Part shown: positions 1 to 64,000 of the stretch, in pieces
How positions within the stretch are numbered: position 1 is the first letter of the stretch
How the letters are laid out: each line of letters begins with the position of its first letter
Assembly: GCA_032027085.1 (NCBI GenBank)
Contig: JAVSMS010000001.1
Coordinates: 1,752,332-1,816,331 of the forward strand
From: Pseudorhodoplanes sp.
GTDB taxonomy: Bacteria; Pseudomonadota; Alphaproteobacteria; Rhizobiales; Xanthobacteraceae
Length of the DNA stretch: 64,000 nucleotides
Direction of reading: 5' to 3'
Program-made: the position numbers and the translations under genes
Notes under the pieces: generated by a model
What the model was told of the DNA's origin: nothing
Seen by the model: the letters and a program-made list of their open reading frames with translations, nothing else
Database searches by the model: none

Positions 1-354
1 CCGGTCTTCGGCATTTTTGGTCTCAACGTGCTGCTGATCTATTGGGCGTTCAAGGCGAATTACCGCGCTGCGGCCGAATACGAGCAGGTCATGGTGACCG
101 CGTCGGAACTGAAAATCCGCAAGGTGAGCGCCAAGGGCGTGATGCGGGAATGGTCGCTTAATCCGCTCTGGGTGAGGCTGGAGCGCGAGACCCATGCGGA
201 GTTCGGCGTCCTGAAGCTGGCCCTGACGATGCGAGACTGGCGCCTTTCCATCGGCCATTTTCTCAGCCCAGACGAGAAAGAAAGCTTTTCCACAGCCCTG
301 ACCGCCGCTCTGAGCGAAGCAAGACGCGGTCCGACCAGGACCGTCCTGACATAG
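1..354 (+). CDS. DUF2244 family membrane protein, 5'-truncated
   Basis: The reading frame is open from the first base and ends at a TAG, so the start lies outside the window. The visible part begins PVFGIFGLNVLLIYW, the tail of a transmembrane helix, followed by AFKANYRAAAEYE and a soluble beta-rich domain. This matches the C-terminal half of DUF2244 proteins, small inner-membrane proteins of unknown function common in alphaproteobacteria. A GTG at 28 could be read as a start but falls inside the membrane helix, so it is not a natural beginning. The next gene on the same strand starts 62 bases on. No function can be assigned beyond the family. Confidence 0.8.
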   Translation, partial: PVFGIFGLNVLLIYWAFKANYRAAAEYEQVMVTASELKIRKVSAKGVMREWSLNPLWVRLERETHAEFGVLKLALTMRDWRLSIGHFLSPDEKESFSTALTAALSEARRGPTRTVLT

Positions 355-416
355 CCCGCGCCCGACAGAAAACGGGTGGGTTCGGCCGGCGGGCTGTCCT
401 AGTGAGGAAGGCTGAC

Positions 417-1316
417 ATGAACCAAGCGAGGCCAGCCATGCTTTCCCCCGACCGCATTCTCGCGCCCGCAGATCTCGGCGCAGCCGCCGAGGATTATGAC
501 GTGGTACGGCGCGCTATCGCGCATATCCGCACCACCTGGCGTGACCAACCGGAGATCGACGCCATCGCCGAGGCGGCCGGTGTCACTCCTACCGAACTGC
601 ACCATCTGTTCAGACGCTGGGCCGGCCTGACGCCAAAGGCCTTCCTGCAGGCGCTGACGCTTGAGCATGCGCGTAAGCTCCTGCGCGATTCCGCCAGCGT
701 GCTCGACGCGACCTATGAGGTCGGCCTGTCGGGACCGGGCCGGTTGCACGATCTGTTCGTAACCCATGAAGCGATGTCGCCGGGCGAGTGGAAGGCTGGT
801 GGCGAAGGCCTCACGCTAACCTACGGCTTCCATCCTTCGCCATTCGGCATGGCGCTCGTTATGACGACGCCGCGCGGATTGTGCGGCCTGGCGTTAGCGG
901 ATGCCGGCGAAGAGCAGGCAGCGTTGCGCGACATGCAGCGGCGCTGGCCGCGCGCCATCTATGTTGAGGATGCCGTGCAGACCGGGCCGGTGGCTCGGCG
1001 AATCTTCGATCCGGAAACCTGGCGGCCGGACCAACCGCTACGCGTCATCTTTATCGGCACCGATTTTGAGGTGCGCGTCTGGGAGACACTGCTGAAGATT
1101 CCAATGGGGCGCTTCAGCACCTATTCCGACATCGCCGCAAGGGTTTGCTCGCCGAAAGCCGCGCGTGCCGTCGGCGCCGCGGTCGGCAAGAACCCGATCT
1201 GCTTCGTGGTGCCGTGCCATCGCGTCATTGGCAAGAGCGGCGATCTCACCGGCTATCATTGGGGCCTAACGCGCAAGCGCGCCATGCTCGGATGGGAAGC
1301 GGGACAGGTGGCGTAG
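417..1316 (+). CDS. Ada-like regulator/methylated-DNA-protein cysteine methyltransferase, no AdaA domain
   Basis: The N-terminal half (roughly residues 20-120) is an AraC-type helix-turn-helix region. The C-terminal half is an O6-alkylguanine-DNA alkyltransferase domain with the acceptor motif PCHRVIG, acceptor Cys about residue 267 of 299. It should remove alkyl groups from O6-alkylguanine in a suicide reaction and may act as a regulator. The ATG at 417 is chosen over a GTG at 402 because GAGGAAGG (404-411) sits five bases upstream of the ATG. Compared with E. coli Ada (354 residues) the N-terminal zinc-binding AdaA domain that senses methylphosphotriesters is absent. The classical switch into an activator is therefore not expected to work the same way. 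Confidence 0.88.
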   Translation: MNQARPAMLSPDRILAPADLGAAAEDYDVVRRAIAHIRTTWRDQPEIDAIAEAAGVTPTELHHLFRRWAGLTPKAFLQALTLEHARKLLRDSASVLDATYEVGLSGPGRLHDLFVTHEAMSPGEWKAGGEGLTLTYGFHPSPFGMALVMTTPRGLCGLALADAGEEQAALRDMQRRWPRAIYVEDAVQTGPVARRIFDPETWRPDQPLRVIFIGTDFEVRVWETLLKIPMGRFSTYSDIAARVCSPKAARAVGAAVGKNPICFVVPCHRVIGKSGDLTGYHWGLTRKRAMLGWEAGQVA

Positions 1317-1318
1317 CA

Positions 1319-1384
1319 ATGACCCGTCACGCCGAGATGGCCAACAATGCCGCCATCCCTCGAGGTCCCGCTTAGAATGACGGA
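1319..1384. repeat. intergenic palindromic repeat fragment
   Basis: Sequence between two convergent genes, with CCGTCACGCCGAGATG on the left and TCCCTCGAGG...GAATGACGG on the right. It resembles degenerate arms of the 'GTCATCCTGAGG...GGATGACG' repeat seen more completely at 3189 and 52870. Assignment is by eye only. Confidence 0.35.
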
Positions 1385-2443
1385 TCAGGGCTGCGCCAGT
1401 TCGGATACTGTAATCGCCGGCTCGGCTGCGCGGGCAAACTGGCCCTTGCGATAATCCGCAAGCGTCTCCGCGCTCAGTCCGTCCATGAAATCGGCCAGAG
1501 CCTTGTAGGTGACGCAGCGCACCTCTGGCAGCCCGCAGACCGACCGCGCAAAGGTCTTCAGCGCCTCTTTGTAGGCGCCGCCCTGATAATCGAAGAAGTG
1601 ATGCCCGATATGCAACGGCGCGCGGTTGCCGGTGTAATTGGCGCGGAAATAATCGAGATAGGCCTGCACAATCTGGTCGCGGAAGAACGCCTGACGGCGC
1701 GGATCGGCTTTCGCGCCCGACTGCGCGACAAAGAAATTGTAGTCCATGGACAGGGTGGCGCGACTGGAATTGGCGAGCTTCAGCCGCGCCAGATTGAAAC
1801 GCCAGACGCCGTCGATCTTATCCGGCCAGGCATCGGCGGCACTGTTGCCACTGGTGTCGTAGCGGAATTTCCGTTCCTTCAGCACCGCATAAAGCCCGGC
1901 GCTGGTCGCCAGATACGGAGCGCGAAAGCCAACGATATCGGAAACGGCAAACGCGACCTTCACGTCCGCGGCGAAGCCGTTGTTCTGCGCAATATTGTTC
2001 AATACCGCGTCGAACGAACGGAATTCCTTCTCCCATTCCGCCTGCGACCAGCTACGTCCGTCAAAATGGCCCACGGCATGCGACGCGATCTCGTGCCCCG
2101 CTGCATGCAACGTGTTTACATAATCCACGCGACGCTTCACGTCCGCGGGCGCGCCGCCGAAACTGATGCTGGAGGCGCCGCGCGGCCGGCGCGGCCCTTC
2201 ATAGACATTGCGATTCTGGCTTGCGATGAAATTCACCGCACTGACGAAAAATGTGAAATGAATACGGTCGCCGTCGCGATTCATCTCGGCAGCGAAGTCC
2301 GACAATTCCTGCCAACGCTCAAGCTCGGTGCAATTGTCGAAGGCGATGGCGATGAATTGTGGCGGACGATCGACATTCGCCCGTGCGACAGAAGCAAGTC
2401 CGGTGAAAGCGATGAATGAAAGCACGCACGCAACACATCTCAT
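1385..2443 (-). CDS. secreted polysaccharide deacetylase family protein
   Basis: A 352-residue protein with an N-terminal signal peptide (hydrophobic residues 5-20, likely cleaved after ARA) and a NodB-type deacetylase barrel. Visible motifs are AFDNC (D36-N37) where the family has TFDDG, the metal-binding SHAVGH, and FRAPYL. Family members remove acetyl groups from chitin-like oligosaccharides, peptidoglycan or other glycans in the periplasm. The second Asp of motif 1, normally a zinc ligand, is Asn here, so activity or metal use may differ. It stands alone between convergent and same-strand neighbours separated by repeats, so it is probably its own transcription unit. Substrate unknown. Confidence 0.82.
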   Translation of the reverse strand: MRCVACVLSFIAFTGLASVARANVDRPPQFIAIAFDNCTELERWQELSDFAAEMNRDGDRIHFTFFVSAVNFIASQNRNVYEGPRRPRGASSISFGGAPADVKRRVDYVNTLHAAGHEIASHAVGHFDGRSWSQAEWEKEFRSFDAVLNNIAQNNGFAADVKVAFAVSDIVGFRAPYLATSAGLYAVLKERKFRYDTSGNSAADAWPDKIDGVWRFNLARLKLANSSRATLSMDYNFFVAQSGAKADPRRQAFFRDQIVQAYLDYFRANYTGNRAPLHIGHHFFDYQGGAYKEALKTFARSVCGLPEVRCVTYKALADFMDGLSAETLADYRKGQFARAAEPAITVSELAQP

Positions 2444-2467
2444 GCCGAGTGTTAGACGGCATGAGCG

Positions 2468-2491
2468 CTTTCGGCTTCAACAAGCCGAAGG
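2468..2491 (+). terminator. hairpin with trailing T-run
   Basis: CTTTCGGCTT (2468-2477) pairs with AAGCCGAAGG (2482-2491), ten pairs including one G-U, around a CAAC loop, and TTTT follows on the plus strand. It lies between the deacetylase start and the gpmA end. On the minus strand, where both neighbours are read, no U-run follows, so its direction of action is unclear. Confidence 0.4.
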
Positions 2492-2536
2492 TTTTAAGTT
2501 TACCCGGTAGGCTTAATGGACAGCGTAAATGCGCGG

Positions 2537-3160
2537 TTACGCGGCCAGATCGAGCTTGGACGCGACAGTCGCGTCGGCATTGAGCCGGTAGATGATGGGA
2601 ACGCCGGTCGAAATCTCGCGCTTGAGAATTCCTTCAGGCGAAAGCTTCTCCAGCACCATCACCAGCGCTCGCAGCGAATTGCCATGCGCGGCGATGATGG
2701 TGCGCTCGCCGCGCAGCACGCAGGGCAGAATCTCCTGCACATAGTAAGGCAGCGTGCGCGCCAGCGTGTCGCGCAGGGATTCGCCCCCGGGCGGGGCGAC
2801 GTCGTAGGAGCGGCGCCAGATATGAACCTGCTCCTCTCCCCATTTCTTGCGGGCGTCATCCTTGTTCAGGCCCGAGAGATCGCCATAGTCGCGCTCGTTC
2901 AGCGCCTGGTCCTTGATGATCGGAATGTTGGTCTGGCCCATTTCCGTGAGCAGCAGATCAAGCGTGTTCTGCGCCCGCTTGAGCGCGGAGGTGAAGGCGA
3001 TGTCGAAGACAAGTCCCTGCGCCTTGAGCTTGCGACCGGCTTCCTTCGCTTCGGCGACGCCTTGCGGCGTGAGATCGACGTCGCGCCAGCCGGTGAAGAG
3101 GTTCTTGAGATTCCATTCGCTTTGGCCGTGGCGGACAAGTACGAGAAGACGATCGGACAT
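2537..3160 (-). CDS. gpmA: 2,3-bisphosphoglycerate-dependent phosphoglycerate mutase
   Basis: A 207-residue cytoplasmic enzyme interconverting 3- and 2-phosphoglycerate in glycolysis/gluconeogenesis through a phosphohistidine. All family motifs are present: [10 protein letters not shown] with the phospho-acceptor His11, [25 protein letters not shown] containing the acid/base Glu, PPGGESL, and AHGNSLRAL with the second catalytic His. The length is normal for the short alphaproteobacterial form. dapB lies upstream on the same strand, separated by 116 bases that hold an intergenic repeat, so co-transcription is possible but not certain. Confidence 0.97.
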
Positions 3161-3188
3161 TCTTTCGGTTCCTAGCTTCAGCTATTGA

Positions 3189-3273
3189 TCCGTCACCCTG
3201 AGGCGGCCTTGAAGCAAGGTCCTTGAAGGACGACGGCCATCATCCTTCGAGGGCCGCGACAAGATGACGGATC
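3189..3273. repeat. palindromic intergenic repeat (GTCA-CCCTGAGG / GATGACGG type)
   Basis: Starts CCGTCACCCTGAGG and ends AAGATGACGGATC, with internal CCTTGAAGGACGACGGCCATC and ATCCTTCGAGGG. The ends are inverted relative to each other and the inside carries a second inverted pair. The same signature recurs at about 28858, 48962 and 52870. It separates gpmA from dapB. Confidence 0.65.
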
Positions 3274-3276
3274 GAT

Positions 3277-4092
3277 TCAAAAATCCCCCAGCCCCAGCAC
3301 ATCGGCCATCGAATAGAGCCCGGGCTTCTGCCCGCGCGCCCAGAGCGCCGCCTTCACCGCGCCGCGGGCGAAGATCATGCGATCCTCAGCGCGATGACCG
3401 AGCTCGATACGTTCGGCAGGACCTGCGAAAATCACGTTATGCTCGCCGACCACGGTGCCGCCGCGCAGCGAGGCAAAGCCGATATCACCGGGCTTGCGTG
3501 CGCCGGTATGGCCGTCGCGGGCGGCACCTTTCTTCTGGCTGAGATCGACGCCGCGTCCCGCCGCCGCCGCCTGACCGAGCAAGAGCGCGGTGCCGGACGG
3601 CGCATCGATCTTCTTGTTATGATGCATCTCGACGATCTCGATATCAAATTCGTCATCGAGCGTCTTTGCCACGCGCTTGACCAGAGCCGCCAGCAGATTG
3701 ACGCCGAGGCTCATGTTGCCGGACTTGACGATGATGGCTTTCGACGAAGCAGTCTTGATCGCGTGTTCCTCCGCCGCCGAAAATCCCGTCGTGCCGATGA
3801 CATGTACGATGCCGGCCTTGGCCGTGACAGCCGCGAGTGCGACGCTGGCCTTGGGGATCGTGAAGTCGATGATGCCGTCGGCCTGCGCCGCCAGCGCCAT
3901 CGCGTCAGATGTCAGCTTGATGCCGTTTGGGCCAAGGCCGGCAAGTTCACCGGAATCGCGGCCGATCAGCGGGGAGCCCGCCTGCTCCAGCGCGCCTGCG
4001 AGCACCGCCCCCTTGCCGGCGGCAATCGCCTGGATCAGTGCGCGCCCCATACGCCCGCCGGCGCCGGCAACTGCAAGCCGCATGTCGGACAT
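3277..4092 (-). CDS. dapB: 4-hydroxy-tetrahydrodipicolinate reductase
   Basis: A 271-residue cytoplasmic NAD(P)H-dependent reductase of the diaminopimelate/lysine pathway, supplying both lysine and the peptidoglycan cross-link residue. The N-terminal Rossmann motif GAGGRMG is at residues 10-16. The substrate-binding signature [14 protein letters not shown] is intact and is followed by [14 protein letters not shown] and [11 protein letters not shown], all typical of DapB. Length is normal. It lies between gpmA downstream and a repeat-filled gap of 165 bases upstream, so a separate promoter is possible. Confidence 0.97.
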
Positions 4093-4127
4093 GGATGTTC
4101 TCCTGACTGGGCGCGGATATACACGGC

Positions 4128-4257
4128 CTGGTCATTCCGGGCGAGCGCCGTTTACGGCGCGAGACCCGGAATCCAGAAGGAAAGTCGGCATTCCTCCTCG
4201 GATTCCGGGTTGCCCGCCTTCACGCTACGCGCTTCTGCGGGCGCCCCGGAACGACGG
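4128..4257. repeat. palindromic intergenic repeat (ATTCCGGG-type)
   Basis: Contains GGTCATTCCGGGCGAGCGCC...GGCGCGAGACCCGGAATCC and then GGATTCCGGGTTGCCC...GGGCGCCCCGGAACGACG. These form nested inverted repeats flanked by ends resembling GGTCATTCCGG / CCGGAACGAC. It fills the gap between dapB and the DUF1330 gene. Confidence 0.65.
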
Positions 4258-4560
4258 CTAGGGCTGTGGTCCGTCATAGCCAGCAATGATGACCAGATCG
4301 ACCTCGCAGCCCTTCTTCAGGTATTGCGAAGCGTCCTGATATTCCGGCGATCTGTAGCAGGCGAGCGCCGCCTCGTGGGTGGGGAATTCGAGCACCACAT
4401 TGTGCTTGCGGGAAGCGCCGATCGGCGTTTCGTGCGGCCCGCCGCGCACCAGGAATTTGCCGCCGTGCTTCGCGAAGGCTATGGCGTTGCGGCTGCGGTA
4501 TTCGTCATAGGCGGCCTGATCGTTGATGTTGAGACTGGCGATCCAGTAGCCCTTTGCCAT
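4258..4560 (-). CDS. DUF1330 domain-containing protein
   Basis: A 100-residue protein starting MAKGYWIASLNI, a small ferredoxin-like alpha/beta fold typical of DUF1330 (dimeric alpha/beta barrel superfamily), with conserved YRSRNAIAFAKHGGKFLVRGG-like and SPEYQ segments. No biochemical function is established for the family. The ATG at 4560 is preferred over a longer frame because GGAGAGAG lies just upstream and the extension is unlike the family. It follows pyrF by 22 bases on the same strand, so the two are probably co-transcribed with the FMN reductase upstream. Confidence 0.88.
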   Translation of the reverse strand: MAKGYWIASLNINDQAAYDEYRSRNAIAFAKHGGKFLVRGGPHETPIGASRKHNVVLEFPTHEAALACYRSPEYQDASQYLKKGCEVDLVIIAGYDGPQP

Positions 4561-4582
4561 CACTCTCTCCGGTGAGTTTTCG

Positions 4583-5296
4583 TTACACGGTCCTGGCGGC
4601 GCTGATTTCAGCGACGATCGCATCTGCTGCGGCCTTCGGATCGGCAGCTTCCGTAATCGGACGCCCGACCACAAGATAGTCGGCGCCCGCGGCCATCGCC
4701 TTGGCCGGCGTCATGATGCGCTTCTGGTCGCCGGCTTCGGCACCAGCAGGGCGGATTCCCGGCGTGACGAGAAGTCGCGATCCGACCAGCGGGCGCAGCA
4801 TCGCTGCTTCCTCCGGCGAGCAGACGAGGCCGTGAATGCCAAGCTCACTCGCTTTTCTGGCGCGGCGCGAGACCTGCTCCGACACCGTACCGGTGAGTCC
4901 CGCCTCGCGCACATCGTCGTCGTTGTAGGAGGTGAGGATCGTCACCGCGAGGATCTTCAGGTCCGAGCCGCGGCTGCCTTCCAGCGCGGCGGCCATGGTC
5001 TTCGGATAAGCATGCACCGTGAGAAACGTCGCGCCGAGCCTTGCGATGCTTTCCGCACCCTTGGCGACAGTGTTGTCGATATCGTGCAGCTTCATGTCGA
5101 TGAAGACCTTCTTGCCGGCGCTCACGAGGTCGCGTGCGAGATCAAGGCCGCCGGCAAAAGCGAGATGATAGCCAATCTTGAATACACCGACCGCGTCGCC
5201 GACCTGCGCGACGAGGCGCTCCGCTTCCGTCATTGTCGGCTTGTCGATGGCGAGGATCAGACGGTCCCGCGGATCGATGGAAAATTGCTGCGTCAT
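4583..5296 (-). CDS. pyrF: orotidine 5'-phosphate decarboxylase
   Basis: A 237-residue TIM-barrel enzyme converting OMP to UMP, the last step of de novo pyrimidine synthesis. The N-terminal [10 protein letters not shown] gives the first catalytic Asp, [13 protein letters not shown] carries the Asp-Lys-Asp charge network of the active site, and VTPGIRPAG followed by [12 protein letters not shown] forms the phosphate-binding end. Its start overlaps the stop of the upstream flavin reductase gene by four bases (ATGA), which indicates translational coupling. DUF1330 follows 22 bases downstream. Confidence 0.97.
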
Positions 5297-5874
5297 GCCA
5301 GTTGCCTCGTCACATCGATGAGGCGCTGCAATACGCCCTTGAGCCGATTCATCGTCTGCTCGTCCTTCAGATTGTCATTCTCGTCGTAGGCGTCGGCGGC
5401 GCGCGGCACCGCGATCTGATCGGGGATGACCAGCGCCCCGCAACCGATTTCCAGGACTTGGCGAAGAGCCAGCAACGAGCGCATGGCGCCGTAATTGCCG
5501 TTGGATGCGCCGCCGAGCGCGAAGACGCGATCCTTGTAGGCAGCGAGCGGGGACTCGCGGCCCTCGCGTACACGCGAAATCCAGTCCAGCGTATTTTTCA
5601 GAAGCGGTGTGATCGACGCGTTGTATTCGGGGCTGGCGATGAAGATGCCGCCATGCGCCATGAAAAGCTGTTTCAACTTGATCGCATTTTCCGGCTGTCC
5701 GGAACGCGCTTCCAGATCGGCGTCGTAAAGCGGCATCGGATAATCGGCGAGCGAGATATGGGTCACCTCTGCCTCGAGCAGGGCCAGTTGCTTGGCGGCA
5801 TTCGCCGCCAGCCGTGCGTTGAATGAACCAGTGCGGATCGAGCCGGCGAAGACAAGGATTCTTGGGATGGGCAT
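5293..5874 (-). CDS. NADPH-dependent FMN reductase family protein
   Basis: A 193-residue flavodoxin-like protein. [10 protein letters not shown] near the N-terminus is the FMN phosphate-binding loop, and [21 protein letters not shown] is the family signature contacting the isoalloxazine ring. Members transfer electrons from NAD(P)H to FMN or to quinones and chromate. The gene overlaps pyrF by four bases and is the first of the flavin reductase-pyrF-DUF1330 unit. Substrate cannot be told from sequence. The upstream 220 bases are mostly repeat. Confidence 0.9.
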
Positions 5875-5920
5875 CGGGGCTCCGAGAACGCTTCCAATAG
5901 CAGATGCGCGATTTCCTCAT

Positions 5921-6072
5921 GGCCGGGCTTGTCAGCACAAGTCGGATAATATCCGACCTGTGCATCCATCCTTACCGAAGGCGAGCGAGCCCGGCCTCGG
6001 GCGCCATCCACGGCTCCGCTGCTTTGCGGCCGCAAAGACGTGGATGCCCGCAACACGTGCGGGCATGACGAT
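5921..6072. repeat. composite intergenic repeat
   Basis: Holds CATGGCCGGGCTTGTCAGCACAAGTC, the hairpin GTCGGATAATATCCGAC, a central block with GGATGGCGCC-like arms around a pyrimidine-poor core, and CACGTGTTGCGGGCATCCACG on the minus strand ending in GTCATGCCCGC. Similar ends (ATGGATGCCCGC, GCGGGCATGACG) appear at 48172-48250. Translated frames across it look like the spurious ORFs often annotated in such repeats, so none is called a gene. Confidence 0.65.
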
Positions 6073-6095
6073 AGAAACCACAATTTGGATGAGTA

Positions 6096-6698
6096 TCAAC
6101 CTTTGCGGTAAATCCACACGCGGGCGGGCGGCAGATTCATCCAGATGCGCTCGGAGGCTTCCGTTTTCACGCCGGACAGGCCCTTCGGGATCGGTGGCGT
6201 GGTCATCGAATAGGTGAACTGGATGAAGGGCGCCTCACGGTGCAGCAGCGCGAAGGCGTCGTTGATCAGGCGCAGCCGCGTCTTCACCGGCTTGGTCAAC
6301 AGCGGCAGACCGGATACCACGGCTGCGGCTGGCTCCTTCAGCAAGCTTTCGAGAAGACGCTTGAGGCTGTAGGCGTCGCCCTGCACCACCGTCGCTTCCG
6401 GATAGCGCGAACGCAGCAGGCGGCAGAAAACCGGATTGAATTCGACAAGCACCAGACGCGCCGGATCGACGCCGCGCTCGACCAGAGCCTCCGTCACCGG
6501 TCCAGTGCCCGGTCCGAGTTCGATCACCGGCCCAGGTGAATTGGTGTCGACATAGCGAGCCATGGTGCGCGCCAGGAAACGTCCGGACGGCGTCACTGCG
6601 CCGATCGACAGCGGCTTTTCCAGCCAGGAACGAATGAACCGGACCTCATCATCAAGACGCAGGCCCTTTTTTTCGGCAACGCTTGGCTGGAGACGCAT
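6096..6698 (-). CDS. pmtA: SAM-dependent phospholipid N-methyltransferase, PmtA-like
   Basis: About 200 residues with the class I SAM-binding motif VIELGPGTGPVTEAL, an acidic residue after VLVEFN, and PAAAVVSGLPLL at motif IV. The opening region (FIRSWLEKPLSIGAVTPSGRFLARTMA) is typical of Rhizobium/Sinorhizobium-type PmtA, which methylates phosphatidylethanolamine stepwise to phosphatidylcholine at the membrane surface. Related rRNA adenine methyltransferase-like proteins share the fold, so the substrate is an inference. The ATG at 6698 gives the usual family length; no strong ribosome site is visible there, and an ATG at 6746 is the alternative. It lies just downstream of dnaJ. Confidence 0.78.
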   Translation of the reverse strand: MRLQPSVAEKKGLRLDDEVRFIRSWLEKPLSIGAVTPSGRFLARTMARYVDTNSPGPVIELGPGTGPVTEALVERGVDPARLVLVEFNPVFCRLLRSRYPEATVVQGDAYSLKRLLESLLKEPAAAVVSGLPLLTKPVKTRLRLINDAFALLHREAPFIQFTYSMTTPPIPKGLSGVKTEASERIWMNLPPARVWIYRKG

Positions 6699-6788
6699 GG
6701 TTCGACGGCTATGGTTTTGTGAAGCTATTATGATCCGCCCAAGCAATAATCGGTATAGGGAGGGCGGCTCGGGGTCAAGCAGTCCGGG

Positions 6789-7928
6789 TCAGGTGACAGT
6801 TCCGCGCGAGCCCAGCCCGTCGAAAAGATCTTTGACGCGCGAGAAGAAACTCACGGATTCAGGCTGAGTTTCCTTGGAGGATAATTTTTCAAACTCCGCC
6901 AGCAATTCGCGCTGTTTCTTGGTCAAATTCTGCGGTGTTTCCACCACAACCTGCACGTACATGTCCCCAGTCTGTTTGGAGCGCAGGACCGGCATCCCCT
7001 TACCCTGCAGCCGGAAACGCCGGCCGGACTGGGCTCCCGCCGGTATTTTCACCCGGCTCTTGGAATTATCGATGGTAGGAACCTCGAATTCCCCGCCCAA
7101 GGCCGCCGTCACCATGGACACGGGCACCCGGCAATGCAGGTCAGCACCATCGCGCTGGAACAGATCGTGGCTCGCTAACGAGAGGAAGATGTAGAGATCG
7201 CCCGGCGGTCCGCCGCGCAAGCCGGCCTCGCCTTCGCCAGCAAGACGAATGCGCGTGCCGTCCTCGACGCCGGCCGGAATATTCACTGACAGCGTCCGCT
7301 CGCGGGTGACGCGGCCGGAACCGGAGCAGGATTTACACGGATCCTCGATAACTTGTCCGCGACCATGGCAGCCCGGACATGTGCGCTCCAGGGTGAAGAA
7401 GCCCTGCGCGTGACGGATCTTTCCAGCACCACCGCAATGCGGACAGGCTTTCGGCTTGCTGCCGGGCTTGGCGCCGGTGCCGGAGCAGGTTTCGCACGTC
7501 ACTGATGTCGGAATGCGCACCTCGGCGGTCTTGCCAAGATAGGCGTCTTCCAGGGTGATCTCCATATTATAGCGCAGATCAGCGCCGCGCTCGCGGCCGG
7601 AGGCGCGACGCCCGCCGCCCATGCCAAAAATGCCTTCGAAGATATCGGAGAAAGCGGAGCCGAAATCAGCCCCGAAACCATGCGCGCTGGCGCCGTTGCC
7701 GTGCTCGAATGCGGCATGACCAAAACGGTCATAGGCGGCGCGCTTGTCGCCGTCCTTCAGGACATCATAAGCTTCGTTGATTTCCTTGAACTTGTGCTCG
7801 CAATCCTTGTCGCCGGGATTGCGATCCGGATGCCATTGCATCGCGAGCTTGCGATAGGCGCTCTTCAGCTCGCTTTCGCTGACGGTGCGGGAAACACCGA
7901 GTGTTTCGTAGTAGCAGCGCTTCGACAT
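6789..7928 (-). CDS. dnaJ: co-chaperone DnaJ (Hsp40)
   Basis: 379 residues with the full class A layout: J domain with HPD at residues 33-35 that stimulates DnaK ATPase, a Gly/Phe-rich linker, four CxxCxGxG-type zinc-binding repeats ([32 protein letters not shown]), and a C-terminal substrate-binding domain. It delivers unfolded clients to DnaK. It lies downstream of dnaK on the same strand across a 107-base gap that contains a long hairpin, which may set different expression levels for the two genes. Length is normal. Confidence 0.98.
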
Positions 7929-7957
7929 GATCCGCCGTCAGTTCTTATCCGTCCAGG

Positions 7958-7996
7958 ACAGACAGACCCCCGGGACGAACCCGAGGGTCTGTCTGT
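7958..7996 (-). promoter_or_regulatory. long hairpin between dnaK and dnaJ
   Basis: Two 17-base arms (7958-7974 and 7980-7996) match at 16 of 17 positions as an inverted repeat with a five-base loop. In the dnaK-dnaJ transcript this is a very stable stem. No U-run follows on the minus strand, so it is more likely an RNA-stability or attenuation element than a strict terminator. Confidence 0.7.
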
Positions 7997-8035
7997 TGCT
8001 TAGGCCGTATAGCATGCGCGCCTCACGGCGAAACA

Positions 8036-9946
<1,911 letters not shown>

Positions 9947-10060
9947 ATCTCTGTTCCTCTCTTTCAGGCAGATCGGCCGGGCCCTGAAGCCGGCACCCGG
10001 ATAGACGACGAGGCGCAGGCCTTGCCCGGCGCGTCCTCTTCCGACCCCCTAATCTGATAC

Positions 10061-10082
10061 GACGCCGCAGCCCTGCGGCGTC
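10061..10082 (-). promoter_or_regulatory. perfect hairpin at predicted 5' end of dnaK mRNA
   Basis: GACGCCGCAG (10061-10070) and CTGCGGCGTC (10073-10082) are perfect ten-base inverted arms. They start one or two bases after the transcription start predicted from the promoter at 10090-10118, so the dnaK message would begin with this stem. This is a typical arrangement for a 5' stabilising hairpin. Confidence 0.55.
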
Positions 10083-10089
10083 ATGGCTC

Positions 10090-10118
10090 ATATAGGAGAG
10101 GCCACTTGGGTCGCAAGG
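10090..10118 (-). promoter_or_regulatory. putative RpoH (sigma-32) promoter of dnaK
   Basis: On the minus strand CTTGCG (10112-10117) and CTATAT (10090-10095) are separated by 16 bases, close to the alphaproteobacterial heat-shock pattern CTTG...CYATAT. It lies 144 bases upstream of the dnaK start in an otherwise gene-free region. I saw no CIRCE element (TTAGCACTC inverted repeat) here. Confidence 0.6.
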
Positions 10119-10217
10119 CATTTGGGCACCCGGCCTCCACGCCAGTCCGCCTGGCGATGATGGCCCATACGCCGGATTCGTTAACCTGGCATCAAGCTAT
10201 GGCGGATGGCCGCCCTC

Positions 10218-10859
10218 TCAGAGGCCTAATTCATCGGGACGACGGCCCGGCCGGGCCCGGTAGGGCGGCAGTGACCAACCCCTCCGCAGCGCCATGGCGC
10301 GGATAACGAAGCAGGCCAGAAAGCCCGCCAGAGTTGCCGCAATTCCCAGCCCGCCCCAGACTGCCAGGGCCGTGAAAACACAGGCTCCGGCAAGCGCCGC
10401 AGTCGCATAAATTTCCTTGCGCAGGATGATGGGCACTTCCCCGCCGAGAATATCCCGCATGATGCCGCCGAATGTGGCCGTCATCACGCCCATGATGATG
10501 GCGATAAATGGCCCGGCGCCGGCCGCGAGCGCGACCTCCGCCCCAACCACGCAGAAGAAGGACAGCCCCACGGCATCGAGCTGCAACAGCAGACGGTAGC
10601 GGGATTGCGGAATATGGGCCGTGAAGAATGCAATGACCGCCACAGCCAGACAGACCCCGACATAGACCGGCTTCTGTACCCAGAAGACTGGTATTCCGAG
10701 GATCAGATCGCGTAAGGTGCCCCCGCCGATGCCGGTCACCGTTGCCAGCAGGGCAAACCCGACAACATCCATCTGCTTGCGCGAGGCGACCAGTGCGCCG
10801 GTCACGGCGAAAACCGCCACGCCCAGGAAATCGAGAATGGTGATGAACGTATCGAGCAT
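10218..10859 (-). CDS. trimeric intracellular cation channel (TRIC/UPF0126) family protein
   Basis: A 213-residue integral membrane protein with about six or seven helices in two similar halves. Each half carries the family glycine motif: GGTLRDLILG in the first and GGIMRDILGGEVP in the second. Bacterial TRIC homologues form trimeric potassium/cation channels in the inner membrane. The ATG at 10859 lies close to the start of the divergent secreted-protein gene, with only 28 bases between the two starts. No operon partner on its strand. Confidence 0.92.
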   Translation of the reverse strand: MLDTFITILDFLGVAVFAVTGALVASRKQMDVVGFALLATVTGIGGGTLRDLILGIPVFWVQKPVYVGVCLAVAVIAFFTAHIPQSRYRLLLQLDAVGLSFFCVVGAEVALAAGAGPFIAIIMGVMTATFGGIMRDILGGEVPIILRKEIYATAALAGACVFTALAVWGGLGIAATLAGFLACFVIRAMALRRGWSLPPYRARPGRRPDELGL

Positions 10860-10887
10860 CCGGTCCCCGCGGGCCCCGCGTCAATTC

Positions 10888-11895
10888 ATGGCTTCTTATC
10901 GCATCGCGAGGCGCGTCCGCTCACAAATCTGCATCGTCTCGACAACCATCGCCATTTTCTGTCTCGCGACGGGCACCGTACTCGCCGATGAGCCGGTCTT
11001 CCCGCGCGGCTCCCATGTCGGACTGGTGCCGCCGCAAGGCATGACCGCAAGTCAGACATTTCCCGGCTTCGAGGATCGCGAGCACAATGTTTCAATTCAG
11101 CTCAACGAACTGCCGGCGCCGGCCTATGAAGCCTTTCTGCAATCGATGACCCGCGGCGAGATCAACGTCCCCGGGGTCAGCAATGCCAAACGGGAAATCC
11201 TAATCACACAGGGCGGCGGCGCACATGTCGTTGTCGGAGATCAGGAAGCGGCGGGCAAGAAATTTCGCAAATGGCTCCTGGTCACGCGGCAGACCATTTC
11301 GAGCGAAAAGCTCGGTCTCACCATGGCTTTTGTTGTGACGGCGCAGGTGCCCGAGGACGCCAAAGCCGCCTATTCGGACGAAGCGATCAGAAAGGCGCTG
11401 TCCACGGTCACGCTGCGAAGCGAGATTCCCGGCGAGGAAACTTTGAGCATGCTGCCGTTCAAGCTCAATGATCTCGCCGGCTTCACCACGGTGCGCTCGC
11501 TGGTTCCCGGCCGCGCCGTGCTGCTCAGCGAAGTCCCGCTCGGCAATGTCGAACCCACCGACAAGCCGTTCATTACGCTTTCGGCCGCGCCGGCAACCAT
11601 GCCCGACGAGGCCGACGAGCGCCGCAAGTTCTCTGAGCAGTTGTTGCGCGGTATCCAGGGCTACAAGGATTTGAAGATCGTCTTTGCCGAGCAGCTTCGT
11701 CTGCGCAATCAATATGTCTACGAATTGCGACTGGAAGGAAAATACGAAAAGACCGGCGGGGACATGATGCTGGTGCAGTGGATCCGCTTCGGACGTCAGG
11801 GTTTCGTCCGCCTTGTCGCCATCACACCGAAGGAGAAATGGGCGGACGACTTCCCGCGCTTTCGCGCGGTGCGCGACGGCATCGAGAACCGCTAA
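10888..11895 (+). CDS. secreted protein of unknown function
   Basis: A 335-residue protein beginning with a basic region (residues 1-12) and a hydrophobic stretch ending TGTVLA before DEPVFP, a good Sec signal peptide with likely cleavage after residue 33. The mature part has the pattern of two similar halves, with GLVPPQGMTASQTFPGFED at its start and repeated beta-strand segments (HNVSIQLNELPAPA; KPFITLSAAPATMP). I do not recognise a named enzyme family; similar proteins are found as hypothetical proteins in Rhizobiales. Start chosen at the ATG at 10888 because it directly precedes the signal peptide. It is divergent from the TRIC gene and convergent with grpE. Confidence 0.75.
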   Translation: MASYRIARRVRSQICIVSTTIAIFCLATGTVLADEPVFPRGSHVGLVPPQGMTASQTFPGFEDREHNVSIQLNELPAPAYEAFLQSMTRGEINVPGVSNAKREILITQGGGAHVVVGDQEAAGKKFRKWLLVTRQTISSEKLGLTMAFVVTAQVPEDAKAAYSDEAIRKALSTVTLRSEIPGEETLSMLPFKLNDLAGFTTVRSLVPGRAVLLSEVPLGNVEPTDKPFITLSAAPATMPDEADERRKFSEQLLRGIQGYKDLKIVFAEQLRLRNQYVYELRLEGKYEKTGGDMMLVQWIRFGRQGFVRLVAITPKEKWADDFPRFRAVRDGIENR

Positions 11896-11910
11896 GTTGA
11901 AAATGACCGG

Positions 11911-12522
11911 TCAGTCCGCCGCCGGGCCTTGCGCGCTGACATTGTTGTCGGCGGCGGGCGCCGTTTTCGGACCGCCCTTGGAAACCCCGACCATGGCAGG
12001 CCGCAAGACCCGTTCGCCGATCAGGTAGCCGGGCTGCACGACCTGCACGACACTGCCCGCGGGCACGGACGCATCAGGCACTTCGTACATCGCCTGATGG
12101 ATATTGGGGTCGAACTTCTCGCCCAGCGGGTCGATTTTCTTGATGCCGTTCTTTTCCAGCGACTTCAGCAGTTCACGCTCCGTCAATTCAACGCCCTCGA
12201 TGAGGGCGTTGATTCCGGCATCGGCAGTGGCGCGCAATTCCGGACCGACTGCGTCGAGCGCGCGGCGCATATTGTCGGCCACGCCGAGGACGTCGCGCGC
12301 AAAAGATGAAATGCCATAGGCCCGCGCATCGGCGACCTCGCGCTCGGTGCGGCGGCGGAGATTTTCCATGTCCGCGAGGGCGCGCAGCAGCTTGTCCTTC
12401 AGGCTGGCGGCCTCCTGCTGCGCCGCCACAAGCGGCTCCACCGCAGTTTCGGCGGGCGCTGCAGCCTGGTCATTCCCGGTGGGGGTCGCGGCGGCGTCAG
12501 GCCGAGGCGTATCGTTCATCAT
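11911..12522 (-). CDS. grpE: nucleotide exchange factor GrpE
   Basis: 203 residues. An acidic/Ala-rich N-terminus leads into a long coiled coil ([22 protein letters not shown]), then the C-terminal beta domain with [14 protein letters not shown] and [19 protein letters not shown], which are diagnostic. GrpE releases ADP from DnaK. Two consecutive ATG codons (12522, 12519) could start translation. It follows hrcA on the same strand with 68 bases between, the usual hrcA-grpE arrangement, and so is probably co-transcribed with the repressor. dnaK is nearby but in a separate unit. Confidence 0.97.
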
Positions 12523-12590
12523 TCAAATCCGTCGATTTCGGAGGTTTTGCGTTCCCGATATCAGAATTACGGCCGGAAAAATCAAGGTTT

Positions 12591-13670
12591 TTAGCCGCTC
12601 AGGAGTTTGGACACTATTCGCGCGGTGTAATCGACCATGGGTATGACCCGCGCATAATTCAGCCGGGTCGGGCCGATCACCCCCAGAACCCCAACCACAC
12701 GCCCGGTCGAATCCGAATAGGGCGCCATGATGGTGGAGGAACCCGAGAGCGAGAACAATTTGTTCTCAGACCCAATGAAAATCCGCACACCCTCTGCAAG
12801 TTCCGCGCGGCCGAGTAGATCGATGACTTCCCGCCGCGTCTCCAGATCGTCAAACAGCAGCCGCACCCGTTCGAGGTCTTCCAGCGCTCTGAGATCTTCG
12901 AGTAAATGCGCCTGCCCGCGCACGATCAGCTTGCGTTCGTCATTGCCGCCGCCGGACCAGTTTGCCAGACCGGCCTCGACAATTTTCTGAGTCAATTGGT
13001 CCAGTTCGGCGCGGCTGGCTTCGAGTGCGCGCTCGAGTTCGGCCTTCGCTTCCGACAAGGTCTTGCCGCGGCTGCGGGCATTCAGAAAATTCGTCGCTTC
13101 CGTAAGCGCCGACGTGGGCAGGCCGGCTGGCACATTCAGGATGCGGTTCTCGACCTGACCATCCTCGGACACGAGCACGACGAGCGCCCGCTCCGGCTCA
13201 AGCCGCACGAATTCGATATGCTTGAGCCGCACATTGGATTTGGTCGTGAGCACGACGCCGGCTGCCCGGGTCAGGCCAGAGAGCAAGCCGGAGGCCTGCG
13301 TGAGCACGCCCTCCACGGTCTTGCCGGAGGACGCGATCTGCGCCTCGATTGAACGGCGGTCCTTCTCGTTGATGTCGCCGATTTCCAGCAGCGCATCGAC
13401 GAAGAAGCGCAGGCCGATCTCGGTCGGCAGACGGCCAGCCGACGTATGCGGCGCATAGATCAGACCGAGCTGTTCCAGATCCGACATCACGTTGCGGACC
13501 GAGGCCGGGGAGAGCGAGACCTGCAGCAACCGGGACACGTTGCGCGAACCCACCGGCTCGCCGGTTGCGAGATAGCTTTCCACGATTTGGCGGAAAATCT
13601 CGCGCGAGCGCTCGCTCATCTGAGCGAGGCTCACCTGCGTCGCGCCGATCGGAATGTCGTGGGACGCCAC
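12591..13670 (-). CDS. hrcA: heat-inducible transcription repressor HrcA
   Basis: 359 residues from the GTG at 13670. A winged-helix DNA-binding domain ([20 protein letters not shown], then [21 protein letters not shown]) is followed by a dimerisation/effector domain with [23 protein letters not shown] near the end. HrcA binds CIRCE elements and represses groESL-type operons. An upstream in-frame TTG at 13724 exists, but GGAGG eight bases before the GTG, and family N-termini, favour 13670. I saw no CIRCE site in this window, so its targets are probably elsewhere. Divergent from rph. Confidence 0.95.
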
Positions 13671-13808
13671 CGTCAGGTCCTCCAGGAACGCTCCAGAATT
13701 GTCCCTTTGCGGCTGGAGTTTCAAGACAGAGCTTGTCCCGGCCCGCCCTCCAACCTAAAAGCGGGCCGAGGCCTCAAGAACCATCAATCGCCGGAAAGGT
13801 TAACACAC

Positions 13809-14522
13809 ATGCGGCCAAGCCGTCGGGCACCCGACGAATTGCGCGCCGTCTCGCTGGAGCGCGGCGTCGTCAAATATGCCGAAGGATCGTGTTTCGTGAA
13901 ATTCGGCGATACCCACGTCCTCGTGACCGCGACCCTGGAAGAGCGCCTGCCGCCCTGGCTGAAGGGTCAGGGCCGCGGCTGGGTGACCGCCGAATACGGC
14001 ATGCTGCCGCGCGCAACTTCCGAGCGCACCCGCCGCGAAGCGTCGGCCGGGAAACAGTCCGGCCGCACGGTTGAGATCCAGCGGCTGATCGGCCGCAGCC
14101 TGCGCACAGTGGTCGACCTCGTAGCACTCGGGGAACGCCAGATCACCATGGACTGCGATGTGATCCAGGCCGACGGCGGCACGCGCACCGCCTCGATCAC
14201 CGGCGCCTGGGTGGCCTTGCATGATTGCGTCTCCTGGATGAGGTCGCGCAACATGATCAAGAACGGCGTGATCCGCGACCATGTCGCGGCGATTTCCTGT
14301 GGCATCCACAATCATGTGGCGGTGCTCGATCTCGATTACGCGGAAGATTCGGAAGCTGAGACTGACGCTAATTTCGTTATGACCGGTAACGGCAACATCG
14401 TCGAAGTGCAAGGTACTGCGGAAAAGGAACCGTTCAGCGAGGAGCAGCTTCTCGCCTTGCTGGCGCTCGCACGTAGCGGCGTGAAGAAACTGGTCGATCT
14501 GCAGAAAATGGCGGTGACCTAA
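13809..14522 (+). CDS. rph: ribonuclease PH
   Basis: 237 residues starting [12 protein letters not shown], the canonical N-terminus. It is a phosphorolytic 3'-5' exoribonuclease that trims tRNA 3' ends in the cytoplasm. Visible signatures are [36 protein letters not shown], and [19 protein letters not shown], which include the phosphate- and metal-binding residues. The ATG follows GGAAAGG by about ten bases. rdgB follows 61 bases downstream and hemW overlaps rdgB, so rph-rdgB-hemW looks like one operon, the common alphaproteobacterial order next to divergent hrcA. Confidence 0.98.
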
Positions 14523-14583
14523 TTCAATCTGTCATGCCCAACGAGAGCGGCATCCAGTAAACTCGGATAAAGCGAAAAGACAA

Positions 14584-15276
14584 ATGCCTAACGAGCATTC
14601 AGCGGTTACTGGATCGCCCAATTTCACGGGGGATGAGGAACTGAAAGGGCATCGCCAGATTGCCGGCAAGCTGGTGATTGCGACGCATAATCCCGGCAAG
14701 CTGCGCGAGATGCGCGAGCTGTTGTCGCTTTATGGTGTCGAAGCTGTCTCCGCCGCCGATCTTGGCCTGCCCGAGCCGGAAGAAACCGGAAGAACTTTTG
14801 CCGAAAATGCACGCATCAAGGCGATGGCGGCCGCGAAAGCTTCGCAATTTCCTGCCTTTGCAGACGACTCCGGTCTGGTCGTCGATGCGCTCGGCGGCGA
14901 GCCCGGCATTCATTCGGCGCGCTGGGCCGGACCTGACAAAGATTTTGCAGGTGCGATGACGAAGATCGACTCGCTCTTGCGTGAACGCAACGTGACGCCG
15001 GCGCAGCGCACCGCTCATTTCGTTTCGGCGCTTTGTGTCGCCTGGCCGGATGGCCATGTCGAGGAATTCCAGGCGACCGTCGAGGGCACGCTGGTCTGGC
15101 CGCCGCGCGGCAACGCAGGTTTCGGCTACGATCCGATGTTCCTGCCGGATGGGCATGAGCGCACCTTCGGCGAAATGCCGGCTGAGGAAAAGCACAGCCT
15201 GCCCCCGCGCGGCAAAGGCTTGTCGCATCGCGCCCGCGCATTTCTGAAGCTGGCGGAGGCATGCCTTGTCGGCTGA
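14584..15276 (+). CDS. rdgB: dITP/XTP pyrophosphatase (non-canonical purine NTPase)
   Basis: 230 residues of the Ham1/RdgB family, hydrolysing dITP, XTP and related damaged purine nucleotides to monophosphates to keep them out of [13 protein letters not shown] is the N-terminal substrate loop, [17 protein letters not shown] contains the metal-binding Asp pair, and FGYDPMFLP plus LSHRARA complete the active site. There are about 28 extra residues before [11 protein letters not shown], longer than most homologues; no alternative start with a better ribosome site is visible. Middle gene of rph-rdgB-hemW; its end overlaps hemW by 11 bases. Confidence 0.95.
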
Positions 15277-16420
15277 GCAGAAAGCCTTCGGCGTCTACGT
15301 GCACTGGCCGTTCTGCCTGTCGAAATGCCCCTATTGCGACTTCAACAGTCATGTCCGGCATGGCGGCATCGACGAAGCGCGCTTTCTGCACGCCTACAAA
15401 AAAGAAGTCGCGACGATTGCGGCGCGTACGCCTGGCCGCACCGTGTCGTCAATCTTCTTCGGCGGCGGCACGCCCTCGCTGATGCAGCCGCAGACGGCGG
15501 CCGCCATTCTCGAGACTATCGGCAAACATTGGGCCGTGTCTCCCGACGTCGAAGTCACGCTGGAAGCGAACCCGACGAGCGTTGAAGCCGAACGCTTCCG
15601 CGATTTCCGTACAGCGGGCGTCAATCGTGTCTCGCTCGGCGTGCAGGCCTTGCATGACAGCGCGCTGAAGGAGCTCGGCCGCCTGCATAGCGCACGCGAA
15701 GCTCTCGACGCTGTTGCCATCGCGCGCAAGCATTTCGAGCGCTATTCCTTCGATCTGATCTATGCGCGGCCGAACCAGTCACCGGCCATGTGGGCGGATG
15801 AATTGCGCTGGGCCATCTCGGAAGCCGCCGAACACTTGTCGCTCTATCAGCTCACCATCGAGCCGGAGACGCCGTTCTTCAGCCTGCATTCTCTGGGCAA
15901 GCTGAAGATACCGGACGAGGACACAGCACGCGCTCTCTATGACACGACGCAGGAGATTTGCGCGCAAGCGGGGCTGCCGGCCTACGAGATTTCCAATCAC
16001 GCGCGACCGGGCGCGGAATCGCGGCACAATCTCGTCTATTGGCGCGGTGATGAATATGCCGGGATCGGTCCAGGCGCACATGGGCGCCTTGAGGCCGAGG
16101 GAAAGCGCTTCGCGACGGCGACCGAGAAGAAACCCGAAAGCTGGCGGATGCGCGTGGAAACGCTCGGCCACGGCCTGATCGTCGACCAGGTGCTGACCAG
16201 CGAAGAACGCGCCGACGAATATCTTTTGATGGGTTTGCGCCTCGCCGAAGGCATCGATCTTGCGCGCTATCAGGCCTTCTCCGGGCGGCCGCTGGATCCG
16301 GAGCGCATCGCGATGCTGAGAAAGCAGGGCGCGCTGGAATTCACGCCAAACGGGCGGCTGCGCGTGACGCGCGACTGCTTTGCTCTGCTTGATGCAGTTG
16401 TCGCAGACTTAGCGGCTTAA
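15266..16420 (+). CDS. hemW: radical SAM heme chaperone HemW
   Basis: 384 residues with TTG as start at 15266, supported by GGAGG six bases upstream (inside rdgB) and by the family N-terminus [17 protein letters not shown]. Cys17, Cys21 and Cys24 form the CxxxCxxC cluster that binds the radical-SAM 4Fe-4S centre. It is shorter than coproporphyrinogen dehydrogenase HemN and is of the HemW type, which binds heme and inserts it into respiratory proteins rather than oxidising coproporphyrinogen. [10 protein letters not shown] and [17 protein letters not shown] are further signatures. Last gene of the rph operon. Confidence 0.93.
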
Positions 16421-16479
16421 TCATCTTTCAGTTATTGCGTCGCACGCGCAAAGCGCGTGAACCCGAAATTCAGCGGCTT

Positions 16480-16565
16480 GTTCCACACATGCGGGTGGAT
16501 TCCGGATCGTCGCGGGGGTCATGGAGCCGCGCTTCGCGCGGACCCCTTGACGGCATCCCGAATGA
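16480..16565. repeat. intergenic inverted repeat between hemW and the LppC-type gene
   Basis: Contains GTGGATTCCGGATCG, GGGGTCATGGAGCCGCGCTTCGCGCGGACCCC and GGCATCCCGAATGAC. CCGCGCTTCGCGCGG is a hairpin and GGGGTC pairs with GACCCC, followed by TTGACGG. It looks like another member of the dispersed palindromic elements and probably also helps terminate the two convergent genes. Confidence 0.55.
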
Positions 16566-17777
16566 CTACGTCCCCGACGCGCCAAACGTCTTCGGCGCCG
16601 GACTGATCACCTGCGCGCCTGAAGGTCCGACGCGCAGCACCGCAAGGCCGCGTTCATTGGTGCCATCGGTCCTGAAGCGGAAAATGCCGTCAATGCCCGC
16701 GAAACCGGATGGATTGGTCAGAACCTCTTCTGTGAACCGCTGGGCGCCTTGCGTCTTCACCAGCGCGGCAACCAGCGCGGTCGCGTCATAGGCGAGCGTC
16801 GCCGTGCGCACAGGATCCTGCCCGTATTTGGCGCGGTAACGCTGCGCGAAACTGTTGAACCCGCCGCTGTCGGGCGCGGCGAAAGCGCCGCCATGCAGGG
16901 ACGCTTCATTGAAGATGCGCGGATCGTCCCACAGGCCTGTGCCCAGCAATTGCAGGCGTTTCGTATTCACGCCCGCATCCGTCAGCGTCCCCAAGATGAA
17001 GGGAACCGAATCCGCCCCATCCGGAATGAACAGGGCGTCGGCGCTGCCCGCCGCCTGCGCGACCACCTTGGCGGCTTCCGCCATCCTGGAGCGGTCCGAC
17101 GAATAACGTTCAAGCGCGACGATGCGTCCGCCGCGGCGCGAAACGATTTCCCGGAATCTCGCCTCCACAACGCTGCCATAGGCATTGTCGGGAATCATCG
17201 CAGCGAAGGATTTCTTACCGGTGGAGATCGCGTAGCTGACGATGCGCGTGACATCCGATTCCGGCAGGAAGCTCAGGAGATAGACTCCGCGCGAGGCGAC
17301 GCTCGAATCGGTCGAAAAGGCGATGATGGGAATCCCGCGCGGCTTCGCCGATGTCGCTGCCGCCTGCACCGATTGTGCGAAAAGCGGACCAAGAATGATT
17401 TCGGCGCCTTCATCCATCGCCTGCTGCGCGGCGAACTGCGCGTTGGACGCCAAGCCGCCAGCGTCTTTCACCAGAAGCTGGATGTTCGGATCGTTGAATT
17501 CCGACAGGGCAAGTTCGGCGGCATTCTTCATGGACTGCGCGGCGACTCCGGCATTGCCGGTGGCCGACAGCGGCAGGATCAGCGCGACCTTGACCTGCCC
17601 GGTACCAATGGCGGACGGCTGCACCGGAGCGCCGGCTTGCGGCGCGCCGAACGGATCGCCGGGAGACGTACCCTGTCCGGCGCAGCCTGCGAGCAAGGCC
17701 AAAGCTCCCGCCGCGAGACCACAAAGGCCCGCCCGTCGGGTGAACTGCAAGGACAAGGTCGAAACATTTCGGGACAC
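16566..17777 (-). CDS. LppC/LpoA-type lipoprotein, penicillin-binding protein activator
   Basis: 403 residues from a GTG at 17777, chosen because GAGGAAA lies seven bases upstream and the signal peptide follows at once. The lipobox LLAGC places the lipidated Cys at residue 32. The mature protein has a periplasmic binding-protein fold (VKVALILPLSATGN near residue 60; ILGPLFAQSVQAAA; GIPIIAFSTDSSVAS), the LppC family related to the C-terminal domain of LpoA, which activates PBP1A. Substrate-binding proteins of amino-acid ABC transporters have a similar fold, so the activator role is inferred. It is divergent from rsmI, the standard neighbourhood of this gene in proteobacteria. Confidence 0.88.
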   Translation of the reverse strand: MSRNVSTLSLQFTRRAGLCGLAAGALALLAGCAGQGTSPGDPFGAPQAGAPVQPSAIGTGQVKVALILPLSATGNAGVAAQSMKNAAELALSEFNDPNIQLLVKDAGGLASNAQFAAQQAMDEGAEIILGPLFAQSVQAAATSAKPRGIPIIAFSTDSSVASRGVYLLSFLPESDVTRIVSYAISTGKKSFAAMIPDNAYGSVVEARFREIVSRRGGRIVALERYSSDRSRMAEAAKVVAQAAGSADALFIPDGADSVPFILGTLTDAGVNTKRLQLLGTGLWDDPRIFNEASLHGGAFAAPDSGGFNSFAQRYRAKYGQDPVRTATLAYDATALVAALVKTQGAQRFTEEVLTNPSGFAGIDGIFRFRTDGTNERGLAVLRVGPSGAQVISPAPKTFGASGT

Positions 17778-17879
17778 GGCTGATTTCCTCAAGGACGCCA
17801 CGAGAGGCAGGGCGCCAGTCCACGATTGCAATCTGGCATATTGTCGGCGAATGGTTAACCGGTCGAAAAATTCGGGTTC

Positions 17880-18800
17880 ATGGTCAGTGACATGGCGCTG
17901 GATGCAGGTGGGAGAGGCTTCATTCTGGCGGGCCAACCCGTGAAGGCCTCGCGTCTGCCTGGCGGGCTTTATCTGGTTGCGACCCCCATCGGCAATCTGC
18001 GCGACATCACCTTGCGCGCATTGGAGATTCTGGCGGGGGCCGACGTGATAGCGTGCGAGGACACCCGTGTCACCCGAAAGCTGCTCGAGCATTACGGCAT
18101 TTCCACGCCTATGCTGGCTTACCACGAGCATAATGCCGCAGCGGCGCGGCCGAAGTTGTTGGCCAAGCTCGGTGCAGGCGAGTCGATCGCGCTGGTATCC
18201 GACGCAGGCACACCGCTGATTTCCGATCCTGGCTACAAGCTGGTGCGCGCGGCGCAAGACGCCGGCCATGCCGTCACCGCAAGCCCCGGCGCATCGGCAA
18301 CGCTGACTGCGCTAAATGTCGCAGGCTTGCCGACTGACCGGTTTTTCTTCGAAGGTTTCCTGCCACCGAAAGCCGGGCAACGCCGCACGCGCATTGCGGC
18401 GCTGGCGCGGATACCCGCCACTCTGGTTCTGTTCGAAACCGGTCCGCGGCTCGCCGCCACGCTCGCCGATCTCAAAGATGGCCTTGGTCCCCGCGAAGCT
18501 GCGATCTGTCGGGAATTGACCAAGCTGCACGAAGAGGTGCGACGCGGTGATCTTGCGGCGCTTGCCGCCGATTATGCGGAAGCCGCAGAGCCGCGCGGTG
18601 AAATCGTCATCGTCGTCGCGCCACCGCCGGAAGAAGAAAAGCCGGACGCGCAGCAGGTGGACGCTCTGATCCGCACCGCGCTGACGCGCGCCTCGATGAA
18701 AGACGCGGTCGGAGAAGTCGCGATGGCGACCGGCCTGCCGCGCCGCGAAGTCTATCAGCGCGCACTTGAGCTGGCGAAAGAGACAGACCGGAGCTCGTGA
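17880..18800 (+). CDS. rsmI: 16S rRNA (cytidine(1402)-2'-O)-methyltransferase
   Basis: 306 residues of the tetrapyrrole methylase fold. [21 protein letters not shown] is the N-terminal signature, [11 protein letters not shown] and [19 protein letters not shown] form the SAM pocket. RsmI 2'-O-methylates C1402 of 16S rRNA in the decoding centre. An in-frame ATG at 17895 or GTG at 17940 would remove the unusual first 15-20 residues; the true start is uncertain. The stop is one base before the start of yraN, so they are co-transcribed, and the LppC-type gene is divergent. Confidence 0.96.
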
Positions 18801-18801
18801 G

Positions 18802-19194
18802 ATGGCGCGCGATACGAGACGCCTTAGCGACAATCCGGAGCGAGCCTCGGCGTTCCGTACCGGTCTCTCGGCGGAGAGCAAGGCCGCAGCCTATCTCATG
18901 ATGAAAGGCTTCCGCATTGCGGCCCGGCGCTGGCGCAGTCCGGTCGGCGAAATTGATATCGTGGCGCGGCGGGGAAAGCTTCTGATCTTCGTCGAGGTGA
19001 AGGCGCGCGCCCGGCTGGATGATGCCGCCTATTCGGTCACTGAACGCCAGCAGCGCCGGATCGCAGGCGCCGCAGGCGCGTGGCTCGCTGCGCATCCAGA
19101 TGATACAGAATGCGACATGCGGTTCGACGCCATCCTGGTGGCGCCGCGACGTTTGCCGCAGCACATTACGGCAGCATTTGAGGCGGGTGATTAG
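18802..19194 (+). CDS. yraN: YraN/UPF0102 family nuclease-fold protein
   Basis: 130 residues with the restriction-endonuclease-like pattern [10 protein letters not shown]...[10 protein letters not shown], giving the PD-(D/E)xK-type Asp, Glu and Lys, and ERQQRRI after it. UPF0102 proteins are widespread and usually follow rsmI; a Holliday-junction or branched-DNA nuclease role has been proposed but is not established. Start at 18802 immediately after the rsmI stop. Its last four bases overlap the end of the convergent chemoreceptor gene. Confidence 0.92.
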
Positions 19195-20879
19195 GCCGCG
19201 CGCAGGCGCTTGAAGAACTCGTCAATCTGCGCACGGATGCGGCTTGCCACCGCGCCGAGGTCGTCGGCGACATTGCGCGCCTGCAAGGCATGGGCCCCCG
19301 TGCTGGCCGTCGCCTCATTGACGCGATTGATCTGATCGGCGGTTTCCGAGGACCGCTGCGAGGCGGCTTCGACGCTGCGTGCAATCTCCTGCGTCGCTGC
19401 GCCCTGCTCCGTCACAGCGGCGGCGATGGCGCCGCTGATGTCGCCGATCTCGCGGATGGTGCGTTCGATCGCGCCGATTGCGAAGATGGACCGTTCAGTT
19501 GCCTGCTGCATGGCCGCAATCTGTGCGCCGATCTCTTCAGTGGCGCGCGCGGTCTGCCCTGCCAAGGCCTTCACCTCACCGGCGACCACCGCAAATCCCA
19601 GTCCTGCGTCGCCGGCGCGTGCCGCCTCGATCGTCGCGTTCAGCGCCAGCAGGTTGGTCTGTTCGGCGATGTCGGTGATGAGTCGGATCACGTCGCCGAT
19701 GCGACCGGCGGCATCGCTCAGTTCCTTGACCGTAGCATTGGTCTGTTCGGCTTCGCCCACCGCCTTGATGGCGATGCTGTTGGCCTGGGAGACCTGCCGT
19801 TCGATCTCCAGCACCGAGGCGGCGAGTTCGTCGGCAGCCGAGGCAATGTCGCGCACATTCGAATTGGCTTCGCCGGAGGCTGCGATGGCGCGCGTGGTGC
19901 GATCCGACGTGACCTCGACCGCCCCCGCGAGATCTTTCGCGCTCTTGCGCACCGCTTCCGACAGGCTCGCGAGCTGCGCCAGCATCACCTCCGCTTCCAG
20001 CGAGAAGCGCTGGATTTCGGCGCCCACCTCATCCTGCCGCTGCGCCCGCGCCGCCGCATCGCGGCTGACAGTCTTGTTCAATTCATCATTGTGGCGCATC
20101 GCCGCCTGGAAAATTGCAACCGAAGATGCCAGAGCACCAATCTCGTCGCGCCGCCCGCGATAGGGAATGTCGAGGGTCTTTTTGTCGGCGACGGCCTTCG
20201 TGACGCGCGTGATCTCGGCGAGCGGCCGCACCACAGCGCGCCAGAGGGTGAAGGCGCCCGCGGCAGCGAGCAGTAACGCTACAGCGCCCAGCGTGGTCAT
20301 CAGCCATGTCGTCCGGGCATTTGTCCGTTCAACCGCATCGGAAATCGCCTGCGCCCGCTGCACGTAAATCTGCGCGAGTTGTTCCAGATTCTTGCTGAGC
20401 GCCGTCTGCCCGGTAATGGCTTCGTCAAATTCGGCCAGCTGCCGCGCAGCGTCGGCTCCCGACGCAATGGCACGATCGGCAATCTGTTTGCGGTAATCGC
20501 GGAAAACCCAGATCCGACCTGAAAAGGCGTTGAGCTGCTCGGCATCATCTGCACCTGTGGTGCGCTGCCAATCCCCCATGACATCTGCAATACGGTCAGT
20601 GAGCCGTTTCAGCGCAGCCGCCCGATCGGACGCAATCGAGTCGTCGGCGGCAAGGAAAATGCCTTGCGACTCCGCAATGGCGGCGTGGATCAGCGCCTGC
20701 ACCCGCTCGACGTTGGCAACGCCGGAATAGGCGGTATCGAGCGCGGCCGTCAGCCGCGCATGCTCGCGCGAATTGATTGCGGCGATACCCGCCAACGCGA
20801 TAGTGACCGTCGCGAGGAGTGCAAAAATTGCGTAAAGCTTGGCTGCGATAGAGAGGTGTGGAAAAGACACGCGCCCCAA
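19191..20879 (-). CDS. methyl-accepting chemotaxis protein
   Basis: 562 residues. A transmembrane helix at about 12-33, a periplasmic four-helix-type sensing region to about 190, a second helix at 191-213, a HAMP domain ([25 protein letters not shown]) and a cytoplasmic signalling domain with the hairpin tip [20 protein letters not shown]. This tip is the binding site for CheA and CheW. No ligand can be inferred from the sensing domain. No other chemotaxis gene is in the window, so it is an orphan receptor. It converges on yraN with overlapping ends. A CtrA-like near-match lies upstream at 20930 (see rejected). Confidence 0.95.
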
Positions 20880-20977
20880 GGTCCCTGCAAAGCTCTGTGG
20901 TCAGCTCTAGGGAGACTGGCAGGTATGTGTTAACCACTGGTTTTCGTTGAGTTTCCGGCTAATTCCGTAGGATTATC

Positions 20978-21916
20978 ATGACCCTCAATGTCGCCGTGCA
21001 GATGGACCCGGTCGAGCGGATCAATATTCGCGGCGATTCGACCTTCGCTCTTTTGCTGGAAGCGCAGAAGCGGGGGCACGCCCTCTCCTATTACACGCCC
21101 GACAAGCTGGCGCAGCGCGGACACCGGATTTTCGCGACAGTCTGGCCAATATCGGTGCGCGACACGGAAGGCGACCATTTCACGCTCGGTGAGCCGCAAC
21201 GCACTGACCTGACGGCATTCGATGTGGTCCTGCTGCGCCAGGATCCGCCCTTCGACATGGCCTATATCACGACGACGCACATGCTCGAACGCGTGCATCC
21301 AAGGACGCTGGTGGTGAATGATCCGGCGCAGGTACGCAATGCGCCGGAAAAAATCTTTGTCCTGGGTTTTCCTGACCTGATGCCGCCGACGCTGGTCACC
21401 CGCGACCTCGCCGAGATCAAGGCGTTCCGCGAAGAGCATGGCGATATCGTCATGAAGCCGCTTTACGGTCATGGCGGCGGCTCGGTCTTCCGCCTGACCA
21501 AGGACGATCTGAATTTCGGCTCGCTCTACGATCTGTTTGCGACAACCTTCCGCGAGCAATGGATGGTGCAGACATTCCTGCCGGCGGTAAAGGACGGCGA
21601 CAAGCGCATCATCCTGGTGAACGGCGAATTCGCCGGCGCCGTGAATCGCGTACCCGCCGCCGATGATCTGCGCTCCAACATGGTGCGCGGCGGCGCGGCG
21701 AAAGCGACCGACCTCACTGCACGCGAGCGCGAGATTTGCACAAAGCTTGGCCCAGCCCTGCGTGAACGTGGTCTGCTCTTCGTCGGCATCGATGTCATCG
21801 GCGGCTACCTCACCGAGATCAACGTCACCTCGCCGACCGGCCTGCGCGCGATCAGAAATCTCGGCGGACCGGACATTGCGGCGATGATCTGGGATTGCAT
21901 CGAGAGCAAGCGGTGA
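20978..21916 (+). CDS. gshB: glutathione synthase
   Basis: 312 residues of the ATP-grasp superfamily joining gamma-glutamylcysteine and glycine. [19 protein letters not shown] at the N-terminus, [21 protein letters not shown] in the substrate domain, [17 protein letters not shown] as the ATP-binding glycine loop, and [14 protein letters not shown] with metal-binding residues are diagnostic. GTGA at the 3' end overlaps the start of the next gene, indicating translational coupling with an amidase-like secreted protein. gshB followed by comM across a short interval is a common rhizobial order. Confidence 0.97.
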
Positions 21917-22878
21917 AGCGGACCGTCGGCGAGCATTTCAGGCCTGCGAATTCGCGGCTTCTCGCGATCTGTCTCGCGGCGGCTATTCTGACGACAACGA
22001 CTGCCGTCGCTTTCGCCGCCGGCGAATGCAGTTTCAAGAAGCAGCGGCCGGTGACCCTCAAGACGATGGGGCCGTGCCATTTCGATCCCGAGACTTTGAG
22101 CTTTGCCGGCGACGCGCAGCAGCAGGCCAGATGTCTGCTGACGCCGGTGCTGGAAGGCGGAAAGCTCGGCAGCCCGCTCGAACAATTACCCGACTTACTC
22201 GCCGGACGCGTCGGCCGCAGCGACAATCTGCCGGATCGCAACGCCATGCTCGGGGCGCTGAAGGAGCGCGGCCTCGACGTGGTGTTCGGCGACAGGCTTG
22301 CGCAACCGGCGTCACGCGCCAATGACAATGACGCGGAGGCGCGCGGCGCCTCATATATGGTTCTGCACGACACCAGCGCGCCGAATTTTCGCAATCATCC
22401 CTGGCCACCGAAGATCGACGACGATCCGAAGATCAACAGCCTGGCGCGCTATTCCTGCAGCAACAATATCGAGCGCGCGCATATCTTCATCAATCGTCTG
22501 GGCGACATCTTTGCGCCGCATGATTTCTGGGTGCCGTGGCGCGCGACCAAGTTCGAGATGGCGACCAATTTCGACGGTAAGCTGAAAGGCCTGTTCCTGC
22601 ATGTCGAGCTGGTGCAGCCGCGCAAGCGGCATCCCAGATATCGCGGCAACAACGATTTCCTGGCGCCGTCGCCGGGCTTTCCGCCTGTGCAATATGATGC
22701 GCTGGCGCTGGTCTATGTCATCGCCAGCCTGCGCGCCGGTGTTTGGCTTATTCCCGCTTATCATGCCGTGCTCGATGAGGGCATTTACGACAAGCACGAC
22801 GACCCGCAGAATTTCGATCTCAATGCATTCGCCGCCAGCCTCGCCAAGCTGCTCGACCGGCTGAAATCCTCGGGCTGA
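21913..22878 (+). CDS. secreted Amidase_2-like protein (putative N-acetylmuramoyl-L-alanine amidase)
   Basis: 321 residues from the GTG at 21913, which overlaps the gshB stop (GTGA). A signal peptide ends near AVAFAAGE. The C-terminal half shows an Amidase_2-like pattern: [36 protein letters not shown] and a late [11 protein letters not shown], where the paired histidines and Asp could bind zinc as in T7-lysozyme-like amidases that cut the bond between MurNAc and the stem peptide. The N-terminal half has several Cys and is not recognised. Assignment rests on spacing of motifs only. Coupling to a cytoplasmic glutathione gene has no obvious functional reason. Confidence 0.6.
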
Positions 22879-22884
22879 ATTAGC

Positions 22885-23052
22885 CTAATGCGCTGTCGCA
22901 GCGGGCTGGCCAAGACCGAGCTCGATTTCTTTCAGCGTGAGCCCTGAGCGCATCTGGTCGATCAGGGTTTCCAGGTCGCCGCCGGCAGCTTCCGCCTCGA
23001 TGCGGGCCCGCCGGGCCTCCTCCAATTCGCGCTCCAGCGCCTTGATATCCAT
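22885..23052 (-). CDS. small helical protein, 55 residues
   Basis: A 55-codon frame beginning MDIKALERELEEARRARI, ending GLGQPAATAH, with a TAG stop. The Glu/Arg/Ala heptad-like pattern predicts a coiled coil, followed by a short segment LTLKEIELGLG that may be a second helix. CGGAG precedes the ATG by about nine bases. The amino-acid composition is clearly protein-like and the longer overlapping frames are not. It converges on the amidase-like gene and diverges from comM. I do not recognise a family; it may be a conserved short hypothetical protein of Rhizobiales. Confidence 0.55.
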   Translation of the reverse strand: MDIKALERELEEARRARIEAEAAGGDLETLIDQMRSGLTLKEIELGLGQPAATAH

Positions 23053-23116
23053 GGCCAATGCTCCGCTGTCCCGTTGCGAAAAATAACTGAGTCGTTTTGT
23101 TCTTCAAATGTTCTTG

Positions 23117-23143
23117 TATACGGTAGACTAGTCCATTAGACTG
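23117..23143. promoter_or_regulatory. operator-like repeat cluster upstream of comM
   Basis: Contains GTATAC (23117-23122), the palindrome GACTAGTC (23127-23134) and a direct repeat TAGACT (23125-23130 and 23138-23143). It is AT-richer than its surroundings and lies in the intergenic region shared by the divergent small gene and comM. No matching regulator gene is in the window. Confidence 0.35.
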
Positions 23144-23166
23144 CAACCAAGGGTAGAGGCAGCCTC

Positions 23167-24704
23167 ATGGTTCAGCGGGTCGCCACGGTCGCATTCGAGG
23201 GCATTGAGGCGCGCGCCGTCGATGTACAGGTGCAGGTCGCGCCAGGCTTGCCGGCCTTCAATGTCGTGGGGCTGCCGGACAAGGCCGTGTCGGAAGCGCG
23301 CGAGCGTGTGCGGTCGGCGCTGATCGCGTCCGGCCTCGCGCTGCCCGCCCGCCGCATCACCGTGAACATGGCGCCGGCTGATCTGCCCAAGGAAGGCAGT
23401 CACTATGATCTGCCGATCGCGCTCGGGCTGATGGCGGCGATCGGCGCAATTCCATCCGACGCGTTATCGGGATTCACCGTGCTGGGCGAACTCGGCCTCG
23501 ACGGCTCGATCGCGCCCGTTGCCGGCGTGCTCCCTGCCGCGATCGGCGCCAATGCGCGCGGCGAAGGTTTGATCTGTCCGGCCGGCTGCGGCGCCGAAGC
23601 CGCCTGGGCCAGCCCGGAAATGGAGATCATCGCGGCATCATCCCTCATCCAGCTTGCCAATCATTTCCGCGGCACGCAGGTGCTCTCGCGCCCGCAACCG
23701 AAAATCCGCGAGGTCGAGGGAGCACTGCTCGATCTCGCCGACATCAAGGGACAGGAAAGCGCCAAGCGCGCGCTCGAAGTTGCTGCTGCCGGCTCGCATA
23801 ACTTGCTGATGGTCGGGCCGCCCGGCGCCGGCAAGTCGATGCTCGCGGCGCGACTGCCCTCGATCCTGCCGCCGCTGACGCCGTCCGAATTGCTTGAAGT
23901 CTCGATGATCGCTTCTGTCGCCGGCGAGATTTCCGGCGGCGCGCTGACCAATCAGCGGCCCTTCCGCAGCCCGCATCATTCCGCCAGCATGCCGGCGCTC
24001 GTCGGCGGCGGCTTGCGCGCGAAACCCGGTGAGATTTCGCTTGCGCATCATGGCGTTCTCTTTCTCGACGAGCTGCCCGAATTCGAGGCGCGCGTTCTCG
24101 ATTCACTGCGGCAGCCGCGGAGACCGGCGAAGTCGCCATCGCCCGCGCCAGCCATCGCGTCACCTATCCGGCGCGCTTCATGTTGGTCGCCGCGATGAAC
24201 CCCTGCCGCTGCGGGCGCGCCAGCGATCCCGGTTTTTCCTGCAAGCGCGGGCCGAATTCACGATGCGTTGCAGACTATCAGGCCAGACTCTCGGGGCCGC
24301 TGCTCGACCGCATCGATCTGCAGATCGAAGTGCCGGCGGTCACGGCCGCCGATTTGATCCTGCCGCCGCCTGCAGAAGGCAGCGCCGAGGTCGGTGCGCG
24401 CGTCGCCCGCGCGCGCGATCTGCAGGCGGAACGTTATGCCGCGCTCGGCTTGCCGCATATCCGCAGCAATGCGCAGGCGAACGGACCGGTGCTGGAAGAT
24501 GTCGCGAAGCCAGACAAAGCAGGCCTGGCGCTGTTGCGCGACGCCGCCGACGCCATGCGGCTCTCTGCGCGCGGCTATCATCGCGTGCTGCGCGTCGCGC
24601 GCACGCTGGCCGATCTCGACGGTGCGGAACGTGTCGGGCGCATCCATCTCGCCGAAGCTTTGTCCTATCGCGCCCTCGCCGACGATCTCCGGCGCGCGGC
24701 ATGA
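23167..24704 (+). pseudogene. comM: comM/YifB-family Mg-chelatase-like AAA ATPase, frameshifted
   Basis: Two overlapping frames together make one normal-length YifB/ComM protein (about 510 residues). The first frame (23167-24198) has [20 protein letters not shown]-type Walker A ([12 protein letters not shown]), FRSPHHSAS and [11 protein letters not shown]. It then loses the family sequence after DSLRQP. The second frame resumes with family sequence through [23 protein letters not shown] and SARGYHRVLRVARTLADL. The switch is at 24118-24119: CCGCGGAGACC reads as expected CCG-CTG-GAG-ACC if one T is restored. ComM is a ring helicase that promotes branch migration during natural transformation. 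A true mutation or a sequencing error cannot be told apart here. Confidence 0.9.
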
Positions 24705-24729
24705 CGGGTTGCCGCGCGCCGGTTCTTCC

Positions 24730-25068
24730 TCATGGCTCGACCACGATCCGTCCCTTCATATTCGGATGCAGTCGGCAATAATAATCGACGGTTCCGGCGG
24801 TCTTCACCGTCAATCGCGCGTGACTGCCCTTCGGCAGCATGTAATCCCAGGTGCCATCGCGTGCCGTCGCCGTATGAACAAGAAAATCGTCATTCGTCCA
24901 CTCAACCGTATCGCCGACATGGACCCGAACTTCGGGCGGCGTGAACACCAGATTCTTCATCCCGATCGGAACGACATCGGCCGCCATCAAGACTGCGGGG
25001 ACCAGCAAACCGGCGGCGAAAGGCAGCAGCACCTGCAGCCAGACAGACGAAAGACGGCGCGGTCTCAT
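24730..25068 (-). CDS. cupredoxin, amicyanin/plastocyanin-like copper protein
   Basis: 112 residues. An N-terminal hydrophobic segment (about 9-29) exports or anchors it, and the rest is a small beta-sandwich. The type 1 copper ligands are visible: His65 in FLVHTAT and Cys98, His101 and Met104 in YYCRLHPNM. It probably carries single electrons or binds copper in the periplasm. Its start overlaps the stop of the DUF4142 gene by four bases, so both proteins are made from one message that in turn follows an ECF sigma gene, pointing to an envelope stress or copper/redox role. That role is inference. Confidence 0.92.
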   Translation of the reverse strand: MRPRRLSSVWLQVLLPFAAGLLVPAVLMAADVVPIGMKNLVFTPPEVRVHVGDTVEWTNDDFLVHTATARDGTWDYMLPKGSHARLTVKTAGTVDYYCRLHPNMKGRIVVEP

Positions 25069-25589
25069 TTGAGATCTTTCACGAGAGTCTCGGCGTGCTG
25101 CTGATGGCCCTGAAAGACCTTCAGGCCGGTCTGCAAAAGATCTTTCAGTTCGGCATTGCTGGCCGACGGAATCAGGACCGTCTGCAGCGCGCCATTCACG
25201 GTCTTGTGGTAGGCGACTTCGTTCTCGGTATAAGCCTTGTCGAACTGCGCGCCGTTCAGCTTGGAAAGCTGCGCTTTCTTCTCCGCCGCCTGCTTCATCA
25301 GCGACTTGCTAGTGTCGTTATCCTGCGGCGTCACCTTGAGCTTCTTGACCAGCGCCAGCGCCTTCTCGTTGACGGCCGTGTGGTCGCGCACCATGCTTTC
25401 GGCGAAGCCGCGCACCGCGCCGTTCTTGCTCTTGTCCAACGCGAGTTTGGCGGCCTCGATATCGATCTGGCCCGCGGTGTAGGCAATATGCGCGATCTGC
25501 GGATCGGTGGGTTTTGCGTTTTGTGCCGAAGCCGGACTTGCAACCAGCCAGCACGCCGCCATCGCCGCTGCGAGTTTGACGATAGACAT
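25065..25589 (-). CDS. DUF4142 periplasmic protein
   Basis: 174 residues with a signal peptide (MSIVKLAAAMAACWLVASPASAQ) when started at the ATG at 25589. That start is six bases from an AGGAG motif; the ATG at 25595 touches it and is too close. The mature region is mostly helical and has the DUF4142 pattern AESMVRDHTAVNEKALAL and FDKAYTENEVAYHKTVNGAL, a ferritin-like bundle with His/Glu residues. The family function is unknown, though members recur next to ECF sigma genes in rhizobia. A promoter-like motif matching the one before the sigma gene lies at 25642-25667. Confidence 0.88.
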   Translation of the reverse strand: MSIVKLAAAMAACWLVASPASAQNAKPTDPQIAHIAYTAGQIDIEAAKLALDKSKNGAVRGFAESMVRDHTAVNEKALALVKKLKVTPQDNDTSKSLMKQAAEKKAQLSKLNGAQFDKAYTENEVAYHKTVNGALQTVLIPSASNAELKDLLQTGLKVFQGHQQHAETLVKDLK

Positions 25590-25641
25590 TTTCATCTCCT
25601 GACAATCGCCGGGTCGCGGGCTGCGAACCGGACGATCTATG

Positions 25642-25667
25642 GATGTCCGGACGACGCAAAGGTTCCC
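25642..25667 (-). promoter_or_regulatory. putative ECF-type promoter of the DUF4142-cupredoxin operon
   Basis: On the minus strand GGGAACCTT is followed, 15 bases after GGAACC (25661-25666), by CATC (25642-25645). The same pair at the same spacing occurs upstream of the sigma gene (26412-26437). GGAAC is the usual -35 core of ECF promoters. Confidence 0.6.
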
Positions 25668-25677
25668 GGCTCTGCTG

Positions 25678-26373
25678 TCAGGAGGCGCGCAATCGCTGCA
25701 GCACGCGCTCGGTGATGCGTTCGCAACGCGTTCCGCCAAATGGAAACACGTCGGTGAGACCGGGCGCAAGATGCCGATCAAGCGCGTCGTGCAGCAATTT
25801 TCGCGCGCGATGAAGGCGCGTTTTCACCGTTTGCGGCTTGATGCCGAGCACGATGGCGGTTTCCTCGATGCTCAAGCCCTCAACCGCGCGAGAGATCAGC
25901 ACCGAACGAAAATCCTCCGGCAGATCGTCAATTGCGCTTTCGAGCAGCTTCTGGATCTCGCGCTGCGCCATGGTGCGTTCCGGGTCGGTTGCAGTCGTCA
26001 TGGAGGGGAACGGAATGATGTCGGCCTGTTTTGAATGGTCGAGCACGCTCAGGTCCGTCATTGATCGCTGCCGCCGCAACCGTCCCAGCGCCTCGTTATA
26101 GGCGATCCGCGAAATCCAGGTGCCGAAGCTGGAATCGCCGCGGAATTCCGCGAGCCTGGTGAAGGCGCGCACATAGGCTTCCTGCACGACATCCTCGGCT
26201 TCCGCATCGTTGCGCAGGACGCCGCGCGCGATCCGGAACAGCCGCCGGTTGTAGCGCTGCATCAAAGCCCGAATGGCCGCTTCGTCGCGATCGCGCGCGC
26301 GCCGCGTCAATTCGGGATCGCCGAGCCGTCGCAGATCGGCAAACCGCACGGGCTGGACCGATACATTCTCCAT
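25678..26373 (-). CDS. ECF-subfamily RNA polymerase sigma factor
   Basis: 231 residues from the ATG at 26373, with GAGGAGC ten bases upstream. Region 2 reads LMQRYNRRLFRIARGVLRNDAEAEDVVQEAYVRAF, and region 4 includes LPEDFRSVLISRAVEGLSIEETAIVLGIKPQTVKTRLHRARKLL. There is no region 3 or 1.1, so it is an ECF (group 4) sigma factor. It is followed by DUF4142 and cupredoxin genes, and both the sigma gene and that pair carry the same promoter-like motif, suggesting that the sigma factor reads its own and the downstream promoter. No anti-sigma gene lies next to it. Confidence 0.95.
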   Translation of the reverse strand: MENVSVQPVRFADLRRLGDPELTRRARDRDEAAIRALMQRYNRRLFRIARGVLRNDAEAEDVVQEAYVRAFTRLAEFRGDSSFGTWISRIAYNEALGRLRRQRSMTDLSVLDHSKQADIIPFPSMTTATDPERTMAQREIQKLLESAIDDLPEDFRSVLISRAVEGLSIEETAIVLGIKPQTVKTRLHRARKLLHDALDRHLAPGLTDVFPFGGTRCERITERVLQRLRAS

Positions 26374-26411
26374 TCGGCTTTGCTCCTCACCGGCTGACTG
26401 AACCCCCTGTA

Positions 26412-26437
26412 GATGCGGCTTGCGCCCGAAGGTTCCC
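26412..26437 (-). promoter_or_regulatory. putative autoregulated promoter of the ECF sigma gene
   Basis: On the minus strand GGGAACCTT (GGAACC at 26431-26436) and CATC (26412-26415) are 15 bases apart, exactly as at 25642-25667. It lies about 40 bases before the sigma gene start in the gap shared with the divergent histidine kinase gene. Confidence 0.58.
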
Positions 26438-26621
26438 ACAGACGCGCCGGCCATTGCGGCATCGCGCAAGTTTACCGCTTGTTAACCGCTTTTCTCAACG
26501 GCACGTCCGTCGCGTCGAGATTGAAGAAAGTTGCAAGCACCCTTCCGCCACACTGCTTACCTGAAAAACGACGGCTGGCACGCCTCCGCGATGACCGGCC
26601 GCGCAACAGGGCGAGACGGCG

Positions 26622-28829
26622 ATGATACCCCTTCATGCTCCCGCATCGCGAGGGCAATGGCATGCGCATATGCGGCGACGGCCACGACCGTTGCTTCTCC
26701 TTGCCGGCGGCGCCTGCCTGGCATCCGTACTGCTTCTCTATACGCTTGCCAAGCAAGCCGGTTCTGCAACGCATCTCTATGCGATCGGCATATCCGCATT
26801 GCTCGCTGCGGCCGGCCTGTTCATCGCGTTTCTGATCCATCGGGTACAGACATTGACGGCAGCCGTCGATGCGCTGGAACAGCGTGCCGACGCATTATCT
26901 GACCGGAACTGGGAGTTGCGCGAAGCCGAGGAGCGCGCGCGCAGCTTTCTCGAAGCGCCAGGCGATCTCATCGTGCGCCGCACCCGCGACAGCAGGATCA
27001 CCTATGCCAATGATGCCTATTGTACGCTGATGGGTCAGCGCGCTGAAAGTCTTGTCGGGACCGGCGCCGTTCCGGACATTCTTGAACAGGGTGACAGCGC
27101 CTTGCTGCCCGACGGCAGCCGCGTGCACGACCAGAAAATTGCAAGCCGGGACGGGCCGCGCTGGATCGCCTGGCGCGATGTTGCGGTCCGCACCGACGAA
27201 AACCACAGCGAGATCCAGAGTGTCGGCCGCGACGTGACCGATCGCGTCAATGCCGAACAGGCGTTGGCGGATGCGCGCGACGAAGCGGAAGCCGCCAATC
27301 GCGCCAAATCGCGATTCCTGGCCATGGTGAGCCACGAGGTGCGCACGCCATTGAACGGCATTCTCGGCATGGCCGACCTTCTTCTCGATACGCCGCTGAC
27401 GCCGGAACAGAAAACCTATGCCAAGGCGGTGAAAACCTCCGGCGACACACTGCTGTCGCTGATCGAGGAGATTCTCGATTTTTCCAAGATCGAGTCCGGC
27501 CGGCTTGACATCGAGGCGCGGCCCTTCGCGCTCGGCGCCATGATCGAGGACATGGTGGAATTGCTGGCGCCACGCGCGCAGGCGAAAGGCATCGAGATCG
27601 CCGCTTATGTCGATGAGCGGCTGCCCGAACGGATCGCCGGCGACAGCACGCGTCTGCGGCAGGTGCTGATCAATCTTGCCGGCAATGCCATCAAGTTCAC
27701 CGATACCGGCGGAGTCGCCATCGTCGTCGAACCCGGCATCTGGCCCGGCGACATCAATTTCAAGGTGCGAGACACCGGCATTGGAATCGCGCCGGAAGAA
27801 CAGTCGCGCATCTTCAGGGAGTTCGAGCAAGGCGATGGCGCCGCGAATAATGCGAGCGGCACCGGTCTTGGGCTTGCCATCTCCCAGCAGATCGTCGAGC
27901 GCATGGGCGGCAGGATTTCGGTCGAGAGCCTGCCGGGCGCCGGCGCATTGTTCGAATTCACGGTCAATCTTGCTGCGGCAGACGACACCCCGCCGGCTTT
28001 TGCCGCGCCCGACCTGACCGGCCATGCCGTGCTGATCGTCGCGCCGGCGATGATCGAAGCGGCGCTGATCGCCCGCCGGCTGACGCGCTGGGGCGCAACC
28101 GCGGCGGTGGTGCCGAACGAGGCCGCGGCCGCAGCACTGGTGCCCGAGCGCAATTGGCAGACATTGCTGGCGGACCACGCCTTGGGCCGCGACGCACTCG
28201 ACCGGCTGCTGCAAATGTCGCGCTCTATCGAGCGCCGCCTGATCCTGATGACTCCGGCGGAACGCGGCGAACTGGATGCGATGAGACAGGCCGGCTTTAC
28301 CGGCTATCTCGTGAAACCCGTGCGCGCCGTTTCACTGGCGGCCCGCTTGCAATCTCACGGCGATGACTTTGCGCGCGTTGCCGACGTCCCGGCACCATCC
28401 GCGGAAGCCAAGCCCGTGCAGCGCGGACTCTCGGTGCTTGTCGCCGAAGACAATGAGATCAACGCCCTGCTCACCCGCGCGCTGCTGTCGAAGCTGCAGC
28501 ACAGCCCGACGCTCACGACCGACGGCGCCGAGACCGTGCAGGGCTTCCTGTCGGCACGCGCCGCCGGAACGCCTTTCGACCTGATTCTGATGGACGTGCG
28601 CATGGCCGGCATCGACGGACTGGAGGCGGCGCGCCGCATCCGCGCCGCCGAGGCCGCGCACGGCTGGCCTCGCACGCCGATTGTCGCGCTCACCGCCAAT
28701 GCCTTGCCTGAGCATCGCGACGCCTGCCTAGCCGCCGGAATGGACGGCTTCCTCACCAAGCCACTGGACCGCGAACGCCTGGAAACGGCCTTGGCGCGCT
28801 ATAGAACCGTGCCTCCGATCGCCGCCTGA
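26622..28829 (+). CDS. hybrid sensor histidine kinase with two receiver domains
   Basis: 735 residues. Two membrane helices (about 23-45 and 53-75), a coiled coil, a PAS-like region, then a HisKA domain with SHEVRTPLNGILGMADLLL and an HATPase domain with NLAGNAIKF, DTGIGIAPEEQ and GTGLGLAIS. Two receiver modules follow. The first lacks the acidic pair (VLIVAPAMIE) although an Asp (LLADHA) and Lys (GYLVKPV) remain, so it is a pseudo-receiver. The second is complete (VLVAEDNEIN, LILMDVRMAG, GFLTKPLD). No HPt domain is present, so a separate phosphotransfer protein would be needed. A later ATG at 26670 could be the start. Divergent from the ECF gene. Confidence 0.93.
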   Translation: MIPLHAPASRGQWHAHMRRRPRPLLLLAGGACLASVLLLYTLAKQAGSATHLYAIGISALLAAAGLFIAFLIHRVQTLTAAVDALEQRADALSDRNWELREAEERARSFLEAPGDLIVRRTRDSRITYANDAYCTLMGQRAESLVGTGAVPDILEQGDSALLPDGSRVHDQKIASRDGPRWIAWRDVAVRTDENHSEIQSVGRDVTDRVNAEQALADARDEAEAANRAKSRFLAMVSHEVRTPLNGILGMADLLLDTPLTPEQKTYAKAVKTSGDTLLSLIEEILDFSKIESGRLDIEARPFALGAMIEDMVELLAPRAQAKGIEIAAYVDERLPERIAGDSTRLRQVLINLAGNAIKFTDTGGVAIVVEPGIWPGDINFKVRDTGIGIAPEEQSRIFREFEQGDGAANNASGTGLGLAISQQIVERMGGRISVESLPGAGALFEFTVNLAAADDTPPAFAAPDLTGHAVLIVAPAMIEAALIARRLTRWGATAAVVPNEAAAAALVPERNWQTLLADHALGRDALDRLLQMSRSIERRLILMTPAERGELDAMRQAGFTGYLVKPVRAVSLAARLQSHGDDFARVADVPAPSAEAKPVQRGLSVLVAEDNEINALLTRALLSKLQHSPTLTTDGAETVQGFLSARAAGTPFDLILMDVRMAGIDGLEAARRIRAAEAAHGWPRTPIVALTANALPEHRDACLAAGMDGFLTKPLDRERLETALARYRTVPPIAA

Positions 28830-28849
28830 CGGCCAAGCATCGGCGCTCG

Positions 28850-28882
28850 CTCCGCGTGTGACGTCGATCTCAGGATGACGAA
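28850..28882. repeat. repeat half-element (GATCTCAGGATGACG)
   Basis: CTCGCTCCGCGTGTGACGTCGATCTCAGGATGACGAA matches one end of the repeat at 52870-53003, which ends CGCATCTCAGGATGACAG. Only this half is visible between the histidine kinase gene and coaA. Confidence 0.45.
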
Positions 28883-29836
28883 TCAGAGTTTCCGCAGCGC
28901 CACTTCCTCGACGGCGTGGCTTTCGGCTTTCTTCAGGATCAAATCGGCACGCTGACGCGTCGGCAGGATATTCTCGCGCAGATTGATCAGGTTGATACGC
29001 TCCCAGATGCCGGTTGCGGTCTCCACCGCTTCAGTGTCCGACAAGGTCGAATAGCGATGGAAATAGGACAGCGGATCGCGGAACGCGGTCATCCGCAGCG
29101 CCAGAAAACGGTCGACATACCAGCGTTTCAGCACTTCCTCGTCGGCGTCGAGATAGACCGAGAAATCGAAAAAGTCCGACACGAAGGGAATCGCCTTGCC
29201 GTCCTTTGGCGGGCGCCCGGTCTGCAGCACGTTCAGTCCTTCGACGATGAGGATGTCGGGCCGGTCGATCTCAATCCATTCATGCGGCACAACGTCATAG
29301 ACGATGTGTGAATAGATCGGTGCGCGCATCGGCGTCTTGCCGGCCTTGATGCCGGACAGAAACTTGAGCAGCTCCGGCAGATCATAGCTTTCCGGAAAAC
29401 CCTTCTTCTCCATCAGGTCTTCCTGCTGCAGCACCGCGTTGGGATAGAGAAAACCGTCGGTGGTGAGGAGATCGACCTTCGGCGTGTTGGGCCAGCGTGC
29501 GAGCAGGGCCTGCAGCACGCGGGCGGTGGTCGACTTGCCGACAGCGACCGAGCCGGCAACGCCGATGACATACGGCACCTTGGCATCCTCGGTGCGCAGG
29601 AATTTCTGCTGCACGCGGAACAGCCGCTGCGATTCGGCGACATACATCGAGAGAAGACGCGACAACGGCAGATAGATTTCCTCCACCTCCGCCATGTCGA
29701 GACGATCGTGCATGGAGCGCAAGGTGGCGACTTCCGACGGACGCAAGGTCATCGGCGTGTCTTCGCGCAAGCTTGCCCATTCCTGACGCGAGAAAGTCTT
29801 GTAAGGCGAGACTTCAGGCTCGATACGCTTTTCCAT
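28883..29836 (-). CDS. coaA: type I pantothenate kinase
   Basis: 317 residues. [23 protein letters not shown] carries the P-loop, [14 protein letters not shown] the metal/substrate Asp, and [14 protein letters not shown] with [24 protein letters not shown] are type I CoaA signatures. It phosphorylates pantothenate, the first and usually regulated step of coenzyme A synthesis. It starts 12 bases downstream of the hisE stop on the same strand, the standard rhizobial hisE-coaA pair, and is therefore probably co-transcribed with it. Confidence 0.97.
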
Positions 29837-29848
29837 GCGGGGCTTCTT

Positions 29849-30181
29849 TCAGTCCGGCTTGCGGGAGGCTTTTTCCTGCAGCCCGGATTGCGACATGCGC
29901 TGTTCCAGTTCCGCCTCGACTTCGGCGAGCTTCACGCCGCGCGCCTGCAGCACCACCAGAAGATGGTAAAGAAGGTCGGCTGTCTCGGCGATCAACTTGC
30001 TGCGATCCTCCGCAACGGCGGCGATGACGGTTTCCGCAGCTTCCTCGCCGAGTTTCTTGGCGCAATGCGCCACGCCCTTGTCCAGCAGCTTGCGGGTGTA
30101 GGAGACATCCGCGCTGGCGCCGGCGCGCTCCTGCACGCGGGCTTCGAGATCGGAGAGCGTCGGGGTCGTCTTGGTCGTCAC
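29849..30181 (-). CDS. hisE: phosphoribosyl-ATP pyrophosphatase
   Basis: 110 residues from the GTG at 30181 (normal length about 107). [12 protein letters not shown] opens the all-alpha MazG-like fold, and [14 protein letters not shown] with [14 protein letters not shown] provide the acidic residues that bind magnesium. It hydrolyses phosphoribosyl-ATP to phosphoribosyl-AMP in histidine synthesis. Longer starts at 30220 (ATG) or 30250 are possible but add residues unlike the family. In many relatives the rest of the his operon lies directly upstream; here the upstream region is a structured element and then a LysE-type exporter gene on the other strand. Confidence 0.9.
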
Positions 30182-30324
30182 GATTGGAGTTCCAGTCCTT
30201 GGCCGGCGGCCTTGTAGCATGATCGAAAAGCTCGCGCCGCACTCATTCACCCCTCCACGGGAGGATAAGGACGCGCGTCATCGCCCGTATTGTTTGAGGC
30301 GCCGGGATCGCCTTCCTGCTCTTT

Positions 30325-30713
30325 CCCTCACTTTCAATAAGTGAGGGGGATGGCGCGCCGGGCGGCGCAACCTTCCTTTTTCAGTGTGCGATCCCGTTTC
30401 CGGAACCGCCGCGTCGTCCGACGCGCCATCGCGGCGTTTTCACTACGATGCCGGGCCGCGCTTTCGTGGGTGATCCAGTGTGGGCCCACGGCAGCCAGCT
30501 CCTGGCGGAGGCCCATCAGTGGCCTCGGGCGGAGCCCCGGCATAGCCCGAGTGCGAGCTTGCGAGGCTCGCCCGCGGGCGCCGCACCGGCCGAGGCCCGG
30601 AATTACCGGGCGCCGTCCAGAAAGGTCCTGCGGCGCATCTCCGCCGCAGCCCTTCCTTCGTCCCGCCTCCATGACGCCTCATGAGAGCGCCCCTCGGCGG
30701 ACGAGGTGATATG
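30325..30713 (-). ncRNA. candidate structured non-coding RNA or repetitive element
   Basis: No convincing gene lies between hisE and the LysE-type gene. Read on the minus strand, a consensus promoter (30714-30742) is followed by about 390 bases with many strong hairpins. Pairs given in plus-strand positions: 30628-30635 with 30642-30649 (eight bp, perfect), 30595-30600 with 30606-30611, 30553-30558 with 30666... not used; 30553-30558 pairs with 30566-30571, 30524-30530 with 30545-30551, 30481-30486 with 30510-30515 enclosing 30494-30498 with 30502-30506, and a final nine-bp stem 30325-30333 with 30339-30347. Two overlapping frames stay open (30443-30682 and 30334-30672), but both are Arg/Gly/Pro-rich and low in hydrophobics, as expected for GC-rich non-coding DNA. 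It could be an RNA, a long leader for hisE-coaA or a dispersed element. Confidence 0.45.
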
Positions 30714-30742
30714 CTTATAGTCCTATCTAGGAATATTGTCAA
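30714..30742 (-). promoter_or_regulatory. consensus sigma-70 promoter with palindrome in the spacer
   Basis: On the minus strand TTGACA (30737-30742) and TATAAG (30714-30719) are 17 bases apart, a nearly perfect housekeeping promoter. The spacer contains the inverted repeat TCCTA-N2-TAGGA (30721-30732), a position where a repressor would block polymerase. It reads into the structured element and towards hisE-coaA. Confidence 0.72.
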
Positions 30743-30903
30743 GGGTTTTGTTTGGCCTCGTGTCCCGGGCGAGCGAAACAAAACACGGGCCCCAAAAGCG
30801 AAGCATGGCCGCGCAGGTGATTGTGGCCCGGCTGGCGGGCTGGGCGTCGCGGGATAGGAGCCTGTGTTTGCCACCACCCAAACGACCCTGCTATCTCCCC
30901 CGC

Positions 30904-31545
30904 ATGCCCTTCCTGCCCGCGCCCGACATCCTCCTCGCCTTCACCGCCGCCTCGGTGCTGCTGATCCTCACGCCGGGGCCGGACATGACCTTCTTTCTCG
31001 GGCAGACGCTGACCGCGGGACGCGCGCGCGGTTTCGCCGCCTTGTTCGGCGCCATGACCGGCCTGTGCGTGCATTCAATGCTCGCGGCGTTCGGTCTGTC
31101 GGCGTTGCTGGTGGCGTCGGCGGAGGCCTTCGCGATTCTGAAAATCGTCGGCGTCGCCTATCTGCTCTGGCTGGCGCTGCAGGCGATCCGCCAAGGCACA
31201 GCGCTGACGCTCGCGCAAGGCGCTGCGAAACCGCAATCACTGCGGCGCGTCTTCCTGACCGGCGCCGGCATCAACCTGCTCAATCCGAAGATCGTGATGT
31301 TCTTCCTGACCTTCCTGCCGCAATTCGTCTCGGCGTCGGATCCGCAAGCGAGTGGCACGCTCTTCTTCCTGGGACTGTATTTCATCGTGCTGTGCCTTCC
31401 GATCTGCATCCCCATGATCCTGATGGCCAACCGCTTCACGGGCGCGCTGCGGCGCTCGCCGCGCATCATGCGCGCCTTCGACTGGCTGTTCGCCGGATTG
31501 ATGGGTGCGTTCGCGGTGCGGCTGCTGCTGGCGCGCAGTTCGTAG
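30904..31545 (+). CDS. LysE/RhtB-family amino-acid exporter
   Basis: 213 residues with about six transmembrane helices. The N-terminal PGPDMTFFLGQTLTAGRARG is the RhtB/LysE signature, and GAGINLLNPKIVMFFLTFLPQF is the second conserved segment. Members export amino acids such as threonine, homoserine or lysine across the inner membrane; the substrate is not predictable. An upstream extension to 30736 is rejected because the membrane signature starts at the ATG at 30904. The TAG stop is part of the palindromic repeat that begins at 31541, so the repeat inserted at or very close to the original gene end. Confidence 0.92.
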   Translation: MPFLPAPDILLAFTAASVLLILTPGPDMTFFLGQTLTAGRARGFAALFGAMTGLCVHSMLAAFGLSALLVASAEAFAILKIVGVAYLLWLALQAIRQGTALTLAQGAAKPQSLRRVFLTGAGINLLNPKIVMFFLTFLPQFVSASDPQASGTLFFLGLYFIVLCLPICIPMILMANRFTGALRRSPRIMRAFDWLFAGLMGAFAVRLLLARSS

Positions 31546-31631
31546 GGTGGGTTAGGCGCGCAAGCGCCGTAACCCGCCATAGCTGGGTGCGGCCGGTGGG
31601 TTACGCGCCTTCGGCGCTAACCCACCCTACG
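31541..31631. repeat. GTAGGGTGGGTTA-type palindromic repeat
   Basis: The left end GTAGGGTGGGTTAGGCGC (31542-31559) and right end GGCGCTAACCCACCCTAC are almost perfect inverted copies. The inside holds a second inverted set (GTAACCCGCC / GGTGGGTTAC). GTAGGGTGGGTTA is a common bacterial intergenic repeat motif. It supplies the stop codon of the upstream exporter gene. Confidence 0.8.
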
Positions 31632-31640
31632 TGCTGGCAT

Positions 31641-31708
31641 TTGTAGCCCGCATGGAGTGAAACGGAATGCGGGGGACGGCACCCGGATTACGCTTCGCTT
31701 CTACGCTA
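31641..31708. repeat. GTAGCCCGCATGGAG-type repeat fragment
   Basis: GTAGCCCGCATGGAGTGAAACGG, AATGCGGGGGACGGC, then CACCCGGATTACGCTTCGCTTC. GCCCGCAT pairs with ATGCGGG. It has one end of a longer palindrome but lacks the matching right end, so it is a fragment inserted between two other repeats. Confidence 0.55.
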
Positions 31709-31713
31709 GTTGC

Positions 31714-31790
31714 TGTCATTGCCGGACCTGATCCGGCAATCCATTCGTTTTTTGAAAAGATGGATGCGCGGATCAAGTCCGCGCATGACG
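31714..31790. repeat. TGTCATTGCCGG...GCGCATGACGA repeat, copy 1
   Basis: TTGCCGGACCTGATCCGGCAA is one hairpin and GCGCGGATCAAGTCCGCGC another; outer ends GTCATTGC and GCATGACGA are inverted. A second copy of the same design lies at 46544-46632. The spacer between the two hairpins differs between the copies. Confidence 0.75.
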
Positions 31791-31795
31791 AAACC

Positions 31796-32248
31796 TCACA
31801 TATCCCCGACCGGCGCCTTCCACTTTCCGGCGCTGCGGCCGGCGATCAGCCAATAGACAAAGCCGCCGATAATGCCGGAGGCGGCGACCAACTGCAGCCC
31901 GAAGGCGACCGGCGGCATGTCGGTCGTCTCCTCGATCTGCACCGACATGTTGGTCCCGAACCAGGCGATGAGCCCAATCGCGGCGCCGCCGAGCGCGTAA
32001 TAGAAGATCGATCGGATGTCGAAGGCTTCGGCAATTGCGATCAGCGCCAGCGCGGGGAGGAAGGCGTAAGCCCCGACCATGCTGGTGGTGAAGAAGCCGA
32101 CGAAGAAGAAGGCGAAATGCTCGACCGGATCGGTGGTAACCGTCACCCAGTCGGGCACCATGACGCCGATCGCGAGCGCAAGACCCGCGGCAAGGATGGA
32201 GATCAGCAGGGCGAAGAGAATGACAATGAGGCGGAAGAAAAGGGACAT
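31796..32248 (-). CDS. small integral membrane protein, four helices
   Basis: 150 residues with four hydrophobic helices (about 4-28, 45-70, 80-97 and 115-137) and little else. There is an acidic Glu/His pair (DPVEHFAFFFVGF) in the second helix, which might be functional. I do not recognise the family; similar four-helix hypothetical proteins occur in Rhizobiales. Its stop is six bases from the preceding repeat, and its start is followed upstream by another repeat, so it sits alone between repeat clusters. Confidence 0.72.
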   Translation of the reverse strand: MSLFFRLIVILFALLISILAAGLALAIGVMVPDWVTVTTDPVEHFAFFFVGFFTTSMVGAYAFLPALALIAIAEAFDIRSIFYYALGGAAIGLIAWFGTNMSVQIEETTDMPPVAFGLQLVAASGIIGGFVYWLIAGRSAGKWKAPVGDM

Positions 32249-32260
32249 GTTTTCAAACCA

Positions 32261-32304
32261 GTCGTTCCGGCCGAGCCAAAGCGAGAGTCGGAACCCATAA
32301 TCAC
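32261..32304. repeat. 44-bp direct repeat upstream/downstream of rlmN, copy 1
   Basis: Begins GTCGTTCCGGCCGAGC and ends CGGAACCCATAATCAC. It matches 33684-33727 at 42 of 44 positions in the same orientation, about 1.4 kb away. GTTCCGGC and GCGAGAGTCGGAAC are internally complementary. Confidence 0.85.
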
Positions 32305-32401
32305 AGAGATTCGAACTTCGGCAAGGCCGGTGTTTCCGGTTTTAGCCGGCTTGTGAAATGCAAAATCCGATCTCGAGTGAAGCTCGGGGGCGACCGGTAA
32401 A

Positions 32402-33619
32402 TCAGTCCGTCATCGCCATGGCGCGCAGCGTCATGCGTTCGCGTGCCGAGAGCTTTTCGGTAGCGCTCTTCAATTGCCCGCAGGCGGCAAGGATGTCGCG
32501 CCCGCGCGGGGTGCGCACCGGCGAGGCATAGCCGGCGTTGAAAACTACTTCGGAAAATTTCTCGATCTGCTCCCAGTCCGAGCACTCATACTTCGTACCC
32601 GGCCAGGGATTGAAGGGAATGAGATTGATCTTGGCCGGAATGCCTTTCAGCAAGCGCACCAGCTCCTTCGCGTCGGCGAGCGAGTCGTTGACACCTTTCA
32701 GCATCACGTATTCGAAGGTGATGCGGCGCGCATTCGACACGCCGGGATAGTTGCGGCAGGCGTCGAGCAATTCGGCGATCGGATACTTGCGGTTGAGCGG
32801 CACCAGCTCGTTGCGCAGATCGTCGCGCACCGCATGCAGCGAGATCGCCAGCATGCAGCCGATCTCCTCGCCGGTGCGCGCGATGTTCGGCACAACGCCG
32901 GAGGTGGAGAGCGTGATACGCCGGCGCGACAGCGACAGGCCTTCGCCGTCGCTCGCGACCAGCAGCGCATCGCGCACCGCCTCGAAATTGTAGAGCGGCT
33001 CGCCCATGCCCATCATCACGATGTTGGAGACGAAACGCTCGCCCTCGGTCGGCAGGCCGGGACCCTTCGCGTGCTCCTGCCCGAGAAAATCGCCGAGCCG
33101 GTCGCGCGCCACCATGATCTGGCCGACGATCTCGCCGGGCGTGAGATTGCGCACGAGGCGTTGCGTGCCAGTGTGGCAGAAGGAGCAATTCAGCGTGCAG
33201 CCGACCTGGCTGGAAACGCAGAGCGTGCCGCGATCGTTCTCCGGAATGTAGACGCATTCGACTTCGTGCGGGCGCTCACCCTGTGTGCCGGACGGCAGAC
33301 GCAGCAGCCATTTGCGGGTGCCGTCGTTCGACACCTGCTCGGCGACGATCTCCGGACGCTCGAGCGTGAAATGATTTGCGAGCTCGGCGCGCAGGTCTTT
33401 CGACACCGACGTCATGTCGGTAAAGTCGCGAACGCCGCGTACATAGAGCCAGTGCCAGATCTGCTGCGCGCGCATCTTCTGCGCGCGCTCAGGCACGCCG
33501 ATGCCGCCGAGCATCGCGGCAAGCTCGGCGCGCGAGGCGCCGACAAGCGAGGGCTTGTCCGGGGCGACGTATCGCTCCAGCGGGGTTTTTTCGAGCAGAG
33601 TCGTGGTTTCGGCGGTCAT
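32402..33619 (-). CDS. rlmN: dual-specificity RNA methyltransferase RlmN
   Basis: 405 residues of the radical-SAM superfamily that methylates C2 of A2503 in 23S rRNA and A37 of some tRNAs. Cys141, Cys145 and Cys148 in [13 protein letters not shown] bind the 4Fe-4S cluster. [27 protein letters not shown] and [12 protein letters not shown] are family signatures, and [13 protein letters not shown] ends the protein. A second conserved Cys required for methyl transfer should be near the C-terminus (AACGQLK), and is present. Single gene, flanked by near-identical 44-bp direct repeats. Confidence 0.96.
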
Positions 33620-33683
33620 TGATGTCGTCAGGAATTGGCGCGGCTCTTAGCACAAATGGGGTTCGCCGCGCCAAATATCACGG

Positions 33684-33804
33684 GTCGTTCCGGCCGAGCG
33701 AAAGCGAGAGCCGGAACCCATAATCACCGGACGTGCGATTACGGAAATACTGGGATTATGGGTCCCGGCTCGCGCGCTGCTTCGCAGCGCTTGGCCGGGA
33801 CGAC
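33684..33804. repeat. GTCGTTCCGGCC repeat, larger copy 2
   Basis: The first 44 bases repeat 32261-32304 with two mismatches. The remainder adds the other arm: GGATTATGGGTCCCGGCTCG and CGCTGCTTCGCAGCGCTTGGCCGGGACGACG, which pair with the left part. This is the fuller version of the palindrome. Confidence 0.8.
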
Positions 33805-33815
33805 GCCAATGTGAA

Positions 33816-34364
33816 TTACCGGCATTCCTGCGCGGTGCGGTCGAGCGCCTGGGAAATGCCCTTCAGCGAGAAGGTATCGGTCGTCTTGGTGCCGCGGGTG
33901 GATTCGCCCTTGACGGTGACGTCGGAGCCCTTGCGCAGAGCCTCGACCAGCCGCGCCTCTTCCGCCGCGTTCTTCACCCAGGCGCCGTCATTCTGCGTGT
34001 ACATGGCAAAGGTGGCGCCGCCGACCTCGACGCTGGCGTCGGCGTTCGGCTTCAGCGGATAGCCGATGATGACCGACACCTCTTCCTTCACCTTCTCGGC
34101 CGGGCGCGTGGACACGAACAGCCAAGCCGGATCGCGCGGGCGATTCGGCGGATTGGTGGCGGACGAGGTGGGCTTGGCGAGCGCGAAGCACACCTTCTTG
34201 CCGCCGGGCGAAGCCGTATAGGCGCCCCAGTCGCCATACTGGCCGAGCAACGTCGCGCCCGACGTGGGCGAGGCCTGGCCATAAGCCATGGTCGCCGCCA
34301 CCGAGACGGCGGTCATCGTCCCACCAAACCCACCCAGTACCGGAATTTTCCGCAAGAATGTCAT
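33816..34364 (-). CDS. invasion-associated locus B (IalB) family protein
   Basis: 182 residues with an N-terminal hydrophobic segment (about 8-29) that is probably a signal peptide. The mature part reads YGDWGAYTASPGGKKVCFALAKP, the opening motif of the IalB family, followed by SVIIGYPLKPNADASVEVGGATFAMYT. IalB proteins are common in Rhizobiales and Bartonella (where the name comes from erythrocyte invasion), but in free-living species the role is unknown. The divergent quinone oxidoreductase gene begins 145 bases away. Confidence 0.9.
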   Translation of the reverse strand: MTFLRKIPVLGGFGGTMTAVSVAATMAYGQASPTSGATLLGQYGDWGAYTASPGGKKVCFALAKPTSSATNPPNRPRDPAWLFVSTRPAEKVKEEVSVIIGYPLKPNADASVEVGGATFAMYTQNDGAWVKNAAEEARLVEALRKGSDVTVKGESTRGTKTTDTFSLKGISQALDRTAQECR

Positions 34365-34509
34365 GCCCGCACCTTTTCGTTCCGGCGTGCGCCGAAGCGG
34401 CCCCGGTTCGCGAATAATAAGCCAAAATTGGCAATGTGAAGGCGATTTCCACTACAGATTGCCGCAGGCCGCATCCGTGATAGGAGACGCGCGGAAGGAA
34501 AGGCCTGCA

Positions 34510-35484
34510 ATGAAAGCCATTCTCTGCACCAAGCCGGGCGGCCCGGACGACCTGCAACTCACAGATATTCCCGATCCCGTGGCCGGGCCCGGCGAAGCCG
34601 TGGTCAGGGTTGCCGCCGCCGGCCTGAATTTTTTCGATACCCTGATCATCGCCGACAGATATCAGGTGAAACCACCGCGCCCGTTTTCGCCGGCAGCGGA
34701 ATTTGCCGGCACGATCGAGAGCCTGGGCGCCGGCGTGAGCGGCTTTTCCATAGGCGAGCGCGTGATGGGATACACGCGCTATGGCGCGGCGCGCGAACGC
34801 GTCGCCGTGAGCGTGAACAAGCTGGTGCACATTCCCGACGCGCTCGATTTTGATCATGCCGCCGGACTGAGCGTGATCTATGGCACGACCTATTACGCGC
34901 TGCATGACCGCGGGCGATTGAAAAGCGGCGAGACGCTGGCGGTGCTCGGCGCCGCCGGCGGCACCGGGCTTGCGGCGGTGGAGATCGGCAAGCTGATGGA
35001 CGCGCGTGTGATCGCCTGCGCCTCCAGCGATGAGAAATGCGCCTTCGCGCACAAGCACGGCGCCGACGAGACCATCAATTATACGGCGCAGGATTTGAAG
35101 GCTGAATTGAAGCGGCTGGGCGGCGCACGCGGCATCGACGTGATCTACGATCCGATCGGCGGCGCTTATTCGGAAAACGCGCTGCGCGCGCTCGGCTGGG
35201 AAGGCCGCTTTCTGGTGATCGGATTTGCGGCGGGCGAGATACCACGAATTCCGCTCAATCTCGCGCTCTTGAAAAGCTGCGACATTGTCGGCGTCGCCTG
35301 GGGCAATTTTACCGAACGCTTTCCAGAGCAGAATGCGAAGAACATGCAGCAGGTTGTGCGCTGGGCGAGCGAGGGAAAGCTATCGATGCATGTGCACGCG
35401 GTCTATCCGCTCGCCGACACGTCACGCGCCTTGCAGGACATCGCCGCGCGCAAGGTGATGGGCAAGGCGATCATCCGGCCATAA
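34510..35484 (+). CDS. NADPH:quinone oxidoreductase family (zinc-independent MDR)
   Basis: 324 residues from the ATG at 34510, with GGAAGGAAAGG seven bases upstream. PAAEFAGTIESLGAGV is the catalytic-domain loop, and VLGAAGGTGLAAVEIGKLM is the Rossmann NADPH-binding motif typical of quinone oxidoreductases. The zinc-binding residues of alcohol dehydrogenases are absent. Members reduce quinones or enoyl compounds with NADPH; the substrate cannot be told. Single gene between the IalB-family gene and the permease, with a repeat downstream. Confidence 0.92.
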   Translation: MKAILCTKPGGPDDLQLTDIPDPVAGPGEAVVRVAAAGLNFFDTLIIADRYQVKPPRPFSPAAEFAGTIESLGAGVSGFSIGERVMGYTRYGAARERVAVSVNKLVHIPDALDFDHAAGLSVIYGTTYYALHDRGRLKSGETLAVLGAAGGTGLAAVEIGKLMDARVIACASSDEKCAFAHKHGADETINYTAQDLKAELKRLGGARGIDVIYDPIGGAYSENALRALGWEGRFLVIGFAAGEIPRIPLNLALLKSCDIVGVAWGNFTERFPEQNAKNMQQVVRWASEGKLSMHVHAVYPLADTSRALQDIAARKVMGKAIIRP

Positions 35485-35510
35485 AACATGCCACCTTCGC
35501 CACAAACTCC

Positions 35511-35582
35511 GTTCATTCCCGCGCAAGCGGGAATCCAGCGTTGCTTGACTCCGGGTCCCCGCTTCCGCGGGGACGAACGGAG
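35511..35582. repeat. ATTCCCGCGCAAGCGGGAAT-type repeat
   Basis: ATTCCCGC-GCAA-GCGGGAAT (35515-35534) is a perfect hairpin; TCCCCGC-TTCC-GCGGGGA follows after TTGACTCCGGG. The pair is typical of a dispersed palindromic element between genes. Confidence 0.75.
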
Positions 35583-35607
35583 GAAATACATGAAAGCGAG
35601 CTGAGGC

Positions 35608-36360
35608 GTGGAGCCCCTCTATCTGGTCATCGCCGTGGGCGCGGTGGTCGCCGGCTTCGTGCAGGGCCTGTCGGGCTTCGCCTTTTCGCTGACGGCCCTA
35701 GCCATCTGGGCCTGGGCGGTGGAGCCGCATCTTGCAGCCGTGCTCGCGGTGTTCGGCGCGCTGACAGGACAGATCGTCGGGGTGTTGTCGGTGCGCAGAG
35801 GCTTCGATCTCAAGCTGCTGCTGCCCTTCCTGCTCGGCGGCATTGCCGGCATTCCGATCGGCCTCTGGCTGCTGCCGCTACTCGACGCCAACCTGTTCAA
35901 GGCAATGCTGGGGCTGCTGCTCGTGGTGTGGTGCCCGATCATGCTGGCGGCGCCGCAATTGCCGAGCATCACTTTCGGCGGACGCATCGCGGATGGTTTT
36001 GTCGGATTGATCGGCGGCATCATGAGCAGCATCGGCGGGCTCGCCGGCGCGGTGCCGACCCTGTGGTGCAGCCTGCGCGGACTGAAGAAGGATGCCCAGC
36101 GCGCGGTGATCCAGAATTTCAATCTCAGCATCCTGGCGATGACGATGCTGACTTATGTCGCGACCGGCGTCATCACCCGCGACATGCTGCCGGCCTTCGC
36201 CATCGTCGCGCCGGCGATGCTGATACCGACCTTCCTCGGCACGCGGCTCTATATCGGAATAAGCGAAGCGACGTTTCGGATCATCGTGCTCGGCCTGCTC
36301 ACTCTGGCCGGCATCGCGCTGCTCTTGTCCTCGCTGCCGCATCTCCTCGGCAGGATGTGA
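35608..36360 (+). CDS. TauE/SafE-family sulfite/anion exporter permease
   Basis: 250 residues with about eight membrane helices in two related halves. GFVQGLSGFAFSLTALA at the N-terminus and GLIGGIMSSIGGLAGAVPTLWCSL in the second half are the TauE/SafE internal-repeat motifs. The family exports sulfite, sulfoacetate or related anions produced in sulfonate metabolism. A GTG at 35608 is the only start before the first helix; its ribosome site is weak. It converges on the DUF1232 gene, with only three bases between the two stops. Confidence 0.9.
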   Translation: MEPLYLVIAVGAVVAGFVQGLSGFAFSLTALAIWAWAVEPHLAAVLAVFGALTGQIVGVLSVRRGFDLKLLLPFLLGGIAGIPIGLWLLPLLDANLFKAMLGLLLVVWCPIMLAAPQLPSITFGGRIADGFVGLIGGIMSSIGGLAGAVPTLWCSLRGLKKDAQRAVIQNFNLSILAMTMLTYVATGVITRDMLPAFAIVAPAMLIPTFLGTRLYIGISEATFRIIVLGLLTLAGIALLLSSLPHLLGRM

Positions 36361-36363
36361 CAA

Positions 36364-36732
36364 TCAATCCTGGGACAATCTCTGCCGCGCCGCCTCGCGA
36401 TGCTCGGGGCGGATGGAATCGATGACGAGCTTCATCGCGGCGGCAAGCATTGCCGCGTCGTCGGCGAAACCGAGCGCCGGCAGAAGGTCGGGCATGCCAT
36501 CGAACGGGATGACGAAATAGGCGAGCGCGCCAAGCAGCACGGCGCGCACCTGCAGCGGCGTCTCCCGGTCGAAGGCGCAGTAATAGGCGGCGAGCAGATC
36601 CTCGGCGAAAGGCAGTTTGCCGGCGTGGCGCGTCAGCTTGCGCCAGAAGCCCGCGCGCACGACGCGCTCGTCCCCGGCTGCGTCCTGCGCGGCCCTGGCA
36701 TCTTCGCCGAAATTCGCCCGTCCTGCCCACAT
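36364..36732 (-). CDS. DUF1232/YkvA-family protein
   Basis: 122 residues from the ATG at 36732, preceded by GGAGG. The conserved motif VLLGALAYFVIPFDGMPDLLPALGFADD contains the family pattern (YxxxPxDxxPDxxPxxGxxDD), a hydrophobic hairpin with invariant Pro and Asp. Function unknown; a membrane-associated role is presumed. An in-frame extension to 36876 covers the upstream region of the divergent Bug-type gene and lacks family similarity, so it is rejected. Confidence 0.88.
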   Translation of the reverse strand: MWAGRANFGEDARAAQDAAGDERVVRAGFWRKLTRHAGKLPFAEDLLAAYYCAFDRETPLQVRAVLLGALAYFVIPFDGMPDLLPALGFADDAAMLAAAMKLVIDSIRPEHREAARQRLSQD

Positions 36733-36879
36733 GGCCCTTACCTCCACTCGACAGTCCAAGACCGCTAGATGGCCCCGGCAAGCCCGCCGCGCAAGCTTTA
36801 TGACGCAGTTGACGGGCGGCCGGCCTACGGTGAACCTCCCCTGCAACAAGACTTTCGCAACAAACCGAGGAAACATCCG

Positions 36880-37857
36880 ATGTCATCATTCTGCCGCCGC
36901 GCCTTTCTGGCCGCCTGTGTGTCTGTAGTCGCCTTTGCCGGCACCGCGGCGGCGCAGGATTTCCCGTCCCGCCCCGTGAAGATCGTGGTGCCGTATCCGG
37001 CGGGAGGTTCCAACGACATCATCGCCCGTATCATGGCGCAGAAGCTCTCGGAGCGGATGGGGCAGCAATTCTTCGTGGAGAATCGTGGCGGCGCCGGCGG
37101 CAATATCGGTGCCGAAGCTGTCGCGAGTTCCGACCCGGATGGCTATACGCTGCTGCTCGCCGCGCCGGGACCGCTGACCTCGAATGCCTCCCTGTACAAG
37201 AACCTGCCCTTCGATCCGGCCAAGGCGTTTGCACCGGTGGCGCTGATCGCGTCGGTGCCGATTGTGCTGATGGTGCATCCGACGATCGAAGCGAAGAACG
37301 TGAAAGATCTGATCGCGCTGGCGAAGGCGAAGCCCGGCACGCTGAATTTCGGTTCCTCGGGCATCGGTTCGACCAACCACCTTGCCGGCGAATTGCTCAA
37401 GAGTATGACCGGCATCAACATCGTGCACGTGCCCTACAAGGGCGCGGCGCCCGCGATGAACGATCTGGTCGCCGGGCACATCCCGATGATGTTCGACAAC
37501 ATGCCGGCGGTGCTGCCGCAGGTCGCGGGCAAGCGCGTGAACGCGATTGCCGTTGCAGGCGCGCAGCGCGCCAAGGCGATGCCCGACGTGCCGACCGTGG
37601 CGGAATCCGGCGTCCCGGGTTTTGATGCAGCCGCGTGGTTCGGACTTGTTGCGCCGGCCAAGACGCCGCCTGCGGTGCTGAAGAAGCTTGAAGGCGAGGT
37701 CGCCGCCGTTCTGAAAATGCCGGATGTGCAGAAGCGCTTCACCGAGCTTGGCGCCGAGCCGGGCGACGTAACAGGCGCCGCGTTCGGCAAATTCCTCGCC
37801 GACGAGATGACGAAATGGACGAAGGTGATCCAGGCGTCAGGGGCGAAAGTGCAGTAA
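36880..37857 (+). CDS. Bug/TctC-family periplasmic solute-binding protein
   Basis: 325 residues from the ATG at 36880, with GAGGAAAC upstream. A Tat-like or Sec signal peptide (CRRAFLAACVSVVAFAGTAAAQ) is followed by FPSRPVKIVVPYPAGGSNDIIARIMA, the Bug-family N-terminus, and later GYTLLLA and VPYKGAAPAMNDLVAGHI. These proteins bind carboxylates or amino-acid-like ligands, sometimes for tripartite tricarboxylate transporters (TctABC). The membrane components TctA and TctB are not next to it here, so it is an orphan binding protein, which is common in this family. Confidence 0.93.
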   Translation: MSSFCRRAFLAACVSVVAFAGTAAAQDFPSRPVKIVVPYPAGGSNDIIARIMAQKLSERMGQQFFVENRGGAGGNIGAEAVASSDPDGYTLLLAAPGPLTSNASLYKNLPFDPAKAFAPVALIASVPIVLMVHPTIEAKNVKDLIALAKAKPGTLNFGSSGIGSTNHLAGELLKSMTGINIVHVPYKGAAPAMNDLVAGHIPMMFDNMPAVLPQVAGKRVNAIAVAGAQRAKAMPDVPTVAESGVPGFDAAAWFGLVAPAKTPPAVLKKLEGEVAAVLKMPDVQKRFTELGAEPGDVTGAAFGKFLADEMTKWTKVIQASGAKVQ

Positions 37858-37871
37858 CACTGCGCCTTGTT

Positions 37872-37901
37872 CTGCGCCCTCTACCCAGGCAGAGGGCGCA
37901 G
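37872..37901. terminator. bidirectional hairpin between convergent genes
   Basis: CTGCGCCCTCT (37872-37882) pairs perfectly with AGAGGGCGCAG (37891-37901) around an eight-base loop, in the gap between the Bug-type gene and the alpha/beta-hydrolase gene. There is no clear U-run on either strand. Confidence 0.5.
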
Positions 37902-37917
37902 ACGCAAGCGTCGCGCG

Positions 37918-38736
37918 TCAGGGCTTGATCCGATCAAAGAACGCGCGCACCAGCGAGGCGCATTTGTCCGGATCGGTGGCGGCGACGTGATAGGAATCTC
38001 CGGGCAGCACTTCGAGTTTCGAATTCGGAATCGTCTCCTGCCATGCCTTCACGGACTCGACGCTGCCGAGTCCTGACCCCGTCGTGGTGATCACGACGGC
38101 AGGGCATTTGATGCGCGGCAATTCGGCGGTGACATCCACCGTCGGCACCATCTGCAGGAACGCTTCCAGCGTCGAGGCCTTTGTCTTCGACATAAGTTTC
38201 ACCCACCACTCGATGGCCGCCGGCGGCAATGACGTACCGAGCCGCCCGGTCGTGGTTTCGCGAACCCAGCGCTCGATACCTTCTTCGCGAATCTGTTTGC
38301 GCCAGGCCGGGGCACGGTCCACGAAAGACGTGAGCGAAGCCGGCGCGCCGACCGCCGCCAGCGCGACAACGCGCTCCGGATACGTCGCCGCGATATGCAT
38401 CGCCAGCGTGCCGCCGATCTTGCCGCCGATCAGCAGCACGCGCTCAAGCTTCAAGGCATCGAGCAGCCGGATGATATCTTCGCCGAGCCGCGCGAAGCGG
38501 TAGGTGTAGTCGCCTTGCATCGGCGTCGAATCGCCATAGCCGCGCAAATCCGGCCGCACGACGAGATGATGCGTGGCGAAATAAGGCACCCACCGCCGGA
38601 ACGCCTCGCCGCTTTCAGCGAGGCCATGCAGCATCAGCACTGGAGGCTTTTCTTCCCACGGTAGAGTGTAGTCGTCGAGGCGGACCGCAAGCTCGCAGTC
38701 GTCGCTGACACGGATTTTCGAAATTTCAGTCGCCAT
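37918..38736 (-). CDS. alpha/beta-hydrolase fold protein with Lys at nucleophile position
   Basis: 272 residues. The fold is clear: VLMLHGLAESG with the oxyanion-type HG, RPDLRGYGDS, then a nucleophile elbow region LLIGGKIGGTLAMHIA and a late His in GDSYHVAATDP (His250). In normal hydrolases the elbow is GxSxG; here it is G104-G105-K106-I107-G108, with Lys106 instead of Ser. Without Ser, Cys or Asp, ordinary ester hydrolysis is unlikely, so it may have a different chemistry or bind ligands only. Its ATG overlaps the TGA of the upstream dehydrogenase gene by one base, so both are co-translated. Confidence 0.88.
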   Translation of the reverse strand: MATEISKIRVSDDCELAVRLDDYTLPWEEKPPVLMLHGLAESGEAFRRWVPYFATHHLVVRPDLRGYGDSTPMQGDYTYRFARLGEDIIRLLDALKLERVLLIGGKIGGTLAMHIAATYPERVVALAAVGAPASLTSFVDRAPAWRKQIREEGIERWVRETTTGRLGTSLPPAAIEWWVKLMSKTKASTLEAFLQMVPTVDVTAELPRIKCPAVVITTTGSGLGSVESVKAWQETIPNSKLEVLPGDSYHVAATDPDKCASLVRAFFDRIKP

Positions 38737-39524
38737 CAGATGCAACGCGTCCCACCGCCGTCGATGTTGATACAGGTGCCTGTGATGAAGGACGCGCGCT
38801 CCGAACACAGGAACGCCACCAGCCCGGATATTTCGTCCGGTCGCCCAACCCGTCCGAGCGGCACCGATGCAATGGCCGCGGCATTCACCGCGTTCGCGTC
38901 CTTGCCGGCAATCGCCGCGCCCTGCGCGATCAGCGTGTCCCAGCGCTCGGTCTGCACCGGCCCTGGATTGACGCCGGTGACGAGAACATTGTCGGGCGCG
39001 CATTCTTCCGCGAGCGCCAGCGTGAAATTGAGCAGCGAGGCATTCACGGCGCCGCCCGCCATGTAAGCCGCGCGCGGCTGGTGTCCGCTGCGGCCGATGA
39101 TGTTGACGATGCGGCCCCAGCGTCGCTCGCGCATGCCGGGCAAGACGTCGCGGGCGCAGCGCACATAGCCGAGCAGTTTCAGATTAAGCGATTTTTCCCA
39201 CGTCGCATCCGAGGTTTCGGCGATGCGCCCCATCGGCGAGGCGCCGGCATTGTTGACAAGAATGTCGATTCGGCCGAGCGCCTTGCACGCCGCATCCATC
39301 GCCTTTGTCACATCGGCAATCTGCGTCATGTCGCCGACGCAGGCGACCACGCGGCGGCCGCTTTGCGTTGAAATCTCCCGCGCCGCCGCTTCCAGCCGTT
39401 CGGCATTGCGCGCCACGATGACGACATCCGCGCCTTCAGCCGCTAGTTCGGCGGCGATCGCACGTCCGATCCCGATGCTGCCGCCGGTGACGACGGCCGC
39501 CTTGCCCGTCAAATTCAATTCCAT
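38736..39524 (-). CDS. SDR-fold oxidoreductase with atypical active site
   Basis: 262 residues. TGGSIGIGRAIAAEL is the NAD(P) Rossmann motif, NNAG (91-94) is intact, and Asn114 fits the SDR tetrad. The catalytic pair is not standard: Tyr154 is followed by MAGG, so Gly158 replaces the Lys of YxxxK, and position 141 is Asn rather than Ser. A family-specific variant is possible, as the rest of the motif (AYMAGGAVNASLLNFTLAL) is well formed. It is the upstream gene of the pair with the hydrolase-fold protein (one-base overlap) and follows the dehydratase by six bases. Confidence 0.9.
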   Translation of the reverse strand: MELNLTGKAAVVTGGSIGIGRAIAAELAAEGADVVIVARNAERLEAAAREISTQSGRRVVACVGDMTQIADVTKAMDAACKALGRIDILVNNAGASPMGRIAETSDATWEKSLNLKLLGYVRCARDVLPGMRERRWGRIVNIIGRSGHQPRAAYMAGGAVNASLLNFTLALAEECAPDNVLVTGVNPGPVQTERWDTLIAQGAAIAGKDANAVNAAAIASVPLGRVGRPDEISGLVAFLCSERASFITGTCINIDGGGTRCI

Positions 39525-39530
39525 GAAATA

Positions 39531-39821
39531 TCAGCCCGCCAATTTATCCATTGCTGTCGCGAGCGTGATGTCCTTTTCGGTCAGCCCGCCGGAGTCGTGT
39601 GTCGAAAGCGTCACTTCCACCGTCTTGTACACATTCAGCCATTCCGGATGGTGGTCAAGCTTCTCGGCCAGGAGCGCCACGCGGGTCATGAAGCCGAAAG
39701 CCTCGTTGAAATCCTTGAACACGAATTTTCGGAAAATGGCGTCGCGGTCCATCAGCTCGGTCCAGCCGGGCAGAGTGGCGAGAGCGGATTTGCGGGCGTC
39801 TCCGGCGAGTTTCTGCGGCAT
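39531..39821 (-). CDS. 4a-hydroxytetrahydrobiopterin dehydratase (PCD/DCoH)
   Basis: 96 residues from the ATG at 39821, chosen because GAGG lies seven bases before it and an apparent earlier GTG is part of that ribosome site. [21 protein letters not shown] and [20 protein letters not shown] carry the His-His pair and Trp of the pterin-binding site. It dehydrates carbinolamine pterin formed by pterin-dependent hydroxylases such as phenylalanine hydroxylase. It is the first gene of a likely dehydratase-SDR-hydrolase operon. No pterin hydroxylase gene is in the window. Confidence 0.94.
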
Positions 39822-39941
39822 GGCGCACCTCACGTTTTTGGCCCGGTTGCGGGCCTCGAAAAAGAACCCGACTGATATTAGCTTGTTCCAGAAGGCAGCG
39901 TCAGGGATTGCAGAACAGGCATTACGGACAGCGAGGATTAT

Positions 39942-41054
39942 ATGGGCTGGTCATTGAATATCGGATCGATCGCAGGCACCGCGGTCCGCATCCACATCAC
40001 CTTCCTGCTGTTCCTGATCTGGATCTTCGGCGCCTCCTATGCCACCGGAGGCTCCGACGCCGCCTGGCGCGGGCTGATTTTCATGATCCTGATCTTCGCC
40101 TGCGTGCTGGCGCATGAATTCGGCCATATCTTCACCGCGCGCGCGTTCGGCGTCATGACGCCTGACGTAACGCTGCTGCCCATCGGCGGCGTGGCGCGGC
40201 TTGAACGCATTCCGGAAAAGCCGGCGGAGGAATTTCTGATCGCCGTGGCCGGCCCCCTGGTCAATGTGGTCATCGCGATTGCGCTCGTGCTTTTTCTCGG
40301 CGCCGACGCGACGAACGGCTCTGCCGCGCTGGTCGACAATACGCAGACGCCGCTGGTCGACCGGCTGGCGATGGTGAATTTGTTTCTTGCCATCTTCAAC
40401 ATGATCCCGGCCTTTCCGATGGACGGCGGCCGCGTGCTGCGCGCACTGCTCAGCGCCAAATTCGGCTTCGTGCGCGCGACCGAGATTGCCGCCTCGATCG
40501 GACAAGGTTGTGCCTTCCTGCTCGGCTTCATCGGACTGTTCTACAATCCGATCCTGATCTTCATCGCGATCTTCGTTTATCTCGCGGCGTCCTCGGAAGC
40601 GCACATGGTGGCCCTGCGGTCGGTCGCGCGCGGCATGCCGGTCGCGGCGGCGACGATGACGCAGATCGCGACGCTGACGCCGGAAGCGCAGATCGACGAC
40701 GCGGTGCAGACCCTGCTGCAGACCAGCCAGAGCGAGTTTCCCGTGATCGATCACGCGCAAAAGCCGGTGGGCCTTCTGGGCCGCAGCGATATCATCCGCG
40801 CGTTGAAGGAACTTGGCCCGGACGCACGGGTGAGTGAGGCGATGAGCACTACGCTGCCGACGGTCGATCGCCGGCGTCCGCTGGACGATGCGGTGCGCCT
40901 GCTGCAGGAAAAATCGGCGCCCGCGGTCGCCGTGGTGGAAGCCGACGGGCGGTTCCTCGGCCTGATCACCACCGAGACCATGGGCGAATTGCTGATGGTG
41001 CGGGACGCCCTGCCCAGCGGCCTGAAAGTCGGGCCTTGGGGACGGGCGGCGTAG
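39942..41054 (+). CDS. site-2 protease (M50) with two CBS domains
   Basis: 370 residues. About five membrane helices in the first 220 residues include the zinc-binding [16 protein letters not shown] (HExxH) and a later [18 protein letters not shown] that supplies the third ligand Asp. After about residue 235, two CBS domains follow ([11 protein letters not shown] and [12 protein letters not shown]). The family cuts transmembrane substrates inside the lipid bilayer; the CBS pair usually senses adenine nucleotides. GAGG lies upstream of the ATG. No partner such as an anti-sigma substrate is visible nearby. Single gene. Confidence 0.95.
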
Positions 41055-41074
41055 GGGTGTGGCCTCACAAGTTG

Positions 41075-41217
41075 AAACCCTCCCCTGCAAGGGGAGGGTC
41101 GGATCGCCGAAGGCGATCCGACGAGGGGTCATCGTAACTCCATCCAACCCTCACCCGGCGCGCCTTCGCCCTTCGGGCTACGGCGGGCGACCTCCCCCTT
41201 TCAGGGGGAGGTAAAGA
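41075..41217. repeat. CCCTCCCC-type palindromic repeat
   Basis: CCCTCCCCTGCAAGGGGAGGG is a strong hairpin, followed by CGGATCGCC-GAAG-GCGATCCG as a second. CACCCGGCGCGCC through CCCGCCGTAGCC and GACCTCCCCCTTTCAGGGGGAGGT follow. It fills most of the gap between the protease gene and typA. Confidence 0.75.
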
Positions 41218-41329
41218 CCGGCCGCATTGCCAGCGGCCCTCGCCTCCCCTATATCCCCCGCCATCGCCCACAGTGCATTCGGATCGCGGCCCGGCTTCGG
41301 CCCGCCACGGCTTTTTGGACCCTGAAAGA

Positions 41330-43156
41330 ATGAAGCTCCGCAACGTCGCCATCATCGCTCACGTCGACCACGGCAAAACCACGCTGGTCGATCGCCTGCT
41401 GCAGCAATCCGGCGCGTTCCGCGAGAACCAGCGCGTCGCCGAACGCGCCATGGATTCCAACGATCTCGAACGCGAACGCGGCATCACCATCCTCGCCAAG
41501 GCAACTTCCGTCGTCTGGAACGACACCCGAATCAACATTGTCGACACGCCGGGCCATGCCGATTTCGGCGGCGAGGTCGAGCGCATCCTCAACATGGTGG
41601 ACGGCGCGATCGTGCTGGTCGACGCCGCCGAAGGCCCGCTGCCGCAGACCAAGTTCGTGGTCGGCAAAGCGCTGAAGATGGGCCTCAAACCCATCGTCGC
41701 CATCAACAAGGTCGACCGTCCGGACGCGCGCGCCAATGAGGTTGTCAACGAGGTGTTCGATCTGTTCGCCGCGCTCGACGCCACCGACGAGCAGCTGGAC
41801 TTCCCGATCCTCTACGGCTCGGCGAAGGAAGGCTGGATGGCCGAGAAAGAGGAAGGCCCGAAAGACAAGGGCATGACGCCGTTGTTCGATCTGGTGCTGC
41901 GGCATGTGCCGGAGCCGAAGATCGAGCAAGGCCCGTTCCGCATGCTCGGAACGATCATGGAATCCAACCCCTATCTCGGCCGCATCATCACCGGCCGCAT
42001 CACCTCCGGATCGGTGAAGCCGAACCAGACGGTGAAGGTCCTCGACCGCGACGGCAAGGTGGTGGAAGAAGGCCGCGTGTCGAAGGTGCTCGCTTTCCGC
42101 GGACTGGAGCGTCAGCCGGTCGATGAAGTGGAGGCCGGCGACATCGTCGCCATTGCCGGCCTGCCGGAGGCAACGGTCGCGCACACGCTCTGCGCGCCTG
42201 AGGTGGAGACGCCGCTCGCGGCGCAGCCGATCGATCCGCCGACGCTGGCGATGACCTTTCGCGTCAACGATTCCCCGCTCGCCGGCACCGAAGGCAGCAA
42301 GGTGACCAGCCGCATGATCCGCGACCGCCTGCTGCGCGAAGCGGAAGGCAATGTGGCTTTGCGCGTCTCCGAATCCGACGAGAAGGATTCGATGGAAGTC
42401 GCCGGCCGCGGCGAATTGCAGCTTGGCATCCTGATCGAGACCATGCGCCGCGAAGGCTTTGAGCTGTCGGTGTCGCGTCCGAAGGTCGTGCTCCGCCGCA
42501 ACGACGCCGGGGAACTCGAAGAGCCGATCGAGGAAGTCGTGATCGACGTCGACGAGGAGCATTCCGGCGTCGTGGTGCAGAAGATGTCGGAGCGCAAGGC
42601 CGACCTCCTGGAGATGAAGCCGTCCGGCGGCAATCGCCTGCGCCTCGTGTTCCATGCGCCGACGCGCGGGCTGATCGGTTATCAGGGCGAATTGCTGACA
42701 GATACCCGCGGCACCGCGATCATGAACCGGCTGTTCCATGGCTATGCGCCCTACAAGGGCGAGGTGCAGGGCCGCCGCAACGGCGTGCTGATTTCCAACG
42801 AACAGGGCGAGGCAGTTGCCTATGCCATGTGGAAGCTGGAAGACCGCGGCCCGATGATGATCGAGCCGGGCTGGAAGGTGTATCGCGGCATGATCGTCGG
42901 CGAGCACACGCGCGACAACGACCTTGAGATCAATGTCCTGAAGGGCAAGCAGCTTACCAATATCCGCACCACCTCGAAGGACGAGGCGGTGCGGCTGACG
43001 CCGCCGATCCGGATGACGCTGGAAAAGGCGCTCGCCTATATCCAGGACGACGAACTGGTCGAAGTGACGCCGAAGTCGATCCGCCTGCGCAAGAAGCTGC
43101 TCGATCCGAACGATCGCAAGCGCGAGGAGCGGCGGAAGGAAGCGGAGGCGGTCTGA
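41330..43156 (+). CDS. typA: translational GTPase TypA/BipA
   Basis: 608 residues. [20 protein letters not shown] is the G1 motif, [16 protein letters not shown] is G3, and [13 protein letters not shown] is G4. The elongation-factor-type domains and the BipA-specific C-terminus follow ([34 protein letters not shown]). It binds ribosomes under stress and assists 50S assembly. Start at the ATG at 41330 because the G1 motif begins 12 residues in; a longer frame from 41273 is a leader without similarity. Single gene converging on the next. Confidence 0.97.
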
Positions 43157-43162
43157 GCCGCT

Positions 43163-44899
43163 TCAGGAAGCAAACACCGTAAGATTCTGCCGCCGGTTCG
43201 GCAGGCCCGCATCCGCAAGGTCGATCGCATCGCGCAGGGCGGCGATATGCGGGCCGTGATAGCCGCCGTCGCCGGCGACATCCCAGTAATCGCGGTGTGA
43301 AAAGAAATCCGGCTCGTTCTGGTGGTTCTTGCAGACCGGCACGTCGAACACCGCCTCGCCGAATATGTCGCCCATCGGCCCGCCAATGGCGTCGCCCCAG
43401 AACAACTGCGATTTCGGAAAATAGAGATTGGTCCAGCGCGTCAGCGCAAAGATGGCGCCGTGATGGAAGCGGCGCTCATTCGAGCGGCTGTGCACATGGG
43501 TCAGCATGCCGTCGCCGTCGATCAGGCGCGGCGGGCAAGTCGGCAGTTCGCGCTCCATCACCTTGCGCCGGAAATCGGCTTCCAGCGCTGCATCGTCGTC
43601 GCCGCGGCAGAGAAAATAATGCGCGTGCGTGAGCGGGCTGCCGAGCGTGATGAAGTCGGTGACGAGCCATGCCTGCGTTTCCCGGTTGCCATTTGCCTGG
43701 CGGTCGCTCGCGACCTTCGCCATGCGCGCGATCAGCGCGCGGCCTTTCTCGCGCAAGGCTTCTTCATTCAGCGCGCCCGCGTCGATCTCCCCGATCAGGG
43801 GTTTCAGCTCCGCGGCATCCGCCGGAAGGTGACGGAACACGCGGCCGAAATAGGCGCGCAGCATGTCATAGGCGATGACGCTGCCGAGGCTGTGCGCGAC
43901 GATGACGATGCGGTCGTATTTGCCGGACTGGTGCAAAGCCTCCAGCGTCGCCACCGCCTGGCGGCGGATCTCGCGGCGCACCGCGACGTTAGACGGCGCA
44001 TTGCGGAAATAGCGCGCGGCGTCGCCGAGATAGGGCTGCAGGAACGCCGCGTTGATGGAGAGATAGATCGCGATGATGATCCAGGCAGCGAAGGCGCACC
44101 ATTCCGAGGTCAGCGTCCAGGGCAGCCATTCCGTGCCGCCGGTAAGCACCTGGCGCAGCAATTCGAAGCTGAACGCCATCGCATAGGCGACGGCGAAGGC
44201 GGGCAGGCCCCACCGCGCCCCCATCAGGATAACGGTGGCCATGAGCGCCACGCCGGCCGGCAGCAGATTGGTAACGAACTGCTCGGTTTGCGGCGTCAGT
44301 GTTGCGGCGGCATAGACGACGGCAAGACCAAGCGTGAATGCGCCCGCCCATTTTGCAATCCGCATCGACCCCTGCATCATGAAGCCGATACAGGTCGCCA
44401 CGCCGAGGATCAGGAACATCTGGATCGGCGCGATCAGCAGCGAGGCGGGCTGATCGACGATATGCGTCGAGCGCGCCACCGCGAGCAGCAGCAGCAGCGA
44501 GATCGACTGGATGACCAGCACCATGAAGATGGCGCCGGCCCACCACAGCTCGTTCATGCCGCGGTTGAGGCGCGGCCCCTTGCGCACAAGCTCGAACAGC
44601 CAGAACAGCACGGCAACCGCGCGCGTCTCGCTCATTAGGTGCGACCAGTACAATTCGTGGAAATCCGCGCGCCGGCCATCGGTGCCTGGAATGGCGCTGG
44701 TGGTGATTACCGGAAGGTCGATGTCGGCGCCCGACCGCTCGGGATGCGCCCAGATCTTCTTCCCGGCGCCGCTTTCGGCGCCACCGAGCCAGACCGCGTC
44801 GACGAGTTCGCGGACGGTGTCGAGCGGACGCTGCAGTCCCATGCCGTGGACGACGAGGACGGCAGTCCGTTTGCGGCCGCTGGTCTTGTCTTCAGTCAT
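43163..44899 (-). CDS. large multi-pass membrane protein with alpha/beta-hydrolase motifs
   Basis: 578 residues from the ATG at 44899. AVLVVHGMGLQRPLDTVRELVD near the N-terminus resembles the first strand and loop of lipases, then five or six membrane helices (residues about 110-290) interrupt, and the nucleophile elbow IVIVAHSLGSVIAYDML follows near residue 335. Later segments (VTDFITLGSPLTHAHYFL) resemble lipase loops. This looks like a hydrolase whose fold is split by a membrane insertion, perhaps a membrane lipase or esterase. I know no characterised match. It converges on typA with six bases between stops. Confidence 0.72.
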   Translation of the reverse strand: MTEDKTSGRKRTAVLVVHGMGLQRPLDTVRELVDAVWLGGAESGAGKKIWAHPERSGADIDLPVITTSAIPGTDGRRADFHELYWSHLMSETRAVAVLFWLFELVRKGPRLNRGMNELWWAGAIFMVLVIQSISLLLLLAVARSTHIVDQPASLLIAPIQMFLILGVATCIGFMMQGSMRIAKWAGAFTLGLAVVYAAATLTPQTEQFVTNLLPAGVALMATVILMGARWGLPAFAVAYAMAFSFELLRQVLTGGTEWLPWTLTSEWCAFAAWIIIAIYLSINAAFLQPYLGDAARYFRNAPSNVAVRREIRRQAVATLEALHQSGKYDRIVIVAHSLGSVIAYDMLRAYFGRVFRHLPADAAELKPLIGEIDAGALNEEALREKGRALIARMAKVASDRQANGNRETQAWLVTDFITLGSPLTHAHYFLCRGDDDAALEADFRRKVMERELPTCPPRLIDGDGMLTHVHSRSNERRFHHGAIFALTRWTNLYFPKSQLFWGDAIGGPMGDIFGEAVFDVPVCKNHQNEPDFFSHRDYWDVAGDGGYHGPHIAALRDAIDLADAGLPNRRQNLTVFAS

Positions 44900-44999
44900 G
44901 TGAAACGGCCCCACCCGGCCGGTAATGTCATGAAAACCAAATGGAAAATGGGCCGCTGGCCGAACCTGCGGCCGCGGCTGGGCAATGCCCGCTCTTTTA

Positions 45000-45899
45000 T
45001 CACTGTCGCTTCAGACTGATCAGAAGTTCATCGACGATGCGCGACCATTGGGGCAGGCCGTCGCGCGCTCCAAACAGGCGATGGCCATCTTCGCCGAAGG
45101 CCGGAAGCAGGCGATAATCCATGTTGCCGCCCGCCTTGCGATAGGCGTCAGCGATCTGCCGCGACAGCGCGGCGGAAAAGTAGGAATCATTTTCCGTGTA
45201 GACCGACAGCACCGGAATGCGCGCCGTCGATCCGAACAGAGCCGCAGCGGAAACAAGTCTGTCAGGCGCGCAATTGTTGTTGGGCCGGTTATGCACGCGT
45301 CCGCCGCGGCCGGCGCCGAAGGTCACGATCGCCTTGACGTTCTTCGGATTGCGGCTGGCGAGCGCCAGCGCGCCCCAGCCGCCAGCGGATTGACCGACAA
45401 CGACGACACTGTCGCGTTTCACGAAGGATTGCCGGGTCATGTAGACGATCGCGGCCTCGATCGAATCCGCCACCGCCAATCCGGATCTGACATAATCTGC
45501 GCGCTCGCAGGGACCGTCGCGGCCTTCGAAATACGGTCCGCCGGTTTCGCCATGGCCTGGCCGCTGCGGCACGATGACCGCATAGCCCCGCCGCACGAAA
45601 AACTCCGCGCCGACCGCGAAGGTCGGCTGCAGGAATTTCCGGCGCTGCTCGGCATTCACCACCGAGCCGTGATTGATCACCACCAGCGGAAAAGGCCCGG
45701 CGCCTTGTGGACGAAAAACCGTCGTCCGCATCAGAACGGACTTGTCCTGAGATGGGACAAGCCAGAGCTGCCTCCGGTAGCGGCCCTCTTCCGGACCCTG
45801 CGGTCCGGCCGCGGCCGGGCGGGCGCCGTCCTGCGCCGGGACAGCCGCCGCGAAAATCACGAAAAATATCCCGAACAGGCCGGCGAAGAGCCGTTTCAT
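45000..45899 (-). CDS. secreted alpha/beta-hydrolase (dienelactone-hydrolase-like)
   Basis: 299 residues. The signal peptide (MKRLFAGLFGIFFVIFAAAVPAQ) is followed by a peptidase S9/dienelactone-type domain: PFPLVVINHGSVVNAEQ, GYAVIVPQRPGHGETGG and the nucleophile elbow VVVVGQSAGGWGALALA with Ser. Late ENDSYF and GEDGHRLF would give Asp and His of a triad. It is probably a periplasmic esterase or peptidase; substrate unknown. It stands alone and divergent from the GNAT gene, with a CtrA-like box in the gap. Confidence 0.88.
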   Translation of the reverse strand: MKRLFAGLFGIFFVIFAAAVPAQDGARPAAAGPQGPEEGRYRRQLWLVPSQDKSVLMRTTVFRPQGAGPFPLVVINHGSVVNAEQRRKFLQPTFAVGAEFFVRRGYAVIVPQRPGHGETGGPYFEGRDGPCERADYVRSGLAVADSIEAAIVYMTRQSFVKRDSVVVVGQSAGGWGALALASRNPKNVKAIVTFGAGRGGRVHNRPNNNCAPDRLVSAAALFGSTARIPVLSVYTENDSYFSAALSRQIADAYRKAGGNMDYRLLPAFGEDGHRLFGARDGLPQWSRIVDELLISLKRQ

Positions 45900-45967
45900 C
45901 GCGGGAACCCCTGAAATTTATAGCTCTTCCAGACGTGTTCATAAACCGGTGCAAAAAATCCACACCG

Positions 45968-45982
45968 TTAACTGATCGTTAA
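45968..45982. promoter_or_regulatory. putative CtrA-binding site (TTAA-N7-TTAA)
   Basis: TTAA at 45968-45971 and TTAA at 45979-45982 with seven bases between form a full-consensus CtrA box in the region between the secreted hydrolase gene and the GNAT gene. In a GC-rich genome this exact pattern is uncommon by chance. Which gene it would control is not clear. Confidence 0.45.
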
Positions 45983-46025
45983 ATACGGTCTTGAAGCGCG
46001 ACTCACCGCTTGCTCTTATGACCGC

Positions 46026-46535
46026 ATGAGTACGGTCCTTATCGAGATCCGCCGCGCCAAGCCTACCGACGCTGTCGCCGTCGCGGAGACCCACGATGAA
46101 GCCTGGCGCAATGCCTATCAGGGAATCATTCCTGGCGCGGAGCTCGAAAAGCTGATCGCGCGTCGCGGTCCGGACTGGTGGGATTCGGCGATCCGCAAAG
46201 GCAGCCGTATCGCGCTCCTGCAATTCGGCGACCTGATCGCCGGCTACGCCAATTACGGCCGCAACCGTGCGCGCAGCCTGTTCTATGACGGCGAAATCTA
46301 CGAACTTTATCTGAAGCCGGAATTCCAGGGGCTGGGCTTCGGCCGCCGCCTGTTCTCCGCCGCGCGCAAGGACCTTGCGCAGAGCGGACTGAAGAGCATG
46401 GTGATCTGGGCCTTGTCCGACAACGAGCCGGCGGTGGATTTCTACAAGGCGCTCGGCGGCCGGGCGGTTGCCCGTTCGTCGGAACGCTTCGGCACCAAGG
46501 TGCTCGACAAGGTCGCCTTCGCCTGGCGGGCGTGA
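46026..46535 (+). CDS. GNAT-family N-acetyltransferase
   Basis: 169 residues. EIRRAKPTDAVAVAETHDEAW is the typical GNAT N-terminus, and IYELYLKPEFQGLGFGRRLFSAARKDL holds the acetyl-CoA-binding Q/RxxGxG/A motif (motif A). The late ALSDNEPAVDFYKALGG is typical of RimI-like and phosphinothricin-type transferases. It transfers acetyl from acetyl-CoA to an amine; substrate unknown. A repeat follows, and the start is preceded by a putative CtrA box 44 bases away. Confidence 0.93.
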   Translation: MSTVLIEIRRAKPTDAVAVAETHDEAWRNAYQGIIPGAELEKLIARRGPDWWDSAIRKGSRIALLQFGDLIAGYANYGRNRARSLFYDGEIYELYLKPEFQGLGFGRRLFSAARKDLAQSGLKSMVIWALSDNEPAVDFYKALGGRAVARSSERFGTKVLDKVAFAWRA

Positions 46536-46543
46536 CATTGACT

Positions 46544-46632
46544 CGTCATTGCCGGGCTTGACCCGGCAATCCATCAAACAAGAAATGTCTTGCGAAGGGG
46601 ATGGATGCGCGGGTCAAGCCCGCGCATGACGA
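46544..46632. repeat. TGTCATTGCCGG...GCGCATGACGA repeat, copy 2
   Basis: TTGCCGGGCTTGACCCGGCAA and GCGCGGGTCAAGCCCGCGC are hairpins as in copy 1 at 31714-31790, and the outer GTCATTGC/GCATGACGA ends match. Both arms carry complementary base changes relative to copy 1 (GACCTGATC against GGCTTGACC), which preserves pairing. Confidence 0.8.
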
Positions 46633-46641
46633 CAGTCGAAG

Positions 46642-47262
46642 CTATTCTGCTTTATCCACCCCGCACTTGAACATGCGCGCCTTTTCGTCCGCGAGCTTGC
46701 GCGCAGCTTCATTGGCGCCGGGCGTGCGCGCATCGACATAACCGACGTGACAGACGCCGCCGGGATTGAGCCGCGTGACAACCAGTGTCCGGCCGGTGGA
46801 CTTGCCGTCGCCGCGCTCGACATCCTCCGCAGTCATCACATTCCAGCGCAGAATGGTGGCGAAGGGCCGCGTCTTGCCGTTCGGCAGCTTTTCGATGCGC
46901 CATTCGATGGTGCCGCGATAGACGCTGTTGAAGCCGGGGAATGTCTCTTCCGCGGCCAATTCATTTCCTGCCGCCTTGGCATTGCGGCCGAAGCTGACCC
47001 GCATGCGCTGGTCGCCGGCGCTCAGAAATACAATCAGCCCGCCATAGCCGGGACAGCGCCAGGAGCCGTAATCCTCGACGTCGCGGCCGCGCGTATGCTT
47101 GCAGGTCTTGTCAGTATCGAACGTCGTGTAAACGCTCGAAATTTCCTGCGCATGCGCAAGCCCAGCGCTCAGTGCAACGGCGGCAGCGCCAACTATTCCC
47201 AAAAATGTATTGCGCGTGAGGCAATTTTTCCCCGCAGTCATTTTCATTTGTCGGAGATACAT
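46642..47262 (-). CDS. secreted protein of unknown function
   Basis: About 206 residues. A basic start and hydrophobic stretch (FLGIVGAAAVALSAGLAHA) make a signal peptide cleaved before QEISSVYT. The mature protein has several Cys (KTCKHTRG, SWRCPGYGG, GGVCHVGY, MFKCGV), consistent with periplasmic disulfides, and no recognised domain. Similar proteins are annotated as hypothetical in Rhizobiales. The start is uncertain: ATG codons at 47262, 47247 and 47241 all precede the signal peptide and none has a clear ribosome site. It follows folD by ten bases and may be co-transcribed. Confidence 0.68.
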   Translation of the reverse strand: MYLRQMKMTAGKNCLTRNTFLGIVGAAAVALSAGLAHAQEISSVYTTFDTDKTCKHTRGRDVEDYGSWRCPGYGGLIVFLSAGDQRMRVSFGRNAKAAGNELAAEETFPGFNSVYRGTIEWRIEKLPNGKTRPFATILRWNVMTAEDVERGDGKSTGRTLVVTRLNPGGVCHVGYVDARTPGANEAARKLADEKARMFKCGVDKAE

Positions 47263-47272
47263 CAAGACCGGT

Positions 47273-48160
47273 TCAGAACACCTTCGGCTCCGACAAACCG
47301 GCTCCCGCGCAAGCGGCGCGCAATGTGTTGAGGATGACGCAAGCGATGGTCATCGGACCGACGCCCCCCGGCACCGGGGTGAGGGCGCCGGCGACTTCCT
47401 TCGCTTCGGCAAAGGCGACGTCGCCGACCAGCTTTGTCTTGCCGGCTTCGCCCGGCACGCGATTGATGCCGACATCAATGACGGTGGCGCCCTTCTTGAT
47501 CCAGTCGCCGCGCACCATTTCCGGGCGGCCGACGGCGGCGAACAGCAGATCCGCGCGGCGGCAGACATCCGGCAGATCCCTGGTTTTCGAGTGCGCGACG
47601 GTGACGGTGGCATTTTCCGCCAGCAGCAGTTGCGCCAAGGGTTTGCCGACGATGTTGGAGCGGCCGATCACCACCGCGTCCATGCCGGCGAACGAGCGAT
47701 GAATCTTCTTCGCCATGATCACGCAGCCGAAGGGGGTGCAGGGCACCAGCGCGCGCTGGCCGGTGGCGAGACGCCCGGCATTCACGGGATGAAAGCCGTC
47801 GACATCCTTGCCGGGATCAATGGTGTTGAGGACGAGCGTCGAATCGATCTGCTTCGGCAGCGGCAACTGCACCAGAATGCCGTGCACATTCCTGTCCGCA
47901 TTCAGGCGTTCGATCAGCGCGATCAACTCGGCCTGCGATGTCGTGTCCGGCAATTTGTGATCGAAGGAACGCATGCCGGCGTCGGTGACGGCCTTGGATT
48001 TCGAGCGCACATAGACTTCGCTCGCCGGATCATTGCCGACCAGCACCACCGCAAGCCCCGGCACGATGCCGCGCTCCCTGATCAAGGCCGCCGTCGCTGC
48101 CGCGATATTAGCGCGCAGCTCCTGTGCAATCGCCTTGCCGTCGATGATGGTTGCGGTCAT
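47273..48160 (-). CDS. folD: bifunctional methylene-THF dehydrogenase/cyclohydrolase
   Basis: 295 residues. [18 protein letters not shown] is the first FolD signature, containing the active-site Tyr and Lys; [23 protein letters not shown] and [17 protein letters not shown] (NADP-binding) follow, and [11 protein letters not shown] ends the conserved core. The enzyme converts 5,10-methylene-THF to 10-formyl-THF in one-carbon metabolism. It is upstream of the Cys-rich secreted protein. A repeat separates it from the DUF167 gene. Confidence 0.97.
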
Positions 48161-48171
48161 GCATTTCTCTC

Positions 48172-48250
48172 CGTCGTCATGGCCGCACTTGTTCGGACAA
48201 TCCGCGCCTTTCGGTTCCTGGCCGAGACGTGGATGCCACCGCGGGCATGA
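48172..48250. repeat. GTCATGGCCGC...GCGGGCATGACG repeat
   Basis: Begins CGTCGTCATGGCCGC and ends ACGTGGATGCCACCGCGGGCATGACGTT. The ends are inverted and the interior (GGTTCCTGGCCGAGACGTGG) resembles parts of the repeat at 5921-6072. Confidence 0.6.
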
Positions 48251-48258
48251 CGTTGTTG

Positions 48259-48579
48259 TTAATTCTTGCCAATCACTTTCTCAAGCTTCGCCATCAGCGT
48301 CGCCACATCGCCCTCAATCACAACACGCTTGATGCGCGAGGTTGCGCCGGCCGCCAGATTCACGCTGCGCGGCGGAACGTCAAGCGATTTGGCAAGGAGT
48401 CTGACCAGCGCCTCGTTGGCTTCGCCCTCGGTGGGCGCGACCCGTACGCGCGCTTTCAGGACGCTGCGCCCATCCGACATGGTTTCGATCCCATCGATGG
48501 AATCGCGTCCACCTTTCGGTGTCAGACGAACAGCGACAACGACGCCGGTTGCCGTCGCAGACCAAGGACGCTGGCCCAC
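48259..48579 (-). CDS. DUF167/YggU-family protein
   Basis: 106 residues. [17 protein letters not shown] and [38 protein letters not shown] are the family signature, a small alpha/beta protein of unknown function found near YggT in many bacteria. The upstream YggT gene stops nine bases before its start, so the two are co-transcribed. The start at 48579 gives a slightly long N-terminus. Confidence 0.9.
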
Positions 48580-48588
48580 GGTGCAATA

Positions 48589-48879
48589 TCAGAAGACGTT
48601 GGGATAGATGTAGCGGACGATCACGCTCTGAATGAAGAAGATGATCAGGATCAGGATGACCGGCGAGACATCGATGCCGCCAAGATTGGGCATGAAGTTG
48701 CGGATCGGCCGCAGCACCGGTTCGGTGATGCGATAGAGGAAATCGCCGATTACCGCGACGACCTGATTATGCGTATTCACGACGTTAAAGGCGATCAGCC
48801 AGGACAGGATCGCAGCCGCGATCAGAAGCCACACATAGATTTGCAGAACGACAAGGATGACATCGAGGAGCGCGCGCAT
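48589..48879 (-). CDS. YggT-family membrane protein
   Basis: 96 residues with two hydrophobic helices (about 6-28 and 68-90). LLDVILVVLQIYVWLLIAAAILSWLIAFNVVN and RITEPVLRPIRNFMPNLGGIDVSPVILILIIFF are the family core. YggT proteins are linked to osmotic stress and to cell-division or membrane organisation in various bacteria, without a settled mechanism. First gene of the yggT-yggU pair. Confidence 0.93.
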   Translation of the reverse strand: MRALLDVILVVLQIYVWLLIAAAILSWLIAFNVVNTHNQVVAVIGDFLYRITEPVLRPIRNFMPNLGGIDVSPVILILIIFFIQSVIVRYIYPNVF

Positions 48880-48961
48880 GTGCCGATTCGCTTGTTGGTG
48901 GGACCGCCCGGAAACGCATCAAACATGTACCGGGTCGCCGTGAAAGGAACAAGTCGGCTGT

Positions 48962-49052
48962 CGTCATCCTGACGTGGCGGCGAAGCCACCCTTAAAGGAT
49001 GACGACGAAACAGGCCGTTCCCTTCGAGGCTCGCCTCGCTCGCATCTCAGGT
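48962..49052. repeat. GTCATCCTGACG...GGATGACG repeat upstream of tRNA-Ala
   Basis: GTCATCCTGACGTGGCGGCGAAGCCACCCTTAAAGGATGACGAC contains inverted ends and the hairpin GTGGC-GGCGAA-GCCAC. CCTTCGAGGCTCGCC and CGCATCTCAGG follow, as in the element at 52870. It occupies most of the gap between yggT and the tRNA promoter. Confidence 0.65.
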
Positions 49053-49074
49053 AACGGTACTTTTCCCCTTATCC

Positions 49075-49103
49075 TTGACAGTCCCACCCCTGCGGCCTAA
49101 ATG
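49075..49103 (+). promoter_or_regulatory. promoter of tRNA-Ala
   Basis: TTGACA (49075-49080) and TAAATG (49098-49103) with a 17-base spacer lie 18 bases before the tRNA, matching the sigma-70 consensus. The predicted start is near 49110. Confidence 0.7.
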
Positions 49104-49120
49104 GCCGGCACTCAGGGATT

Positions 49121-49196
49121 GGGGCCGTAGCTCAGCTGGGAGAGCGCCTCGTTCGCAATGAGGAGGTCAGGGGTTCGATTCCCCTCGGCTCCACCA
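49121..49196 (+). tRNA. tRNA-Ala, anticodon CGC
   Basis: A 76-base cloverleaf. Acceptor arm GGGGCCG pairs with CGGCTCC (one G-U), D arm GCTC...GAGC, anticodon loop TTCGCAA gives anticodon CGC (codon GCG), and the T arm has GGGGTTCGATTCCCC. The 3' CCA is encoded. Housekeeping promoter directly upstream; convincing terminator not seen. Confidence 0.97.
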
Positions 49197-49366
49197 TCCT
49201 CCGCTCTTCGAGCTGCGGATGGCAGGCCACCCGGAGATCGCGCGAAGGGTGCCTCCATAGCTTGGCGAAGGAGGGCCGCAAAATCGGACCGCCCTCCGCT
49301 GCTTGAATGGAATTGTGACCGGATGACATCCCCGCTCCTCACGCCGTTCCGGGAGCGCCGGCCGCA

Positions 49367-50716
49367 ATGACCACCAAACCACCTGCCGATACCCCAATAG
49401 GTCGCCACCGCCCGTTCCAGCTCTTCTGGCTGGCGCGCGTCTTTGCGACCGTGGCGCTGCAGATGCAGGTGGTTGCGGTCGGGTGGCAAATCTATGCCAT
49501 GACCGACAGCGCCCTCGATCTCGGGCTTGTGGGATTGGCCCAGTTCATTCCGGCCTTCCTGCTGGTGTTGATCGCCGGGCATGTCGCCGACCGCTACGAC
49601 CGCGGTGTGGTGCTGCGTCTGTGCCAGATCATCGAAGGACTTGCCGCAGCGGGCCTTGCGCTCGGCACAGCATCGGGCTGGCTGACGCGTGAATGGATTT
49701 TCTTCTTCGTGTTCATTCTCGGCGCCGCCCGCGCCTTCGAGGCGCCAACCCTGCAGGCGCTGCTGCCCGGCATCGTGCCGATGCCGCTGCTGCCCAAGGC
49801 GGTGGCCGGATCGGCCTCCGCCAATCAGGCCGCCACCATCGCCGGTCCGGCCGTCGGCGGCCTGCTCTATGCGTTCAATCCCACGCTGGTCTACGCAATC
49901 TGCTGCGCCCTGTTCATTTCGGCAAGCTTCCTGATCTCGCTGATCAATGTCGCCCGCGCCGCGCCCAAGCGCGAAAAGATCAATCTGCAGGTGCTGTTTG
50001 CCGGCATCACCTTCATTAAAAAGAAACCGGTCATCCTCGGCGCCATCTCGCTCGACATGTTCGCGGTTCTGCTGGGCGGCGCCACCGCGCTGCTGCCGAT
50101 CTATGCCAAGGATATCCTGCATGTCGGCCCGCTGGGCCTGGGCCTGTTGCGCGCGGCGCCCGCGATCGGCGCATTGATGATGGCCATCGCGCTGGCCCGC
50201 TGGTCGCTGAACAGGAACGCCGGACGCAAGATGTTCGCCGCGGTGGCGATCTTCGGCGTCGCGACCATTGTCTTCGCGCTCTCGACATCTTTCCTGCTGT
50301 CCATCGCGGCGCTGGTGGTGCTCGGCGCCGCCGACATGGTGAGCGTCGTGGTGCGGCAGACGCTGGTGCAGATGCAGACGCCGGATAACATGCGCGGCCG
50401 CGTAACCGCGGTGAATACGCTGTTCGTCGGGACTTCAAATCAGCTCGGCGAATTTCGCGCCGGCACCATGGCTGAATTCACCGGCGCGCTGATCGCGGTC
50501 ATTGCCGGCGGCGTCGGCACGTTGCTGATCGTCGCGCTCTGGATGAAGATGTTCCCGGCTTTGCTGAAGGTGAACGATCTCACCCGCAGCGAGACGGCAA
50601 CCGAGAAACCGAAACGCCAGCGCAGAAAGGCGCCTGCCAATGTCAAATCCGAAAAGCCCGCACGTGGAAGTGCTGCGCTCGAACGCAGTGCTGACGAAGG
50701 GCCTGCCGTTTCCTGA
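49367..50716 (+). CDS. MFS transporter, EntS/MFS_3-like
   Basis: 449 residues with about 12 membrane helices. FQLFWLARVFATVALQMQVVAVGWQIY is the typical first helix and PAFLLVLIAGHVADRYDRG the loop 2-3 signature (GxxxDRxxRR-like). EntS-like carriers export siderophores or drugs. The last 45 residues form a basic, Lys/Glu-rich tail (ATEKPKRQRRKAPA) that is unlike most family members and lies in the region overlapped by the following RidA gene. It is downstream of the tRNA with its own upstream region of 170 bases. Confidence 0.9.
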   Translation: MTTKPPADTPIGRHRPFQLFWLARVFATVALQMQVVAVGWQIYAMTDSALDLGLVGLAQFIPAFLLVLIAGHVADRYDRGVVLRLCQIIEGLAAAGLALGTASGWLTREWIFFFVFILGAARAFEAPTLQALLPGIVPMPLLPKAVAGSASANQAATIAGPAVGGLLYAFNPTLVYAICCALFISASFLISLINVARAAPKREKINLQVLFAGITFIKKKPVILGAISLDMFAVLLGGATALLPIYAKDILHVGPLGLGLLRAAPAIGALMMAIALARWSLNRNAGRKMFAAVAIFGVATIVFALSTSFLLSIAALVVLGAADMVSVVVRQTLVQMQTPDNMRGRVTAVNTLFVGTSNQLGEFRAGTMAEFTGALIAVIAGGVGTLLIVALWMKMFPALLKVNDLTRSETATEKPKRQRRKAPANVKSEKPARGSAALERSADEGPAVS

Positions 50717-51041
50717 CGGCGTGCGCGTCGGCGATCTCGTGATCCTGTCGGGCCAGATCGGCATCAGGCCGGGCACGCTGGAGCTGGTGCCGGGCGGCAT
50801 CGAGGCGGAGACGCGGCGAACGTTCGAGAACCTGACGCTGGCGCTGGCCGCGCATGGCCTGTCGCTTGGCGACATCGTGCGGGTGCAGGTGATGCTCGCC
50901 GACATGGGCGAATGGCAGCGTTTCAATCAGGTCTATCTGGAATTCTTCCCGGACGCGGCGCCGGCGCGCAGCGCCTTCGGCGCGACCGGACTCGCGCTCG
51001 GCGCACGGGTGGAAGTGGAAGCTTTTGCTGTGAGGCGATAG
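50640..51041 (+). CDS. RidA/YjgF-family enamine/imine deaminase
   Basis: 133 residues. GVRVGDLVILSGQIGIRPGT and AETRRTFENLTLALAAHGLSLGDIVRVQVMLADM are RidA signatures, and PARSAFGATGLALGARVEVEAFA near the end holds the conserved Arg that contacts substrate. RidA hydrolyses reactive enamines released by PLP enzymes. The ATG at 50640 gives the normal length, which means the gene overlaps the last 77 bases of the MFS gene in another frame. No shorter start keeps the family's first strand. Confidence 0.9.
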   Translation: MSNPKSPHVEVLRSNAVLTKGLPFPDGVRVGDLVILSGQIGIRPGTLELVPGGIEAETRRTFENLTLALAAHGLSLGDIVRVQVMLADMGEWQRFNQVYLEFFPDAAPARSAFGATGLALGARVEVEAFAVRR

Positions 51042-51059
51042 CCTTCATGCTCCGCGAAA

Positions 51060-51205
51060 GCGGGGCACCCAGCAATCACCGGACTTCATGAGATACTCTG
51101 GATCGTCCATCACAAAGTCGGCTATAGCCGACTTGCGCACTTTAAAAACCGATTTGAGGTAAACCCGAGGTCGGGCGCGGCGATGACGGCAAAGAGCGCT
51201 GATAG
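51060..51205. repeat. palindrome-rich intergenic element
   Basis: GCTCCGCGAAAGCGGGGCACCCAG is a hairpin-bearing element end. The perfect 20-base palindrome AAGTCGGCTATAGCCGACTT lies at 51115-51134. GAGCGCTGATAGCGCTATTC adds another inverted pair close to the amidotransferase stop. It fills the gap between the RidA gene and the amidotransferase gene. Confidence 0.65.
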
Positions 51206-51211
51206 CGCTAT

Positions 51212-51955
51212 TCAAGCGCGCCACGCGCTCAGCGTCTTCTCCTCCTGCTCGTGCGCCGCCTCGCGCACATGCCGCAGCCAGTGATCGAGAAAGGCCGACA
51301 GCCATGCCCTCATGCCATGGTCATAAACCCAGCGGTCCTCGAAATGCGCGGCGCGCTGCTTTGCGCCCGGCAATTCCATGCGGTGCGCGCCGCGCACCAC
51401 CCAGCGGCACATCATCGCGTGCGTGACCTCGGGATGAAATTGCAGGCCGAAAGCGTGGTCGCCATGGCGAAAGGCCTGGCACGGGAAGGTGTCGCCCTCC
51501 GCCAGCAGGACTGAGTCCGCGGGCAGATCGAAACCTTCGCGATGCCATTGATAGACGTGGTCCGGCCACATGACGCTGATCCGGCGCCCGGCTTCAGTCG
51601 GGCGGATCGGATAATAGCCGACCTCCACATGCCCCTCGTCGTGAAAGCCGACCTTGCCGCCGAGATTGCGCGCCATCATCTGAGCGCCGAGACAGATGCC
51701 GAGCAGCGGCTTGTTTTCCTTGAGCGGTACGGACATCCAGTCGATCTCGCGCCGGATGAAGTCGTCATTGTCGTTGGCGCTTTGCGGGCCGCCAAAGACG
51801 ACGGCGCCGGAATGCTGCGCCAGCGTGTCCGGCAAGGGATCGCCGATGCAAGGCTTGCGGATGTCGAGCGGGTAGCCGCGCTGGCGCAGATAATTGCCGA
51901 CGCGTCCGGGCGTCGAATTTTGCTGATGCAGGACAATGAGGACCGGCGGCTTCAT
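51212..51955 (-). CDS. class I glutamine amidotransferase-domain protein
   Basis: 247 residues from the ATG at 51955. GICLGAQMMARNLGG holds the nucleophilic Cys and LQFHPEVTHAMM the His and Glu of the triad. AVVFGGPQSANDNDDFIRREIDWM is typical of a stand-alone GATase1 subfamily annotated as GMP synthase-like, without a synthetase domain. It probably hydrolyses glutamine or a gamma-glutamyl compound. A longer start at 52039 would lie just after the SDR stop, but it lacks a ribosome site and family similarity. Downstream of the SDR gene on the same strand. Confidence 0.9.
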   Translation of the reverse strand: MKPPVLIVLHQQNSTPGRVGNYLRQRGYPLDIRKPCIGDPLPDTLAQHSGAVVFGGPQSANDNDDFIRREIDWMSVPLKENKPLLGICLGAQMMARNLGGKVGFHDEGHVEVGYYPIRPTEAGRRISVMWPDHVYQWHREGFDLPADSVLLAEGDTFPCQAFRHGDHAFGLQFHPEVTHAMMCRWVVRGAHRMELPGAKQRAAHFEDRWVYDHGMRAWLSAFLDHWLRHVREAAHEQEEKTLSAWRA

Positions 51956-52054
51956 TGCAACGTGGCCATCAGGTGAGGCGCTGGTAGTTTTGCTGTGATT
52001 CCACGATCTTAGCAATGTCGACGGCTGCAGGCCGGCCATGAGCGGGACGCCGCA

Positions 52055-52840
52055 TCAGAGGCGCCGGCGCTGGCGGGCATAGACACCTTCCATCACCCAG
52101 GCGCGCGGCGCAAAGCGCGCAAGAACGGCGACAACCTTGGTCAGAAAGCCGGGCACGACGACACGCTTGCCCGCCATCAGCCCGCGATAGCCGTCCTCGG
52201 CGACGCGAGCGGCGTCCATCGTCAGAAGCCCGTTCTTTTCATCATTCGCCAGCCCGGCACGCGCCTGAAATTCCGTCGGCACAGGGCCCGGGCACAAGGC
52301 AGTCACCCGCACGCCCTTGCGCTTCAGTTCGCGATGCAGGGCCTCGGTGAAGGACAATACATAGGCCTTGCTGGCGTAATAGACCGCAGAACCCGGCCCG
52401 GGCAGAAAGCCTGCCACCGATGCGACATTGAGAATGCCGCCCTTGCGCCGTGCCAGCAGCTCGATCCAGCGCAGCGAAAAATCGGTGAGCGTGCGGATAT
52501 TGAGATCGATCATGTGCAACTGCTCGGTGCGGTCGCGATCCTGCGCCTTGCCGATGAGACCGAAGCCGGCATTGTTGACAACATAGTGCGGCTCAAATCC
52601 GCGCGCTCTCAATTCCGCGTCGACCTTGTCGGCCATGCCGGGCTCTTGCAGGTCAAGCGCCAGCACCAGCGGTTCCGCACCGCCCGCCGCGACAATCTCA
52701 CGGGCCAGCGCGGCGAGCTTCTCGCCGCGGCGCGCGATGAGGACAAGGCGATGACCATTGCGCGCAAAGACGCGCGCGAGCTCAGCGCCGATGCCAGCGG
52801 ATGCGCCGGTGAGAATGACAACGGGTTCGCGCTCAGCCAT
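52055..52840 (-). CDS. classical short-chain dehydrogenase/reductase
   Basis: 261 residues from the ATG at 52840 (a TTG at 52846 also fits). LTGASAGIGAELARVFA is the cofactor loop, VNNAGFG the NNAG motif, and NVASVAGFLPGPGSAVYYASKAYV carries Ser, Tyr and Lys of the catalytic triad. The C-terminus extends with basic residues (YARQRRRL). It may act on a lipid or sugar substrate; unknown. It contrasts with the atypical SDR at 38736. The amidotransferase gene follows on the same strand. Confidence 0.92.
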   Translation of the reverse strand: MAEREPVVILTGASAGIGAELARVFARNGHRLVLIARRGEKLAALAREIVAAGGAEPLVLALDLQEPGMADKVDAELRARGFEPHYVVNNAGFGLIGKAQDRDRTEQLHMIDLNIRTLTDFSLRWIELLARRKGGILNVASVAGFLPGPGSAVYYASKAYVLSFTEALHRELKRKGVRVTALCPGPVPTEFQARAGLANDEKNGLLTMDAARVAEDGYRGLMAGKRVVVPGFLTKVVAVLARFAPRAWVMEGVYARQRRRL

Positions 52841-52869
52841 CGCCAATATGGTTGCTCACTCTGGGTCTC

Positions 52870-53003
52870 TCCGTCACCTCGAGGTGCCTGCGCAAAGCGC
52901 AAGCCTCGAAGGGACGACGTTCTAGGAATTCAGAAGATGCGAGCCGTCCTCCTTCGAGGCTCCTCCCCGGCTTTCGCCGGGTCGCATCTCAGGATGACAG
53001 AGA
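52870..53003. repeat. GTCACCTCGAGG...CAGGATGACAG composite repeat
   Basis: Begins CCGTCACCTCGAGGTGCC and ends CGCATCTCAGGATGACAG. Internal parts TTCGAGGCTCCTCCCC and GGAATTCAGAAGATGCGAG are seen in other copies (3189-3273, 48962-49052). It is the longest version of this family in the window. Confidence 0.65.
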
Positions 53004-53020
53004 AAGGACCGAGTAGCCAT

Positions 53021-53494
53021 TCACGCGTCGTTATGCGGCTTGCTTGCGGCCGAAACATTGCGCCGCAGCTCCACGCGATCGCGCGCGGAAATGCCGAGCA
53101 GATCGGACGCGCGCCAGACGATGTTGTCCTCGAACTCGTTCATGCGGCCATCGGCAAAGACGATCTGCCACATCATCTCGACCACGCGGCGGCGGCCCCC
53201 CTCGTCGAGCGAGCGATTGAGCAGGCTGGTGAAGGAATAGAGATCCACGGCCTCGCGGTCGGCGGCGGTCGCAGCTTCGATCAGTTCCGCGGTCGCATCG
53301 TCGTCAAGCGCGAATTCGAGCTGCAGCATATTGCGCAGGCGTTCGCGCTCCCGCGGCGAAATCTCGCCGTCAACCAGACTGATATGAATCAGAAGCGCCG
53401 CCGCGGCGAGCCGGTAATCGCCGTCATCGAAGCGGCTTGCGGGCTTTTGTCCCGAGCCCACCTCGCCAAGAAATTCCTTCAGAAGATCGAGCAT
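53021..53494 (-). CDS. TerB-family tellurite-resistance-like protein
   Basis: 157 residues from the ATG at 53494, with AGGACAGGC upstream. The all-alpha fold shows LAAAALLIHISLVDGEISPRERERLRNML and MMWQIVFADGRMNEFEDNIVWRASDLLGI, two copies of the acidic metal-binding DG(E/R)... motif typical of TerB. The family binds Ca/Mg and participates in stress-response complexes; here no terC, terD or other ter genes are near. The first 29 codons of a longer frame are a non-homologous leader. Confidence 0.9.
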   Translation of the reverse strand: MLDLLKEFLGEVGSGQKPASRFDDGDYRLAAAALLIHISLVDGEISPRERERLRNMLQLEFALDDDATAELIEAATAADREAVDLYSFTSLLNRSLDEGGRRRVVEMMWQIVFADGRMNEFEDNIVWRASDLLGISARDRVELRRNVSAASKPHNDA

Positions 53495-53620
53495 CTGCCT
53501 GTCCTGCCAAGTCCCCGGAATTTGGGGAGCGCGCGCGGCGATGTAAAGCCAAATGCGGCCGGGACCAAGCAGCAGCCGCATTACCTTTTGGCAATCATTC
53601 GGCCGGCAGTTCCGGGAGGA

Positions 53621-54163
53621 TCACTGCGCGGCCTGTTTCTCGGCGAGACTCTGATCCAGCAAATCGAGATTGTTGCGGATATAGGGGTTGCCCGGGTCCT
53701 TGGCCTGTGCCTGCAGGAGGGTCGCGCGCGCTTTCCGGCGGTCGCCACGCAGCAGATAGGAATAGCCCTGGTTGTTCAGGATTTCCGGCGTCGGACCTGC
53801 GAGCCGGATCGCCTGGGCATAGGCGCGGTCGGCGAGATCGAAGCGGCGCAGCTTATCGTAGCTCGCGGCGAGCCCGATCCAGGCTTCCAGACTTTTCGGC
53901 CCCTTCTCGACGGCCCGGCGGAAATGCTGCTCGGCGAGGCCGAAGCTGTTCTGGCGATAGTGTTTCTTGCCGAGACTGAGATCGTCGTTGGGGTCTTCGC
54001 CGGTCAAGCCAGTGGAGGCCGGGGCCAAAGCCGGCGCCGGCTGCCCGATCGAGCCGGTCACCTCCCCCTCGCCTGCCGCGGTCGGGCTGTTGGGGGTTGT
54101 TTCACAGCCGGCGAGCCAGATCAGGCAGGCCGCCGTCGTCACCAAAACGCGGGGAACACGCAT
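53621..54163 (-). CDS. TPR-repeat lipoprotein, TadD-like
   Basis: 180 residues from the ATG at 54163. The lipobox LAGC puts the lipidated Cys at residue 20. After a linker (about 20-60) come three or four tetratricopeptide repeats (GLAEQHFRRAVEKGPKSLEAWIGLA; DLADRAYAQAIRLAGPTPEILNNQGY; DRRKARATLLQAQAKDPGNPYIRNNL). Position just after the cpa/tad genes and the TPR-lipoprotein layout match TadD, which helps assemble or localise the secretin. It is separated from tadC by 139 bases, so it may have its own promoter. Confidence 0.85.
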   Translation of the reverse strand: MRVPRVLVTTAACLIWLAGCETTPNSPTAAGEGEVTGSIGQPAPALAPASTGLTGEDPNDDLSLGKKHYRQNSFGLAEQHFRRAVEKGPKSLEAWIGLAASYDKLRRFDLADRAYAQAIRLAGPTPEILNNQGYSYLLRGDRRKARATLLQAQAKDPGNPYIRNNLDLLDQSLAEKQAAQ

Positions 54164-54302
54164 TCTACGCTCCGCGCGGCGAAGCAATCCCGCGAAAGCG
54201 AGCGCACGCACGCATACACACGGCCCCTACGCGGCCGCAGGCAGAGGTTATGAGATGGTGGTTAAGATTTTATCGATCCGCCCGGCGCCTGCAGCAAAAT
54301 CG

Positions 54303-55241
54303 CTAATAGGTCCCGGTCATTACGCGGATCACGACCGGCAGCAGGATGACCACGAACAGGACTGGAAAGATGCAGACCATCATCGGCAGGGAGAGCTTGG
54401 CCGGCAGGGAATAGGCCTTCTCTTCCGCGGTCGACAGCCGCTGGTGACGCATATCGTCGGAATAGATGCGCAGCGCCTCGGTGATGCTGGAGCCAAGCTC
54501 CTCGGACTGCGCGATCAAGGTCGCGAAGGATCGCGCTTCGTCCAGGCCGAGACGGTCGGACAAATGTTCCAGCGCGTCAGTCATCTGCCGGCCGGCGCGG
54601 ATTTCAAGATTGGTCATGTGAATATTGGCGGCGAGCGAGGGATAGGTGTCGCACAATTCGCGGCCCACACGATCAAGCGAGGCCTCCATGCTCAACCCGG
54701 CATCGGCGCAGACGACAAGCAGGTCAAGAAAATCGGGAAAGCCGACGCGGTGCTCCTGCTTGCGCCGCGCGATGCGGCGGTCGAGATAGAGGCTCGGCCC
54801 GAGATAGCCGGCAAGTCCTGCGCCGCCCACGATCAGCCAGTAGACGGATCCCTTGTCGGCCGGCACCAGCATCATCGCGGCTGCGGCAAGCCCGACGGCC
54901 AGACCCGTGCGCGCCAGAAAGAAATAGGCCACGCCGCGCGGATCATAGAAGCCGGCCACCACAAGGCGCTTGCGCAGCACCTTCATGTCTTTCGAATCCG
55001 ACTCCCCGTAATGCTTCTGCGCATAATCGATGACGCGCTGTGCGACCCGCGAATCCTGCAGCGAGCGGCGCCCAGCACTGCCGCCGGCATCCAGGCTGAT
55101 TCCGGCGGCGCGGCGCTTCATTGATCCGTGCAGGCGCAGCGAGACCATGACCGCAAATGCGAGCATGGCAGCCGCCATGAAGATCAAGAGCGTCAGCATC
55201 GTTGACGCGGCATCGCCGAACATGTCGAAAGCGGTATTCAT
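54303..55241 (-). CDS. tadC: Tad pilus platform protein TadC
   Basis: 312 residues of the type II secretion GspF domain family with three or four membrane helices (near 5-28, 115-160, and 285-310). VCADAGLSMEASLDRVGREL and LGSSITEALRIYSDDMRHQR are the family's repeated segments. With TadB it forms the inner-membrane platform that couples the CpaF ATPase to pilin assembly. It starts three bases downstream of the tadB stop. Confidence 0.94.
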   Translation of the reverse strand: MNTAFDMFGDAASTMLTLLIFMAAAMLAFAVMVSLRLHGSMKRRAAGISLDAGGSAGRRSLQDSRVAQRVIDYAQKHYGESDSKDMKVLRKRLVVAGFYDPRGVAYFFLARTGLAVGLAAAAMMLVPADKGSVYWLIVGGAGLAGYLGPSLYLDRRIARRKQEHRVGFPDFLDLLVVCADAGLSMEASLDRVGRELCDTYPSLAANIHMTNLEIRAGRQMTDALEHLSDRLGLDEARSFATLIAQSEELGSSITEALRIYSDDMRHQRLSTAEEKAYSLPAKLSLPMMVCIFPVLFVVILLPVVIRVMTGTY

Positions 55242-55244
55242 CGC

Positions 55245-56218
55245 TCAGATCTTGAAATTGACCATACGGTACATGATGAGGATGCCGACCATCATCCACG
55301 AGACCGCGAGACCCAAAGCAATCTTGGTGGCGTCGAAATGCCAGACGCTGCGGTAGAAGTCGGGTGCGATGAGATTGATGATCAGAAAAATGCCAATCGG
55401 CAATGACGCGAGGATCATCGCCGACGCGCGACCTTCAGCGGCCAGTGCCTTGACCTTGCGCCGCATCTTGAAGCGCAGGCGGATCACCGCCGACAGATTT
55501 TCGAGAATCTCGCTCAGATTGCCGCCGGTTGAGCCCTGGATGGCAACCGCGGTGACGAATAAGGGCAGATCTTCCTGTCCGACGCGGAAATAGAGATTGC
55601 GCATCGCGGTTTCGAGATCGGCGCCATAGGCCACCTCGTCCGAGACAATTCCGAACTCGCTGCCGACCGGATCGGGCATTTCGCGACCGACCATCGAAAT
55701 CGCGATCGGCACCGGATGGCCAGCGCGCAGAGAACGGACGATGATGTCGACGGCGTCGGGAAACTGGGCTCCGAATTTCTTGCGCCTTCGTCCGCGCAGG
55801 ACCCGCAGCCACAGAAGCGGTCCGAGCGTGCAGCAGAACAGCGCAATTCCTGCCGCGTAAAGAATGTCACCGTGGACCAGCATCACGCCGGTGAAGGCGA
55901 GCGCGGCGAATATAGCGACATAAACGCAAAGTCGGCCGACACCGACCGACAGGCCCGACTGCAGGATCAGGCGGTTCAGCATCTGCAACGGCAGGCGCAG
56001 ATCGCCGTCGCTGGTCAATCCACGCTCGCGGCGAAGCTGCACCAGCACGCTTTCGCGGTTGGCCTGATCTTTCATCAGATCGAGCCGCCGGTTGATGCGC
56101 TTGCGATAGGAGGCATTGGAAAAGAACAACAGATAGATCGCCTCGACGAACAGGATCACCGAGAGCGCCGCGAAGGCATAGAACACATACTGGCTGTCGA
56201 TGTTGAACGACATGGTGC

Positions 56219-56222
<4 letters not shown>
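55245..56222 (-). CDS. tadB: Tad pilus platform protein TadB
   Basis: 325 residues of the GspF-like family. Membrane helices are near 10-30, 105-145 and 280-320; FPDAVDIIVRSLRAGHPVPIAISMVGREM and GGNLSEILENLSAVIRLRFKMRRK are typical TadB motifs. It pairs with TadC in the inner membrane. The start overlaps the end of cpaF by four bases (ATGA), and tadC follows three bases after its stop, so translation of all three is coupled. Confidence 0.94.
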
Positions 56223-57697
<1,475 letters not shown>

Positions 57698-57710
57698 GCG
57701 ACCTGCCCTG

Positions 57711-58931
57711 TCACCGCGCCGCTGAGACGTTGAGAGGCTTGGGCCGCGCATCCGCCGCCGCCGGCGTCGCCCTGGCGGATTGCGCGAACAAGAGCTTCTT
57801 CAATTCGCGCGATATCTTGTTGCCGGGTTTGATTTCGTCGAGCGGCACGCCACGATCGATCGCCTCGCGCACCAGACGGTAGATGTTCGGGATCGCGGCG
57901 GTGAAATTCTGACCCAGAGCCTGTTCGATATCGTTCTTCTTGACGCCGGGCACGAACAGCCGCTCCTCAAAGCGGTTGACGATCACCTGTGGTTGCGGCC
58001 CATCCGGCATGCGCTCGCGGATCGCGCCGACCAGCTTGCGCGTGTATTTCAGGCTCGGCACCGTCATCTCGCTGACAATGTACAGCCGGTTGGAGCCAAG
58101 CAGCACGCTGTCGGTCCAGGAGAACCAGGTGCGCGGCATGTCGATGACGACATTCTCGAAATTCGACGCGACGAGATCGAGCAACCGCGTGACGAGGTCC
58201 GGATCAAACGAACGCATCTCCGCCGGCCTGTTGGGCGCCGCGATCACGGCAAGGCCGGAGGCGTGATAGTTCGTCATCACTTCAAGAAGCTGGCGGTCGA
58301 GCCGCTCGGGACGCGGCTCGATTTCGGACAGATCAAGGCGTGGTTCCAGATCGAGATAATCGGCGCAGGCGCCGTGCTGGAAATTGAGGTCGACCAGGCA
58401 GGTCGAGGCGCGCCGCTTCTGGCCGCTGCTGAGTAGGATCATCGCCGACTGGATCGCCAGCGTGGTGACGCCGGCGCCGCCGACCGCGGGCAGAAAGGTG
58501 TAGATCTGGGCGTCGATCTGCTCGGAAGCGGCCGGCTTTGTCACACGCGCGCAGGTGCGTACCAGTTCGATCGGCGGGATCGGCTTCACCAGACAATCGG
58601 CAACCCGCATCTGCAGCAGCGTGCGCGCGGCATGGGCGTCGAAATTCGGCGTCACCACAATCACAGGCGGCCAGTGTCCGATACGCAGCATCAGGCGTTC
58701 CAGCGCAGCCATGTCCTCGTCGCTGCCGGTGTCGAGATCGACCAGGATCACAGTGGCGCCCTGCGGGTCGATTTTGTCTGCGGCGGAGGTGATCGTCGCC
58801 GTCAGCACATGCAATTCGATCTGCTGGCTGGCGCCGAATGTCGTGCGCACGGATTCTTCAAGGTCCGAATCCGCCGTCAGCAAGACCACGTGGGTCTTGC
58901 CGTCGTCTGTTGATGTCCGGCCGAGGCGCAT
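57711..58931 (-). CDS. cpaE: pilus assembly protein CpaE/TadZ
   Basis: 406 residues. The N-terminal 130 residues are a receiver-like domain (VVLLTADSDLEESVR, ILVDLDTG, DCLVKPIPP). The rest is a ParA/MinD-type domain: FLPAVGGAGVTTLAIQS in place of the canonical KGGVGKTT, and CLVDLNFQHGACADYL. Both Lys of the P-loop are Val (150 and 155), a divergence known for CpaE/TadZ. It localises the Tad machinery, usually at a pole. It lies between the lipoprotein gene (13 bases) and cpaF. Confidence 0.93.
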   Translation of the reverse strand: MRLGRTSTDDGKTHVVLLTADSDLEESVRTTFGASQQIELHVLTATITSAADKIDPQGATVILVDLDTGSDEDMAALERLMLRIGHWPPVIVVTPNFDAHAARTLLQMRVADCLVKPIPPIELVRTCARVTKPAASEQIDAQIYTFLPAVGGAGVTTLAIQSAMILLSSGQKRRASTCLVDLNFQHGACADYLDLEPRLDLSEIEPRPERLDRQLLEVMTNYHASGLAVIAAPNRPAEMRSFDPDLVTRLLDLVASNFENVVIDMPRTWFSWTDSVLLGSNRLYIVSEMTVPSLKYTRKLVGAIRERMPDGPQPQVIVNRFEERLFVPGVKKNDIEQALGQNFTAAIPNIYRLVREAIDRGVPLDEIKPGNKISRELKKLLFAQSARATPAAADARPKPLNVSAAR

Positions 58932-58943
58932 GCGTAGGGCCCG

Positions 58944-59396
58944 TTATCTGGTTTCGCCGGCCGGCGGCGCATCCGCATATTGCGGATCGAACTGGGGCTG
59001 GGATTGCGGCTGGGTCTGAGGCTGCGCCGGCGCCGATTTGGATGCCCAGCCCGAAGGCGCGTTGGATGACGTCGATGTCGAGTTGCGGGCCGTCTGCGCT
59101 GCATTGGCGACGGTTGCCGCCGCGCGGGCATAGGCGGCCGAGCTGGTGGTGGCGTTGACCGGCGGGATCACCCGGCCTTCGCGATACCGTTCCACCGCCT
59201 GCTGCATGACCTCACCGTTGAACGCGATGTTGCGGTTGGCGCTCGCGGCCGGCCAGGGATCGACCATGTGCGTCACGCGATTTGACGCCATGGCGTCGCC
59301 TGCATTCGGCACAATGTGCTCGCGGCGATCGAAGTAGATATCGGAACAACCCGATAGCGAAACGGCGAGTACGGTCGCGGCGAGGAAAATCCGCAT
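58944..59396 (-). CDS. short Tad-locus lipoprotein in the CpaD position
   Basis: 150 residues from the ATG at 59396. LSGC places the lipidated Cys at residue 17. A conserved-looking segment HMVDPWPAASANRNIAFNGEVMQQAVERYREGRVIPPVN is followed by a low-complexity Ala/Ser/Gln/Pro tail ending APPAGETR. CpaD proteins are normally about 220-240 residues; this is shorter and has no recognised CpaD peptide besides the lipobox and the N-domain asn-rich piece, so it may be a reduced or replacing outer-membrane partner. One base separates the cpaC stop from its start. Confidence 0.7.
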   Translation of the reverse strand: MRIFLAATVLAVSLSGCSDIYFDRREHIVPNAGDAMASNRVTHMVDPWPAASANRNIAFNGEVMQQAVERYREGRVIPPVNATTSSAAYARAAATVANAAQTARNSTSTSSNAPSGWASKSAPAQPQTQPQSQPQFDPQYADAPPAGETR

Positions 59397-59397
59397 G

Positions 59398-60957
59398 TCA
59401 GTTCCTGACCGACAGGACATGGCCAACCTCCTTCACCGTGACAGTTCCGAATTGCGGCATATCCAGCATGTGCCCGGTCAACACCCGCTGGGTTCCCGCC
59501 TCCAGCTTGGCGACCCGGCGCGGAATTTCCATCTTGCCCATGAGGAAGAGGTCGGCGTCGTTCGGCGGCAGTGAGCCGTCGAGGGGCGTCTTGAGGACAT
59601 CGCCAGGGCGCGCCGGCCGCACCAGGCGCGGCGTCACGATGATGGCGAGATCTGTTTCCTTCTTCTGGTACGAGCGGCTGGCGAACAATGCGCCAAGAAT
59701 GGGAATGTCTCCCAGCCACGGCAATTGCTGCGCGGCGCTCTCACCCTGGCTCTGCAACAGCCCGCCGATGACAAAGCTCTGGCCGTCGCGCAATTCCACC
59801 GTCGTGGAGGCGCGGCGCACGATCAGCGGCGGCACCGAAATGCCGGCGACCTGAACAGGATTCGACATATCGAGCTGGCTGACTTCCGGCTCGATCTTCA
59901 GGTTGACGAGGCCATCCGACAGCACCGTTGGCGTGAAGGCAAGGCCGACGCCATAACGCTTGTATTCAATCGACACCGTCCCAAGCGAGCCGGGCACCGG
60001 CACGGGAAACTCGCCGCCGGCCAGGAAGCTTGCAGTGTCGCCGGAAAGCGCCACCAGATTCGGCTCGGCGAGCGAGCGCGCCATGCCTTTCTGCTCCAGC
60101 GCATTGATCAGGATATCAGCGGACAACCCATTGGCGATCAGCTTGCCGATCATGAAGCCGAACGGCGCCACGCCGGACAGCACGCCGGCGGCGACCGCGG
60201 CGGGTGTCGCAAGGTCAGCGGGCCCGACCGGCAACTTGTTCGCGTCGACACGGTTGCCGATATTTCCGAGAAACTTGCCGTTATTGGAGAAGCTGTTCCA
60301 CTGCACGCCGAAATCGCGGCCGGCCTTGCGATTCACCTCGATGAAGCGCACCTCGAGCATGACCTGCTGCGGCGACATCACCGACATCGAATTGATGACT
60401 TCCGGGCCGAACTGCCCGGCCAGGGTCATCGCCTTGTCCACCGTCACCGCATCGCTGACGGCGCCCGACAGCAGCAGGCGTCCATTGACCGATGATACCT
60501 TGATCTTCTCGTGCGGGAAACGGCGCGCAATCGCGGCCGAGATCAGCGACGTGTCCTGCACAATCTCGATATCGAAAATTCCGACCAACCTCTTGTCATC
60601 CGCATAGGCTGATACGCGGGTGGTACCCGGCTTGCGACCCAGGATCGAGACTGACTTGTCGGTCAACGGCTTGACGTCCGCCACTTCAGGATCGCCGACG
60701 ACGAGCTCAACGAAGCTCGCGTCAGTGCGCACATCCTCGGTCTTGCCGACAGCCACCGTCAGCAGCGCGGTCTTTTTGGCCGCATTGATCTGCACGATAC
60801 GCTGCGCCATTGCGACGCCGAAACCCAGCGGAAGCGCCGGCTCCATCATCAGCACCGCCACACCGGCGGCCAGCGCGCGGAATGTCCGCGCCCGCCGCCG
60901 GCCCGTACTCCTGTCCGAATGCCGCTTCTGCGGCATGTCGCATGTGATCTTCTTCAC
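59398..60957 (-). CDS. cpaC: Tad secretin CpaC/RcpA
   Basis: 519 residues. A long signal peptide (residues 30-51) precedes an N-terminal BON/secretin_N-type module (VGKTEDVRTDASFVELVVGDPEVADVKPL, then SVSILGRKPGTTRVSAYADDKRLVGIFDIE) and the C-terminal secretin domain (MLEVRFIEVNRKAGRDFGVQW; VPPLIVRRASTTVELRDGQSFVIGGLLQ; LAIIVTPRLVRP). It forms the outer-membrane channel for the pilus. Co-transcribed with cpaB upstream and the lipoprotein downstream. Confidence 0.95.
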   Translation of the reverse strand: MKKITCDMPQKRHSDRSTGRRRARTFRALAAGVAVLMMEPALPLGFGVAMAQRIVQINAAKKTALLTVAVGKTEDVRTDASFVELVVGDPEVADVKPLTDKSVSILGRKPGTTRVSAYADDKRLVGIFDIEIVQDTSLISAAIARRFPHEKIKVSSVNGRLLLSGAVSDAVTVDKAMTLAGQFGPEVINSMSVMSPQQVMLEVRFIEVNRKAGRDFGVQWNSFSNNGKFLGNIGNRVDANKLPVGPADLATPAAVAAGVLSGVAPFGFMIGKLIANGLSADILINALEQKGMARSLAEPNLVALSGDTASFLAGGEFPVPVPGSLGTVSIEYKRYGVGLAFTPTVLSDGLVNLKIEPEVSQLDMSNPVQVAGISVPPLIVRRASTTVELRDGQSFVIGGLLQSQGESAAQQLPWLGDIPILGALFASRSYQKKETDLAIIVTPRLVRPARPGDVLKTPLDGSLPPNDADLFLMGKMEIPRRVAKLEAGTQRVLTGHMLDMPQFGTVTVKEVGHVLSVRN

Positions 60958-60982
60958 AGCACTCTCCCCCGATGATCCTGTC

Positions 60983-61849
60983 CTACCGGCGCCCGTCTTC
61001 CCCCGAAGCGGATCGCCGACCGTCTGTGCCCTCCACAGGCACCTGGTATTCTTGTCTGTTTGCGCCCCGTTGAACCGAGATGTTGGTGACGCTGCCGTCC
61101 CTGGTGCGCACCATGCGCGCCGGCTTACTGAGATCGTCCAGCGTCACACGCCGCGTCAGCTCAGCGGTGTTTTCACCTGCCTTGCGCAGCAGTAGCGAAA
61201 GATTTCCGACCGTTGCGGCGAGCCACACTTTCTGTGCGGCGACCGTATCCACCTCAAGCGTCACCGCCTTGGCGACCGACGGCTTGGAACTGCGTTCGTC
61301 GGCGCTCTGGTCGACCGCCAGCACGCGCGCATTCTGCAACACGACTTCTGTCGTGGCGTTACCCTTGTCGATCTGACGCGTCAGCACGACATCGACGCGG
61401 TCTCCAGGCAGCACGAAGCCACCGACGCCCTCAACATCGTTGACGCGCACGGTGACCGCCTTCATGCCCTCGCCGACCAGCGCCGACAAAGTCGCACGCT
61501 GTCCCGGACCGGTGACCTTCAAGGCGAGAACCGGTTCGTTCGGTTCGACCGGCGACAGCACCACGCGCTTGCCGGCACCGAGCAGATCCGACACTTTCGC
61601 GAAGGCGCCGCTCGGCAGCGCGTCGGACGGCCAGGCAATTTCCTTCAGATGGTTTTGCGCGAGCTCGGTACCATATTGCAGGCGCTCGGCTGCAACCACG
61701 ATGGTGCTCGTCGGCACTACGGTCTTTTTCGCTTCAAGATTTTTCAGGCGATTGGCGGCGGCGTTGTTCAGCCAGCTCTGCGCGACAAACACCGCGAGCA
61801 GGCCGAACACGACGGCAAACGCAATCATCACCAAAGTCGACTTCCGCAC
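60983..61849 (-). CDS. cpaB: Flp pilus assembly protein CpaB/RcpC
   Basis: 288 residues. A single N-terminal helix (6-26) is followed by a periplasmic SAF-type domain: VVAAERLQYGTELAQNHLKEIAWP and VLALKVTGPGQRATLSALVGEGMKAVTVRVNDVEGVGGFVLPGDRVDVVLTRQ. CpaB is thought to link secretin and peptidoglycan. It is the first gene of the visible operon; the next gene upstream on the same strand is unrelated, so the promoter should be in the 300-base gap. Confidence 0.93.
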   Translation of the reverse strand: MRKSTLVMIAFAVVFGLLAVFVAQSWLNNAAANRLKNLEAKKTVVPTSTIVVAAERLQYGTELAQNHLKEIAWPSDALPSGAFAKVSDLLGAGKRVVLSPVEPNEPVLALKVTGPGQRATLSALVGEGMKAVTVRVNDVEGVGGFVLPGDRVDVVLTRQIDKGNATTEVVLQNARVLAVDQSADERSSKPSVAKAVTLEVDTVAAQKVWLAATVGNLSLLLRKAGENTAELTRRVTLDDLSKPARMVRTRDGSVTNISVQRGANRQEYQVPVEGTDGRRSASGEDGRR

Positions 61850-62149
61850 GACGCCCGTTCCCGATGCAAACCCGATGCAGCGCAGTTGTTACGCGCACTA
61901 TTGGAGGCGGGTCGTGTTCAATTGGTGAAGCAAATACCGCTTCTGCGTCTATGCTGAAGAGAGGTTGAATCGTCGTCGTTTATGAAAAATTGCCGCGCGC
62001 GCCGAAACGCAAGCTTAACCTTGACCGCGCGCGGCGCGTGTTTGCAAAGCGCCGATAACAGGGCATTTCTGATGACGGCCGCACATGCGCGGTCACAGCC
62101 GTTACCGGAACGTCACCGTTTGCGATTCATTCAAAATAAAGCACAAAAC
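61850..62149. other. 300-base gene-free interval upstream of cpaB
   Basis: No gene, tRNA, hairpin terminator or clear promoter recognised. It is AT-richer than neighbours towards 62100-62149. It must carry the cpaB promoter and the end of the downstream dehydrogenase. No Flp pilin or prepilin-peptidase frame is present on either strand. Confidence 0.6.
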
Positions 62150-63031
62150 TCACACCTGTTTGCGTGCCGCTGCGACGAGCGACGCCGTGCAGAATTCGCG
62201 CAACACAGCGAGGTCGCGCTGCGCCTCCGGATCGCCCGCCACGCCGTCGGCTATGTGGCGATAAAGATCAGCAGTGCCCCGGTAGATGCCCTGCCCGCCG
62301 GGCGTGTCGCCGGTGAACGCCGCGATCTCTTCCATCTCGGCGATCCAGCGATAGGCCTTGGGAAACATGCCCGGCACCGACCGCTGCAGGAACGACAGGA
62401 AATGCGGCTGGCTTTCGGAAAGCTCGCGCGCAAGCACCTCCGAGACGCCCGCCTGTGACGCGCCAAGGATCATGGCCGTGCCGAGCGCGGTGAAGCCTTT
62501 GGTCAGCCCGGCATAGGACATCTTCAATGCGGACGCGGCGCCGATCGGGGCATCCAGCACGCGGATCGTCAGCCCATAGGGGGACAAGGCCGCAAACTCT
62601 GTCGCGGCGTCCCCAGACGCATAGAGGGTGGTCGCCGCACGCTGATTGTCGGACGGCGGCGGACCGATGATGCCGGCATCGACAAAGCGCGCGCCTGTCG
62701 ACGCCACGACATCGGCAATCCGCTGCGCCGTAGCCGGAGCCACGGCATTGCAATCGACATAAAGCGGCTTGGGCGCGGCACGCTGAAATGCCGGGCTGAA
62801 ACGCTCGGCGAGACCGAGCGCGTCCTTCGGAGGGACGATGGAAAGGAAAATGTCGCAGGCCGCGAGCACGTCATCGTCTGCAGCCGTCAAGCCAGCGCGC
62901 TTCGCCCGTTCAGCGCTGGCTGCACTGCGACCCTCAAGCGAAGTCAGCACAGTCAGTCCATGCTGAACAAGTTTTCGTCCGACGCCGCCGCCCATTTCAC
63001 CGGCAGCGACAACCGCAACCTGCAAGCTCAT
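62150..63031 (-). CDS. 6-phosphogluconate-dehydrogenase-like NAD(P)-binding oxidoreductase
   Basis: 293 residues from the ATG at 63031, with GGAGC seven bases upstream. VAVVAAGEMGGGVGRKLV is a GxGxxG-type cofactor loop with Ala at the first glycine, and DIFLSIVPPKDALGLAE fits the NAD-binding domain. The C-terminal part (KMSYAGLTKGFTALGTAMILGA) resembles the DUF1932 dehydrogenase domain. It may act on a 2-hydroxy or beta-hydroxy acid. The longer frame from 63052 adds MNVRSDS without a better ribosome site. Confidence 0.85.
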   Translation of the reverse strand: MSLQVAVVAAGEMGGGVGRKLVQHGLTVLTSLEGRSAASAERAKRAGLTAADDDVLAACDIFLSIVPPKDALGLAERFSPAFQRAAPKPLYVDCNAVAPATAQRIADVVASTGARFVDAGIIGPPPSDNQRAATTLYASGDAATEFAALSPYGLTIRVLDAPIGAASALKMSYAGLTKGFTALGTAMILGASQAGVSEVLARELSESQPHFLSFLQRSVPGMFPKAYRWIAEMEEIAAFTGDTPGGQGIYRGTADLYRHIADGVAGDPEAQRDLAVLREFCTASLVAAARKQV

Positions 63032-63083
63032 TGAATCGCTCCGCACATTCATCCCGAACAGCGGCGGGAATCCGCCGGCAAAA

Positions 63084-64000
63084 TCAGGCCGGCACGGTCG
63101 GCCGGCGTTGCGCCTGCTCGGCCCTTTCCTTCGCCATCTTCTGCAGTGTCAGCAGATCGACCTTGCCGGAGCCAAGCATCGGAAGCTTTTCCATATAGAT
63201 CACTTCCGCCGGGATCATCAGCTCCGACAGATGGCGGGCGCGCACGAGCGCGATGAGATCGCCGCGCGTGGCGTCCTTCTTCTGCGTATACAGGATCAGG
63301 CGCTCACCCTTGCGCGCATCCGGCACTGCGACGACCGCGCAGACGGCATCCGGCCATTCGTCGGCGGCCACCATCTCCACTGCGGCAAGCGAAATCATCT
63401 CGCCGCCAACCTTGGCAAAGCGCTTGGCGCGGCCGAGGATATGGATGAAGCCCTGGTCGTCGATGCGGACGATGTCGCCGGTGTCGTGCCAGCCATGTGG
63501 GGGACGCTCCAGAACCCCGGGATTCTCCGCCCGCAGATAGCCGAGCATGACGTTCGGCCCCTTCACGTGCATGCGGCCGCCCTCGTCGACGCCCTCGACC
63601 TTTTCCAGCCGCGCCTCCATGCCGGGCAGCAGGCGGCCAACGGTGCCGAACTTGTTGAACATCGGCGTGTTAAGCGCGAGCGCCGGCGCGGTTTCGGTAA
63701 CGCCATAACCTTCCAGAATGCGCAGGCCGAACTTTTCCAGATAGGTGCGGCGGGTGGTTTCCTTCACCGGCTCGGCGCCGGACAGGAGATAGCGGATGGA
63801 GCGAAAATCATACGGGTTCGCCGCCCGCGCATAGCCGTTCAGGAAGGTGTCGGTGCCGAACATGATGGTGGCGTTGATGCCGTAGATCAGCTCCGGGACC
63901 GTGCGGTAATGCAGCGGCGATGGATAAAGATAGATGCGCACGCCGGAGACCAGCGGCAGGATCAGCCCGACGGTGAGGCCGAAGGAATGGAACACCGGCA
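63084..64000 (-). CDS. aas: acyl-ACP synthetase/2-acyl-glycerophosphoethanolamine acyltransferase (Aas-like), 5'-truncated
   Basis: The frame runs to the window end, so the N-terminal part is missing. The visible 304 or so residues are the adenylate-forming domain: YLLSGAEPVKETTRR, ILEGYGVTETAPALALN, GWHDTGDIVRIDDQGFIHILGRAKRFAKVGGEMISL and PMLGSGKVDLLTLQKMA. This matches the C-terminal half of Aas, in which an acyltransferase precedes an acyl-ACP synthetase. Whether the acyltransferase domain is present cannot be seen. Its role would be recycling lysophospholipids in the inner membrane. Confidence 0.82.
   Translation of the reverse strand, partial: PVFHSFGLTVGLILPLVSGVRIYLYPSPLHYRTVPELIYGINATIMFGTDTFLNGYARAANPYDFRSIRYLLSGAEPVKETTRRTYLEKFGLRILEGYGVTETAPALALNTPMFNKFGTVGRLLPGMEARLEKVEGVDEGGRMHVKGPNVMLGYLRAENPGVLERPPHGWHDTGDIVRIDDQGFIHILGRAKRFAKVGGEMISLAAVEMVAADEWPDAVCAVVAVPDARKGERLILYTQKKDATRGDLIALVRARHLSELMIPAEVIYMEKLPMLGSGKVDLLTLQKMAKERAEQAQRRPTVPA

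Follow-up and report, generated by a model that had tools for sequence, protein, structure and literature searches.

Among the described systems closest to the locus reported here are the large non-coding RNAs OLE, ROOL and GOLLD, which it resembles in size, in coding for no protein and in its elaborate covarying fold (PMC12286853, in the part available). The same part of that account describes OLE L9.3 and GOLLD L21a as symmetric kissing loops whose palindromes covary, and argues for intermolecular loop pairing as we do below (PMC12286853). An unrelated system that works alike is the HIV-1 dimerisation initiation site, where the apical loop of a hairpin carries a palindrome of six bases (PMC7357161, available text). 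With respect to dispersed repeats, the available accounts present Br-REP1 and Br-REP2 of Bradyrhizobium as palindromes of ~20–40 nt in 3′-UTRs and intergenic regions (PMC5082802), SmelA075 and SmelA099 as multicopy, trans-encoded sRNAs of Rhizobiales made of strings of similar hairpins (PMC3927594), and multiple copies in inconsistent orientation as the sign of a transposable system (PMC11109978).

Here, we follow up a first-pass annotation of a 64,000-nt stretch of the Pseudorhodoplanes sp. genome (the window), which had proposed a repressor-controlled structured RNA, a long leader of hisE-coaA or a dispersed element between hisE and a LysE-type gene. The first and last of these turned out to hold together—structured RNA and dispersed element at once—whereas the leader fell away as a function of the family. 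Very probably, the locus is a large structured non-coding RNA with a gene of its own, and about twenty such copies lie scattered through the genome. It does not encode a protein, nor is it a leader conserved with hisE.

Unlike OLE, ROOL and GOLLD, the element has no Rfam match to these classes, exists as some twenty dispersed copies and carries its own promoter with a palindromic spacer, a six-base palindrome near its 5′ end and, in other copies, a boxA-like tail; its oligomer is a prediction from sequence. It shares the six-base loop palindrome with the HIV-1 site, from which it differs as a bacterial chromosomal RNA whose palindrome-flanking loop bases are not the conserved purines described for that site and which has no genome packaging to serve. 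Br-REP1 and Br-REP2 are, like the element, dispersed structured repeats of related bacteria, and are set apart by their description, which in the part available has no promoter-headed long RNA (PMC5082802); SmelA075 and SmelA099 likewise have several copies per genome and are set apart by description, again as far as the available text goes (PMC3927594). Mobile/repeat sequence candidate (MRSC) motifs are multicopy, orientation-independent and structured, as the element is (PMC11109978, in part), while the element has no transposase inside, possesses a promoter and has some flanks in common between species. No catalogued RNA class matches it, and its predicted way of working is that of the large oligomeric RNAs.

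The element, its copies and their distribution

The copy in the window and its surroundings comprise the following features.

30270..30742, minus strand: dispersed RNA-gene element copy (promoter plus RNA body), both ends common to other copies
30737..30742, minus strand: −35 box TTGACA, read from the sequence
30721..30732, minus strand: spacer palindrome TCCTA-GA-TAGGA, candidate operator
30714..30719, minus strand: −10 box TATAAG, read from the sequence
30707, minus strand: predicted transcription start, placed by promoter spacing (~+35 from the −35 box)
30699..30706, minus strand: 5′ strand of stem P1 (helix 1; 98.5% of cells paired, both-side changes in 5/6 pairs)
30673..30691, minus strand: hairpin GGCGC-9 nt-GCGTC with palindromic loop TCATGA (30684–30679), a predicted kissing loop
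30655..30664, minus strand: 3′ strand of P1, from the covariation alignment of the 5′ domain
30350..30654, minus strand: middle structured domain, group A type (RNAalifold on 21 copies of the whole RNA, not the domain alone)
30325..30347, minus strand: hairpin CCCTCAC-TTATTGAAA-GTGAGGG, from the single-sequence fold
30284..30313, minus strand: 3′ H-type pseudoknot AGGCG-AT-CCCG-G-CGCCT-CAAACAATA-CGGG, detected in the window copy
30270..30282, minus strand: 3′ end GATGACGCGCGTC, lacking the boxA-like tail that other copies have
29849..30181, minus strand: hisE (NF001613, phosphoribosyl-ATP diphosphatase), downstream and codirectional, outside the element
28883..29836, minus strand: coaA (TIGR00554, type I pantothenate kinase), outside the element
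30904..31545, plus strand: LysE-type gene (PF01810, E 2.6e-32), divergent upstream neighbour, outside the element

The 3′ boundary originally drawn at 30325 was too short: the repeat reaches ~30270, and 30325–30270 contains the conserved pseudoknot. Closest to the window copy is L002 (G000:C1:2250486-2250959), with 98.1% identity across 475 nt. Identity among a number of close copies starts at +35 to +37, in agreement with the predicted transcription start. Immediately beyond the 3′ end, at 30247–30270 in the window and in the 3′ flanks of L014, L219, L221 and L235, a palindrome of the type CCCTCCCC...GGGGAGGG adjoins the copy. A further palindromic stretch lies past the LysE gene (31545–31627); it matches naRNA4 below threshold (E 0.21).

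BLASTN against the element's own genome, a single contig of 4.97 Mb, listed 11 group A places, namely the query locus and ten long matches at 79–98% identity, one of them half-length; together with DNA-level relatives in other genomes, this bore out the suspicion of a dispersed element. L002–L004 are 95–98% identical to the window copy over nearly its full length, their shared part ending near TTGACA on one side and near GCGCGTC on the other (~7 nt short in L004). A second group, B (L012–L015, with L237 as a fifth, more diverged member), has the promoter and 3′ end in common with this group A but a different middle; in L015 an insertion has cut off the promoter. R1, a covariance model built from 56 copies of 12 genomes and spanning the initial 92 positions, found 21 places in the genome—revealing a third group, C—and one convincing match in the window.

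Within the same bacterial family, R1 matched 163 of 248 genomes at E 1e-4, covering 36 of the 47 genera sampled, with up to at least 17 scored matches per genome (151/236 when the model's 12 source genomes are left aside). Across a sample of the class, matches came from 3/385 genomes: the element's own, one of the same family, and an assembly with 5% contamination, whose match is weak (E about 4e-6). These large searches used stricter filters, at which weak matches are lost. Among 41 near genomes probed with DNA queries, group A occurred in 16 and group B in 13. Among 80 coaA loci of named records, R1 found no copy in the 60 for which it gave results, and a group A profile run over all 80 matched one (L025). 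The window's own coaA is nearest, among named records, to Pseudorhodoplanes and Pseudolabrys assemblies, which would put the organism in or close to Xanthobacteraceae. Rfam 15 gave no match inside the element up to E 1 in window positions 27000–34000 and 12 copy loci; the matches beside L181, in L215, in L250 and at 31545–31627 all lie outside elements. Carriage by plasmids or phages was considered and rejected: 72,556 plasmid records and 50,697 phage records had no BLASTN match to the group A copy, the only query used, and of two pattern scans over viral contigs one was empty and the other gave a single match (L283) that by eye lies in coding sequence. A description of the family was not found in the open-access papers searched; an earlier account in subscription papers is possible.

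Promoter, fold and loop palindrome of the predicted RNA

The sigma-70-like arrangement noted earlier, TTGACA-N17-TATAAG on the minus strand with a palindrome in its spacer, is present at 30742–30714. A strict consensus scan of 29900–30900 does not list it because that scan requires T as the last −10 base. Both boxes at 16–18 spacing are found in 85 of 113 distinct copies compared with 2 of 2114 control positions in the flanks, a recurrence that partly reflects selection, as the copy-finding profiles include the promoter (46/67 copies chosen by BLAST/HMM and 39/46 chosen by R1 have both boxes). By the same test, 28/113 lack at least one box. Given these missing boxes, the promoter-biased search and the different upstream sequence of some copies, not every copy need be expressed. 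In L203, L204, L208 and L209 (G019), L215 (G001) and L216 (G006), GAAAAAAAGTTACGCACG or a AAAAAAACTTATCCCCG-like sequence replaces the TTGACA promoter, possibly representing another promoter type. L274 and L276 of group C lack TTGACA and have ~140 bp of upstream sequence in common, including the inverted repeat TTCACGAA...TTCGTGA.

Despite drift, the 52 spacers of 17 bases, drawn from several genera, have TTCCTA-N2-(TA)GGA in common, which makes a shared DNA-binding regulator at the spacer palindrome a reasonable guess. The exact TCCTANNTAGGA occurs in 12/113 copies and its TCCTA half in 59/113. All nine exact occurrences of ATTCCTANNTAGGANTAT in the element's own genome are at element promoters, one of which has been separated from its RNA body by an insertion of IS1595 type. 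In a group B copy (L015, G000:C1 ~446086; L259, 641–1570), a transposase gene of this type (PF12762) sits in the promoter/start region, with GACTATTCTC at both junctions.

The predicted RNA (30707–30270) has a folding energy of −240.6 kcal/mol, whereas 100 dinucleotide shuffles average −207.4 ± 6.0, with none as low (z −5.5). Its reverse strand scores z −4.7, so that the single-sequence fold alone is no proof of an RNA. Comparison between copies is more telling. In the 5′ domain, 98.9% of 616 cells (11 pairs, 56 copies) are standard pairs compared with 87.6% after shuffling, 89 cells are changed on both sides against a shuffled mean of 21, and the covariation score is 0.479; none of 500 shuffles matched pairing, both-side cells or score. 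The number of pairs with a both-side change, six versus 4.5 after shuffling, is unexceptional (reached by 67/500). Four or more standard pair types occur at 5/6 positions of P1, and pairing falls to 39–58% when the partner is shifted by 1–3 columns. Each of the three groups has a different middle domain, for which alignments were made inside A and inside B. RNAalifold gave z −15.2 for group A (21 copies) and z −8.8 for group B (20 copies), each against 40 column-shuffled alignments, with both-side changes in 61/142 pairs of A (shuffled mean 14.8, maximum 28) and 34/114 of B (shuffled maximum 23). The reverse strands of the alignments fold well too, albeit less so (A −295 versus −324; B −204 versus −249), and the choice of strand therefore also rests on the promoter and on an invariant G-U pair. 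A large conserved secondary structure with covariation, as expected of large ornate oligomeric RNAs, is thus what the alignments contain; selection on RNA structure is well supported by these comparisons and by the covarying pseudoknot described below, and the earlier reading of a structured RNA held up.

Enclosed by P1 is a hairpin, GGCG(C)-loop-(G)CGTC, whose G-U pair is invariant in 56/56 copies. Its loop, commonly of 9 nt (2+6+1), contained a six-base palindrome in 106 of 113 distinct copies by script, compared with 11% of shuffled loops. L281, counted among the 106, proved to be a false match, and L009, L211, L247 and L313, four of the seven loops missed by the script, do contain a palindrome; those without one are L238, L239, L306 and L281. 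The palindromes are TCATGA (56), TCGCGA (15), TCTAGA (12), TGATCA (12), TCCGGA (6), CTCGAG (3) and CTGCAG (1), counts that are not independent events as the copies are related; several were found in more than one genus. A second script, reading the two central bases in 108 loops, returned AT 68, GC 13, TA 12, CG 11 and non-self-complementary 4. Centres are thus self-complementary in 104/108 loops, in all four kinds, where one in four would be expected were they free. A self-complementary loop that covaries, as expected of homo-oligomeric RNAs, is hence present at the level of sequence, among copies that are related. Adjacent bases cannot pair within one hairpin, yet these stay complementary while changing, which argues for pairing between two molecules. 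Homodimerisation of the RNA through a symmetric six-base kissing loop is strongly suggested by this pattern.

A 3′ pseudoknot and a boxA-like tail

Near the 3′ end, an A-rich H-type pseudoknot was called in 60 of 113 copies compared with 2.4 expected from shuffles that preserved base composition only; about 8 of the 60 calls look spurious by eye. Its S1 reads, for instance, AGGCG/CGCCT, CGGCG/CGCCG, AGACGC/GCGTCT, CGACG/CGTCG or CAGGGC/GCCCTG, and S2, in the non-spurious calls, CCCG/CGGG, CCCC/GGGG, CCGG/CCGG or similar. By these variants, the predicted pseudoknot covaries. An alignment of the 3′ domain (A2) was dropped when its stem came out shifted, and the pseudoknot search was used instead.

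Many copies end in GGCTGTTTGANANNTGAATC (with ≤3 substitutions in 40/116 fetched and 38/113 distinct copies), a tail that the window copy is without. The exact GCTGTTTGANANNTGAATC occurs six times in the genome, five times beside copies and once in an rRNA leader. A survey of rrn leaders in ten genomes, of which seven yielded a 16S, placed GG[CT]TGTTTGACA 253–277 bp before the 16S start AGAGTTTGATC, the position expected of boxA, at 9/9 rrn loci of these 7, the element's own included: the tail of other copies is the same motif as in the host rrn leader. Judged by its rrn-leader position and its apparent likeness to the boxA sequence of E. coli, the motif is probably boxA, and a boxA function in tailed copies is plausible. 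The rRNA operon leader resembles the element in its order of promoter, structured leader and GG[CT]TGTTTGACA. In contrast to it, the element has a dissimilar body (BLASTN in its own genome hit no rrn-leader place) with no rRNA after it, and carries the motif at the 3′ end of its conserved part.

Genomic setting, alternative explanations and meaning

Copies are intergenic, with only 1/113 overlapping a predicted gene by >60 nt (gene calls came from a script based on codon usage, for which 37 genes of the window were the training set). Their neighbours read as ordinary chromosomal genes such as thrS, ettA, rpoH and ribF, eight proteins having been checked against NCBIfam, three of them the window's own. 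The aligned LysE–hisE blocks are about 750 bp apart here versus 211–247 bp in four congeners (G001–G004), and the element is absent from the same site in L017 and L019; the copy therefore arrived in the lineage of this genome. A precise empty site could not be placed, with the L017 and L019 flanks too diverged to locate the junction.

Of the alternatives, the one that survives best is a selfish mobile element of the mobile/repeat kind (Narunsky et al. 2024), whose structure would serve only its own spread; we regard it as a real possibility, if clearly the less probable one. Its many copies, the insertion in this lineage and contigs that end inside copies all fit, as does orientation: of the 99 copies for which genes were called on both sides, 50 have a codirectional and 49 a convergent gene downstream, and multicopy occurrence in inconsistent orientation is a sign of transposable systems (PMC11109978, in part). 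So does the lack, by eye, of a recurring partner gene among the 42 neighbour proteins of the 21 own-genome copies. Against it, the group A copies have no open frame in common, promoter hexamers are kept while spacers drift, and several copies have flanks in common between species (L012/L234, L194/L197, L228/L231 and L313/L322). Nor is there a target-site duplication in 112 copies (mean longest common word 4.11 versus 4.16 ± 0.09).

How copies relate to one another points to dispersal of whole units and exchange of parts between them. Among 51 pairs with ≥90% RNA identity (L015 and three duplicate fetches omitted), 24 keep the spacer (≥0.8) and 13 have spacer identity <0.55; upstream flanks are <0.7 alike in 22 of the 24. 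RNA-mediated copying was set aside, with 24/51 pairs keeping the spacer and promoter exchange by gene conversion as the simpler reading. In the flanks of several copies of G146 (L287–L293), further repeats of ~150–230 bp recur.

It seems quite unlikely that the element acts in cis on hisE-coaA, be it as a leader or as a spare promoter. It does run in the same direction, ends ~90 bp before hisE and is followed by no terminator-like minus-strand site before that gene (scan of 29900–30900). Moreover, tail-less copies more often precede a codirectional gene (39/64 versus 11/35 tailed) and tailed ones a convergent gene (24/35 versus 25/64; Fisher p 0.006), an association to which genus sampling may contribute. 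However, the LysE–hisE site lacks the element in G001–G004, L017 and L019, the neighbours of other copies are unrelated genes, and the family as a whole has no consistent position upstream of a codirectional gene. The long leader proposed in the first-pass annotation was accordingly rejected as the family's function; at the window site itself, read-through into hisE is possible.

A DNA-level repeat of MITE, REP or BIME type, with hairpins acting in DNA, is very unlikely. The copies are indeed dispersed, hairpin-rich and intergenic, with a reverse strand that is almost as well folded, and one group C copy (L275) has a divergent gene for a REP-associated tyrosine transposase 69 bp from its start. 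Speaking against such a repeat are compensatory changes that pass through G-U pairs, the G-U pair without exception in the loop hairpin, a promoter at one end, the missing target duplications and a covarying pseudoknot that is sensible only in a single strand; where a MITE has terminal inverted repeats, the shared 5′ and 3′ ends of the element look unrelated by eye. A short protein-coding gene has next to no chance and was ruled out: the open frames of 112 and 122 codons appear non-coding, as first thought, for the minus-strand frame (30672–30334) is broken by frame-shifting indels in 20/20 relatives of the 21-copy group A alignment (A3), in which substitutions spread evenly over codon positions (695/744/677 for that frame, 746/705/706 for the plus-strand one) and a conserved frame with codon-position bias is absent.

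As an autonomous RNA gene, the element would be transcribed from ~30707 by a housekeeping-type sigma factor, as the recurring boxes suggest, and a protein bound to the spacer palindrome may modulate this step. The transcript would fold into a closed 5′ domain (P1 and the palindromic-loop hairpin), a group-specific middle and a 3′ pseudoknot, an arrangement that covariation supports, and palindrome turnover strongly suggests that two molecules would then join by the kissing loop. The unit would spread to new intergenic sites, insertion having been traced for the window copy, while its RNA body would be homogenised between copies and promoters may be exchangeable. Conjecturally, the dimer might be a trans-acting protein scaffold or decoy, and the boxA-like tail of many copies would point to the NusB–S10 machinery.

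OLE has reportedly been proposed to sequester a ribosomal protein. In a bolder version, which we consider unlikely as it stands, the multicopy homodimeric RNA would mimic the rRNA leader through a strong promoter, a rigid fold and an exposed boxA. By capturing NusB–S10, or polymerase loaded with it, in trans, it would tune rRNA antitermination in a manner akin to that proposed for OLE, copies upstream of genes having lost boxA and become spare promoters.

The family of bacteria concerned includes well-studied nitrogen-fixing and photosynthetic genera, and 36 of the 47 genera sampled have this structured RNA of ~440 nt that is without an Rfam match. Its repeated copies break draft assemblies. 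The boxA-like tail would provide a concrete link to rRNA synthesis, and the palindromic loop constitutes strong comparative evidence for RNA homodimers, making it testable why bacteria build oligomers of RNA only.
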